Shown here piece by piece: positions 1 to 64,000 of a DNA stretch of 64,000 nucleotides (position 1 is its first letter; each line of letters starts with the position of its first letter). Under the pieces are notes generated by a model. The model was given only the letters and a program-made list of their open reading frames with translations, did not search any database and was not told the origin of the DNA. The DNA comes from Leucogyrophana mollusca (lineage: Eukaryota > Basidiomycota > Agaricomycetes > Boletales), in NCBI GenBank assembly GCA_021014945.1, contig MU266344.1, positions 1-64,000 of the forward strand, in the 5' to 3' direction. The position numbers and the translations under genes are program-made.

Positions 1-3
1 AGT

Positions 4-170
4 GGGCGGACGGATGGCGCCGGATTTGAACCTATATCCCAGCGGGCGGGCATATGGCATGCAGTCTGAACCTGTATCCGCCGGGGCGGACGGATGGTGC
101 TCGTATATAGAGGTCCGAGGAGAAAACGGACCTATGGGCCCAAAAAAGTGGGCGGACGGATGTGCCGAAA
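4..170. repeat. Degenerate 40-bp minisatellite at the window edge
   Basis: Three adjacent units begin at 4, 44 and 84, each opening with GGGCGG(A/G)C(G/A) and a following ATGG. The first two also share a TGAACCT(A/G)TATCC core. A further GGGCGGACGGATG unit start lies near 149 with a different spacer. The array is cut by the window start, so copy number is unknown. Open frames across it have no recognisable protein features and look like by-products of the repeat. Confidence 0.6.
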
Positions 171-502
171 TATGGACATTTTGGATACAACCTCTAAAGG
201 GATATGCAGGGGTCCTGGAGGGTCACCATTCTGTGCGGTCTGTCGTTGTGTTGCTACGGTACGCCGGGTACGGTGTTCTTCGGCATATCATTGATTTGAG
301 ATCTCAGCGAATGAAGCTGCCTGGGACCGGAACCATACTGGCACCCGCGCGCTGGATCTGATATGATCGGCGAACCTTCTCGCTAGACGCCTCACTGCCT
401 GGCTCAAAAATGCGCTGCTATTGAACCTCTTAAAGAGTTCTGTGTGCTGGTAGGCACACCGTACTCAGTAGCTGTACGGCGAATACCCTCAAGTCGTCCG
501 AA

Positions 503-2161
503 ATGTCTTCAAACGCCACCGGCCCAGATTCAACTCTAGCTTACTTGTGAGTACCTATGTCAGTGTTTCTTGAGGTACATGTTCATTGATTTCATGTTAG
601 GGTTGGCCCGCAGGTCGAGTTTCACCTACATAGTTCAGGGCCTACACTAAAGAGCTGTGTAGGTGATGGGACTCTTCTTCAACTGGGGCCTATTAGGCGT
701 TCTCTCCGTACAAACTGGTGAGTGCCCGAACGCAGCGCCTTTCTGTCGTTTGTCCTCAGCCCTCTAATCACTCATAGTCGTCTACCATGTGTCATTTCCG
801 CATGACACTGTGGCCGTGAAGACATTAGGTAGGTTTATGTAGCACCTTCAACTTTGTTAACTTACGCTCTGCCCATAACCTCGACTTCCAATAGTTTATG
901 GGATTTATGTGGTCGAATTCGTCCAGACGGTACTTGTTACCCATGACGCCTTCCATTGGCTGGTGTATAGCTGGGGCAATTTGGAAGGTTTAGAAGCCAT
1001 AAACCTTTCATGGTTCGACGTCCCTGTCATGGCTGGCTGTATATCTACCGCTGTGCAACTGTTCTTCTGCTGGAGGATCAGAGTTCTGGGTAACATGAAA
1101 GTTCTTCCACTTATTATCGCAATGGTACGTTTGAGGCCGACGTATATGCCAACCTTAGTTAACCATCAGAAGTTTTCAGTGACTCAAGGCATCTCCGCCA
1201 TCACATCAGGATTCATGGTGCGTGATTCAATACGTCGTGAGGCGGCGGCGTTCCAACAGAGTCTCCAGGTGCTCAAAATTGGAACCTTCGCCGAAATTAA
1301 CAAGATTCTCCCCGTCACGACGGTGAGTAACCTATGGATCCCACTTAAAGACTCGACTCAGTGCGTGCAGGTGTGGCTCGTTGGTAGCGCTATTGCAGAT
1401 GTACTGATTGCTGGGACCATGACATATCTCGTAGGTTTAGCGGACATCTACACCCACAGGACGCTGCTGATGTAGCCTTATCGCCAGCTCATAACACTCA
1501 AGTCACCCTTTCCAAGGACAGACCGTGTCGTTAACCGTCTCATCCGGCTGATCGTCGAAACTGGTATTTTGACAGGCATGTTTTTGTGTTGTCTCTAGGA
1601 GACGTCCGGAACTAAATGTGCTTACGCTCTCGTAGCTACTTGTGCCATCCTCGACTTAGTTTTATTCATAGTGTTTCAAGTGAGCTATAAACATGTGATC
1701 TCATGGACGTTAGTGACTGGCTATTACAGCACAATAATCTCCACACGTGTCCGTAAGTCTACCGGTACCTCTGTATTCCGTTCTAACTCACAAAGCTATA
1801 TCAGTGCAACGACACTGGCAAAATTGTAAACCTACAACAATCATTTTCTCGTCGCATCTCTGCTGAGGCATCGCCATCAGATACAGCAACACCCTTCTTG
1901 TCATATTCAATAATCGCGCCTTCGTCACGAAGAGCGGTGTACACCAATTGACCTGTGCAACCCAAGAAGAGGGCCGGTGTGCAGCATCCTCCGATCCCAC
2001 TGTGGAACGACCTGGCTTCGGTCACACATTTATGGTCAATGCCAATGTTACAGACAACGACATACCTTTGGATGAGTTGGTAAGTTAGGTGCTCAGTTGT
2101 CTTAGGTACTTCACTGACAATGTTTCTTTGGCAGGAGGGACGTAAGATACCAGTGCTATAA
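503..2161 (+). CDS. DUF6534-type integral membrane protein, copy A
   Basis: Multi-exon gene with several short introns, so exon borders inside are approximate. The start is the ATG of MSSNATGPDS. Diagnostic blocks are LVTHDAFHWLVYSWGN, then SWFDVPVMAGCISTAVQLFF followed by CWRIRVLGNMKVLPL, then GSAIADVLIAGTMTYL, RVVNRLIRLIVETGILT and CAYALVATCAILDLVLFIVF, in the order seen in the basidiomycete DUF6534 family (about seven membrane helices). The tail reads DIPLDEL, an intron, then EGRKIPVL and a stop. Function of the family is unknown. A paralogue with the same exon plan lies 3.9 kb downstream (4399-6056). The junction after ETGILT has no clean GT donor (TTGACAGGCATG), so that boundary is uncertain and the gene could carry a lesion there. 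Confidence 0.6.
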
Positions 2162-2439
2162 TATGCTACAGCTATGACGCATCTCCGAGGGGGTTGGGAA
2201 CCACTCAATCATGCTCGATTTCGACAGAGGGGGAGCCGTCGACATGCATTATGAGATTCTTTCTGTCAGCACCGAAAACGAGATTCGAGCTTGAGCGATA
2301 AATTTAGACAAAGGAAAATACAAGCTGATATTAAGGGTAGTGTAATAACTCGGACTTCCTTGTCTTACAGTCATGATCGTTGCGCTATCACCAGGTAAAG
2401 CTTGCTTGACAGGGGGGATAGAAGCTACCGTGAAAGCCG

Positions 2440-2930
2440 AAAAACCACTAAATCGGTGGTGCATTGACGAATCGTCCACCAACCGGCTCTGTAGAATGGC
2501 TAAGGGAACTGATGACAACCGCTAGCACGGGTGCGAACCCTTCAGAGGTTCGGACCACGACCCACAGAGACGGGGGAGAGATCTCAAGGTATAACAGTCC
2601 AGAAGTAGAGAGTAGCACTGAGAAAGTGACCCCAAACTTTGGCGTACCAGGACTTTGTACTGTTCGTGTCGCGTCGGTCCCCGTCTGCTGGTGGCTCAAA
2701 TTGGAATGCGGATGTTCGTTCACGAGCCTGACTGGCTTCGAAGGCGCAGGAATTAAGTATTAGATGAAAAGAGCTAGCTGTGGCTAGAAACCTGCATTGG
2801 AGGACAGACAAGTCAGCGAGCTGGATGTTCTTCGTACTGTGCATACGAAGCTGAGGATCAGCTACTTCATTTCGACCCAAGAGAATGTCGAGAGAGTTCC
2901 CGTAAGTTCCATGCAAATAGGACAGTTAAG
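2440..2930 (-). pseudogene. 3' remnant of a GMC oxidoreductase
   Basis: On the minus strand a GT(L)S segment is followed by GRNEVADPQLRMHSTKNIQ and ADLSVLQCRF. These match the C-terminal GMC block (GTxSMLP, GVVDPxLRVYGTxNLRVADxS) seen intact in the gene at 6349-9202. The glycine of GVVD is replaced, the catalytic-histidine surroundings are degraded and the reading continues into unrelated sequence. I find no N-terminal or middle GMC exons upstream (3.0-3.7 kb). It is the counterpart, in the first unit of the segmental duplication, of the 3' end of the second-unit GMC gene. A dead fragment is the best reading. Confidence 0.6.
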
Positions 2931-4398
2931 GCAAAAGACAGCAATTTGTGTGAGGTCGGCACTGACCTTGGGGATGCTGTTTCGATCACCTCTAGATCGC
3001 ATAAGGAGGTATATGCTTGCTTCTGCATAGAGGGGGAGCTTTAGTCTCGCGGGCATCGTTTGAGCATGAGACAAACCGGGGTTAAGAGGTCAGTTGACCA
3101 GATATCCGCATCACCGGCTCGCTGACCCTACCTCAAAATAGGTTTCTGTTGGATGTGTCAATATTAACAGACCGGCTGCTTCATCAAGCAACGGCGTCAT
3201 CAGCCGAGAACGAATAGGTTTATCGTTGGCTCCTCAAAGCCGATTTGCCTACCAGACCATAATTCGGATTTCTCTTTGCAGAGAAATGCCACATCCAGTT
3301 GAGTTGCTTGCTCCACCAAAGTTTACGGCCCGGGGACTTGGAGCACAACTCATGGATACCAAAGATAGCACAAAAGCTGGGTACTAGAAGCCTTGATTGG
3401 TGACTCCCGAAGTACTGGACGGCATATCGTACCTGCCAGTGATGGCCATAGTGTTGAGAGACCGGTGAGAGAGATTTCGGAGTAGACTCATCGATCCAGA
3501 GTCCGTGTATAGATAGAGTAGGAATATGTATTGTTAGCGGAAAAAACGAGGCTGAGGAGAAATCACAATGTATCACCAGATTTAAAAGATGTTGATGTTG
3601 GGTGCGTCTCCAGTATACACTGGGTACTTGGTGACGGTACTTGAAGAAATCCTCTACATTTGCTACGACTCCGAAGAGTGAAGCAAAGAAGGCCAACTGA
3701 AGGCAATCGATAATGACTGGGTAAGCGCTGTGGGCTAGTTCGTTAGGGATTCATGTTCTGGTGCGGGCACGGTTCTGACGACTGGCGGTTTGATGAACTT
3801 CCGTGTCATTGGTCCTCGGGTTATCGATAAAAATTAAACGGGGTGTCGGCCGACCTGTTACTTGTGGTTTGAACACAACCTACGATGGGGACGGCGGTAC
3901 GTCTTCCGACATAATGCAGTTAGTATCGAAGCCCTGGGCTGTATGGTTTTCATATCAGCATGTGAGGCCCACCGCGATCAACTATAGCCCTGTATAGAAC
4001 GATCAGATGTAGTGGGACATGTGGACTGACTCGAGCGTGACCGCAGCTCCAGCGCTGCAAGTACAGGTTGAACTCGTCGCATAAGTAGCGCCCCGTAGCG
4101 CCAGCCACAAACCAATCGGTGATCGAGGCACCAGCGCCTCGGGTTCAATGTCCGAACGTTCGTGGCAGCACTCCAGCAGGTCATACAAGTCTTTGGTGAA
4201 TCATCCACTGGGCCTCGGCGGGTGAGGCTGCCTCGAAATTGAACTATACAGGCGTCAGATCGTATATCTGATATGGTTGTCCTTCTCGCTGGCCATATCA
4301 CTGCCCGGTTAAAAACGCGCAGTCGTTGATCCTGTTACTTAAAGGACTCCTTGTTCTATTTGACGCGGCCTCAGTCCCTGGAGTAAGTCGCTACTAGT
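2931..4398. other. No recognisable gene (between the duplication units)
   Basis: Open frames on both strands (for example minus 3220-3696, 158 codons) show no motif, signal peptide or family resemblance I recognise. The last about 150 bp (4255-4398) resemble the sequence just upstream of copy A (about 355-500), for example the shared CTTCTCGCT...TCACTGCC(T/C)GG stretch, so the duplicated unit includes the promoter. Confidence 0.45.
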
Positions 4399-6056
4399 AT
4401 GTCTTCAAACGCCACTGGCCCAGATTCACCGCTAGCTTACTTGTGCGTACCTGTGGTTCCTCTTGAAATACATGATTGTTGATTCAGTTTCAGGGTTGGC
4501 CCATTGGTCAAGTTTCCCGTTGCACATGGTCTTAGACATGCACTGATGACCTGTATAGGTAATGGGATTCTTATTCAACTGGGGCCTATTAGGTATACTC
4601 TCTGTACAAACTGGTGAGTACCCGAACACTGCACCTGTTCTGTGGCTTGAGCTCATCCATAAAATCGCTCATAGTCATCTACCATCTATCCTTTCCTCAC
4701 GACACCGTGGCCGTGAAAGCGCTAGGTATAGCTAGTTTATACTGACTCACTTGTGGTCGTCCGATAGCCGTAATTCTTAACAGTTTATGGGATCTTTGTG
4801 GCCGGATGCGTACAGACGGCACTTATCACCCAAGACGCTTTCCAGTGGCTGGTGTATAGCTGGGGCAGCATGGAAAGGCTAGAAGCTATCAACCTTTCAT
4901 GGTTCGACGTCCCTGTCATGGATGGTTGTATATCTGCCACCGTGCAGTTATTCTTCTGTTGGAGGATCAGAGTTCTGGGCGACATGAAAGTACTCCCGCT
5001 CATTATCGCAATGGTATGTTCGACGCCTTCGAAACATATATGAATCTCGGTTAATCATGCAAAGTTCGCAGTGACTCAAGCCATCTCTGCCATTACGTCG
5101 GGTTTTATGGTGCGTGGCTCGGTCTATTGTGAGACGATGGCGTTACAATAGTAGTCACCAGCTGCTTGACCTCGGAACATTCGCCGAAATTGGCAGGCTT
5201 CTCCCCGGCACGACGGTGAGAACCGTGTCCGCTCTACTTAAAACCTGCATTAAGTACGTGCAGGTGTGGCACGCTAGCAGCGCTATTGCAGATATACTGA
5301 TCGCTGGGACCACGACATATCTTGTACATTTGGTGTTTATCTTTACTACACGACGCTGTTGACATAGCTTCACTACCAGCTTATAAAACTTAAGTCACCC
5401 ATTCCAAGGACAGGTCGCATCGTCAACCGTCTCATCCGGCTGATCATCGAAACCGGTATTTTGACAGGCACGTTTTCACTTTGTTTGGAATCAGTGTCGG
5501 GAACTTAACATGCTTATCCTCCGGTAGCCACTTGTGCTGTCGTCGACACAGTTTTACTTATAGTGTTTCAAGTGAGCTATACACAGGCCATCTATTGGTC
5601 ATTATTGACCAGTTTTTCTGGCACAATAACCTTCATACGTGTCCGTGAGTCCACGGTGCTGCCTCCATATTTCATTCTCGCTCATAAAACTGTATCAGTG
5701 CGTTGATATTGGCAATGGTGTAAGTCTGCGGGGGTGTATTTTACCCACACATTGTTGTTGAGACTTCGCCGTTAGCCACAGCAACACCCTTCTTGTCATA
5801 TTCAATAATCGCGCCTTCGTGAAGAACCACGCTGTACACACATTGGCTGGTGTGGTCCAGGACGAGCGCCGAAGCCCAACGCCCTCTAGTTCCTCTGTAG
5901 AACGGCCTGGCTTTGGTGCATTTATAGTGAACGCCAATATTGCGGACAGCGACATCCCTTTGAATGAATTAGTAAGTTGTGTGCTTAGTTCCCCTGCCTG
6001 CTTCACTGACAACGTGACTTCACTGGCAGGAAGGAGGCAAGATGCCGGGACTATGA
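4399..6056 (+). CDS. DUF6534-type integral membrane protein, copy B
   Basis: Paralogue of the gene at 503-2161, with the same order of blocks: MSSNATGPDSPLAYL, then FLFNWGLLGILSVQT, LSFPHDTVAVKAL, QTALITQDAFQWLVYSWGS, then SWFDVPVMDGCISATVQLFF with CWRIRVLGDMKVLPL, GTFAEIGRLLPGTT, SAIADILIAGTTTYL and RIVNRLIRLIIETGILT. The end reads DIPLNEL, an intron, EGGKMPGL and a stop. Multiple helices are expected; the role is unknown. Introns are short and I have not fixed every boundary. The two copies differ throughout, at introns more than exons, as expected for paralogues that diverged some time ago. As in copy A, the splice junction after ETGILT is not canonical. Confidence 0.6.
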
Positions 6057-6348
6057 CATGTCATTGACCATGATGTCTTCACTACACAGGAGCGTAGGGA
6101 CTGCCAGATCATACTCGATTTCTACCGAAGGCAGTCGATTTACATCTGTTATGACATTCTTGTTGTTCACATTGAGGATGGAGCCTGAGAGGCAACTAAG
6201 TGATAGTTTTACCAACAAAAAACAGATAGTAGTACAAGCCTAACATTAATGTCAAGTTACATAGGCGGATAATAGGATTGCTCTTGTTACTCTTGTACCA
6301 TAGTCAATATATTCCTCGCGATTGAAGCATGGTCAAGGAGAGTTGAAT

Positions 6349-9202
<2,854 letters not shown>

Positions 9203-10382
9203 GAAGTTGGAAAAAACACGGTGGGCGAACCAATGATGATGAAATCAAAGCTTTGGCCAGCAACCCGTGTGATATCAGCAAAAGACATTGTCGGGGAGAC
9301 TTGTTTGACCGCAGATCTGAAGATTGGGTAGGTATGAAAGTGCTTGCTTCCGCACTGATAGTGATACTCGCACTGAAGTCTAGGGCAGTGCGTGGGATGG
9401 CGTTTTAGAGTCTGCGAGGCTGCTAGCCTGATCGATGTGGCTACCAGGGTCTAGAATCTCGAGGAGGTGCACGCGGTGCAATGGGTAAGAGTGAAATTAA
9501 GTGATACCGCAGGGTGCGGAAGCACACATACAAGTTATTCCTATTGTGCCCGAAGGTTAAAGGCGCAGCGATGACCTTTCAGCTGGCGCGCATCGTGACT
9601 GTCGTTGCAGGAGAGCCCCTTCGACTCCTCCAAGGCTCCAAAGGATACACGTCACGCACAGAGAACTGTTGCACTGGTAGGCTCCGGGGGTGACAGAGGC
9701 GACCTCGTTGTCCCGTTGGAAGAAACCAAGAGTTGCCGGTCTGTCCTCGGTGATATAGCATTACAGCGTGATCACCCGGTCCCAGGAGAGCCGCCCGTTC
9801 AGTGACATATGCTGCCGATGGCGCTTTGGCCCTCACAGCCCAGTGACACCCTACGACCGGTAAAGAACGTGATGGTGCGCCAGGACAGGCCACGACCCGA
9901 AGTATCCTCATATGCGGAATCCTAGCTGTGATGAAATAGTCTTAGAACATCAAGCAATGTAACATCGGAATGATGAACATTGGACGATACTGCAGAAGAC
10001 CAGGATGATTGACTCGGAGTTCACTCATTATTTTTGTCGCAATTGCTGCCGAAGTCGCCAGCACCTTGGTCACTAGACCTTGGTCCTGACTCCTCGGTGC
10101 CATCAGTGGCATCAGGGCGTCTCTAGAGAAGGAACGACTGTCTTCCTTCGAATCTTTGGACTGCCTACGGGAGACTAGGGCGTCTCAGGGCGTCTCCCCG
10201 TCCTCGTGCCATTCGAATTCTCATCATCTCCGCCTTCTCCACTCTCTTTGGCTACTATTATAATCATTCTCGAACGAACGTCTGATCCTGATCCGTGATA
10301 GATTGGTCTTCTCCTTCCGTCAATAGATTTGCCATAAGATGCTGGCTGTCCTTGTCCAATAATCTGCGTCTATTACGATAAC
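9203..10382. other. Intergenic region, no gene recognised
   Basis: No family-level similarity in any frame. The unresolved first exon of the GMC gene probably lies at its left end. The right end (about 10090-10382) is the upstream region of the A-T-R gene. It holds several copies of GGGCGTCTC near 10117-10197, which could be a repeated regulatory word but is unproven. Confidence 0.35.
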
Positions 10383-13300
10383 ATGGCGGTTGATACTACT
10401 GGCCCTCTTCTCTCGGTAGGCCCCACAGAGCCTTTACAGCTCACCGATGTTACAGTACCCGACATCTACCAGCAACTTGGAAGAGAGTATTCTCACCGAC
10501 TCTTCGCAAGGATCCTAGTCGACAGTGAAGCGAGCGCTACTCTACAGGACATTACCTGGAGGCAGCTATTGACCGATACTCACCGAACAGTCGCAAGCCT
10601 CAAATCGCTCTTGAGTCCGGTCGACGACTCTCCGACTTCTTCCAGCAAGGTAGTTGGCTTACTAGCGGCCAGCAACTACCAGTATTTCGTTCAGCTCGTG
10701 GCGCTATGGTTTCTTGGATGGGCGGTAGGCCAACTTCACGACCGCCTTTGTTTTATACTCAAAATTTAATGGGCTTGTGGACTGCAGCCGCTGCTTCTTT
10801 CCCCCCGAAACAGCCCACAAGCCATCGAACATCTTCTTAAGACAAGCAGTGCTTCCGCATTGATTGTCGGGTATCCGTGGAGAGATACTGGCAAGACGAT
10901 GCAACAAGCAATAGATGGACTGATTGTTCACGAGATGGAGCCCGATTTGGCTGGTCTCCCCGTCGACACAGGGGAAGGATTTCGGGAAGAACATGCACCT
11001 CGTCCGATGGATTTGGACAGCGTCATCCTCTACACACACACAAGTGGATCCCAGGGTGAACAATCAGTTGTCTAGTTGCTGTTCGCGTTTTGACTTCGAG
11101 CTCCGTTGACGTTCGTAGGACATCCCAAGTTAATTCCCACTACCCAAAAACGATTTATAGCAGGAATACGGGCTCGGTCGGCTCAACAATATGCTGGATC
11201 GTCGATATACGCGCCTCTTCCGCTGTTTCATGTAACTCGATTCTTAGTTGCGATGTGATGAAACTGCTGAACCGAATTGGGCCAGGGAATGGGTTTATAT
11301 GCTTTCACCAGATGGCCCCTTGGGTCCGGCGTGGTGCCGACGTTTATAGAGATGAGTGGGCCGCTAGATGGCAGTGCCTTACTTCGACACCTTGAACATC
11401 TACCGGGAGCGATAGCCTTCTTAGCACCTTCGGTACTGGAAGAAATTGCTGATTCACCCGGGTTGGATCTTGGTCCTCTCGTCGCCGCCAAGCGTGTTTT
11501 CTTCGGAGGAGCACCAATGAACCCGAACGCGGCAAGGACGCTGATCAACCATGGCGTCCTTCTGGGCAGTGCATATGGATCGTCAGTGTCCCAGGTAACT
11601 GTTCACCGAATGTAGTCTGATTATCTATTGTTTGCGATAGGTCGGAAACCAGCCTACTGAGCGTTTTCGACCTCCCATCCGAGGATCTTCTTCAGGACTG
11701 GTTTTATATCCGCTTCCAGGAAGATCACTATACGATTCATCTATTACCCGTAGATGGCCCTGATTCAAATGTTAGGGAACTGGTGGTTTCGGTATGTGCT
11801 GGCTCTGACTCACTACCGGTGCTCACCGTATGCGCAGCCTAGTGACAAGGATAGTCCAGCTGTTCTCAATCATGTTGACCCCGTCGGATTCGCCACTCAA
11901 GATCTATGGGCACCCCACCCAACCAGACGAGGTCTGTTCTGCTGCATTCAAATTAACATCTTCGCTAACATCCCTGAAGGTCTGTGGATGCATATGGGAC
12001 GGAAAGACGATGTAGTAAGCAGCGAGCACAGTTCTGATTACAAATCTGGTTTTTATTCGGTAATCCGGTAGACTGTCCTCAGCAACGGCGAAAAGACAGA
12101 TAACAAGCAAATTGGTAGGTGCCTTTCAAGTCTCACTGGGTGTTGATCTTACAGATTCGTAGAGTCTCTGCTACAACAAGACTCTCGAATCAAGCATGTC
12201 CTTGTATTTGGGACCGGGAAGGCCTTCAACGGAGTTGTCTTGAATCCGAATTCTGGCGATCAACACACATTGGACCAGGCGAATTTCCTCGCCTCCGTCT
12301 GGCCAACTATCGAACATGCTAATGACATCATCCCGCGCCATTCTCGTATCTTACCTCAGATGGTACTTGTAGCGGACGAACACAAACCCTTCGTTTTGTC
12401 CGACAAGGGAACTGTTCGCAGGAAGGAGACTTTAGAGCTGTACGCGACGAGCATCACAACAGCATATAAGTCGTTGGAAGAAGCCCCCGCCTCCATCCAG
12501 GGAGAAAAGGCAGAACTTCAAGATCCAGCTGATGTCCTGCGATTCATCCGCAATCTCATTTGTGAACAACTAGCACGAAAGAACCTCGAAGATAACGACA
12601 ACTTTTTCGAATCCGGCAAGTTATTTACATAGCGCGTCTTGCGTTCCACTGATATTGGCGAAAAGGCCTCGACTCCTTACACGCGTTCCAAGTACGCGCA
12701 TTGCTGCTTCGGGGGACTAACATCACAGAATTGCCCTACAATGTTGCTTACACACACCCTACTATCTCACGACTTTCTGCCTTTATCAGCTTGACGCTTT
12801 TTGGCCAAGCTCCCATATCGGACGCCCCACAACCCCTCGATAGAACGTACCACATCAGCTCCACCATTCACAGATTTACAAGTGGACTTAGTCCTTTCGT
12901 CCGCCGCGTTACCACTGAGGATGGGCATGAGTCCGACGGGCTTAGTGTCGTCATTTCTGGTTCTACAGGTAGTTTAGGGAGTCACGTCCTCCAAAGCCTT
13001 CTCGTTCGCTCCGATGTTATACGGGTTTTCTGTCTTCATCGCGGCGATCCAGGGGAAGCATTTGAAAATCAGAAGAGGTCGTTCATGGAGCGCGGAATCC
13101 CTGTCGAAGTCCTAGTTCGGCAGCGAAGTAAGGTCGACTTCCTGCGCGCGGATTTCTCCCGTCCTTTAGTGGGCCTCGTACAAGAAGATTTGAACAAAGT
13201 AAGTGGATTGCCGCCGCCGCCGAATCTATCTTAGTGGAAATCACAGGTTCTCGCACACGCTACACACATCATCCATACAGCTTGGCAGCTTAACTTCAAC

Positions 13301-14152
13301 CTCCCCTTGGAGCAATTTGCTGAAGTCCACGTAGCGGGAGTTCGGCACCTAATTGACCTAGCTTTGTCGTCGCGGCGAGCAACCCCACCCAAGCTCGTCT
13401 TCCTGTCCTCCATTGCTGCCGTGTCTCGCTATTCGTTGTCGTCCGCGGTGCCTGAACAAATCTTTTCCGATGCAACTTTACCTGCCACGGAGGGCTACGC
13501 GGAAGCCAAATTCGTAGCTGAGAGGGTCATCAACGAAGCTTGCGAACGCTGCGGGCTACAGGCGGCCATCATCCGCGCCGGACAGCTCTCTGGATCTAGC
13601 GTCAGCGGATTCTGGACTGCAACAGAGTATATACCGATTCTTTTCGCGTCCAGTCGCAAGCTCGGTATCCTCCCGAATGACTTTCCGGTGAGTTAGGGCA
13701 TCGACGCGCATATGTCGAGGAAGTCGTTGATCTGTAAATACTAAAAGGATACGCACTGGCTGCCAGTCGACATCGCAGCCGATGCAGTTATCGCCCTGTC
13801 GTTGCATAAGGAAGCACTGCCTTTGGCGTGCTACCACCTAGAAAACCCAACAGCGACGACTTGGGGCAACGCATTGCAGCTGTATAGCCAAACACTGGGC
13901 GGAGGCATCAAGACAGTGCCCACTAAAGACTGGCTGTCTGCAGTCGAAGGTTCAGGCGGTTTGTCTTCAATGGCCTCAGCAATCCCGGCCATCCAGCTGC
14001 TGCAATTTTATACAGATTTTGCGGCGGCAACGAAGTCGTGGGTGACTCTGGATGTGACAAAAGCGCGTGCGATCTTTCCCGGTATAGATTATGGAACCCT
14101 CACACCGACTCTTATACAAAGCTACGTCACCTGGATGATTGGGCACCAGTGA
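10383..14152 (+). CDS. NRPS-like adenylation-thiolation-reductase (A-T-R) enzyme
   Basis: Carboxylic-acid-reductase-like protein. It activates a free acid as adenylate, loads it on a phosphopantetheine carrier and releases it by NADPH reduction, usually as an aldehyde. My model has 12 exons: 10383-10724, 10788-11055, 11119-11231, 11286-11581, 11641-11791, 11838-11931, 11980-12014, 12072-12118, 12155-12615, 12666-13198, 13247-13687, 13748-14152. It stays in frame for 1061 aa. Motifs: A3 YTHTSGSQGHPKLIP (about 196-210), A5 YGSSET (338-343), carrier GLDSLHAF with the phosphopantetheine Ser606, Rossmann motif SGSTGSLGSH (about 700) and SDR-type catalytic Tyr864/Lys868 in YAEAK. Two splice sites are unusual: donor GTCAGT at 11582 and a GC-AG intron (12616-12665) just before the carrier serine. 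There is no condensation domain, so it is a monomodular reductase. The substrate cannot be read from sequence. Confidence 0.9.
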
Positions 14153-14188
14153 AGTTGGAGTCGCTCATCGAAACTTCCATGTAGTACA

Positions 14189-15581
14189 TTAAACATGACC
14201 AATCGTACTTACAAGTTCACTAGTCCCCTTATCGAAGGTGGCACTTATTCCCCGCGGTGACAATTTGTGCATGGGGTAATCACTGGACCTATCTTCCGAA
14301 TGAGCGATGTTAAGGTCAAGAGGCCGAGAGAAAGCGGATTCTGGGGGGGATATCTCGTTGCGGGTAGCGCGGAGGCCGACGCACACAATGATAAGCAAGG
14401 GCGTGATTGCCTAGAGCTGACACGTTAGGATGCTGCGGCAAGTCAAGGAGGTATGCACTCACAGCTACCTGGGCTCCTATGCTGGTTGCAATAAATCCTG
14501 CGGGATTCTCCAGAGCCACCAAAATGAACATGACACACGGGCATATCGTGATCAGAACTCCACACTCAATGGTCATCAAGAAGGCCGCTTTGAGCTTGTG
14601 AGTGAAGTGCCCCAGAATGCTTGCATTTCGGCGACCCGTACGCCAGATATGATACGCGATGCTGGCCGATGTAATTGCATTCACGGACATTTCTAGTCCC
14701 CAGCCGGCCAGAGAATAAGCTATGACGTCGCGCTTGAAGACTGTGGCATCTACTGGCATAAACTGGGCAACCGCCATGGACCCTACAACTGCACGGCAAT
14801 AGTGAGAAGATGCCACTTCTAAAGCAAAGACGAGATACTAGCCACAATGAGCCAGCCATAGTACTAGCTATGCAAATTTGGAGGTTAGGTTTGGTTCGAG
14901 AAATAGAGGGCATAATAGACACACCGGCAGGAGGCAGGGCTCGATTTTGCGGTTGCAGATAATGAATAATCTCCATATCTGGGATGGCTGTAAACGATTA
15001 GACAACGATCGGCGGGGGTGTGCGCACCAGTAAGAGCTCTTGTGTATACGTCTGGAATGAAACCACTTGGGCATTCAGAAAGACGGAGAGTGCTATCAAG
15101 CGCTTGGACATACGTTAACGACGTACAGCGATAAACTAGCGATGTTCAGGCTATTCCCGCCAAGGGCAAAGTAGTAGTTGTCGACGCCGTTAAGCTCAGC
15201 TGAGATGTATGGGGTCGTGAAAGCCTCCATTGTTTCGACAAAGGTCACAATCGCATGTGCTACGGCTAGCGTGAATTGAACGACGCTTGCATATATGAGG
15301 GTCCTATCGAAGAGGGCAAGCATGTCAATCGCTGCGCTTGATCTTCGTTCAAGCTAACATCTTGTACCTTTGAGCTTGAGCATGCGTGCTTTGGAGGACG
15401 AAAATGCAGCCGCCGAAGAGCATACAACTGGAATTTCAGGTCGTCAGAAGTGCGCGTGTACATCGACAAAAACCACTGCGAACTTGATGCCTACGGGCTG
15501 GTTAGCTTTCATCGGAGCAGGTGGCCACAACACGGCTTTACCTAACAAAATCGCCTCCAGCCATGCACATGTAAGATTCAT
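14189..15581 (-). CDS. Predicted seven-helix membrane protein, agaricomycete family of unknown function
   Basis: Divided by short introns, reading 5' to 3' on the minus strand: MNLTCAWLEAILL, GIKFAVVFVDVH, LFDRTLIYASVVQFTLAVAH with AIVTFVETMEAF, NSLNIASLSLYVVN, PSQIWRLFIICNRKIEPC, FKRDVIAYSLAGWGLEM with NAITSASIAYHIWRTGRR, FLMTIECGVLITICPCVMFI with LVALENPAGFIATSIGAQVA, and a cytoplasmic tail PLLIIVCVGLRATRNEISPP ending at a stop at 14189. The order of hydrophobic segments, the IWR(C/L) helix start and the TxxIAYxxWxxRR loop resemble the large agaricomycete 7TM family found in many paralogues per genome. Exon borders are approximate. It faces the A-T-R gene tail to tail with a very short gap. 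No function is inferred. Confidence 0.6.
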
Positions 15582-18173
15582 TTGGGCCAGAGATTGTGCC
15601 ATGGGAGGCGGGAAAAGATGCACAATCGAGAAGAATGAGGAGGAACATATATGTAGTCGCCCATTCTTTATGTTTTGTGTACATAGTCACTACGCCCCGC
15701 TCAACGCCCTCAAGGTGAGAAGGATCTCGCGATTTCACCACGGTGGCTATGGTTAGGACATTGCCCCAAACGTCGCGATCCGCCGACGCACCGTTTGCAA
15801 AAGGTAGTAGTAATACCGCCTCGAGTATGTTTTGTCATCGCCGCGGCTGTCTTTAGGTGAAAAGTGAGGATGTCTGGTCAGCTCCACCAGTCCATACTAC
15901 CTAGCCTATGTCAACTGTCCACTCACCAGAAAAACAATTGGCAGTGGCATATATCCGATCATAACTCACAACTTGAAGCCAACGACAAGTATCATACTAT
16001 GCCTGGTATCTGGTCCACGGCTAACTGCCAAAAAGTGGCGGTCTGCTTGACGCTTCACCAGGTGCTTGGAGAGCTTATAACAAACTTGTCAGCATCTGAT
16101 AATATCGCCAGCCAGCGCAAGCTCTAGCAAGGGAATTACGAGTTTCCCGACATGCCCGTTGATCACCAGATGATTCAGGCTCAGTGCTCATCGGTCGTGG
16201 TTGAAACGTTGAAACGTTGAACTTCATAACAACAAAAAGAAAATGGTGATTTTGTTGCACGTGACCACGCCGCGTCGCGAAATCTCATACTAAACAGGAG
16301 CATAAGGCGGACGCCATGATAAGAACCACTGGTGTTTATTTGGATGTAAAAGATGTCACTCCAGTGAGAATTGGAGGGCACGCTGAGAACGTTACACCAG
16401 AATACCAGTATCTCAGTCGACTTGCTCGCTGGTCAGTGAGCATGAGGGCTGAGAGTCTCAGACTCCAGGTCCATAAAGATGCTCGCGCTTGCAATTCTTC
16501 TCCCTTCCTCCGGTACGCCCCTACGCGTCTATACACATAGATTCAACAGCATCTGCACTGACGCAAATGGCTGTCGCAACCAAAGACCGCGATGCTCAAA
16601 ACGCTCGACTCGCTGACATCGGGGTCCCCATTCCCACATTGGTCGCCACCACCCTCTCAGGGGGGATTTGCTCATTAAGCCCCATCCAGGCTCCTTTTAG
16701 ACAAGAAGGCAGCCGACGAATACCGAGACAAGCACAGCGAGGTGCGAGGTGGGGTCAGCAGGCACCGCCTTCGATTCGCAGGAGATAGGGCCCGCCATGA
16801 GGTCCTGGAACTCGGAGTCATGACTGAGTTTGCCTAAGTCGTCAGTACTTGCGTTGCTGGTTTTGTTGATCTGAAGTACTTACGATCGGTCCAAGCACTT
16901 GATTACAAAAGAATGCAGCGATAGACTACTTTGTCCAGACCACCAAGTGCGTTCGCCTAGTATTCGTCGCTATCTTTCTCTAGACGGCGTTCCGAGTAAA
17001 CGTGTGTCCTACTTGGTTCATCTTATTTTCTGTACCGGCATCGAACCATCTAGGATGACACGTTTCCCGGCGGCTACGCCTAGACGAGCAACGCCTTGGA
17101 TCATTGTCAATAGCAGGGCCACCCGTCCTTGTACATCTCATGCACGCGTACTGTATTTCGATGACTATAAAGTGTGTTGTTAGCTCCACTATGGCTCTCT
17201 GCTCACGGATAGCTCTCCAAACTAGGAGGTCGCTAGTGGGAGAATTCTTCTTCCACCAGGAACGGCAGCGTGATCTCAGGTGCCCAGCCGCCAGGAAATG
17301 GGGTACACAGTAAATTATGGTGTAGCTTGCGTGGCATTGTGAACAGAAGTGTCATTTCATCAAGAGACCAGATCCCATGGATAAAGTATATCAGCAAGTA
17401 CACGAAAGAGCTAGGAAGAACCACAACGTATCGAGGAATGATCGCTTGAAAATTCGCGAGGGGCACCAAATCCGACTCGCGCAGTGGTTAACGATGAAGG
17501 TGCGGTGGGGACTTCGTTATGCCCGAAACCGCAGCAGCGAAAGTCGGATCTGAGAAGAGCCGCAAGATTAGGTTCTCCTCTGATCAGCAACCTTATCGTC
17601 TCACCCTTGTACTATTTCTTCACCACATAAGTCCCGTAAACCTTTTGACTGATGACCGCGAGTGCAACACGGCCTAAGATGAAAAACGCTAACCCCCACC
17701 TCGATAAAAGCATTGGAGCGTCCGGACTCTGTCCACGTTGCATATTACCTCGCATCAAATGACGAGCTGTCGACTCGGTCGAGTTCGGCGGCTCCATCAC
17801 AAAAAAGATTTTGGGCTATCCAGCCAGCCGTGTATTCCACGACGACGACTCTTCCACCATGTTCTCGAGGCTGTTGACCTAGAGGACTATACAGATTATT
17901 TGGGCTCATGATGGGAAGAGGCAAAGCCGGCCATACTCAAAATAGGCATGTGGCCAAAAGCGAAACAGATGCATTTCAACCGAGTCGATCCCACTCAGGC
18001 CCTCGACTGCACAGTCTAGTTTCGCTCATCCATTATTCATCCAGCGCTTGTCTCACCAGGTTTCAGTGTGACGGGCGCCGTACCGTCTCTTGCGACCTTT
18101 CTTTCATTTACTTCGAACTCGGATCAGCTCCAGATACTAGGCTTGACTGACTCTGACTAGAATTTCCGGCGCA
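15582..18173. other. No confident gene; two hydrophobic minus-strand segments
   Basis: Most frames are short and unremarkable. Two minus-strand stretches are hydrophobic enough to be membrane helices: 17612-17800 (RWGLAFFILGRVALAVIS) and 17233-17469 (YVVVLPSSFVYLLIYFIHGI). They could belong to a decayed or heavily spliced receptor-like membrane gene, but I cannot chain them into a model or name a family. The right end is the promoter side of the MO25 gene. Confidence 0.35.
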
Positions 18174-19660
18174 ATGAACTTCTTCAAGACGAAACCACGC
18201 ACACCCCCAGATCTTGTACGTGGTCTGCGAGACGCGATACCCAAGCTTGAGTCAGGCCCACCGGGGAGCGAGACGAGAAGAAAGGTGGGTCCGATCCCTT
18301 GGTCCCACAGTATATGCATGTGATTGACCTAGGCTCGGTGGTCTACCAGGCAAACGAAGAGGTCTCGAAGAATCTGCAACAAATCAAAGGCATTCTTTAT
18401 GGAGACGGAGGTATATCGTAGAACCCTTCCCATGCCACCGACGCACTCACACGCCTGCCACAGATCCCCTTCCCGAACTCATAGCTCAGCTCGCCCAAGA
18501 AACCTACTCCACGGACCTGCTTCTTTTGCTCGTACAGAACATAGCACGCTTTGATTTCGAGGCCAGGAAAGATGTTGTCCAGATATTCAACAATTTGCTT
18601 CGGCGGCAGATTGGTTCGCGGCTGCCTACCGTCGAGTACATCTGTGCGAAACACGAGGATGTTGTCTTCGCAACACTTGCCGGTTACGCGAACGAGGAGA
18701 TTGCGCTCAACACAGGCATGGTTTTGAAGGAGATGCTGCGTCATGAGCAATTGGCAAAGATTTTGCTGTATTCGGAACAGTACGTCCTGCAAATGACCTG
18801 GCGATGGTTATGAAGGAGTATCTAACTGGTAGGATGGGATAGATTTTATATGTTCCCGCATCATATAGAGACAACGACCTTCGGTGTCTCATGCGACGCT
18901 TTCGCAAACCTGAAGGAGACGCTAACACGGCACAAACCTATGGTCGCCGAATACCTCGACAAGAACTACGACAGAGTATGTTTTATTGACAATGTTGCGC
19001 ATGCTAACCTCGTCTGACTATTTGTTCAACCTCTTTATAATTATCCCAGTTCTTCGCCTCATTCACAACCCTCATCCTCTCGACGAACTACGTGACCAAG
19101 CGCCAGTCCCTCAAACTACTCGGCGAGATCCTCCTCGACCGTGCGAACTTCAATGTCATGACGCGGTACATAGCAAACGAAGGCAACCTGAAGATGATGA
19201 TGAACATGCTCCGAGATAAGAGCAAGAATATCCAGTTCGAGGCATTCCATGTGTTCAAGGTGGGTTTATGTCAGCTGTCCAGCTCCGTCGGTGATGAATC
19301 GCGGAACAAATCTAAATTTATTTCACTCAGGTGTTTGTAGCCAATCCCAAGAAGCCACCACAGATAGAAGCCATTCTGCGACGGAACAGGGAGAAGCTGC
19401 TTGTGTTTCTTCAGGGGTTTCACAACGATAAGGAAGGTGCGTCTTTTTTCGATGGTGTCCCGGCGCCTTTTCTCGAGCGAACTGAAACTGACGAGTCCGA
19501 CGATCGCTTCCCATAACCCGTTTGACGGATCGAATCGCAGATGAGCAATTTAGTGTATGTGACATTACTTATGATCCCCATTATTTGATACAAGCTTACG
19601 CGCGACCCTCGCTTATAGGACGAGAAACAATTCCTCATTGTTCAGATTCAGAACCTGTGA
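18174..19660 (+). CDS. MO25/CAB39/Hym1 scaffold protein
   Basis: Armadillo-like scaffold that binds and activates GCK/STE20-type kinases in the RAM/MOR network controlling polarity and septation. Eight exons: 18174-18284, 18350-18410, 18464-18779, 18843-18975, 19050-19259, 19331-19436, 19541-19554, 19619-19660, giving 330 aa, the usual size. Family blocks: [11 protein letters not shown] at the start, [102 protein letters not shown] with KVFVANP, and [18 protein letters not shown]. All splice sites are GT-AG and in frame. Exon 7 is only 14 nt. The gene appears intact and functional. Confidence 0.96.
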
Positions 19661-21405
19661 GCATCGCGCGGGCCGTCGTGCTCCTCACCCTCTCTGGCCA
19701 CTCCTACTCCGCATCTAGTTGTCCGCCATCCGTTGTCTTAATCTCAGGTTGTTCGGACCTCCATACCGTGCCCTCTGAACCTCACTCGAACGATCTGTAG
19801 TCGTAAGGCTCCACTCGTTGTATCATACCGTGTGTACATATTGCTTTCCCTCTTGTGTTGCTTGTATATAGCCTGCGGGTACTTGTTACTGCCGTGTGTA
19901 TACTTTTTGTCGTCCTTGTATCTCACGTTCTTCCATTGGAGCTTACCCGGTGTAAGTGCGCGATTAGATCGAACGTTGAACGCTTGAATGGATGGTCATG
20001 CGAAAATCTTCAACGATCGGCTCCAGTGAAAGAATCGCTGGTGGAGAAGGACAATTACAACTACCCGAGATAGCTGAGCAGACAGGGGGGACATTCCAGT
20101 TGGGCTATGGGTATTGGACGAGCTTGTCTCTCCGAGTGGTGGTCACTTGCCCGCAGAAGTACGCCAAAAATACAACAGCTTTAAGGTCTGAGATACAGCG
20201 CTGGCATCCTACTGTAGTATCTGGCATGGGCGTGGTCGCGATCGAGGGTCGCCCTGCCGCAGGCCCGATCCTTCTGGTAAATCCGTTCTGCAAAAATGCA
20301 GATCTCCCTTCGATATAATAGCCATACAATACCATTTAACCTGGTTACAACGTGATTGCTACCATCTCGGGATGCTTGCGTTCCCATACTTCACCGTCAG
20401 CTCGTTTGCATGCTCCATGCCCTGGAGTGCGGGCTTCCTGACAGCATCAGCGGCACTCACTGGGCCTCTCCGTCTGGAACAGAGCAGACTATGGATGAGT
20501 ATAGGCATTCTCCAGAGGTCTTGTTCTAAGAACGTCCGAAAGGCGCCAATGTTGCGGTAGTACTGCAGTGCGGGGGCAAACTTTCGGAAGCTCCAGAGCG
20601 CTTTTCGCTCAGGGAAAACCTGGCTTCATGTCAGGGTTCGTGCAGGTTGCTGACGAGAACAGCCCTCCTCATTAAATCAGCTGCTCAGAGTCACGTTGTG
20701 CAGGGTTCCGCAGATCTGAACTTGGTACACCGCATCAACGAGGCAGCGTATGCCCGTTGGAGAGCCTTCAGCGACATCATAGCAGGGGATACTCAGGATT
20801 GACAACGGCGCGACCAGTTTTATCATCCTGAGGCTTGGCCTTTGATCTAGGAATTGAAGCACGAGCGTCATTGATTAGTGAGTTATCGCTGTTTGGTAAA
20901 ATGTGAGATGCCACTCTTTTCATCTTACGGTCCATCCTGGAATCGGCGTAATACGAACCGAGGGACGTAAAAGTAACCCCCTCTATGCTCCTTCGCTTTG
21001 TCCAAAACGGCTGGTAGCACCTTGTAACCGCACCCCGGAGTTGGTCCCATACGGAACGTGAGGATGGCGGTAAGGTGACGGGGAACTTGGTGTTGTCATC
21101 CATGAGCTTCTCGGATAATTCCCTTCTGCGTCGTTAGGTCGAGGACTGTGCACATATAATTTCAATCCAAACAGCGAAATTACAGCCTGTGCTGAAGCTG
21201 TGAAAGGATTGCGGGGAAGAAGCGCGGCCGAGGAGGCAAACGTTCGTGGCTGTGTTTTGGCTATGTTTGGAAGGCGATATAAGGGCGCCCTGTTGCAAGT
21301 CGCGCTCCTCAACTCACAACCACACATTCTCAGTTATAGCCCTTCGTTCTTTCCGCACAGAACTAGTCCATCTCTCCTTACAGTACATCCTTTTAACGCT
21401 CTAGA
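19661..21405. other. Intergenic region, no gene recognised
   Basis: Contains open frames of up to about 110 codons on both strands (for example plus 19992-20318, minus 20777-21103) without recognisable motifs or convincing splice partners. The right end is the promoter of the GNA1 gene, with pyrimidine-rich sequence before the start codon. Confidence 0.4.
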
Positions 21406-22121
21406 ATGACATCCACAACCACGACCTCTCCCGCCTTGGACCTCATGTTCCCCGAGGAACTCATTTCACCCGAGGTTACCAGCCAGCTGCCTCCAGAGCT
21501 GCACGTATGTCGACCCGCCAGCGGTTCGAATTATATTGCTGATTAATGCCACTAGATTCGTCCCCTCGCTTCGACAGACTATCAGCGCGGCCACCTCTCC
21601 GTCTTGTCTGTGCTCTCGGTTGTGAACGACCTAGGTGAAGCAGCCTGGGTGTCGCAGTTCCACGCCATGCGTGCGACACCTCGCACATACTACTCCATCG
21701 TCATCGTCGACAAGCCCACCGACAAAATTGTCGGTGTTGGCTCCATTTTCATCGAGCGCAAGTTCTTGAGGGGCTTGGGCAGCGTCGGCCATATCGAAGA
21801 TATCGCAGTGGACAAAAGCCAGCAGGGGAAGAAGCTGGGACTGCGTATAATTCACGCTCTCACGTACATCAGCGAGAACAGCGGGTGCTACAAAACCATC
21901 TTGAACTGCAGTGACGCCAACATCCGTGAGTATTTCCCATGTGGAAATGTATTCGCATCGGACTCAGTGGTTGCTCTTCAGCTTTCTACCAAAAGTGCGG
22001 TTTCGTGCAGAAGGAGAACGAGATGGTAAGTTGGGCGCATTTCTTCCTTTGAAATGTCGCTAACTTCGTGATACGGCAGGCCAAGTACGCCCCCGAACGT
22101 TCGCACAGCCCGCGTCTTTGA
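21406..22121 (+). CDS. GNA1: Glucosamine-6-phosphate N-acetyltransferase
   Basis: GNAT-fold enzyme making N-acetylglucosamine-6-phosphate from glucosamine-6-phosphate and acetyl-CoA, the step leading to UDP-GlcNAc for chitin and glycosylation. Four exons: 21406-21504, 21556-21925, 21982-22025, 22080-22121; 184 aa. Motifs: LPPELHIRPLASTDYQRGHL, FIERKFLRGLGSVGHIEDIA then VDKSQQGKKLGLRII (acetyl-CoA binding, Q/R-x-x-G-x-G/L type), YKTILNCSDANIPFYQKCGF. The length and the C-terminal FYxKCGF block are as in yeast and human GNA1. All introns are canonical. Likely essential. Confidence 0.95.
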
Positions 22122-22454
22122 GTACACGTACACGCCCTAGTTACCCCCATCTGACGGACAACTTCTTCTACGTATAATACATTCGCCCCGCGTACATAGT
22201 TAGCGACATAGAGTTCAGAGCTCGGACTTGCAGGGTATCATATTTGTATCAGCATTTGGTGACGGTGTCCTTGATATCGCCTCTAATAAACTATTGGATG
22301 ACCAGCGCTTCTATCGCTTAGAAAACTAGGAACGAGGAGCACCACCAGGAGACCTTGACCGAGGGCATGAAACATAGATTTTGTACGCGTAGTGTCATGC
22401 CATGAGGAAAAGGATATGCGATACAGAAACCCAGTGAATCTCTCCAGTAATCGC

Positions 22455-23079
22455 TCATCGACCGCCCTTGCCACCTTTCATCTGTTGCTTCGAAACTCGG
22501 GGGCCGGACGCGACAGGTGCGCGGGCGGGCTGCACAGAACAAAGTGTTGAGGCACCGTGCCTGACATCCCCCAAAGCGCAACTCACCTTGGCCTTTTTCG
22601 TCTCCTTCTCCTTCTTCTCGGTCTTGGCCTTTGAGATGGCAGCCAATCGCTGTTGCGACCGGATAGCAGCGGTCTGATTACGCTTGGCGGCGATAGCAGC
22701 AAGGTCAGCGCCGACGATACCGCGCTGGTGCTTCACAGTCCGGCGTGAGCGTTTCTTGGCGACTTCCTCGGTGACACCCTTCTTGTGCATGCGACGGTAT
22801 ACCTGTGTCCAGGCGATCTTACGGGGGTTCTTGCGCTGGAGGAACAGGGAGGAGTTCTTGGAACTGGCGAAACGGAAGACCTGAATTTGGGAGCGTCAGT
22901 TACCGCTGAGAGATGTGACGAAAGAAGCACTGCGCTGACTTTGCTGTCCCCGCGGACGAAGAGTTTGCCCTTGCTAGGGTAGATACGGAAGCCCGAGAAC
23001 GAGTCGATTTCGACCTTCTACGCTCAGAGTGACATGTCAGCCGCGATCACAATGTTAAGGAGCAATGCAGACGTACCAT
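22455..23079 (-). CDS. RPL24: 60S ribosomal protein eL24 (L24e)
   Basis: Four exons on the minus strand: 23077-23079 (only the ATG), 22940-23017, 22587-22880, 22455-22529; 149 aa. The protein begins M-KVEIDSFSGFRIYPSKGK, followed by LFVRGDSKVFRFASSKN, LFLQRKNPRKIAWTQVYRR, KKGVTEEVAKKRSRRTVKHQ, RGIVGADLAAIAAKRNQT and a lysine-rich tail ending KQQMKGGKGGR. This matches eL24 along its length, including the FxG and YPxxGK positions of the N-terminal domain. The first exon consists solely of the start codon. The second intron starts with GTCAGC, a weak donor. Expected to be highly expressed. Confidence 0.96.
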
Positions 23080-23397
23080 CTGGATCAAGGAAAGAGGTGC
23101 GCCCAAAGCGGTCAGTCCAACGATCTCAACACAGTCTAGCAAGCATAGGGCACTCGAAGCGGTATCCACTACTAATCCACCCAATCCACCCCCATAGTAT
23201 CTCGGAACATCTGGTTTTCGGTGTCATATGGTAGATACGACCAATCCACGTCTATCCCTTGCATATCGCCCTGAAATCGAGCATAGATTCGTGCTCACCT
23301 TGATGGAATTGCCGGGTCTTGCTGATTCTGCTGTACTTTGGGCACCTCCACGACGGTGGGGAGTCAACGTCGGCTCATCCCGCGATTAAAACTCAGT

Positions 23398-23410
23398 GAA
23401 ACCCTAACCC
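23398..23410. promoter_or_regulatory. Telobox / HomolE-like motif upstream of eL24
   Basis: The string AAACCCTAACCC lies about 320 bp upstream of the eL24 start codon. Related ACCCTA-type elements (HomolE in fission yeast, telobox in plants) are known in ribosomal-protein promoters. Its role here is inference from position only. Confidence 0.35.
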
Positions 23411-23589
23411 GTGGCATAACACACGTCTGCCTTGCCGAGAAATCATTCGTGAGACACCCAGACTCCAGACTCCGAACAGCATGGGCAGGGGTGTGGCCAA
23501 TAATGCGCACAGGAGCGCAAGGAAGGACAGGCTTAAATTAGCTATCTCCCGTAAAACATCCCTCCTTCACGCCATCTCGACGACTCGGA

Positions 23590-24560
23590 TTTTCACCAGC
23601 CCTGTTCCGTCTCCTGAGCTCATGTCGGCCTCATCCCCACCTATCGAGCCTTCAAGGCGGGCGTCGTGCACCTCGCTGAGCGACTAAAGTTTTCAAGATA
23701 CCCACCGACGTCGTGACCTCGCGTACATACTTTCCGGATGATCGGTGCGTCGCGCAAGTGAGTCCGATGACGGGACGGTTCGTCTCTGGGACGTCGAGAG
23801 CGGTCAGCAGGATGGACGGTCGCTTCGCCGTGACTCCGGAGTAGAGAGCATAACCATGTCATCGGGTCATCTGATGGTAGAAAAATTGCAAGTAAAGTTT
23901 CTGAGGTGTGGTTGTTTGGGATGTGCCGAAGCGGGAAGCGGTGCACAAACTCATATTTCCGCTCACGGGAACGGGAACGACGGAGGAAAGTTCACGCTTG
24001 GCCTTTTCGTCAGGTGGTCAATGGACCGCGTCCACGATGCAGTGGGATCACAAGGTACAGTTGTGGAATGTGGAGAACCTTCGACAAGAAGTGAAGGCTT
24101 CCAATGTCTGGCGTTCTCGTCAAATGGAGCACGGATCGCTGCTGGGTCGGACGATGAGGATATCATCGATTGAAATCCCGATTGGCAGGATTGACATCGG
24201 TCCTATAAAGAGTCACGCGCAGGCGGTGTGAAGTCGCTGGTTTATTCACCTGATGGTCGTCTTGTCACCAGCAGCTGGGTGTGGAAACAGGTGTGGATGC
24301 GGCGCAACCAATGCTTGGGTGTGACAAAGGAGTTCGTTGTATCGCAAGTGCATTTGGTGATAACGAGGCCAGGATTTGGGACCCGGGGCACGGTAACAGT
24401 TCGAACCAATCCACAGCTGGGGGCATACTCAATTGCGTTTTCGCCAGGTGGTTGCTTTGTAGTCTGCGACGTGTTTCGCTGTCGCAATATCTACCTGTGG
24501 GACACAAGCCTCGACTCAGTCCCACTCGGAGACCTAGTAAGTTGTTTCTTCTTAGCTTCC
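23590..24560 (+). pseudogene. Decayed WD40-repeat protein gene
   Basis: Fragments of WD40 blades appear in changing frames: SDDGTVRLWDVESGQQ near 23763, VVWDVPKREAVHKL near 23910, MQWDHKVQLWNVENLRQE near 24040, VKSLVYSPDGRLVTSS near 24228, GVRCIASAFGDNEARIWDPG near 24323, and YSIAFSPGGCFVVCDVF with IYLWDTSLDSVP near 24428. Several in-frame stops and frame changes fall between GH/WD motifs, and no consistent intron set repairs them. The ancestor was probably one of the multi-blade WD40 genes common in mushroom genomes. Some frame changes could be real introns, so a short functional product is not fully excluded. Confidence 0.65.
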
Positions 24561-25523
24561 GTCCCTCTGCTCACCCCTTCAGCTCTGTCTTCCCCTCCAA
24601 CTCCTAACAAGTGGAAATCGCTTGTAGGCCTCATTCTGCTTGCGCCCGTGTCTTTTCTTGATAAATCCAGTATAAGCCCGGGGCTGCGCTCGTTCGTCGA
24701 CGTCATCACTCCTCGACGTACGTCTCCCATGCTCGCCGGTTTCTGTGGAGAGGCTTACACCCTCTGCTTGAATTGCAGTTATCGCTCATCACGATGTGTC
24801 TTGTCCCCCCAAAAATTATGTTGCGAGTCCCGACTAACCAGTACGCGCGTCCAGTCACCAGATAAAGGACAAAGTGACGCCGATAGACTGAGACACTCCG
24901 CGTTGGCGCTGAATGCAGACACTATACAAAAGCGACCTCTGGGGTGGCTATGAACGCGTTCCCGCAAGGCAAGGCACCGCCGTGCTGAATATTCCGAACT
25001 GCAAGCACCCGCTCAGCGTTGCTGGTCAAGACCCGCAGTTGTTCAGGATACCTTCAGGCGAGTATTAAATGCACTAACATGCACTTCCTCGTAGCTATTG
25101 GCTGCAGCGACGAGTGATGACGTTGTCTGGTGTTGCATCTCAATCCGCACCAGAGAACAAGAGAATAACAGACAACCTGGCCGAGGGAGTATTGGATTAT
25201 CAATCATCCTCCGCCAGCAGTGTTGCAAGTCCAGTTATGCAACCATCTCCAGGGACTAAAGCTCCTATTGCCGCACACGGGACACCGTAGCACTATACAT
25301 TTAGATGCACCTCTCAGAGCATAGTTGTGACATAGTTTTACTCTGTGGATTGCACAGGCACCCCGACTCAAACTCAACAGTGTACGTGGCTGCCGTGAAG
25401 GGGGATTGGTACTAACATTCCAGAGCTCGCAATACGCGAGTATGTACTCAACTAAAGGAGTCCAGAACAGCAAGAAGTAAATAGAATGAAATCACCTTTG
25501 TCATGACTTATCTTGAAATGTTA
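24561..25523. other. No gene recognised
   Basis: A plus-strand open frame continues from the WD40 remnant to about 24950 without repeat motifs. A further segment near 24925-25060 reads ALYKSDLWGGYERV in one frame, without a family match. The rest looks non-coding. Confidence 0.35.
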
Positions 25524-26692
25524 TTACGCGGCCTTCTTAACGAGCATCATGGCCAGGGGCCACTCGATGTCAACCTCGTCCTTACCCTCAACCTTTACTC
25601 CGCCCAGTTCTTTCTCGACACCTTCCTTAAGCGCATTCCAGAAACGCACCTCAACGGAGCCTTCGGCATGCTGTGCATCTTCGGGATGAGCTTCCCGGAA
25701 CGTGTGCAGGGAGCTCCATGTACGGAGGTAGGATAACAAGTCATCCCAATTCATCTTCTTCCGCAGGATGACGGATCGTGGAGAGGGAAGGTCGGGATAA
25801 TGGGGGCCTATCGAGTCAGGTTAGCAAACCTCCAGAGAGTGCGATGTCTAAGGAGAAGACGGAATAACGAACCAGTGAAGAACACGCGCTCAAAGTCAGA
25901 AAACTGGCCTGGGACCACTTCGTTCCCGTCCGGAATCTCAACGAGGTGATTCTCTAGAATTGAACGACCAGGCTGCTGCCAGTAGGGCCCGATGGAATTG
26001 AGCGGGTCTGTGCCCTGTGCGTAGTCATTGATGATGGTTGCCAGGGCAGGGTATCGCGTGAATCGGAATTCGGAGTATATCTGCGAAGGAGATGGAAGGA
26101 CCGGGACGCTCGTGAGCCCGAAGGTCAGAAGGTTTGCACATAGTCTCACCCAGAACGCGGCGCTTCCGCCCTTTCGGAGAACACGGCCAAGCTCGGGCCA
26201 CATCTTTGACCAGTCAAACCAATGTCCCGCCTGCGCTATAACCCACACAATAAGACACGTCGACATACCCAGATAAGACTTCATGCTCACCAGCGATCAC
26301 GAGGTCTACACTCCCGTCCTCTAGAAAACTGAGGTTCTCTGCTGAAGATTGCACAAAGTCGTATTGTCCAGTCGATACGGACTGGGCCTCAAGAGTTTGT
26401 CTGGCCCCCACCACCATTCCCTCACTTGGATCGACACCGGTGACTTTCTTAAAAGGTATGAGCTCAACGGTTGCCTGGCCTGCACCAATAGAAACACTTG
26501 AATTTCATTGTGTCAAGAGTGAGAATGTCATCGCCCACCAGTGCCACATCCTAGATCTACTGCCCTATCCCATCGCGCATCCTTCGAACGCTCGTGATAG
26601 CGAAATATAAAGTCGAAGAGAGAGCGGGGGTAGGTTGGTCGGTGCGACGCGTAGATGACAGTGTCGAAAGTTGCTTTACCGAATGTCGCCAT
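25524..26692 (-). CDS. Class I SAM-dependent methyltransferase (Tmt1/crg1-like)
   Basis: Five exons on the minus strand: 26539-26692, 26291-26479, 26150-26235, 25873-26080, 25524-25807; 306 aa. It opens MATFGKATFDTVIYASHRPTYP, the typical start of the fungal trans-aconitate/small-molecule methyltransferase group. SAM-binding motif I is VDLGCGTGQAT (split by intron 1), followed by VTGVDPSEGMV, QSSAENLSFLEDGSVDLVIA and the AQAGHWFDW loop. The later region has YWQQPGRSILENHL, FERVFFTG and WDDLLSYLRTWSS. All splice sites are canonical and the frame is intact. I chose the MATFGKATFD start over an upstream in-frame ATG (26749) because family members begin there. The substrate is unknown. Confidence 0.85.
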
Positions 26693-29432
26693 TGTGAGTA
26701 TTGCCTGCAGAGTTGGACAAGAGGATGTTAAATAGTATGTGAGCGGCACGGGAAGTGCGGAGGACGTCGGTTATAAATACAAAGGTCAGATGGACTTTCT
26801 TGAAACTTGTCGGTCATACTCGGTCAACCGACGTGCAGGAAAATCTCGCCAACGGCTGATACACGAAAGCAAGATAGATAGCATGTTCAAACTTCGACCG
26901 ATTCTGAATCATCGATTTCGCCCACCAGTTGCTCTATCGGCTCTGGCGGCTTATGACACATGTCGTCTTTCGGCAACCCGGCCGATGCCTCCCATTCGCT
27001 CTTGCTCTCCGAGTCTCTCGCAGCTTCGTCACGCAGTAAACGTCAGTGATCACATCCAACAAGTGCAACGCTGGAGTAGGGGATCCGGGACTTCCAAGGG
27101 TCGGATAGGGTCATTCCGGGGGTCATACATAACGTATATAGCATGGTTCTGTCCTGTTCGTGTCCGCATCCTCCATCCCGCCATAGGATCATACTTGTGT
27201 CCGCTTGGCCTACTCCAACGCTCCAGGGGTACCCCGAGGCAAGTCATTCGGACCGCCCGACGACCTTGTAGTCAGTAACTACGTTCCTCTAAATGCAGCC
27301 GATGAAACCCTTCAAGGAGCAGGCCCAGGTTTGCATGAAGAGAAGCTCCACAGCCACCCTGAGTAGCTCGAAGCTGATAGGACCTAGGGAGCGCGCATGG
27401 CTCAAGCTAGGAACGGCTGGCGGGGTCAGTGCCGCAACAGAGCTTCAAAGGACAATGTACGGTTGTCGCGGTCGAAGGGACAGTTTCGGGCCCGCCAGTG
27501 ACCCTGCGGTAAGAGAGTGGGGGAGAGGTGGTTGTGTTCATAGGTTCGGCGATGGGTCAAGTCGAAGGCAGAGGTTTTTTTTCGGTAGAGAATATGATTA
27601 GCGAGGCCTTGGAAAAGGAGCTCGCCTCTACCTAGGACCCACTGGATATGATCTCTACCTGATCTCTACCATCTCCAATCTATGACAGTGATGTGCACTG
27701 AGCGAGCGTAACTTCAAGCATGGGATGTTGCATGTGGTACCCAAAGAGGCCCATTAAGAGATTTAAATGAATCTCGAGTGGTATAGCTATGCAATCATCT
27801 CGACTTTTTCGACCTACCTATCAGTATGCACTGGAGACAGCAAGGTGTGGGCTGGAGGGAGAGACTCAAAAGAAAGCAAATCGCCATATCCTGCATGATT
27901 CCGAAGTCGCTGAGTACAAAATACTTCAAGCTCAGCGGCTACTGCCGAAGCTTTCATTCCCCCGCTCACACCAAGAATGGGGATTCGGTATGACAATTCT
28001 CATGATCAGGATTCTCACCTTCCTCCTTCACCATCTAATTCTTCTCAACATGTCAACTAAGATATCCAGTGTGGAAACTATGGGCTGTTTCTCTGGCGCG
28101 AACTTAGCTGCTTCCCCGAGGAAGATATTTCCCACCAGATTGCTCAGATAATCTTTGCCACTCACCGACACCGTTCGTGAGTGCTGGTTGCCAGAGCAGG
28201 CTCGGGTGTATCTCCTTGGGAAATTTCTCTTGTTTCAGTCTCCGCGTATCTGATTGACAGCGAAGTTGGTGCGGTCTTCGTCCCTTCGGATCCCATTCGA
28301 TGGCATTGGTCTGCAACGTGGGTGTGCACAATTTGAACAAGCATCATGGTGCCATTCCGATTCTTGAAGAGCCTCGGAAAGGGAGAAAACTCTTGGTTAC
28401 CTTCCCGGTTTTCTCACCGTGTCCCTCTCGCCCTGCTTTGCGGGATACAGTGACAAGACGATAAGTATCACATATTCTCATGCCTACTTTGATGCCCGGT
28501 GATGCCTCCGACCTCCGAATGATATATACGAAACGATAGGCACGGCTTTCGTATGATATTATAGCCCGTGAATAATCGGGAGTCGAGCGACCATCATACC
28601 ATCTCCTTCAGTGCTCTGAAGAACGCGGCACCGCCTCGTCAATCAGAGCCGAGCCGGGCGCTCAGCTGGCCATTTTCTAGAATATCTTCGGAACAGGTCC
28701 ACGAGATCCGACGGCTTCGTCTATTTCACCAGGGTGTGCATCACTCTCCGCATTCATGCCCGCTCTCTGGATATTCGTCAGAACAAGATCAAACAACATA
28801 ATTTTGCTAGTTGCTCCCTGGTTACTGGGAAGGCTGATATAATATACCAGTGTTGCTGGATTACGTAGCCAATACTGTGGTTCATCCCATGATTTACCCA
28901 GGGGCATAGTGACATTCCTTTTCCCTCGACAGCTGGAATGCGGTTGGTCCCCTCCTCTGTTTCTTTGCTGTATTTTCGTGAGTGATGTGTAGTCAACGCG
29001 CGGCATGCGTGGTGCGTGAGACTGATCGCCCCCACATACTGGTGTTGTCGCACCCAGACCGAGAATATCTCGTCCCAATTACTTCCCAATAAAAATAAGT
29101 TTCACGCAAAAGGATCAAACTTATACTCGAAGGCCGTTGATCGCTTGAAATAGATAGACGATTGATCATGATGCGATCCTTGCAAAGATGGGTAGAAGGC
29201 CCGCAATGCGCGTGCTCTTTCTTTAGGCTCCTATATTGAGCGCGGTAGATGGAATACATTCCCGCAGCGGAGGGTCCAAGAGACAGGCTACAATTGGTGA
29301 CAACACTTGAGTTCGGGGGAACGTGATACGACGATACATATAGACTGTTAGCACTAATAATGTTCAGTAGAAGAACAACCTGAAAGGTAATAATAATGGT
29401 GAAAGTCCGTCTATGTGCAATGCACAAAACAA
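26693..29432. other. Long stretch with no recognisable gene
   Basis: The longest frame is plus 26739-27278 (179 codons), low in recognisable motifs and rich in Arg/Ser. A minus-strand frame at 28993-29427 has a hydrophobic start (FTIIITFQVVLLLNII) that could be a signal or membrane helix, but the rest has no family features. A T-rich tract lies near 27575. No RNA gene or repeat unit was seen. Confidence 0.35.
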
Positions 29433-31876
29433 TCAGGCGTAGCCGAAGGACTCAACGTGCAAGGTTACGCTGGGACCTCCATTCATGACATTCGAGGGAC
29501 TGGAGACCGGGAAGCGAAGTGCGCGTCGGACAGAGCGTGCAACAGCTTGCGAACCACACACTGAAAATATCGTAGCAAACGATGGGCATCCCAATAAAAT
29601 CACATCTGAGACGAAATTACTCACCACTGACTGACATCCTCCCCGTGGCCATGTCGACTTCTTCTTTCAGCATCGCAGGTAAATTAGGCCTGCCGTTCTC
29701 TACTTTGACCGCATCGATGGCGAGAAGCGAGTCCTTGCTTTTCTCCATGGCTTTCCCGCTCTCAAGCTCCACAATCTCAGAGCGAGAGTCATCCTGAATA
29801 GACGCGGCATCGTCCGCGTCCTCGCCGTAGGCGCGTGCAAGGGGTTCGATGGTGGCGGGAGCACCGGTGACATGGATACGGATGGAAACAGTCAAATGAG
29901 GAGGCGCGAGCTGAAGTGCCCTGATGAGAGTCTCGTCAATCCAGTGGATATGGTCTATCGATAACCATGAGAATTTCCTTATGGAAACGAAGTTTAAAAG
30001 GCGTACTGGGGTCACGGATAGACCAGATGAAGACCACACGGCGACAATCGCTTTTACCGTTACGGGCACGCCTATGAGAAGTTGAGACAAAGATCGCCGA
30101 GAAATGCACTGAGATCACGTACTCGATAATGTCCAAGAGCGTAGGAAGCGTATAAGAGACACCAGATCCACCTAGACGTTGTGAGAGATGGGGACAACGA
30201 CAGACGTGAAAGAGCATACCTGCAATGAGAATCGAGGTATCATAGGAACCCAGATCCGGGGAGGGGCCATATGGACCGTCGACAAAGACCTTGACCTTTC
30301 CGCCCTTCAGCGCAGTCTCCTTCAAGCGCGCAGTGAAGCCCTCTCGGACATTAATAAAGAAAACGACCTCTTTCCAGAACGGAGTACTGGAGCCAAGTGC
30401 GTGCTCTGCCAAGCTGGTCTCTGTAGACTTTTCTCCCTTTGGCTTTTGCTCCTCTATCGAGTCAAAGAGGTTGGAATCGAAACTGGCGATGGTGAATGGG
30501 TGTGCTTCGAAGGGCAGCCGGGATACGTGGGGCATAATGAGATATGCAGTTTGGCCAGGCGTCCAGCGGAAGTGCGATGGGCGATGGAAGCGCAGACGCA
30601 CAAAGTCGTCGGAGAGAAGTTCAGTGGTTGCATCCAGGGTCGACCCCGAACGGAATCCAAAGTATGAGTGATTGAAAACAACTAGACGGACGACACGGAT
30701 GAAGCGGTCGAGTCCCCAGATGGCGAAACAGGGGTAGATCCAGTATGTCATCCTGTCGGAATTAATAAGATAGGCATAAAAGGACAAGACATCGAACTTA
30801 CATGTCATACTGTGCGTGGAAGTATGCACAGATCAGGAAGGTCCTGTATTTAGACGTGAGAATCTACTAAGACGGACGCAACATGCAACTCACAGGACCA
30901 TGGCGAAGTGAACATAGAAGAAGAACTCGTATGCGTTCGCCCGTATAGGACGCAAGGAAACGAAGCAGAGGAGAGTCAGCGCTACAATCGCGACAATACC
31001 GCATCGGAGCCAAGCGTATTGCAAGTAAGGCTGAAACCTAGGAGGACGAGCAATGAGAAGAGTATCACGGGTTGCAACTTTGTCTACAACATACGGGGCT
31101 TCATAGATGACCTCACTTCCGGCATGGACCCACAGCAAGACCATCACAACTCTGGCCATCATGCGGTGGACATAGTTCAACTGTGACTGTGTGAGAAAAG
31201 GGGCTCAAACAGCGAAGAGAGCTAGAGGCCAACCTTGTCGTAGCTGACCCCGGTAACAACTGAGCAAGAATTAGCGGATGAAAAATTCTACAAAGGCAGT
31301 GGACATACGGGAGACGAGATTGTTCTTGGTTCCAAGGGCGGTAATCAAGGGGAACTGGCTGGCTGCCAATGTGCCGGCGCGATTGCACCAGTATGTCAGA
31401 TCCAGCTTGTGACCCTCCAGATCAGTTGCTACGAGCGATGATTAAGTCAATAATCAGTGTAAAAAAGGTAAAAACGAACTGTCGATGAAAGCCCAGACAT
31501 AGAGGAAGATTATGTATGCCATGGTCACAAAGACTTCGGCCATGTTAAGAGTGTACGACTTTCCGAACTCTAGTGTCCAGCGGAAAGCGATAACGCGGTA
31601 AATATTGGTGATTGCCACCGGAAGACGGCGTATAGAGAAGCGACGGATAGGTGTTGCAGATGCCAGCTCTGGGTCAGCGTCTACCGAGGTCCGACGTTTT
31701 CGGGCGAATTTAGAATGCAAGAACGAGGCCCATTGGAAGACGCCGACAATGAAGATGAAAAGACCGAGACAGTACCATGCCTGCATCGGGTACAGTTTGT
31801 TTCTGGCGACACGGAGGGTCTTATCGGTAGGCCCTTTCGCCGCTGCAAGGATTGTAGCTTCCATTGATGCGTCCAT
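29433..31876 (-). CDS. Ferric reductase-like transmembrane protein (FRE/NOX type)
   Basis: Membrane metalloreductase that moves electrons from NADPH via FAD and two hemes to extracellular Fe3+ or Cu2+. Read on the minus strand: MDASMEATILAAAKGPTDK, YPMQAWYCLGLFIFIVGVF, NMAEVFVTMAYIIFLYVW, WCNRAGTLAASQFPLITALG, GVSYDKLNYVHRMMARVV with VLLWVHAGSE, EFFFYVHFAMVLTFLICAYF with HAQYDMY. The heme ligands are the His pairs in YVH..WVH and YVH..YFH, each about 14 apart. FAD motif HPFTIASFDSN, NAD(P)H motif AGGSGVSYTLP, and the C-terminal CGSQAVARSVRRA are all present. About eight exons with 45-70-bp introns; the reading frame is intact to the stop. An in-frame ATG 41 codons upstream (31999) is an alternative start. 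I chose 31876 because the residues before it are low-complexity. Confidence 0.9.
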
Positions 31877-31999
31877 CGTTGGTACAGCGACTGAAGGCTC
31901 AAGGGAACTCGGGGAAGGGAGTTGATTTATCCTAGGAGCACCATGGCTTTTTAAACGAACAGCATCGGAAGCGGGAAATGGGGATCTATTTTCTCGCAC

Positions 32000-33468
32000 T
32001 TACGGGAGGAATGCAGGATGCAGAGACAAGGACTCGTTTCCTCGATCGACAGACTACATGTCACACAAGGGCTAAATCAGAATTTACGGGTTCTCAGGAT
32101 GACCTCGGTCTTCCAAAGGTTCGGTTCGGCCCAAGATGGGATTCAAAACGCCCGGAAGGTGCGTGACTGCGTAGGCTTGATAGCGAGGCGGAGCTTGACA
32201 GGCCAATCCGAGTCAGCTTGCAAAGTCCCACCTGTATGGTACACCAGCGTTATCATATGAGGCCCTGAAGACCGTGGGCCACGTCTTGGCGACGCTGGCG
32301 ATGCACTCACTGATGGCCAGGGCCGAGACACATTCCTTGAACAATGTGGCAGGATACGGAACCAAATGTAGAATCCTGGCAAAAAAAAATCAAAATATCA
32401 GATATGCTGCAAATGCTGTCTCCATGCGCAGCGAGGAAAACGCGCTTTGGCAGCAACTGAGATCTCACGAGTTCACGAAGTACTGGTATGCTCACCACAA
32501 TGAAGAAGTTCATTTTGGCTTCTACCGGGTCCGCTTGGTCACAAGAATTGTGTGACATATATATTCGCTCAGCGCGCACGGCTTAGATTCGGATATGCAT
32601 GGGGCCAGGAGAACCAGAGTGTCCAATATCAAGGTCGATAACCGGTGATGGACTGAAGAACGAATCGGTGCGGTGGCGGGGATTCCGCGGGAAGGTGAGA
32701 TGTACATACCTTGTTTGGTTGTCTGGCAACCTACACCATCTTGCATCAACCTTTCTTTTGTCCCACCATGTCATGTCTTTCAACCGCCGCTGCTTGCGTA
32801 CCAGCTCTACGGTAAACAGATAATGCTGAGATGGTGGACCTCCAATCTTGAGCTATAGATCGCGTGCCCTCCACGCACGCACGTCGGACGCCGCAGTGCC
32901 TCGCTCACTGGAACATACCAGGTTAAAGGATTGAAGGACATTGGACCCCGCCTCTTGGACGAGGTATTCTTAGCACCTCTCCTTAACTTCATCGGATAAC
33001 ATTTGGTGTACAATGATTCCCCACGCCCACACCTTCGCATGACTGGCTGTGCGTTATCAGATACCGGTAATACTGGCGCAGGCTTGGCCATTCTCCAAAA
33101 CTCACACAGAAGAGCAATTCACATGGAGCGGACGTCCAATCTGATAATCTCCCATCAGTCGTATTCCTTGTCGCTCGGAGGAGATCTGTGTTCCCATGGA
33201 CGTCTATCTGCCACTCCGCTGTGCTTACTGGGGGTGCCACTGCACATTGCTTCAACTCAATCCGCGCGGCCGTGCATCGTGCCACCTACGCTTAGGCACT
33301 CTGATAGGCGCGCATCTGCCACGAACTGCCGGTTCTCTGGTCACTCGCGGGAGTGTACGCTGTCCTTGCCACAGTGCATCGATGTTTCCCTGCCAACTAC
33401 TTCAAGAGGCGTTACCATTTGTCCGTTTCTTCCTCCAATATCATGGCCAAATTTTCTGGGCGACAGAC
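32000..33468. other. Left flank of the transposon, no gene recognised
   Basis: No frame shows recognisable domains. It ends in the ACAT target-site duplication that borders the element at 33473. The few frames above 100 codons near 33003-33635 run into the terminal inverted repeat and are shadows of it. Confidence 0.4.
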
Positions 33469-33472
33469 ACAT
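33469..33472. repeat. Left target-site duplication (ACAT)
   Basis: ACAT directly precedes the element and is repeated directly after its right end at 38610-38613. The sequences beyond differ, so the duplication is four bases. Confidence 0.65.
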
Positions 33473-33678
33473 GTACGAATGGCGAGGAGTGCATGGATCG
33501 ATTCTGGGTGAGCGCCACAGCCACACGTGGATCGCGCGTTCGATCCCGCCGCCTGCCGCGTTGTTTCGAATGTACCTACGTCGTTTTCTCCCTTGGGATA
33601 ATTTCCTAAGCTCTACCAGTACTGTAGGATCGTAGATAGCATAGTGTTATGCTCATATAAAATGTAATCGTGCAACTT
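33473..33678 (+). repeat. Left terminal inverted repeat (206 bp)
   Basis: Reverse-complement of 38404-38609 with no gaps and about nine substitutions, mostly transitions (about 95.6% identity by eye). It starts GTACGAATGG and ends TGCAACTT. It holds a tRNA-like pair of boxes (TGGGTGAGCGCC and GCGTTCGATCCC). Confidence 0.9.
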
Positions 33679-33794
33679 TGGCAAGTTTTGACTCGAAAAA
33701 CACCTCACAAGTGTACTCTACTCAGGCTGTGCAAATGAAGTTGGTTTCGAAGGCCAATCACACGGTATGTACATCTGCCCCTTCTCATCTACTT

Positions 33795-35451
33795 ATGCCA
33801 AATCCCACTGGACAAAACCAATGGGGCAAGAAAGAATGTAAGTTTCAGACTGCTAGCGGGTTCACTTTGCACTGACAAAACTTGGAGCTGCAGACCCACC
33901 AGATGACGAGCTTCGTGCAGCGTTTGCACAATACTCACGAGAGAACAATGGTTCAGGCTTGTCAGCCGATGATCAGATGGCACGCCTCAACAAAGAGTTC
34001 AACCTGGACATCAAGTGAGTTCACACCTCCGAGTCCTCTCATGAAATAGCAGGCCATGAACTCAACCATATCACCTGTGATACTATCAAGGCGCCGTAAG
34101 TTGTTCACACTTCGTAAACAGCTAGGCGTGGAAAGTGTTCGGAAACCTGCCAATTCGTCGCCTCAGGAGCGCATGCAAGCCGTAATCGACATCAAGAAAG
34201 ACGACCTTTCAGGGAAATGGGGTGTTGCACAGGTTCGTCAACGCCTGGCCAATCAAGGAAAGCTCCTCAAACGGTGCGGTTTGTGTTCCTTCCTTACTGT
34301 GGCCTCAATTGCTCAGCAGGTTCGGTCCAGTGACGACGTTCGGCAGATTTTGCATGATCACTATGACGTGGAATTTGACAAGCGGTTTGTGGGATCTAAA
34401 GACGCCATTGATCGTGTTCCGTTAGATTGTCTAGGCACCTGGCATGAGCAGCACGCCGACGGCCATGAAAAATTGGCAGAACAAGCCATCAGAATGGGAG
34501 GGGACGTTTCCCTTCCAATATATGCGTTCAAAGATAAATACTCGACTTTTGTGCCATATATGCGAGTGCTCCCCAATGTCCGCCTGTCAAATGTCATCGG
34601 ACACGTCTTTCTAGATCTTGTGGAGACGTATGGTTGTATGTACTGTCTTATTTTCCACGATGTTCCTAATAGTTCTATCTAGGTGTTCCCATTCAGCTCA
34701 CGACAGACAAAGGATCAGAAATTGGTGACATGGTGCGATGCCACGAGCGGCTTCGGTGAGGCGCATGTACACATGGTTTCTTTTTTCGGTTAACAGGTAT
34801 GATTAGACTGGATGCAGCACCTGAATATACCCTCGACAAATGGCCGGCAGCTGTTCAAGTACAGAGCAAACATAATACACCCATTGAAGGCTTCTGGAGA
34901 TGGAAGCGTGCCGGAGAGGGACATAGCATCCGCGAAGCAATTTTTATTGGTAAGGATAACGGGCTTTTCAATCCAAACAGCCCGCTCCATGTGTGTGTCT
35001 TGTTTAGCTCTACTCCCGAGCCGCATTTAATGAACTAACATCCCCATCGTGGGGGATACGAAACAGAAATGTCTTCAACTGGCTTTGGCCACCTTTGGTA
35101 CAAGAGCGGCTGGATGAGTTTCGTGAATACTGGAACAACCACCGGCTCTCGACACAGAAGAAGAAACTCCTTCCTACTGGGACGTCACCAAGACAGCTCT
35201 GGCTGGCACCAGAAAGTGCACGGGCCACTGCACGGGACTGTTCGATTGCTGTTGACATGCGCTTAGTACAGCAGCTTCGTGAGGCATTGGGTGGTAGGGA
35301 GGCAAGAGACCTTGCATTCCGCTTCGTTGATGCTGAATTCGAAGCCATGGCTGATGAGGCACTTGGTGGACTAGAATTTCCAGATATCACACTGTCGAGT
35401 GCATGGGATGTTTTTGTGGCTATTGTTGACACTCTTTCTCGCTCAGAGTAG
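33795..35451 (+). CDS. DDE transposase, fungal integrase-core family
   Basis: Seven exons: 33795-33837, 33894-34014, 34091-34273, 34331-34632, 34683-34755, 34807-34992, 35067-35451; 430 aa, no stops. It starts MPNPTGQNQWGKKEYPPDDE. An N-terminal region (LNKEFNLDIK/RRKLFTLRKQLGV) looks like a helix-turn-helix. The catalytic triad reads Asp159 in HADGHEKL, Asp225 in LTTDKGSEIGDM and Glu268 in HNTPIEGFWRW, a D-66-D-43-E spacing typical of RNase H-fold recombinases. Further blocks are GGDVSLPIYAFKDKYSTF, VRLSNVIGHVFLDLVETYG, VFNWLWPPLVQERLDEFREY and NNHRLSTQKKKLLPTG. The exon 5/6 join uses the acceptor GATTAG, and the exon 6 donor is GTGTCT after CATGT. Expected role: cutting and joining the ends of the surrounding element. 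Confidence 0.85.
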
Positions 35452-35735
35452 ATACCAGATCCTTTCCGCATATCACTATTTCTGCAGCACCTCATTCATC
35501 GGCATCTGAACATGTAATAAGACCTGCGAAACCAATCCGATTATGGCCTCAGTGCAGTGTACCGTAGGAAATATGTACTAGCGGGGGAGCGAAACACCAT
35601 GCCAACCACAATGGACTATGTCTTGGGACACTGCTTGCAAATGTGAAGTGTTCCGTGAGCCGAGTACCAAGAACCTTAAAGTCACACTTGTGTTCCAAAC
35701 ACTCCGGTGACCACCCTTACCCTTCTGTTATCCAA

Positions 35736-38167
35736 ATGGCAGAGTCCGCTGTCGTCAACAGTAAGGCCTGTGGTGGCCCCGAGAATGCTGCTGATGGATG
35801 TTGTGTCACATTCCCTCGTATGGCACCTGGGGAACTGCTGTGTTTCCTCTGCAAAAAGCTGAAGGCACCGGGCCTGACACCAATGGCAAGGGAGATCATC
35901 CAGGTATGGCAATATCCATCCACGAAGTACCCACCTTGACTATGAACCTGGTTTGCGCTCTGATAGGACTCCCACAAGCAGTGTTCAGAGTGTGGCCTTT
36001 GCGGGACAATGATTACCGATCCATGTGGCACCTGTAAACGGCTGGGTAAGTTTACACTGGCAGTCACCAGTGAAGTGGAATCAGCGGTTGACAAGTGTAT
36101 GACCTACATAGCACATCAAGAAAATGGTGTCGTAGATCCAACATCCCTTGCAGCACAGGCACGCCGAAGGAGCACCATTGAGGGTCGCCTGCATCGGCCA
36201 CTTGGGGCAGCAACTGCCGAGAGTGATCTAAGTAACCTCCGCACCAACACAGGAAAGACAGGAACATTTACTGTCCTCGTGGAATGTCGTCGCAGTAATA
36301 ATGCTTCGTCAGTTGACAGGGTTTTAGGTAAAAGTTGTGTGCCCTACCCAGAGACAATGAGCTTTCTTGGTACGCAGTACATCTCAAATGCTATCAGCCC
36401 TTCTGATGTTCATTGATGATCTTATATAGCCTTGAAAGAACATATTGTGGCCGACGTGAACCCAAGATGGACCAAGACCCACTCGGCAGATTTACAACCG
36501 TATGTACTCTGCAGCTTGACCCCTTAAGTGACGAATCACTGAATACATAAGTTGTCAGTGATGAAACCGAACTTCGAGTGCATGGAAATCTGACCATGCC
36601 AGCTGACACTGACACCCTGACCATTCGAGAATGGTTCAACCTATACAACCGGCCTGGGACACAAGAAAGTTTCATTCACACCCCAGCCGGGATGGGAAAG
36701 ATCGCAAAGGGGACAGCGTTCTCTCTCGAGTTGTTTATTCACGTTGACCAGGTGAGTGACCCACATACCCTACCGCAACCCCCAGACATAATGGCAGTAT
36801 CTTCAGTATTTAACTCGCACAAATGAGAATGGTTGCGAGAGTAGCCGCAGGGTATCTGGATCGACCATTGGCAACAAGAGGAAGCGGACAGGTGGGAAAG
36901 AAAATCAGTCAAGTGTTGGGCCTGGTGTCGGATCAAAAAGGGCTCGTGGTGCGTCGAAAACAACAGTGCCTTCTGTCGTTTTGAATGCTAACACTAATTT
37001 TGGCTTACCTTTCAGGTAATGACAACGTAGTGTTGAAGAGCACGTTCTTACCCGATGCCAGTTTGACTGCTGAGACGCTTGCAGTTTCGACGGCAGACAA
37101 GATTCAGTTCAAGCGCACCATTTGCACCATCAATCCGGAGACAGGTGGTCCATCACTCACCGAGCTGTCCAACACAGAAGCGGGCTTTCTAGAGACAAAA
37201 ACCATGGCACTCTCGATTTCTGAACGTGGAAAGACGAAAGACGTCTATCTGGTATGTTAAGCACCTTCTTATTCCTTGCAATGTAATCAAATCTCCTCGC
37301 AGCTCACAATTTCAGATAAGGAATATGTTGCAAAGAAGCTAATAGACATTGGAAACGGCCGTGAAGATGTGGAATTGGATGAAGCCAGTCGCTATCTCAC
37401 CGCTGATCTGATCCGACTGAAAAGAATGGCACATTTTGCGTCACTGTTCCATGCTCGTGCCACAAAAGAGGGAACAGAAACCACACGTACGTCTTGAGTT
37501 TACCATGCTGCTATTTATTGATCTCACCCATCCTAGCCTTTCAAGTTTCCGATGGTTTTCTCATCAAAGTATACCGAGACGTACCGCCCGCAGTGTCTGT
37601 GCCCAACTCAGCAGATCCTATTGAAGCCGAACTCGAGCAGCCGCTGGCTGGTGGTAGCGCTGGCCATGGTGGGCTGGACTCAGTCTTCCTGGTTGAACCT
37701 CGTCGCATGTCATCAGCTGTTCTTAAATTTTCCGGCACAATCGGAATGCGCAATCACATTGATAAGCGCTCCGCAACAATCATGGCATTCAGCCATTTCG
37801 TCCTGGAGAATACGGCCTGTGAATACATGTTTGCCGATATCCAAGGTGAGCCTCCCTGTCCATCACCACCGTTTACTCAGTCCGAGGCGTGATACTTGTA
37901 GGATCTGTTGACCGTGGTATTCTACGAGAACAAGCGCTTGTCCTCACACTGTTCGACCCCATGACACATACTCCACGCGGGTCAGTACCACTTCGCTTCG
38001 AACTCATTCATGTTGATTCATTTTTCTCCAGGGAGTCTGGGATGGGGGATTTCGGCCTAGAGGGTTTGCAGGATTTTGCTACATCACATCAATGCACCAA
38101 CATCTGCCACTCCCTCGGACTGTGTGCAACATCTGCCATCCAAGAGACGCTTGATCAGATGAACTGA
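35736..38167 (+). CDS. Alpha-type (atypical) protein kinase encoded within the transposon
   Basis: Ten exons: 35736-35903, 35967-36327, 36430-36499, 36559-36751, 36807-36948, 37016-37251, 37303-37486, 37537-37845, 37902-37980, 38032-38167; 625 aa, frame intact. The N-terminus is cysteine-rich: CGGPENAADGCC, CFLCKKL and CSECGLCGTMITDPCGTC (about residues 62-79), possibly zinc-binding. A middle basic stretch NKRKRTGGKENQ...SKRARG (about 287-312) looks like a bipartite nuclear signal. The C-terminal half is an alpha-kinase catalytic domain: SSAVLKFSGTIGMRNHIDKR, FADIQG, LTLFDPMTHTPRG, ESGMGDFGLEGLQDFATSHQ, then CTNICHSL, the glycine-rich GxGDxG loop and the HxCxxxC zinc module of the family. These kinases phosphorylate Ser/Thr and are unrelated in sequence to conventional kinases. 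The substrate is unknown. Confidence 0.85.
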
Positions 38168-38403
38168 GCGTTTGGTTCGTCGTGATCAAAGCGCCAACCT
38201 ATTGAAGTACCAGTACTATAATTGAACCCACATCAGTAGTAGCCTACTAGCACATACGCAACAGTTAGCCCATACTTAGCACGCATTAATTCATGGACCA
38301 CTCGACACATACCTCGTCGACTCAGACACATTTTCTCGAGATTATAAAAGCTCCAGGGCCACCGGGGGTGAAGCAATATGCTGAACTCAGGAATGGACAC
38401 TCG

Positions 38404-38609
38404 AAGTTGCACAATTACATTTAATATGAGCACAACACTATGCTATCTATGGTCCTACAGTACTGGTAGAGCTTAGGAAATTATCCCAAGGGAGAAAACG
38501 ACATAGATACATTCGAAACAATGCGGCAGGCGACGGGATCGAACGCGCGATCCACGTGTGGCTGTGGCGCTCACCCAGAATCGATCCATGCACTCCTCGC
38601 CATTCGTAC
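38404..38609 (-). repeat. Right terminal inverted repeat (206 bp)
   Basis: Inverted copy of 33473-33678, same length. It begins (inner side) AAGTTGCACAATTACA and ends CGCCATTCGTAC. It is followed by the second ACAT at 38610-38613. Confidence 0.9.
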
Positions 38610-38613
38610 ACAT
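38610..38613. repeat. Right target-site duplication (ACAT)
   Basis: Directly abuts the right inverted repeat and matches 33469-33472. Confidence 0.65.
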
Positions 38614-39760
38614 GTTTTAAACTCGTCTTCCACGAAAACACTTTATAAGGGGCAACACCGTCAACGGGAAACCTTCATCAGACAGTCCATAAAACGATGT
38701 TTTCGAACTTAACACTGAAGCTGCGTCACTAGCTCGATTTCAACACGCGCCCAAAGCCAGGATTGACGCGTTGCTCGAAAAGGAGTGGAACACATCTCAC
38801 GGCGATCTTCCCTCCATGTGGTACTTGGTTCGGTAACTCCATTCAGGCAAGGGAGAAGGGTTTCTCGGCAACGTGAGCAGAATCTGAGCGCTTCCTGCGA
38901 TGCTCGGTGGTGTGCGCGGTGTTCGATTCTCTGATGCCGCAGGTCAAAAATAGGCTCACCACTCTCGGAGCCGCCAAGAAAGCTAAGGTGAACTTGTTTG
39001 GTTTCGCTTCCATTTGAACTTGTGGTTTTTCTGTGAGTGATTTACTCTACGACAGCAGCGGTGAACCTTGGTCCAACACATGTTCACACGTAGAATGCCC
39101 GTCTTACTGGCATGACCGAGCAAGATCATTCGGAGATGCAGGCACTCGGCTGTCACATCAAGTATTGCTTGCCGGTGATGCGACACCATCGCCAAAACAC
39201 CGCGCATGTGGACATACTATGGCTCCGGTTGCCTAGTCTAGACTTTATCATAGTTTTTAGCATGCGAATGAGGTTCCGCGGCGATTGATACATCCGGTAT
39301 GTGGCTGCACATCCTTGTTATCAGATATGCCTGCTCCCATGCTCTTCCGCGTCACTGATTGAGTTCTCCCGACACGGATAGATCACTCCCACAGCGTTTT
39401 ATGGGTGCGTCTGCGTCTCACGGATTGTAGTTGCTGGCTCCCGGATTCAGTATTACCTGCTTTCCACGCCTGTTAAGTTAGCTGACGCGTGTTCATCGTA
39501 AAGTTATGAATCATTGAATGATGAGCTGCATACGAAGGCAGTGGTTTCTTGGAAACTGGACGAGCTCTATGTGAACAGGCCAAATCACATCCCTAGCATT
39601 CAGTTAGCTAGATTAGATCTCTGCTCGAAGAATGCCAACAGGTGCTCAGGATTATTAGCATCAAGCGCTCTTAAGCAGTCTCAAGCCCTTGTCACAGGCG
39701 CAGTACGTAAGTGGCGCACAAGTAAACCATCAAAGCGACTCGACGTCAACTCGGATAAGC
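38614..39760. other. Right flank of the transposon, no gene recognised
   Basis: A plus-strand segment near 38715-38835 reads LARFQHAPKARIDALLEKEW in one frame, followed by a stop. It may be a broken coding fragment but I cannot name it. The rest has only short frames. The right end is upstream of the SDR gene. Confidence 0.35.
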
Positions 39761-40829
39761 ATGAGCTCGAGTAAAGTTGTGCTGGTCACCGGATGCTCGA
39801 AAGGCGGCATTGGTTTTCATCTGTAAATCACCACAGTCATCTTTGCCCTCTTGAGCTCGACTAAGCACATTTTCTCTCTTTTTGACAGGTGTGAACGTTT
39901 CGCAGACCAAGGATGCGTGGTCTATGCGACATCACGCAGACTTGAGACTATGCAAGGGTTTGCCCATTCAAGCATTCGGACGCTTTCTTTGGATGTCACT
40001 AGTGACGAAAGTGTCCAATCTGCGGTGCAGCATATATTGGAAGAAAGCGGGAAGATCGATATTGTCGTCAACAATGCTGGGGCCCTTGCAATTGGTACGT
40101 TCAACCTCTTGCCCGGGCCGGTGGAAGAGCCTCGTCGAGACAGGAACCTTGCAGAGTACTGAAAGTTGGGCTCGGATAATGCAGGACCTTTAATCGAAGT
40201 TTCGATTGACCAAGTCAAGAAAGCCTTTGACACAAATACGTTCTCCGCTTTGCGTGTAGCAAAAGCAGTGATCCCATCCATGGTAGCCCGTAAGCGTGGT
40301 CTGGTTGTTAACATCGGGTCTATTGCTGGGGAAATGTGAGGACTTTGTGCTTCTTACTAGCCCACCTGGTCTGCAGAATGCTAACTCCACGCGGTGCAGT
40401 CCGACACCATGGAATGGGCTTTACTGCGCGGCTAAGGCAGCGCTTCATTCTCTCAGCAACGTCTTGGCCATGGAATGTCAGCCCTTCGGCGTGGACGTCA
40501 TGCTTGTCGCACCAGGAGGGGTGAGGTCTAATATCGCAATCAATCAAGCAGCTACGCTGGAGCTCTCCTCCGACTCGTTTTACAAGCCCTATATCAACGC
40601 CATTCTGGCCCGTATGAATATCAGCCAGGGGAAGGGGTCTATGGATACAGCAGCTTTCGCCAAACGGGTTGTTCAGAGTGCACTGAGTCCCAAACCCCCT
40701 GCATACATGACTCTCGGTCATAACTCCAGGGTTTTCGCTGTCTTACTATGGTTTCCCCGGCGATTTGTTCGTTGGGTCATCATGCGGACAGTGATGGGCA
40801 AGCCCCAGTCGCCTTCTTCAGCCCCATAG
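39761..40829 (+). CDS. Short-chain dehydrogenase/reductase (AYR1-like)
   Basis: Four exons: 39761-39822, 39889-40094, 40195-?; by frame the third exon runs 40185-40335 and the fourth 40400-40829, giving 282 aa. Classical SDR features: cofactor loop VTGCSKGGIGFHL (TGxxxGIG with one extra Gly), CVVYATSRR, LDVTSDESVQ, VVNNAGALAIGP (NNAG), NIGSIAGEIPTPWNGLYCAAK holding catalytic Ser, Tyr and Lys (YCAAK), and PGGVRSN. The C-terminus ends in a hydrophobic/arginine segment (VFAVLLWFPRRFVRWVIM) suggesting membrane or lipid-droplet association. This layout resembles fungal NADPH-dependent 1-acyldihydroxyacetone-phosphate reductase (Ayr1), where GEIPTPW(N/S)GxYCAAK is typical. That assignment is likely but not certain. 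Confidence 0.85.
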
Positions 40830-41079
40830 ATCTCTGGCATTTGATTCGGACTATACTTTTGATACAACTATTTTGTGAATACGTGGGGTGATTACTTGGG
40901 GGTATCCTATTGGATCCCCCACAGGGAGCCCATAGCCCCCAGCCTTTCAAATATCAGATGCGGGTCTGGCGGGGAAACCTGTCTTCGACTATCCGAGATT
41001 TTGTCTCGACCATGAGAAGTTCTTTCGAAAAAAAAAAAAACGCCCCAGATCTGGCGTCGCGCGTGGAACTAAAATATAC

Positions 41080-42570
41080 CTAGGAATTACCGCCCGCCTT
41101 CTCTTTATTTTTGTTCTTCTTCTTTTTCTTTTGAGAGGCTTCGCCGCCGTCGGAGACACCTAAACTCGCCATGCTGTGATGAGTACTTGTAGGTAGATCG
41201 AGCTCTGCTTGGTCACTAGAACGCTTCCTATTTCCTGAGACAGCCGCGTTGAGTACGTTGTGCGGGGCAGGGTTCTCGGACGATGTTGGCGGTGATTGAG
41301 AATCATTCTGAACTTGTGACAGATTCACGCTGTGGCCCTCATCGCGAGCATCTCCCGTAGGTTGCGGGGTGGGAGCAGGGTCCAGTATTTCTTCGGCCCT
41401 ATTTGGTACCACTAGTCTGGGCTCTGACAGTACTGCGCGATAGGTCCTGCGAGTTTCTGGCAGGGGGCACGATCCATGCGGAAGAGGAGTCTTTGAGTGT
41501 GGATAAAGTTTTAGAGATAGAAGGCACTTACGTGCTCGTAACACAAGAGATTTTGGCACAGATGCTGACGCATCATGTGCAATATTTCGGGCCAAACCCA
41601 GCAGACTTATCCTGGGCGTATCCACGTTAGTAAGATTCGATGAAAAGTTTGGGGAGGGATGAAAAGGGGAGTTTGCGTCCAAAGACGTTGAAAGCGAGCA
41701 CGGAGGTGTAAATTTACTCACAGATTCCCAACATCTTTCGGGGCTCTGTGATCGGCGTCTGTGACAACTCCTCCGCTCACAATGATACCCTTCCCTTTCG
41801 TAACTCGAACGACCTCTCTCGCCGCAGCCCACCAGTTGCGCTTTCCGCTTTCGCCAGAAACATGATTCATTTGACTAGTGTCACCATCACCCCCAATAGC
41901 TCCTGCATAATTGATCTCAAAAACCGCTCCATTCTTAAGAGCAGTCCGGACGAGTGTATGCTTTAGGTGGAATGGCAACCGCGGGAGCGTCAGAGGGAGC
42001 GAAATAACATGAGCGGTCAGTGACGAAGGGAGTGTGTGCGTTAGACATGCAAGAGAAAATGTTGTAGCGGTCGTTGGCGTCAGCGCGATCAGGTCGTATG
42101 GCTCGACAAGAGAAGCGTTAGCATTGGTCTGTTGAGCAAGCGATATTTAGCAAAGGTCGCATAAGAGTTCGAGATGGACCATCACCAAACCAAAGCCCTT
42201 CTCGCTGTCCTCGTCTAGCGTGATGGTGAGCCGTTTCAAGAAAATCACACCTGTCCTCTTCCTAATCTGAGGTAGTAAACTGTCAAGTATATTGACGTGG
42301 CTTTTGGGGTCGAGCCTTTTATCGACGGTTTGATTGAACGCGATGACCGCATATCCTACTGTCCTTTGAAGCTTTAGCTAGTAAAAGGTCGGATTGAACA
42401 CGGAACTAACAATGAACAAGCAAATCCACACGGGTTTCAATAGCCTTGATCTGCGCAAGGGTAAAAGCAACTGAATGGAGTTGCTGCGGTTGTTTCCCTT
42501 TGCTCTTTTTCGAGTGTACTGATCCTTGGAGTCCTAGGTCTGATACCGGTACGTTGAGGTCGAAGAACAT
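41080..42570 (-). CDS. RPP1: RNase P/MRP subunit p30 (Rpp1)
   Basis: Protein subunit of RNase P and RNase MRP, which mature the 5' ends of tRNA and process pre-rRNA. Five exons on the minus strand: 42418-42570, 42186-42377, 41722-42128, 41532-41611, 41080-41456; 402 aa. Family blocks: MFFDLNVPVSD, LHSVAFTLAQIKAIETRVDL, GYAVIAFNQTVDKRLDP, VIFLKRLTITLDED, YDLIALTPTTATTFSLAC, LKNGAVFEINYAGAIGG, GIIVSGGVVTDADHRAPKDV, and LGLARNIAHDASASVPKSLV. The core is a PHP-like barrel. The C-terminal about 100 residues are acidic/serine-rich and end in a lysine-rich KKKKKNKNKEKAGGNS tail. All introns are canonical. Confidence 0.93.
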
Positions 42571-44046
42571 GGCAAATGCGAAGAATATTATTCGTGGAGG
42601 TAACTGTCTGTACTCGGCCGCTGACAGCCCGTCAAAGTCAAAGCCGTCGCGGCGGTAAGGTCGTCAGCCTTCTTTCGGACCGCCAGTCAATTATAATATT
42701 TAATTGCATATTCAATTGCTAACCTCTCCATCAAGATCACGTTCTTTGTTTCAGTCTGATTTTCCTTGAACCTCAGGTCTCCCGGGAACTGTCCACAACT
42801 GCAATGTTCCAGTCCATCGGAGGTCGGCAAGTCATTAACGACGGCGCTGATCCGCGGCCTTCCTCTCTAGGTTCGACAAAATCCAGCCGACGACCTCAGG
42901 ATTGCGTGGACCGAAACACTCGAAAGTAGTCGCAATCATGGTGTGTGTTAGTATTGCCACCTCCGCTTGTTTTCGAAAGTATGTCTACGGTGCAGCTATC
43001 CAATCATGGCATCATATAGTGAGCTTATCGAGAACTGTTACTCAGGCTCTCATCCCTTTTGAAAGTTAAAACCCAGATGTCCTGTGGAATCCTTTTTGCT
43101 TGAGCCGTACTACGTCCCCATTTTCTAGATATCGTCTGCATCAAGGGCTATCCATGTCGCTACCACTGCCTCGTTTCCCGTTTCTTCCTCGTCACTTGTG
43201 ACCGCGGAGAGATGATGCACCGGAAAGCCCCGAGCACTATTGCCTTTGTTCTAGAAGTCGAGCTCAGCTGCGCGATGCCTATGCGAGTACTCCAAGGCTG
43301 TCTTCCAGATGAAGGGCGTCTTACGCATGGCGGTGGGGCTCGGATACTCAGGTCCATATATCGCAGAGTTTATTTTGGTTGGACACATTGCTTCATCAAT
43401 CGTCGATTTTTGGGATCCCCGCACCGTGCATATTTACCACTATGATGGCACTTCCAGAACGTCTTCGGATGCGATACCAGTGAGACGAATTGCAACATGG
43501 ATCCAACATTGGGAACTTATCGGTACCTCGAGGCGACCTCGCAATTATACCCATGGAAATCCAACGTTTCGGTAGATGCAAGTAGTCGAAGGTTATCGCA
43601 TCTTCGCGAATCACGCTGGTCGTGTTTGTCATGCGTAGCTCGCCCGGCGCCAGCGGCTGTCATTGTGATATTTCATTGTTATCGAGGTGAGTCATGATAT
43701 TCTGCCCCTTGGGCGACCCCCTGCCGAGGCGGTAATCAACAGTAATTCCTGCAAGTTTAGTGGTTGTCTTTAAAAAGATTATATCCCAAGGCTTTGTGTC
43801 ACTGCTACCACACCTGAGTACCGGTGTAGCCCAGGCAGGTTGGCCGCGTTCAATCACAACCTAGCATGAACGCGCCGTCTCACGTCTATTATGTATATTG
43901 CGCGGTTAAATGGTGGGTTTCGGGGTGTGGGGATGTGACTTGTGCTGCGCGTGTATCCTCTACTTCCCGAGTCTCGTGTCTAAATTGACATATCTTTCCC
44001 CGCAGCCTCCAGTTCTTTCGCTATCTGAAGATCCTAAGCGCCATTG
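42571..44046. other. No confident gene
   Basis: The promoter of the p30 gene is at the left end. The plus-strand frame at 43309-43575 and a neighbouring frame (RKAPSTIAFVLEVELSCAM, near 43216) have short hydrophobic pieces that might be remnants of a multi-helix membrane gene, but no chain of exons can be built. The rest is featureless. Confidence 0.3.
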
Positions 44047-46055
44047 TTAACTCGCGGCGCGCTGTGACAACAAACATGGACCGACCTTGCAAGGCGCAAA
44101 TTTGCTCTTAGCCCGTATACGAGCACCGTATTTGTAGAAGAGAAACGGGCTAGGGGTCAGAACTAGTCCAACTAACCCGAGAACCGTCGCTGCCCAGTTG
44201 CTGCCCATCTATACTCACGTCGTCAGCGAACAGAAAATACCGCGTAGTTTGGCGACAAACTTTTGTGAACATCTGCACGGTGAATAGCGGAAAAGCGATG
44301 GCAAACGCCGATCGGATGATCGTATGTCCAGCGAATGCGGATGCACTGTACATTCTAAGGTAAAATAATTAAGTACTTTGCGCCGAATTCAACTGATATC
44401 GCTCACAAGTAGGTATCTATCATGTAGGACTACGGAACTTGCAATGAGAATGAATTTCGCAGGAGGAAAACAAGACTCACGAAGAACGAAATGAACGACA
44501 AGGTTGTACACATGCCGATCGGTATGGTGCTCAGTGCCGGAACGTACCACGGCACTGAAGGATACTGGCCCGACCAACCCAACCAGAAAATACCAACAAC
44601 GAGGCAAGGACCTGCTGCCATCGCCCCGAACAGTCGTTGTTCTGGGGGAGGAAAGCCCTTCCACTTCGCAACTAGTTCCTTTTTATCCCATTCTAGATAA
44701 CCGCAGATAATAGCACCAATTGTGCAGCCTATGCCAACGCCAGCGAAGATGAGGCTGTTTTCGACAATGGAAAACCCGCGCTTTCCCACAAAAATCACGG
44801 GCAAAGCCTCGAATACTCGGATTCACGGTAAGTGTTTGGTGTGTTTGGTAAAGCGACGAACTTACAAGCATATAATATCCCATACACAAGCGAGAGGTAT
44901 GCTGTGAGCAGCACTAGGATGGGTTCCATGGCCAACATATAGAAAGGTCTGAAGATCGTCCGGCGGACAACTCCCATGAACGACCAGTCTTCCTTATCGT
45001 GTGCGGAGTAGGCGAACTGGTATCCCACAGGATCGGCTTGACGAAGGCGCCTTGCCTAAAAGAATGTGAGCTCAATTCATTTCGGCACCAGCACCAAGCA
45101 CTTACCTTCTCTCGTAGGAGAATTGGTGCGAATGTTTCCGGTAGCATAACAAACACGACGATCGTGCAAGCACCCGCGTATATCAGCATCACCCAGAAGA
45201 CCCACCTCCAGCCCAAGCTCTCGACGACGCTTCGTGGCCGGAGAGTCAGTCATCTTTCATGCATCTGGAGGTGGTTGCTCACAATCCTCCAACGATTGGC
45301 CCGAGGGTAGTTGGGCCAATGAATACGCTGTGCATAAAGACGCTGGTTGCTACACCGCGCTGGGCAGGCCCCCAGATGTCGGCAATTACACCTGAGAGTG
45401 TGTTAGCTATGCACCGATCATAAAGGCCTTTGGGTGTACCTCCACAACTAGTCAACGGCGCAACAGCGAAGATGCTGCCAAAGAATCGCGTCACAAGGAG
45501 GGTTGTAATATTCTGTGCGAGGGATTGGCCAAGGTGGAGCACCGTGTACATGCTCATTGCCACTATGAACACCGGTCGACGGCCATACACTTCGGAACCT
45601 GGACCCCAAAGTAGAGGGCCAAACACATAGCCTGCCATACATACGCTGACCAACAGGTATGTTACCTCAGATGACACTTCGAATTCGTTGGCGATGGCAC
45701 CGTAAGCAGCCGATGGTGCAGAGGACGCAAATGTTCTGAACAGAGTGGTCAGTGTCCACGGATGCGCATCGCTCCCGGAAGTAGGCAGTTTAAAACTTGG
45801 GACTTACACGTTCATCGACAATAGACAGCAAATCCCGGTGACCATGCATTTCCGCCAGATAGGCCAATTCTGCGGGTTGGCAGGATCGTCCTGACCATCC
45901 CACGTTATAAGGATCGGAATCCTCCGAGTCTCTTCAGCCTTGTCTGACAATGGCTCCACTACCGTCGACGCTGGGGTAACATCACCGTCGTATTTCTCAA
46001 ACTCGGACCCAGCATCTATGGTGTGTGATCCCGCGTCTGGTTTTCTTGAATTCAT
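44047..46055 (-). CDS. MFS transporter, DHA1/multidrug type, copy 1
   Basis: Major facilitator protein with about twelve helices, about nine exons on the minus strand. Order: MNSRKPDAGSHT, WDGQDDPANPQNWPIWRK (the DPxNPxNWP entry of fungal polyamine/multidrug antiporters), VTYLLVSVCMAGYVFGPLLW, GPGSEVYGRRPVFI (motif A), RFFGSIFAVAPLTSCGG, VIADIWGPAQRGVATSVF, LGWRWVFWVMLIYAGA, LPETFAPILLREKARRLR, FRPFYMLAMEPILVLLTAYL, GKRGFSIVENSLIFAGVGIG, IFWLGWSGQYPSVPWYVPAL, SASAFAGHTIIRSAFAIAFP, and LGLVGLVLTPSPFLFYKYG. A start further upstream (46130) is possible; I prefer MNSRKPDAG. Likely a proton-coupled drug or metabolite exporter. Tandem paralogue at 46932-48983. Confidence 0.88.
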
Positions 46056-46931
46056 AATTTCGGGTATGAGGCGACCTAAACTTCGCCAGATTGGAGACGG
46101 GATATAAGAGGAGGGCCTGAACAATGCCACATTTTACTTCTGCTTTTAAATCGCTGCGAGTCTCCGTCAGCATGTCAGCCTGTCGCTAGCTCTACAGGCT
46201 TTCGTTTGTAATGGCCATTCATCGGGTTTGAGGCGTGGATGTGCAAAGGACCGAAAATGGTGAGTTGTCTGTTAATCACGTTATATGTCAGGGCACATAC
46301 CCGAGCCATGCCCGAGCCATGCCCGAGGCCTACCACTTAAGCGCCCGACTACATAATTACTACATAGCACGTCGCAGCAGTAACAAGGTGCAATTTCCTG
46401 ACTTTTGTCACGAGAGTTGACCGAGTCGGTCCAACATCCTCTTCATAACTGGTGAGCCGCGAAATTGCCAGAGAGAGACATCAACAGAGCAAATGCCATA
46501 TTGTACACTGACCTGGCGGGTTCCATCGCATATCCAGCATAAGTCATTGACCGTCATTGTCGCTGGACACTAGGATAGCTAGTTCAATCAGTCGTATCTA
46601 GGTCACCACTGCCGAAGGCAGCTCTGATCCATGACTGGCTGTGGGTATCTGGAGCATTTTCTGTGCATATCTTGCTGACTGCGACTGTATTATCAGCTAT
46701 CACCCTGCCCGGTCGCCAGTCAAGGACAGTTTAGCATGCAAAAATACACCACTCTGAGCACGCGATCAACCCCGGAGCATTCAAAGCGCTCATCCCCATG
46801 GCTAACGTTCTCATCCTGGATCAGCCGGAGGTACAAATCAAAATATGTCATTGTTGAGGGTTTCCTCACGCTGCTGCTCGAATCCGATGCCTGAACCATC
46901 ATTCATGTCTTTGTAGTTTACTGTCTTTGTG
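46056..46931. other. Spacer between the two MFS genes
   Basis: No gene recognised. A small direct repeat (GAGCCATGCCC, two and a half copies) lies near 46303-46330. The left part is the promoter of MFS copy 1. Confidence 0.4.
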
Positions 46932-48983
46932 CTATCCTGCGGTCCTATAGCGTCGTGTCGAGCTTGCGTTACATTTCGGAAACTGGGATGCACCTACCTT
47001 GCATGGAGCAAATCTACTCTTAGCCCGTATGCGGGCGCCGTATTTGAAAAACAGGAAGGGGCTTGGAGTCAGAACTAGTCCGATCAATCCGAGAAGCGTT
47101 GCTGCCCAGTTGCTACCCATCTGCCCCCGCATTATCGGTCAGCAGAAAATGCGGTTTAACTTTGGCAACAGACCTTTGTGAACATCTGTACAGTGAACAG
47201 TGGGAAGGCGATGGCGAATATTGATCGGATGACCGTGTGCCCAGCGAGGGCAGACGCGCTATACATTCTGCGAGGTAGTTTAAGCACCGCGTGCATAAGT
47301 TCATTACACTGCTTACAAGTACGTATCTATCACATAGGACTGAAAAAAGCGCGGTTAAAAGGTGCTTCGTGCGAGGAAACAATTCTGACTCACGAAGAAC
47401 GAGATGAAGGACAGGGTTATGCTTGCGCCAATCGGTATCATGCTCAACGCCGGAACATACCACGGCACCATGGGATACTGGCCTGACCACCCGAGCCAAA
47501 AAATACCAATAACAAGACATGGACCCGCCGCCATTGCCCCATAAAGTCGTCTCTCTGGAGGTGGAGATCCATCCCATTTTGTGATGAGATCAACTTGCCT
47601 CCGGTCTATATAACCACAGACCATAGCACCGATGGTACAGCCAATGCCAGCGCCAGCGAAGATAAACCCGGTGTTGACGACGGATAATCCGCGTTTCGCG
47701 ACAAAGATGACGGGCATCGCCTCGAACACTCCATGATCAAAGGTGAGGGCTTAGTATACTTGACCGAGGTGAAGGACTTACAAGCATACAAGATTCCATA
47801 TACAAGTGAGAGATATGCTGTAATCAACACCAGTATAGGCTCCATGGCAAGCATGCGAAATGGTCGGAAGACCTGGTGGACGATTCCCATAAACGACCAG
47901 TCTTCCTTTTCATGTGCAGCGTAGGCAGACTGGTATCGCACAGGATCGGCCCCTCGAAGACGCCTTGCCTAATAGGGTTTACTCAGCGTTCCATTGGGTC
48001 ATCAGCACTGTGCGCTCGCCTTCTCTCGCAGAAGAATCGGTGCGAATGTCTCCGGAAGCGCAATGGCCACGATAACCGTGCAAGAACCCGCGTATATCGT
48101 CATTACCCAGAAGACCCACCTCCAGCCCAAGTTTTCAACGACGCTTCAGAGTTGGACAATAAGTCGCCATTCAGCAGCCTGGAGAATGGGAGCTCACAGT
48201 CCTCCCATGATAGGCCCAAGGGTGGTCGCGCCAAGGAATACACTGTGCATAAAGACGCTCATTGCTAAACCACGCTGGGCAGGCCCCCATATGTCGGCAA
48301 TCACACCTAAGGGTATCGTCAGCGACAAACCGGCTACATGAATCCGGTGGACATACCCCCACAGTTACTTAACGGTGCGATGCCAAAGACACTGCCAATG
48401 AATCGAGTCACGAGAAGGGTTGTCATGTTACATGCGAGGGACTGTCCGAGGTGAAGTAATGTGGACATGCCCATCGTCACAATGAACACCGGTCGGCGGC
48501 CATACAGTTCGGATCCTGGGCCCCACAATAGAGGGCCGAATACATAGCCTGCCATACACACACTAATTAGCAGGTACGCCGTTTCGAGTGGCACCCCGAA
48601 TTCGCTCGTAACGAAACCATATGTAGTCGCCGGTACGGAGGAGGTAAATGTTCTGCATTGGAGTTCGTCCGGTCAGTGCTCAAATAGCATTCGTTTCTGC
48701 GAAGAGCCTTGAACACGAAAAAAACTTACACGTTCATCCCCAATATACAACAAATTGCGGTGACGAGATTTTTACGCCACAAGGGCCAGTTTTTAGGGTT
48801 GGCAGGATCGTCTGGACTGTCCCAGCTTACGAGGATGGGAGCAGTGTCTCCAGCCCTGTCAGAACGTGACTCCACCACCTTCGACGATGAAGGAACATCT
48901 GAGTCGTGCGGACCAATATCTTCCAGCCTTTCCAGGTAGACCCGGTGGCTGGAGTGGAGGGGCTGAGGCTTGAGCAATGGCAT
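46932..48983 (-). CDS. MFS transporter, DHA1/multidrug type, copy 2
   Basis: Close paralogue of copy 1 in the same orientation, with the same intron plan. It starts MPLLKPQPLHSSHRVYLERL, then WDSPDDPANPKNWPLWRKNL, AYLLISVCMAGYVFGPLLWG, GSELYGRRPVFIV (motif A), RFIGSVFGIAPLSNCGG, VIADIWGPAQRGLAMSVF, LGWRWVFWVMTIYAGS, LPETFAPILLREKARRLR, AMEPILVLITAYLSLVYGI, KRGLSVVNTGFIFAGAGIGC, WLGWSGQYPMVPWYVPALS, ALAGHTVIRSIFAIAFPLFT and LGLIGLVLTPSPFLFFKYG. It ends after SRFAPCKVGASQF with a short basic tail. The loops and the N-terminus differ most from copy 1, so substrate ranges may differ. Confidence 0.88.
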
Positions 48984-49560
48984 ATGTTTTTCATTCGCCC
49001 TTTTGCATAGGGTGCTATGATATGAGTCTGTCAGTATCTTCAACTTGCCGGTAATTGATGCAGAACAGACTTCCCTGTACAGAGACCCCTAGAGACCATC
49101 AGGAGCTAAGCGGGAACTTGACAAGTGGTTGGGTGGTCCTGTCAAAACAACCAAAGTGCTGCGTAAGCGACCTCCGGGCTTCCCGTCAAAGCAGCCATAG
49201 CACTGCGTAAGTGGTCTCCGAGCTCACCCGATCAATTGGACTATGCCACAATCCGACAGGCCAGATAGTTTTGGCCTGAGCAGACCATACGAAATACGGT
49301 GGCTATTCTCGATCCCCGGGCCCGCTGGCAAGAGCTCACCGAAACCGCAAATCTGCCACAGCAGTCCTTGTGGTGGGCACACAAGGCGACCACAGAGGGT
49401 TAGCTGCTTCGGAGACCGCGGTGTGTTTGGTCCCGTCGTTCTTACGTTTGGGCCATCTGCTTCCGGAATTTCCCCTGCAAACATAACATGGTGGACGTCC
49501 AACGTCCTTGAATTACACCCAGCCCCTATAACACCCTAGATCTGATCATACAGACATCGT
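48984..49560. other. Intergenic region with a short direct repeat
   Basis: Upstream of MFS copy 2. It contains two imperfect 44-bp units described separately. No gene recognised. Confidence 0.4.
49141..49228. repeat. Two imperfect 44-bp tandem units
   Basis: Units start at 49141 and 49185 with GTCAAA(A/G)CA(A/G)CCA and share CTGCGTAAG(C/T)G and CTCCG(G/A)GCT. Located upstream of the second MFS gene, so they could be regulatory, but two copies alone prove little. Confidence 0.5.
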
Positions 49561-50798
49561 CTAATGCGCGGCAGTGACCTCCTGCTCCTCCTCGGGGTAT
49601 GCGCCGCTCAACCTGTAGTTAGCGGCCTGTAGTTGTCCCCTGTGATCCAGTCCCACGTACGCATACACGCTTGCACGTCCAGGTAAGGATGCACGAAGTC
49701 GTCGCCGTACTTCACCGAAACGACCGACAGCCTTCGCTCTCGTGTGTTCAAAGTCCCAGCTGAAGCTGCGCATCGCAACTCGAATGGAGCCACGACGCCG
49801 CGGGAAGCTCCAATATTTGGATGGGTGCACGGAGGCGACCATTGGAGCTGGAGAGGCTCGTCCGGCGGCTGTTGATGAAGTCAGTTGCTGAAATGTCACC
49901 AGTTTAGATCTTTGAGATAGTCTTACATGCTATTGACGTGACCGGTGTCGGTGTCTCGGGAACGACTTGCAACTTGATAACATGGGGTTCACTCTTGACC
50001 CGGGCTCGCCTCACAAATCCTTTGAGGCAGCCGTAAAACCAAAATGCATGAAGAGGGAATATGCAGCCCATGATGGCGGCGGGCGCAAGCGATCCACCGG
50101 TCATAGAGCGGCGATTAGTGATAAAGGAGATGCATAATGCGATATGGAGTGAGATCCGTGTCGCAAAAAATGAAGCAGCGAAGAGCATATCAGCCCGGAG
50201 GGCGGGGTATAGACTTCCAAGCGCGAGTACGAATGTGGGTATCTAGCTCAGGGTGAGTTCTGCCCCCGTTGGAAGGATACGCGCTTGTCACCTCCATAAC
50301 TGCGCAGAGGCAGAAAATATGGCTCCATCCCATTCGGATGGCATATTCGACGATGAAGATGTAGATCGTGTGATGTATCCACCCAGTCAGGATGTTGACT
50401 TGTTTCCGATAATGCATCCATCCCATTAGTAAGTCGCTGTGAGACAGATCTATCAGGAGGACTTTGCGATAAGAGAATTTGAATACAAACGCGACAAGAT
50501 AAGCTTGAAAGTATCTGCTAGTGAGGACTGTCCAGTAGGTGGAAGTCCCCAGTCTTGTAGGGTCGCCTGGAGAGGAAGCATATCGTGATACAAGTGGAAG
50601 ACTGGCAATTGTCATCGTCGCGCTACTGATGGTTGTCAAGACCCATGAGCGCTGCTTGATGGTCGTAAAGCGAGCTCCCAAGACGGTGTAGAGCGCGATC
50701 AAGACCAGCAAACAGACCGTGAATGTTCCAAGGGCTTGGAATTCGCCCAAACAAGTGGCTACCATACTAGCACTTTGTCTGGTCGTCGCATGGGTCAT
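49561..50798 (-). CDS. TLC-domain-like multi-spanning membrane protein
   Basis: Minus strand. Exon 1 (50292-50798) starts MTHATTRQSASMVATCLGEF and holds LGTFTVCLLVLIALYTVLGA, RSWVLTTISSATMTIASLPL, RYFQAYLVAFVFKFSYRKVL, LSHSDLLMGWMHYRKQVNIL with TGWIHHTIYIFIVEYAIRMG, WSHIFCLCAVME. Exon 2 (49927-50242) continues IPTFVLALGSLYPALRADM, FFATRISLHIALCISFITNR and AAIMGCIFPLHAFWFYGCLK. The HH pair in the GWIHH helix and the following conserved helices resemble the TRAM-LAG1-CLN8 fold (TMEM136/TLCD type). The C-terminal exon runs STDFINSRR in one frame but SIRVAMRSFSWDFEHTRAKA and GRFGEVRRRLRASLPGR to the stop in another. Either an intron near 49820-49880 is missed or a single-base shift is present. 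Confidence 0.65.
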
Positions 50799-51655
50799 GG
50801 TATGGGGGGAAGATAGAAAAAAGGTCCTCCAGCTATAGCTTTAAGATTAAAGAACTTTAAGAAGACCAGTCAAGTAGGCCGAAAAGGTTAGCCGCGAAGA
50901 CCGTGCGTAGTCGGACGTCGAAAGGTACACGTTTTCCCTACAGCTGAAGGCCGTGACCAAAGCGCGAGCTCGAAGCATGTCTCTTTTTGTCTCGCTCTGT
51001 TCAATGGCTCTTGCGGTATCTGAGTCTTCCCGAAAAAAAAAGACGCCAGTGCCTCGGAAGGTACGAACGTGGCCCGAAATTAGGTTATACGTTCCCGAAC
51101 GTGCGCGATGTTCCTGAGCCGAACCATGTAATAGGCAGATAAGGAGCAGTCCCGCCGGTTTTCAGCAATGTCAGCGGTGGAACCGTTCGGTGGCTATGGC
51201 ACTTGCTGTAACTCAGGTAGGACGACGGCCTTCCGCGATCGGTCGAAGCATTGCATTGATCTTGGGTTGATGGGATCAACTGACTCGGGCAAGAAGACTG
51301 AGCAGCGAGTACTGAACAGAACTGAGTACGAACTTGGGAATATGTGGCGCTAGGGTTAGGTTTCATTCAAAGTTCAAACTTGGCGCATCGAACCGCTCCT
51401 ATTTTGGTCGTTCGGGTCTTCGCACCGTTCGCAGCCACTGTCGCGCCAATGTGGCCTTCTTGAATGTAGTCACTCAACGTAGAATTGTGTGAATGTTCGT
51501 TCCTGTTAGAGGCGCGTTGACGGTATAACTTAAACACGGAGCCTGAGCCATCTGACTGAAAAAGCATGAGATGCCGAGTGTGATGGACTGGTTGTACATG
51601 CTATATTCGCAGTTATTTTGCTTTGTCCAAAATACAAGTAAGTATGCAGTTACAG
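50799..51655. other. Intergenic region, no gene recognised
   Basis: Short frames only on both strands. A TAGGGTTAGG string near 51352 is telomere-like but only a partial repeat. Confidence 0.4.
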
Positions 51656-53389
51656 TTACAACTCATCCCTCTTCGTGGCCGAACCAGAAGCATGAGGGCG
51701 CAGCCTGAACATCTTCACCCCATGCGCCTCCACCTCCGTATTGATCGTCCCCCTCGGCTGCACAGTCCCCGTGTAGTTCCCCATCAACAGCGAGCTGTTC
51801 GCCGCGAGGCCCTCCGCATAGCTTGTCTGCGTCGCGTTCCAATAATACGGCGTCAGGTCAACGCTGGAGGTCCCGTTTGCAGCGATGATCGCGGCTGCCG
51901 TGGCGTTGGGCATCCGGTTCGCCCAGACGTCGTAGATGTCCCACGCCTGTTGGATCTGGGACGCTGTTCCGCCTGGCCCGTTGAGCCAGAAAATGTCTTC
52001 GAGGGTCGCGTTCATCGGGCGCGCGGCGTTCCCTGCGTTGAGCAACACGACGACGTAGTCACCGTACGACAGCGAGCCGGACCAGAGCTGGATCTCGCCC
52101 TGGCCGAAGACGTCTGTCTCGGGAACATAATACCTCCAGCGCCGCGTGATCGACGAGCCGGACGGGTCCTGCGAGATGGCGATGACGGCGGGGTTGGTGA
52201 GGATGGAGAGCGCGGAGGGTGACATGACGCGGATGTCGTTGCCCATGATGAGCGGGGATTTTGTCGCAGCCCAGAGGCTGAAGTGGGTAACATATTCGGT
52301 GTCAGACATCCCGCCGTTACCGACCTCGAGCATGTCAAGGTCGTTCCACGCGCCGGGCTGGGATTTGGAGACGAGAGGAGCGTATTTGTTGAGGATGTTC
52401 ATCATGGAGCAGTGGAATCCGGGGAGTGCGCAGTCGTAGCCTTCGTCGCCCGTGCTGAACAATTGGTTAGTTATACTGGCGACTGGCTAAAGTTAAAGAC
52501 CTACCAGGGACAGTTGGCGTCTGCTGCATCGAAAGAGTCGTAGATATCGCCTGACCTGAAAGAAACAAGGATGAATCAGCAAGCGCAACAGAACCGTGTA
52601 AAGTGGGAGTAAACTGACATCCTCCAACTATTCCCGATGGTCTGTGCCCATTTCCACGGATAGTCCTCGCCCCAGTTGCACAAAGAGTACAGAATCGGCC
52701 TTCCGGTCGCATTCAGCGCGTCGCCCATGGCCTTATACCGCGTGTACGTGATGAGTGGCGTGCCTGACTCTCCTTCGTTGTAGCAGTTGTCGTATTTGAG
52801 ATAATCAACGCCCCAGCTGGCGAAGGTCTGGGCGTCGATGGTCTCGTATCCGAGAGACCCAGCTAACAGGGACGGGACGTGAGATCCGAGTACACTCGGT
52901 CGCAACCATGGAGCCATTCGCACTCACCGTAACCACCACATGTCATGCTCCCAGCGGAACTGTACATCCCGAATTTGAGGCCAAGGTTGTGCATGTTGTC
53001 CGCAACAGCTGCCATGCCGTTCGGGAATTTTGAATAGTCGGGCACGAGACTACCATTTGAAGAGCGACCATTGGACCAACAGTCGTCGAGGACGACATAC
53101 TCGTAGCCGACGTCACGGAGACCGTAGTTTACAATGAGCTGTGCCGTTTGAGTAAGGAGGTCTTCGGAAACTGAGCAGCCCAGGGCGTTCCAGTTGTCCT
53201 GAAGAAAGAAATGCTTGTAATGAGCAGAGTATCTGGATCCGACTTGTGACTGAGACACACCCATCCCATCTGCGGTGTACGGGCGAGACCATTGAAGACG
53301 CCGCCTACACCATATTTTGCTCCACGGACACTCCCAACGACGAGAGATGCGGTTGCGATGTATTGGAGAGCGCGAGCCATCGTAGCCAT
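51656..53389 (-). CDS. GH27 alpha-galactosidase, paralogue 1
   Basis: Hydrolyses terminal alpha-1,6-galactose (melibiose, raffinose, galactomannan side chains). Five exons on the minus strand: 53261-53389, 52928-53198, 52619-52862, 52505-52555, 51656-52454; 497 aa. Signal peptide [22 protein letters not shown]27 blocks: [75 protein letters not shown] (nucleophile Asp near 158), [51 protein letters not shown] (acid/base region), [13 protein letters not shown], and a C-terminal beta-sandwich. The protein ends ATKRDEL, an ER-retrieval-like tetrapeptide. Head-to-head with the second paralogue (55924-57633). Confidence 0.95.
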
Positions 53390-54231
53390 AAGCAAGCAAG
53401 GGAAGAGCATGAGGCCCCTCTTATTGTGAACCATCATTCCTGGAGGAACCCCACTTGCCGTCCTCGCGCCGCAAACTGGTCAGCTGAACACGGCTACTCT
53501 TTGAGCGGATGGAGCCAAGGTGTGCGGCCGTGGGAGGGTTTATTGCCAGAAATAAAACCCTCAAGGCTTGAGGTTGACGTGCATACGCGGTCGAAGCCTG
53601 ATCAAACTAGTTGAAGGTCAGACCTTGAGCTGTGTCGAGGGCTCGGCGCTCCGATTGCCGCGATCGCTACAAGCACTTGGCCTCGAAGATATCGAAAAAG
53701 TTAGGCCTTTACTCTACAAATCATGCCATGCATGCTCACCCTCGTGCTACTCGTCGGTAAAGCGTCGGGACTCGGTAAAGAACGGTTTCTAGCTTTCTTC
53801 GCCTCCAACGGCCTCCGCCGCCCCAGCTTCGTCACCCGATTGTGCTCTTTCCCCGAGCTTGTACCGAAAGAAATTACGAACAGGTCCAACAGCTATCCAA
53901 CGCGCTTAAGTTGGGTAGGATGAAGTCGGGCAGCAAGACAGAGATAGTGCAGAAAACGAGGAACGTTCTAACCCCCCGCTGCTGCGTCGTGTCAAGTGGC
54001 CTCCTTCCCGCTCCCGCTCACACACGCCGCGCAGTATCCAGTGCAGCCAGCCTCACCGCTGGTACAATGGGCATCTATGGTCAATCAGATGAACTTCACA
54101 TGGAGTCCACTTGCGAAAGGACATTGACCCGAGGGACACATGTACAGAACTGATAGAAGACCGAAAGTCTATAAATGGTTTGACCCCATGACCATACCTC
54201 CCCGGTCCATCTTAACCGCTCGTCGACCATC
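53390..54231. other. Intergenic region, no gene recognised
   Basis: Promoter region of the first alpha-galactosidase (left) and of the SDR (right). Open frames are short and without motifs. In-frame ATGs at 53411 and 53437 could extend the alpha-galactosidase signal peptide. Confidence 0.4.
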
Positions 54232-55566
54232 ATGCCGTCCGAGTCCAAAGGCGTCGCTCTTGTCACCGGTGCAGCGCAAGGCATCGGCCGCGCCATCGCC
54301 CTCCGTCTAGCCTCCGACGGTTTCGATGTCGCTCTGAATGATATTCCCGCCTGCGAGGCCCAGTTGAATGAGTTTGAGCTGGAGATTAGTGCCAAGGGTT
54401 GCCGGGCGTGTTCAGTAGTTGCCGACGTCAGTGTGGAAGAAGAGGTCAAGGGAATGATCGAAGCTGTAGTAAAACAGCTTGGGGGTCTCGACGTTGTAAG
54501 TGGGTTCCTCAACCCAATACGTCGGATCCAGAGGGCTCACTTCCTTATCTTCTGCTCAGCTTGTAGCGAATGCTGGGATCTTCCGAATGGGAACGCTACT
54601 GAGTAGTATGTTAGCCATATTTCTCTCAATCATGCCCGTGGCTGAGCCATATCCTGATACTTAAGCTGCCGTCGAGGATTTTGACGCGATGTTTGCAGTG
54701 AACGCACGCGGGACACACCTGTGTTATAAGTATGCTGCAATGCAGATGATTGCGCAGGGGAGAGGTGGGCGAATCATCGGCGCGAGCTCGAAAAATGGCA
54801 AGCGAGGTATGTACGTGTTGCATGATAACCGCGACCTCACTTGGTTCCCTCCGAGCCACGCCGCTGCTAACGTAGCCTTTCTTGACATTCGGAGCCCGTG
54901 GCTAATTCTGGTCTCTGTAGGTCTGCCGGACGGAACTGGTTACGGAGCAACTAAGTTTGCCATCAGAGGATTGACACAAGCAGCAGGTGGGCTTCGTATC
55001 TTGTTTCAATGGCCATTACTTTAACATGGCTTCCTTTCAAGCACTTGAACTGGGCCGTCACCGAATCACAGTCAATTGTTATGCCCCGGGGGGCGTCGAC
55101 ACGGCTATGAGTATGTGCTGACGTCCTTTCTTCCTACACCCCCGACACTATTCCTATTCCGTATAGTGCGGATGGCACGATCGCAACGAGCGCAGGATCC
55201 AGAAGCTATCGCTTTCGCCAAACGGGTAAGTTTCCCGACGAGTCCTGGGTCTGAACTATGTCTTTCAACGTCAGGGGGCGTTTACAGCTGCCAACGAAAC
55301 TACTCCCCGCAGTCGGGTACGATGGACAAGTAGAGGATGTCGCAAGCATCGTATCGTATCTCGTCTCTAAAGAGGCTCATTTTATCACTGGTGAGTGCGC
55401 GCTTGGTCAACTAGATATGAACGTAAATATAACGCGAACGTGATATGTCCCTCGTCTTGCTTGCAGGTCAAAGTGTGAGTACACCTACATCTCCATGAAG
55501 GAATTCGAAACATATAGCTGACGGTGGCCACAGATATCTGTGGATGGGGGCATCATGTTGTCTTGA
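54232..55566 (+). CDS. Short-chain dehydrogenase/reductase (diacetyl/butanediol reductase-like)
   Basis: Nine exons: 54232-54495, 54560-54605, 54666-54806, 54921-54986, 55042-55110, 55167-55225, 55288-55390, 55467-55474, 55534-55566, all GT-AG and in frame (262 aa). SDR motifs: VALVTGAAQGIGRAIALRL (TGxxxGIG), DIPACE, ADVSVEEEV, LVANAGIFRMG (NAG), FAVNARGTHLCYKYAA, GRIIGASSKNGKRG (catalytic Ser), GYGATKFAIRGLTQ (YxxxK), NCYAPGGVDTAM, EDVASIVSYLVSKEAHFITG and the C-terminal QSISVDGGIMLS. The order resembles fungal acetoin/diacetyl or sorbose reductases. One internal exon is only 8 nt. It lies between two alpha-galactosidase genes, so a sugar or polyol role is possible. Confidence 0.88.
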
Positions 55567-55923
55567 ATGCTCAGGCTTGAAATCGATCTTGTTCCATTTC
55601 CAGTTCTCCAATTCTCCGAACACGACCAGTCACATTCATACTAAGGATGATGTAACATACCAACGCCTCTCCGAGTCTCACCCAGTAACCTAAACTGACC
55701 TCGAGGCTTAAATGACTTATTTCCAGAACTCAGACGTCCCACGGGTCACCAACCACCTGACCGTGTCCAACTCAGTGACGATGTCCAGCAGACCGAGCTT
55801 CTGCGGGGCGAGACGGAAAATGGGGCTTCTAGGTGGATCACGATGACTGCTAGTGGTGCTCTTAAGAGGGACATGTATCTCCCTTCACTCATTCCTGTAC
55901 CCTTACTCTGATTGCTCAACGCT
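55567..55923. other. Intergenic region upstream of the second alpha-galactosidase
   Basis: No gene recognised. Short enough to hold mainly the promoter of the gene starting at 55924. Confidence 0.4.
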
Positions 55924-57633
55924 ATGCATCGAGCCTTGCAGTATTTTGTAACCACTTCCCTCATCGTCGGTATACGCGCAGCAAAGTATGGCGTAGGCGG
56001 GGTTTATAATGGCCTCGCTCGTACACCGCAGATGGGCTGGGTACGCTTCTTCCACTCTTAGTAGGTCACAATTCATCAACGGTCCGGCACCGTATCCTTC
56101 CAGGACAACTTCAACGCTTTGGGTAATGCGGTCACCGAAGCCTTACTCGTCCAATCTGCGCAACTCATTGTCAACTATGGTCTTCGCGATGTCGGCTACC
56201 AGTACATAATTCTGGACGATGCGTGGTCCAACGGACGTTCTGCGAACGGGAGTCTTATTCCTGATTATTCAAAGTTCCCGAACGGGATGACGGGTGTCGC
56301 CGACAGCATGCATAACATCGGACTGAAGTTCGGGATGTATAGCTCCGCGGGCACTATGACCTGTGCTGGCTACGGTACGCACTTCTTGAAGTCTTGGTTC
56401 TTGTTCAGCGTTCATGTCCCATTCACAGCTGGCTCGTTGGGCTATGAAGAAATCGACGCTCAGACATTTGCGAGCTGGGGCGTCGACTATCTCAAGTACG
56501 ATAATTGCTATAACGAAGGGGAATCTGGTACACCCCTCATCACATACACTCGATACAAGGCCATGAGCGATGCACTGAACGCGACTGGTAGACCGATTCT
56601 GTATTCAATGTGTAACTGGGGAGAAGATTACCCTTGGAAGTGGGCGCAGACGATTGGGAATAGCTGGAGGATGTAAGTTGATGACAGTCTTTATTTTTCC
56701 GCCCGAACTGATGGCGTCCGCCCTTAGGTCCGGCGATATTTACGACTCTTTTGATGCTGCAGACGAAAATTGTCCCTGGTAAGCCACCTTACGCTCCGCG
56801 TGTCTCCGCGTGCACTTGCCTAACCCACCGGTAGCACGGGTGATGAAGGTTATTACTGCGCCCTTCCAGGATTCCACTGCTCTATGATGAATATTCTCAA
56901 TAAATATGCCCCTCTCGTGTCCAAATCCCAGCCCGGAGCATGGAACGACCTCGACATGCTCGAGGTTGGGAATGGCGGGATGACCGACACCGAATACGTA
57001 ACACATTTCAGCCTATGGGCGGCAACCAAGTCCCCCTTGATCATGGGCAACGACATCCGTGCCATGACGCCTTCGACGCTCTCTATCCTCACCAACCCCG
57101 CCGTGCTTGCGATCTCGCAAGATCCGTCAGGCTCGTCAATCACGAGACGCTGGCGGTACTTTGTGAATGACACGGACGTCTTTGGCCAAGGCGAGATCCA
57201 GCTCTGGTCAGGGTCGCTCTCGTACGGAGACTATGTCGTTGTACTTCTGAATGCGGGGAGCGCTGCGCGACCCATGAACGCCACCCTAGAGGACATCTTC
57301 TGGCTAGATGGGCCAGGCGGAACGGCGCCTCAGATCCAGCAAGCATGGGACATATACGATGTCTGGGCCAATCGGATGCCCAATGCGACCGCATCCGCGA
57401 TTATCGCCGCCAACGGGACGGCGGGGGTTGACCTGACACCGTACTATTGGAACGCAACACAAACCAGCTACGCCCAAGGGTTACCAGCGAATAGTTCGCT
57501 GCTGATGGGGAATTATACAGAGACTGTGCAGCCAATGGGGGTGATTAATGTCCAAGTGGAGGCGCATGGGGTGAAGATGCTGAGGTTGAGGCCTCATGCA
57601 ACCGGTACCGCAACTAAGAGGGACGAGTTGTAG
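55924..57633 (+). CDS. GH27 alpha-galactosidase, paralogue 2
   Basis: Five exons: 55924-56040, 56104-56374, 56429-56672, 56728-56778, 56835-57633; 493 aa, with the same intron plan as paralogue 1. Signal peptide [19 protein letters not shown]. Blocks: [75 protein letters not shown] (nucleophile Asp about 154), [51 protein letters not shown]. The C-terminus again ends ATKRDEL. Compared with paralogue 1, both cysteines that normally form the N-terminal GH27 disulfide (GC at the start, LDDCW) are replaced (GN and LDDAW). The catalytic residues are kept, so an active but differently stabilised enzyme is likely. Confidence 0.95.
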
Positions 57634-58139
57634 TTCTAACTTCTCTGACGACCCATTATTGCATTCTGGCCCTTGGTCTCCGCATGGGCGCCTAAGAACA
57701 TCGGGAGGGTCTACGACGCTACATACAGTGTCCTAGGAGTACTTATAAACATTGATTTACGCACAACGCACGAAAGCCCGTGTTGCCGTTCCTCGCCCGT
57801 GTCGCCAGATTGGACTCTGGCGGAAGAAGCGGGCTGGTGGGGTTACCTTCTCTAGGGTTAGGGTTACATAACCGAGGCGGTCTTTCGAAACGTAATTGGG
57901 TCGCGCTGCGCCTTTCTCCCTCCCACAACAACCCCAACCTTAACCGTGGGCCGGCGCGGGCGGAGCTCTAGTCACTATTAGCGCACCTTACTGGATCGTC
58001 CTCGAAGTAAACTCGTTGATCTGGAGCCAGGCTCAGAAACACCCAGAGTGTTCTGAATCATCCTGGCAGAGTACTCGACCGTACGTTGTGCTTTTGAGGT
58101 TTTCCTAGTGTAGATAATGATCGGCAAAAACTACAGATT
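57634..58139. other. Intergenic region
   Basis: No gene recognised. It includes CTAGGGTTAGGGTTA at about 57852-57866, two telomere-type TTAGGG units, too short to call a relic telomere. Confidence 0.45.
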
Positions 58140-59621
58140 ATGACTTCCGCCGTCTCTCTTGAAACCGGCGGGTCCTTCGCCACGACGCACGCGACTCCGG
58201 TTTCCTACAGCTGGCGATCATTCATGGGCCCCTTTCCTACCGAAATCCTCCGTATGATCTTCAAGCTGGTATATCAGAACCACCTCAAAGAGTTGTGCTG
58301 GGACACTTCCTATGGTCAAACTGCTCTCAGGGCATTGTGGGATCTCGTTAACCATGATTTTGCCTCTGGTACTCTCTTTCCTTATTCGCTGGCTGCAGTA
58401 TGTCCATCGTGGTGCGACATCTTGTCATCCTTCCCCGAATTTTGGACCCGGGTCGTCATCTCCATCGATGCGCGCCCAACACCACTGTCAGACGTTCGAT
58501 CGTACTTACAATGGTCACGCGACTTGCCAATCACAGTCATCGTGACTCGGCGCGACGATAAACACGAGAAAGACTATACGGAAGAGAAGAACAGGGTGGA
58601 TGCAGTGATAGGATGCATTTCAGAACAACTGTTTCGTTGTGAAACGCTCCGAGTCAATGTCATCTATTCTTCATCGTTGCCCCAGCTTCGCAAGCATTTT
58701 CGCGGTGAGGCTCTTCGCCTCAAAAATCTCCTCCTCGAGAGCGCAGATTTTGGTGGAGTGGATGTACCCGACGATACCTCACAGCCTCTGGACATCCTGG
58801 ACCTCCGTTGTCCTTTCGTCGAGCGACTCTACGTCGATGGCTGGAATTTCCGCGATGTTTGTGTGGCCGATCCGGCAGCCATTCGATGGAACTATCATTA
58901 TAGCTCATACTGGTTTTGCCAACTGCAGAACCTGTCAGATATTACCATCTCCCGCTATAAAGCATCGGAAAATGGCGGGCGTGGGTTATCGATGAAGGCT
59001 ACGTTGAAAGCGTTGGCAGCAATGCCTCGACTGCACTCGCTCAGTATCCGTGCCGTGGAGTTCGATAACACTGTCATAGACCGCGATTCGATTGGTTTTG
59101 AAGGCCTTTGGAGTCTTGACCTTCAGGACCTTGGTCCAAATGCATTGATACTATTTTCCCGCGCGATATATACATACACAGATGCGATAGCCATAACTCG
59201 TTGTCACATCAATTTCGCCGAAACATTCAAGTGCAATAATCTCACTTTCTCGGAGATCGCAAAGGATCAAGATTTTCAGTGGCTCCTTAAGCGTTGGAAC
59301 GGAAGGGAGCTTGACTTCGTCTCGTGTGAAGGGTTCAATGATGACCTCATCGTCAGCATGGGTGGCGGTTATGGAAAGGGCCCCTTCTTGTGCCCGAGGA
59401 TGCACACCTTGTCGCTCTGGGACTGCACAGATTTTACGTTCATGGAACTGCGGAGAATGTGCGCAGCACGAGTGGCAGAGGCGAAGGAAGAGCTTGGGGA
59501 AGGTGTAGACGTGTTCGATACGCCTTACAATGTTTCGGTGCGACCTTTAAAAGTCTCTGTGAATGGGAGACGTCCAGAGGTTGGTCGTGAAGAGTGGCGA
59601 AATGGTAATGTGTTGGGGTAG
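58140..59621 (+). CDS. F-box-type protein of agaricomycetes
   Basis: Single-exon frame of 493 aa. An F-box-like segment is at about residues 30-90: GPFPTEILRMIFKLVYQ, later SLAAVCPSWCDILSSFPEFW, the LPxEIL...VCxxWRxIAxxxPxLW pattern of agaricomycete F-box proteins. It is followed by leucine-rich irregular repeats (LRLKNLLLESADF, PLDILDLRCPFVERLYVDGW, ALAAMPRLHSLSIRAVEF). Such proteins usually bring substrates to SCF ubiquitin ligases via Skp1. They are greatly expanded in mushrooms and each has its own, mostly unknown, target. There are no introns, which is unusual beside its neighbours. The start is the first ATG of the frame. Confidence 0.8.
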   Translation: MTSAVSLETGGSFATTHATPVSYSWRSFMGPFPTEILRMIFKLVYQNHLKELCWDTSYGQTALRALWDLVNHDFASGTLFPYSLAAVCPSWCDILSSFPEFWTRVVISIDARPTPLSDVRSYLQWSRDLPITVIVTRRDDKHEKDYTEEKNRVDAVIGCISEQLFRCETLRVNVIYSSSLPQLRKHFRGEALRLKNLLLESADFGGVDVPDDTSQPLDILDLRCPFVERLYVDGWNFRDVCVADPAAIRWNYHYSSYWFCQLQNLSDITISRYKASENGGRGLSMKATLKALAAMPRLHSLSIRAVEFDNTVIDRDSIGFEGLWSLDLQDLGPNALILFSRAIYTYTDAIAITRCHINFAETFKCNNLTFSEIAKDQDFQWLLKRWNGRELDFVSCEGFNDDLIVSMGGGYGKGPFLCPRMHTLSLWDCTDFTFMELRRMCAARVAEAKEELGEGVDVFDTPYNVSVRPLKVSVNGRRPEVGREEWRNGNVLG

Positions 59622-59770
59622 TGACTGCGTGAATAGGGTCACGAGGTGCCGGTGAGTATCGGTGCGAGCTATGTATGATTGGAACGTAGCTGAACCCACC
59701 GCAGTTTATCAATGTTATCCCTCTGATCAAGTAATACAACTATGCTTTAATAAACCCGCCGGGCTCTCGA

Positions 59771-60493
59771 CGGCCTGGCCACCTCCAACATCGTCCAGGA
59801 GACTTCCTCGGCAACAAAGTAACCATCTTCTCATTTTTTTCTTCGGCGCCCTCCTTACCGGAAGTATTCACCCTCCCAGCCCCAGGCATCGTTTTCGCAT
59901 TCAGCATGCCAGTGCGTCAACGTAGTGTTAGAGCTGACATGCGCTATTGCAAGGGAAGCGAAATTCTGCATACACTCACTGCGATGACCGAGTCAATGCA
60001 ATACATCTCCATCTCGACCATAATTGGGTGATCAGCCACTGACACATATTTTGGCGAATTTCTGCCGCTTTCTTATTCACGTGGTCGACGGTCTCATCGA
60101 AAACGAGAAAGATAGACAGGAGGTCGCATCCATCCACTGCGCAAGATCTCTGAGCCCCGGCAAACAGTTAAATTGGAGTTCATACACCTCTCTGTAAATA
60201 AATGCTCACCCTTATCTTCTCGGTGCGTACGCCCCCCCTGCATAGGCGGTCCAACAAGGCAAAACAGGACGATAGACACCACATCAAGTTGATCCCCCCA
60301 ACTGAGATGCACTGGTGTGGGATTTATCGTATACCTGTTTTTCTTTGGGACTGAAAAGACCAAAATCCAAGAACCAAGCACGAGGTGCTGCTGCTCCGTC
60401 GCGGTGTGAGTTGACAATCAGCGGCCATAGCCAAGTGGCCATGATATCGGGGACGCTGAAACTGACTCGCTGATGCTCGTCTCCATTCGCCAT
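59771..60493 (-). pseudogene. Internally deleted sesquiterpene synthase
   Basis: Minus strand. It keeps the first exon (MANGDEHQRVSFSVPDIMAT, FLDFGLFSPKEKQVYDKS) and the metal-binding stretch (CDLLSIFLVFDETVDHVNKK). It then jumps to a degraded copy of the 3' end (HYVDALAC, the CLGLGG(W) trace, GKEGAEEKNEKMVTLLPR). The middle of the protein, including the NSE metal-binding triad, is missing, and stops and frame changes occur. It is closely related to the intact gene at 61229-62547, so it is a recent duplicate that lost its centre. Confidence 0.75.
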
Positions 60494-61228
60494 AATTATA
60501 TCTGACGCAGAGGCCCCGGAGATACCCTGAGGGCTTGGACAGACCATACCATTCTAATACGACAGCCTCCTAGTGCTCCGAAGTGCCGAGGTACCAAAGT
60601 CATGTCTTCGAAGAGCCTAATCGCCCGCATGCATGTTGAGTTGCGGTGAGAATTCCTTTGGTTAAATGCACTCTCGTTCAGCAGGTCGGACTTGAAGCAA
60701 TTACGGAGGAACTGAAGAGCTTGAAAATACAATGTCTGAGAAGCTTCAAATATCAGAGTCGATGCATGATGTCACGGTTGACCATAATAGTCTTAGGCGG
60801 GCCTGTTCAACGTCAATCTCCGACTACTTACATGCAAAATGTGGATAAACCACACTCGCTCGAAAATATGTGCGTCCAAAGTGCCAGGGAGGAAATGGTG
60901 AAGCACGAGGCAGGGCCCCTAAGGGAATTCCTCAGCTTCTCCAGTTCAGGCCAAGATCTGGGGCGGTCCCGGGAGGAAACGAGGAATAAACGTTCTAACG
61001 AATAACAAAAACAGACTTCAACGCGATTCAATCGAATACATTCCTCTTGCGGGATCCCGTTGTTTATGTGAGTACTCAACTAACCAGGGATCCGCTCAAA
61101 TTGACTGAGCGACCCGTAAAACTTACACAGCTCTGATCGCTACACATTCATTTCGGGCATGCGTGGCCCGTGTCCAAACGGTCTGCATGCCACGAGACTA
61201 TAGTCTACCCACTCCTACGACAAACGGG
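60494..61228. other. Intergenic region between the terpene synthase copies
   Basis: Open frames at 60646-61005 (+) and 60828-61079 (-) have no recognisable motifs. No RNA gene or clear repeat seen. Confidence 0.4.
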
Positions 61229-62547
61229 CTACAACCGCGACGATGCCACCTTTGGCATCAAAACAACCTCCTTTCCGTTTTTCACCTCCATACCCTCCTT
61301 ACCAAAATATCTCTCGCACTCCCAACCCCAGGCATCATTTCCTCGCACCCAACAAGCCAACCCGTCGACGTAGTGTGTTAACTGAGCTTCCAAACGCTCA
61401 TTCCACACAGGGACATCCTCACGGATCCGCTCGGGAAGGTTGTCACGCAAGCGAATGAAGTTCTGCGTAATGCGCTCCTGGTAGTTCCCGATCCAGTATA
61501 GGGCGCTCTGCAGCTCGAGATTGTGCTCGCGCATTACGATTGTAACGAGATTGTGGGTGTCGTCCCCGCGTGCTTGTTCTCGGTTGTATGAAGTAACGTC
61601 CTGCCATTTCAGGTGGTTAGGTCAGAATCACGTTATACAATGCTGAGAGCTGAAGAAAAAATTGGTCGCACATTTGCTGTTATGATCGAGTCGACGCAGC
61701 ACATCTCCATCTCGGCCAAGGTCGGATGTCCGAGGGCCTCGTCTGGAAGGTCAACACCAGGACCAAATAGGAGGAGAACGACTGTAGGTTTAAGACCAAC
61801 GCTTCGCCGGCGAACCGCGAAATAACCCTCGATGCTGCGAAAGCGCCGATTAACACGGTCTCCCGCCTGTTCTGCCACTCCTTCAGTGAAGGCTTCGAAC
61901 TCGTTTATGAAGCGCCGTTGGAATCTCGGGTTTGCTGTTCGCCGCGCACGTTCCCACCATCTTGTCGAGGTCGAACGATGATGAGGGATATGCGACGGCT
62001 ATTGAAGTTTGGATACTCACTGTCTGACGATCTCTCCGACGATGGGCTCGCCTTGTGGCCTTGGTACTTCTGGATGCTCCATAGCACTGAGGTACATCTT
62101 AGCAAAATTTCGTGCACCAGCTTCGTCCATGCGATCGGTGGTCTCGTCGAAAATAAGGAAGATAGAAAAGAGGTCGCATCCGCTCCGAATAATGTCTTTC
62201 GTCGAGATCACATGCTCATTGGTCAGTAAGTAGAAGACATGTTCTAAATACCGAAATCTTACCTTTGTCTGCTAGAGCGAACGTCAACCCACTCAGTAGT
62301 CCTAGAAGCTCCAGCGGCATCAGTGACCCAAATCATGGCGGTCTATCCCATCATAAAACCTACCGATGTGACAGTCCTCGTACACTTGCTTTTCCTTTGG
62401 ACTGAACAGATTAAAACTCAAGAACCAGTCGCGAGATGCTGCCCATGCCTCTTCATAGTGCGAGCTGAGGGTACGGGGCCATGGCCAACTGGCCTGGATA
62501 TCTGGGACGCGGAAGGTGATTTGCGATTGTTCGTGTACTTGCACCAT
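61229..62547 (-). CDS. Type I sesquiterpene synthase
   Basis: Ionises and cyclises farnesyl diphosphate. Five exons on the minus strand: 62364-62547, 62263-62301, 62021-62195, 61672-61960, 61229-61600; 352 aa, the usual size for basidiomycete sesquiterpene synthases. The aspartate-rich motif is DETTD (Asp91-Asp95), a D-E-x-x-D variant. The second metal motif is NDVTSYNRE (Asn229, Ser233, Glu237), followed by QARGDDTHNLV, as in the family. Other blocks: FRVPDIQASWPWPRTL, DWFLSFNLFSPKEKQVYED, FQRRFINEFEAFTEGVAEQ, YDxx-equivalent RRSVGLKPTV, GNDAWGWECERYFGKEG. I chose the exon 3 acceptor CGAAAG because it gives ADKDIIRSGCDLF in frame; an upstream acceptor would break the frame. The product cannot be predicted from sequence. 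Confidence 0.92.
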
Positions 62548-63233
62548 GATAGGTTGGCAGTGTGGGCAACACGGGTCAAGACATGTCGTTTAAATAGACG
62601 ACAGCCTCCTGGCGCCTACACGGGCACACCAACACTCAGTGGGCGGCTTCAGCTTGGGCTAGCCGATGACTTGTTTTACATCAAGACCAGCTTTTTGAGC
62701 AGCCCGTTTGGTATAGTTCAGGCGACACACCTATTTTAGTCACGGTATGTTTTGCAGTTCTATCCACCAATCACAGCATCGCATTAGGCGTGCTCAATTC
62801 TAACAAATCGAGATTGAGCTGTCGCTTGATGAGTTGTGTTCAAATGCTATGGAGACTGCGCGACATTGGGGGGGTGCCCCCGTTTGATGCCTGTGGTGGG
62901 AATATCCGGTGACCTCGACATTGGGTAGAGACACCAAGAATGGCGCCCCATTGCATAACGCTAACTTACCTGTACTGAACTGGAAGGTGATGATGGGCGC
63001 TGCGCGCTGGAGATCCTGTGTGGATCGCTTAACGAATTACGGGATGGGAGGAGTTCAAAAATCCAAGTCCATCAGGCAATTCAGATCCGAAGTTCATCAC
63101 GATGGAGAAACAGGTCGCGTGGCACCGTGGTCACGTGCCTTGATTTTCGATCAAAGCAGTAGGCTTGGACTTGCGAAACGTTGCAGCTCACTCCAACCGC
63201 GACCTATATTCCGTTGTTTTTTTGTGTCGAAGA
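62548..63233. other. Intergenic region
   Basis: Divergent promoter space between the terpene synthase and the next gene. An open frame at 62909-63427 overlaps the following gene out of frame and is a shadow. Confidence 0.4.
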
Positions 63234-64000
63234 ATGTCGGCGGCGGGAAATGCGCCCGCTCGGACTCGGGCAATAACGTCAACGTTGGCCGCTCGATCGG
63301 CTCCCACTGTCCCACCAGCTTCCCAAGCATACGAACCGCTGGTCAAATCTGTCCTCCGACAGAGGCTACTCTACAACATATTCGCGTATTCTGCTGCATT
63401 TTCCCTTGCCACGCATGTCCTTTTTAGCTCAGGAGGTAGTGTAGGAGTCTTCATGAGGCTGGTGAGTCCAGGAACGTGGGTGTTGGCTGCGATGACATGG
63501 GTGGCAACCGTGCTACCAGTGATCGTGGTGAGAAAGGCTTGTTTGACTGGTAAGTTTCACGTCTCTATGGTGTTTACCTTGTAGCATTTAATTACTTTCC
63601 TCCACTAGCTTCTCCCACGCCGGCTGCTTCACCATCGGTGGTACTGCGAAACGCCTTTGCGAAGCCAAGCACACAGCGTGTTCTGGCAGTGTACATTGCT
63701 TCTGCATTGCTTCTGGCTTCCTTAAACCTGGGCACCGCATATACGAGCAGTAGTGAGGACTTGCGGTTGAGCGTATTCGTCAATTCAAAGTAGGTTCCCC
63801 ATACGTGATTCGGTTGTTATTCAAGACGCGAGCTTACAAACACCCGCAGAAAGCACCCATACTATTTTAATGGGCGATTCATATTCCTGGTTCTTGCTCA
63901 AGTCTGGCTAGCTGCAACCTATCTACTCCGCAATGTTATGCTTGACCGTTTTGTCTTCGCATGGACAAAGGGTTCGTTGACCTCGAATCTCGTGCGTATG
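63234..64000 (+). CDS. Ndc1-like nucleoporin, 5' part (cut by window end)
   Basis: Exons so far: 63234-63549, 63609-63789, 63850 to the window end. It reads MSAAGNAPARTRAITSTLAA, VPPASQAYEPLVKSVLRQRL, LLYNIFAYSAAFSLATHVLF, WVLAAMTWVATVLPVIVV, RVLAVYIASALLLASLNLGT, KHPYYFNGRFIFLVLAQVWL with AATYLLRNVMLDRFVFAWTK. The YEPLVKSVLRxR start, repeated helix pairs and the HPxYxNxRFxxL...RNVMxDR block are as in agaricomycete Ndc1/Nup membrane proteins that anchor nuclear pores and spindle pole bodies. The 3' end is outside the window. Name moderately sure. Confidence 0.7.

Follow-up and report, generated by a model that had tools for sequence, protein, structure and literature searches.

An alpha-kinase gene beside the transposase of a probable IS3EU-type transposon in Leucogyrophana mollusca

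Introduction

To our knowledge, protein kinases are not standard equipment of transposons. In the genome of Leucogyrophana mollusca (Boletales), an alpha-kinase gene lies next to a transposase gene between long inverted repeats, which raises the question whether the kinase belongs to the transposon and, if so, on what it would act. A kinase retained beside the transposase in several mushroom genera would be a novel type of transposon helper whose target can be tested, and it has become possible to ask by direct experiment why a transposon should keep such a gene. Here, we describe this element, which is located in a 64,000-nt stretch of contig C18 (hereafter the window), and compare it with the remaining L. 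mollusca genome, with homologues in other mushrooms and with described transposons.

Structure and ends of the element

The transposon, probably of the IS3EU type, spans positions 33474-38608 of the window (5135 bp) and is bounded by 205-bp terminal inverted repeats at 33474-33678 (plus strand, starting with TACGAATGG) and 38404-38608 (minus strand, ending with CCATTCGTA), which are identical at 196 of 205 positions. The corresponding arms (33467-33678 and 38404-38615) are the sole inverted pair of at least 20 bp in a scan of positions 33200-38900. The approximately 4% divergence between the two ends may predate the insertion. A search of the assembly (545 contigs, 32.3 Mb) with 228 bp of the left end returned at least two matches, and among those listed both are the element's own ends. 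The possibility that these repeats flank many unrelated segments, named in an earlier note on this DNA as one that would refute its reading, was therefore rejected as far as the listed matches go. The longest stop-free stretch on the other strand of the element has at most 161 codons, and no tRNA genes were found in the 64,000-nt window and no Rfam families in positions 33000-39100.

An 8-bp direct repeat (ACACATGT; 33467-33474 and 38608-38615) abuts the ends. As this repeat is partly palindromic, target-site duplications of 8, 6 and 4 bp can all be read exactly. The 8-bp reading results in ACGAATGG ends, the 6-bp reading (CACATG at 33468-33473 and 38609-38614, without strand) in TA..TA ends, i.e., TACGAATGG..CCATTCGTA, and the 4-bp reading (ACAT) in GTACGAATGG ends. 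The 4-bp duplication proposed in the earlier note thus stands as one of three exact readings, but we prefer the 6-bp duplication, because complete IS3EU families are described as having TA..TA ends and usually 6-bp duplications in the available text of PMC10045372, and because TATGACG ends and a longest exact repeat of 6 bp (GCGTAC) are seen in a kinase-free element on contig C53 of L. mollusca. Random 6-mers in the window match by chance at a rate of 0.00025.

Transposase and alpha-kinase genes

The first gene (33795-35451, plus strand) encodes an IS3EU-like DDE transposase of 430-431 aa with a match to PF24764 (E 1.7e-12) and additional matches to integrase, TnsB and IstA. Its seven exons (33795-33837, 33894-34014, 34091-34273, 34331-34635, 34683-34755, 34807-34992 and 35067-35448 plus the stop codon) are separated by introns that all have GT-AG borders (6/6). 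Exon edges were set by the open frames and by the way in which proteins of this kind begin, and the resulting protein differs from the best match, the deposited L. mollusca protein P0001, in a single residue where an exon meets an intron. The catalytic residues D159, D225 and E268 (P0001 numbering) are present in all 43 rows of an alignment of P0001 with 42 other sequences picked for length and spread (alignment A3). By reading, a single cysteine (residue 148) precedes the core and an upstream HHCC motif is lacking. In its DDD/E integrase-like core without upstream HHCC, the protein agrees with the definition of IS3EU.

The second gene (35736-38167, plus strand, 10 exons, GT-AG borders in 9/9 introns) follows in the same orientation after 284 bp (35452-35735), with no TET/JBP gene in between, and encodes a 639-aa alpha-kinase protein. 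The inverted repeats thus enclose two intact, co-oriented genes, which bears out the earlier note in its claim of a transposon with both a DDE transposase and an intact alpha-kinase. The kinase matches PF02816 at aa 400-620 (E 4.8e-22; 79.4 bits compared to a curated cut-off of 21.3), and its layout consists of a cysteine-rich N-terminus, a ubiquitin-like fold as seen in the model of a homologue, and the alpha-kinase domain, for which the same kind of model predicts an alpha-kinase fold. K415, E519, H552, D566, Q568, D587, H614, C616 and C620 are all present in the window protein; we take these to be the catalytic Lys, Glu, Asp/Gln and Asp and the zinc-ligand His and Cys residues of alpha-kinases. 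The catalytic residues are retained in most rows of the kinase alignments, which comprise the window protein with 21 of the 22 homologues then found (A1; P0142 omitted) and 20 of 24 homologues (A2; P0137, P0141, P0142 and P0144 omitted). In its fold, as modelled for a homologue, and its catalytic residues the kinase resembles ChaK/TRPM7, eEF2K, MHCK A and ALPK1, but differs from these in being encoded by a transposon and in its N-terminal cysteine-rich region and ubiquitin-like fold.

Comparison with described transposons

In the open-licence literature, as far as its texts were available, the pairing of transposase and alpha-kinase was found in one source alone (Kojima 2025, PMC12730594), according to which all TET+ IS3EU families, mostly from rusts and also from Tuber, carry transposase, TET and alpha-kinase genes. 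The earlier note, which knew of no described superfamily that combines the two genes, is not supported on this point in view of that report, and an unknown superfamily was rejected since the ends, the duplication and PMC12730594 all point to IS3EU. Both the TET+ IS3EU elements and the window element combine a DDE transposase with an alpha-kinase, and 6-bp duplications are common to both under the 6-bp reading, which also aligns the ends of the rust elements (TAYGG..CCRTA) with those found here (TACGA..TCGTA) in four of five letters. In contrast, the TET+ elements are described as having a TET/JBP gene between a transposase and an alpha-kinase gene that are oppositely oriented, whereas the window element has no TET and co-oriented genes; this comparison draws on the description of those elements rather than on their sequences. 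The 2025 remark, a brief mention of the pairing in a paper whose available text has the term alpha-kinase in two places, lowers the surprise of the present observation; new here is an alpha-kinase-bearing IS3EU-type element of an Agaricomycete without TET and with co-oriented genes. This form, its breadth and its domain architecture were not found in the open-licence literature searched.

IS3EU/GingerRoot elements in general (PMC10045372) share with the window element the integrase-like DDE core without upstream HHCC and, under one of its three readings, TA..TA ends and 6-bp duplications, but the available part of that paper does not mention a kinase gene. Similarly, Styx of Zymoseptoria (PMC10853768) has an IS3EU-linked transposase, 6-bp duplications (one of three readings in the window) and extra genes inside its inverted repeats. 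Unlike the window element, it is described as having 36-bp repeats and four genes, with GATA, CCHC and DUF3577 as extras and no kinase named in the text available. IS3EU has furthermore been annotated in Phlebopus portentosus (Boletales; PMC12411881) and in Ganoderma leucocontextum, where it is more numerous than in other Ganoderma species (PMC8955403); the accessible portions of both papers do not mention an alpha-kinase.

Recurrence of the gene pair in other mushrooms

Searches with the kinase, each of which scored approximately 8000 candidates, identified 24 distinct homologues, 22 in the first search and two more in a profile search that added these two proteins only, with rusts and most Mycena as distant relatives beyond its reach. 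Nine of the 24, judged from contigs of equal size, share a contig with one of the best 120 of 139 transposase homologues. These pairs are distributed over eight contigs and seven other genera (Hygrophoropsis, Hohenbuehelia, Pleurotus with P. pulmonarius, Amanita with A. muscaria, Jaapia, Athelia and Ganoderma), so that the association first noted at this locus extends beyond it. Locus tags are one to three apart in six of the nine pairs, one pair (Hygrophoropsis) is located on a contig of 8052 bp, and both pairs of G. leucocontextum, which contributes four of the 24 homologues, share the same contig with nothing closer. The other 15 homologues, three of them without contig data, had no partner among the best 120 of 139 transposases.

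Pairwise distances of kinases and transposases correlate (Mantel r 0.77, p 0.0002; 10 pairs including that of the window), also with Ganoderma left out (r 0.54, p 0.006; 8 pairs), and host descent could explain part of this correlation. In Hohenbuehelia grisea, however, which has two pairs, both members of pair A resemble their Amanita counterparts more than they resemble those of pair B (70 vs 59% and 56 vs 52%). A transposase tree (quick method, midpoint root) was calculated from 118 of the best 120 of 139 homologues, with two sequences shorter than 290 aa dropped. All 10 linked transposases fall within one group of 51 rows (SH-aLRT 100), where they account for 8 of 16 sequences in the branch of the window transposase, 2 of 5 in the Ganoderma-containing branch and none of the 30 in the Mycena/Tulasnella branch; none of the 67 sequences outside the group is linked. 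With 'not found' counted as absent, the linked/unlinked label changes seven times on the tree, and as few changes were obtained in 2 of 500 shuffles; a transposase listed without a partner may nonetheless have one. Because related gene pairs co-occur in other mushrooms, transposase and kinase represent a recurrent gene pair and the kinase looks like a regular component of a transposon lineage.

Related loci in the L. mollusca genome

Four further contigs (C298, C308, C53 and C362) contain PF24764 matches, and no kinase match was found in the stretches taken from them. The loci on C53, C298 and C308 are built alike: the transposase is preceded by a gene on the opposite strand, whose BTB-like matches exceed the cut-off in C53 and C308 but not in C298, and is followed by a second frame in its own orientation, of which the pieces tested from C53 and C298 (the C298 frame being covered in part) have no Pfam match. 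Thus, PF24764 loci of this genome come with different second genes. Like the window element, these three loci combine a PF24764 transposase with a co-oriented frame after it, and C53 additionally has TA..TA ends and a 6-bp duplication; they differ in the lack of a kinase match and in the BTB-like gene before the transposase.

The search for an empty site that the earlier note had called for identified a paralogous stretch without the element on contig C139, with approximately 80% identity over 1.05 kb to the left and 2.98 kb to the right. Gaps of approximately 60 bp on the left and 100 bp on the right of the insertion point, with further pieces on the right, leave the bases that flank the insertion point unaligned. 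As a consequence, the site is not base-exact and was rejected as a clean empty site. The C139 stretch supports an insertion without fixing its exact position, and loss of the element from C139 is also possible.

Origin of the gene pair and possible kinase targets

These data make it probable that the element is a cut-and-paste transposon of the IS3EU kind whose alpha-kinase is a standing second gene, co-inherited with the transposase rather than picked up once. That a transposase-only element merely lies beside an unrelated host alpha-kinase, with long repeats that only seem to enclose both, is highly improbable: although the paralogous element-free site is not base-exact, both genes lie inside the outer repeats and the duplication, a scan of positions 33200-38900 listed no other inverted pair of at least 20 bp, and the linkage recurs in other genera. 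Alternatively, a single element could have taken up a host alpha-kinase gene between its ends, where the kinase would have no role in transposition. In the available text of PMC12730594, accessory genes, there TET, are said to pass passively from one transposon lineage to another, and the C53 element of this genome has ends of this kind but no kinase. We consider such a passenger quite unlikely, since the pair is linked nine times on eight contigs in seven other genera (best 120 of 139 transposases), the distances of both proteins correlate and most kinase rows retain their catalytic residues; in addition, a genome search with the kinase yielded eight matches, all inside the window gene.

For an element with a standing kinase gene, the transposase would move the element by cutting at its TA..TA ends and making 6-bp duplications, the linked pairs of other mushrooms would likewise lie between common ends, and the kinase would be active and work in trans for the element. 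The best candidate for its substrate is, tentatively, a nuclear or silencing factor of the host; if it modified a nuclear protein with which the host restrains transposition, the kinase might act on silencing, repair or ubiquitin pathways. We favour this target because a cysteine-rich module and a ubiquitin-like fold are coupled to the kinase, and because in the published relatives the same two genes flank one for a TET dioxygenase, for which a role against silencing has been proposed (PMC12730594, as far as available). The modelled ubiquitin-like fold would suit docking in ubiquitin or chromatin complexes, similarity in fold being no proof of function.

After a host factor, we rank the transposase of the element itself as the second candidate target, one that we regard as possible. 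In a specific form, phosphorylation would switch the activity, assembly or nuclear entry of the transposase and thus control copy number or timing, which we consider somewhat unlikely. The two genes are co-oriented neighbours here, their proteins have correlated distances and pair A of H. grisea is closer to Amanita in both proteins, all of which is consistent with such a partnership; however, co-transmission alone yields the same correlation, and for many related transposases no kinase partner was found.

In its broadest form, which we put forward with slightly less than even confidence, the host-or-transposase reading would describe an ancient lineage, present in Agaricomycetes and, per Kojima, in rusts and a truffle, that depends on its own cysteine-rich/ubiquitin-fold/alpha-kinase protein to modify the transposase or a target in the host. 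A large part of the alpha-kinase expansion reported for fungi would then be made up of genes that belong to transposons but have been assigned to host signalling. The more specific proposal of the earlier note, that such elements drove alpha-kinase expansions in Agaricomycetes, finds no backing in this genome, in which PF02816 loci number two, one of them in an element. For the other, near the end of contig C255, the 10 kb examined contain neither an inverted repeat nor a match to the transposase or kinase protein of the element. If a kinase is kept next to the transposase in several mushroom genera, fungal alpha-kinase counts would have to be read differently: according to the available texts, the family is absent in Microbotryomycetes and highly expanded in rusts (PMC4469406), which are home to most TET+ IS3EU elements (PMC12730594).

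Alpha-kinase and PF24764 transposase loci elsewhere in the genome

In a search of the L. mollusca genome assembly with the alpha-kinase family PF02816, a single alpha-kinase locus was identified besides that of the IS3EU-like element. This locus (C255:36762-37802; L014:8398-9438 in the stretch taken from that contig) is situated close to the contig end, and neither an inverted repeat nor a match to the element's transposase was found in the 10 kb examined, with the contig end nearby. The flanks of the element, within window 32383-42066, are part of a segmental duplication of approximately 80% identity, the other copy of which, on contig C139 (stretch L040), lacks the element.

Three further loci encoding PF24764 transposases, on contigs C53 (L017:2819-8697), C298 (L015) and C308 (L016), share a common layout, which differs from that of the element. 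A gene with BTB-like matches, above the Pfam cut-off on C53 and C308 and below it on C298, lies on the opposite strand to the transposase, which comes after it, and a second reading frame follows in the same orientation as the transposase. On C53 and C308, this second reading frame contains an N-terminal Cys cluster of the type CxC..PP..CxEC. The kinase protein of the element also has a Cys-rich N-terminus (residues 12-80), with loosely similar Cys spacing.

The C53 element is bounded by inverted repeats of approximately 180 bp (L017 2819-2999 and 8519-8697) and a 6-bp target duplication; the C298 repeat reaches the contig end. The C53 inverted repeats contain short internal repeats, which possibly represent transposase binding sites.
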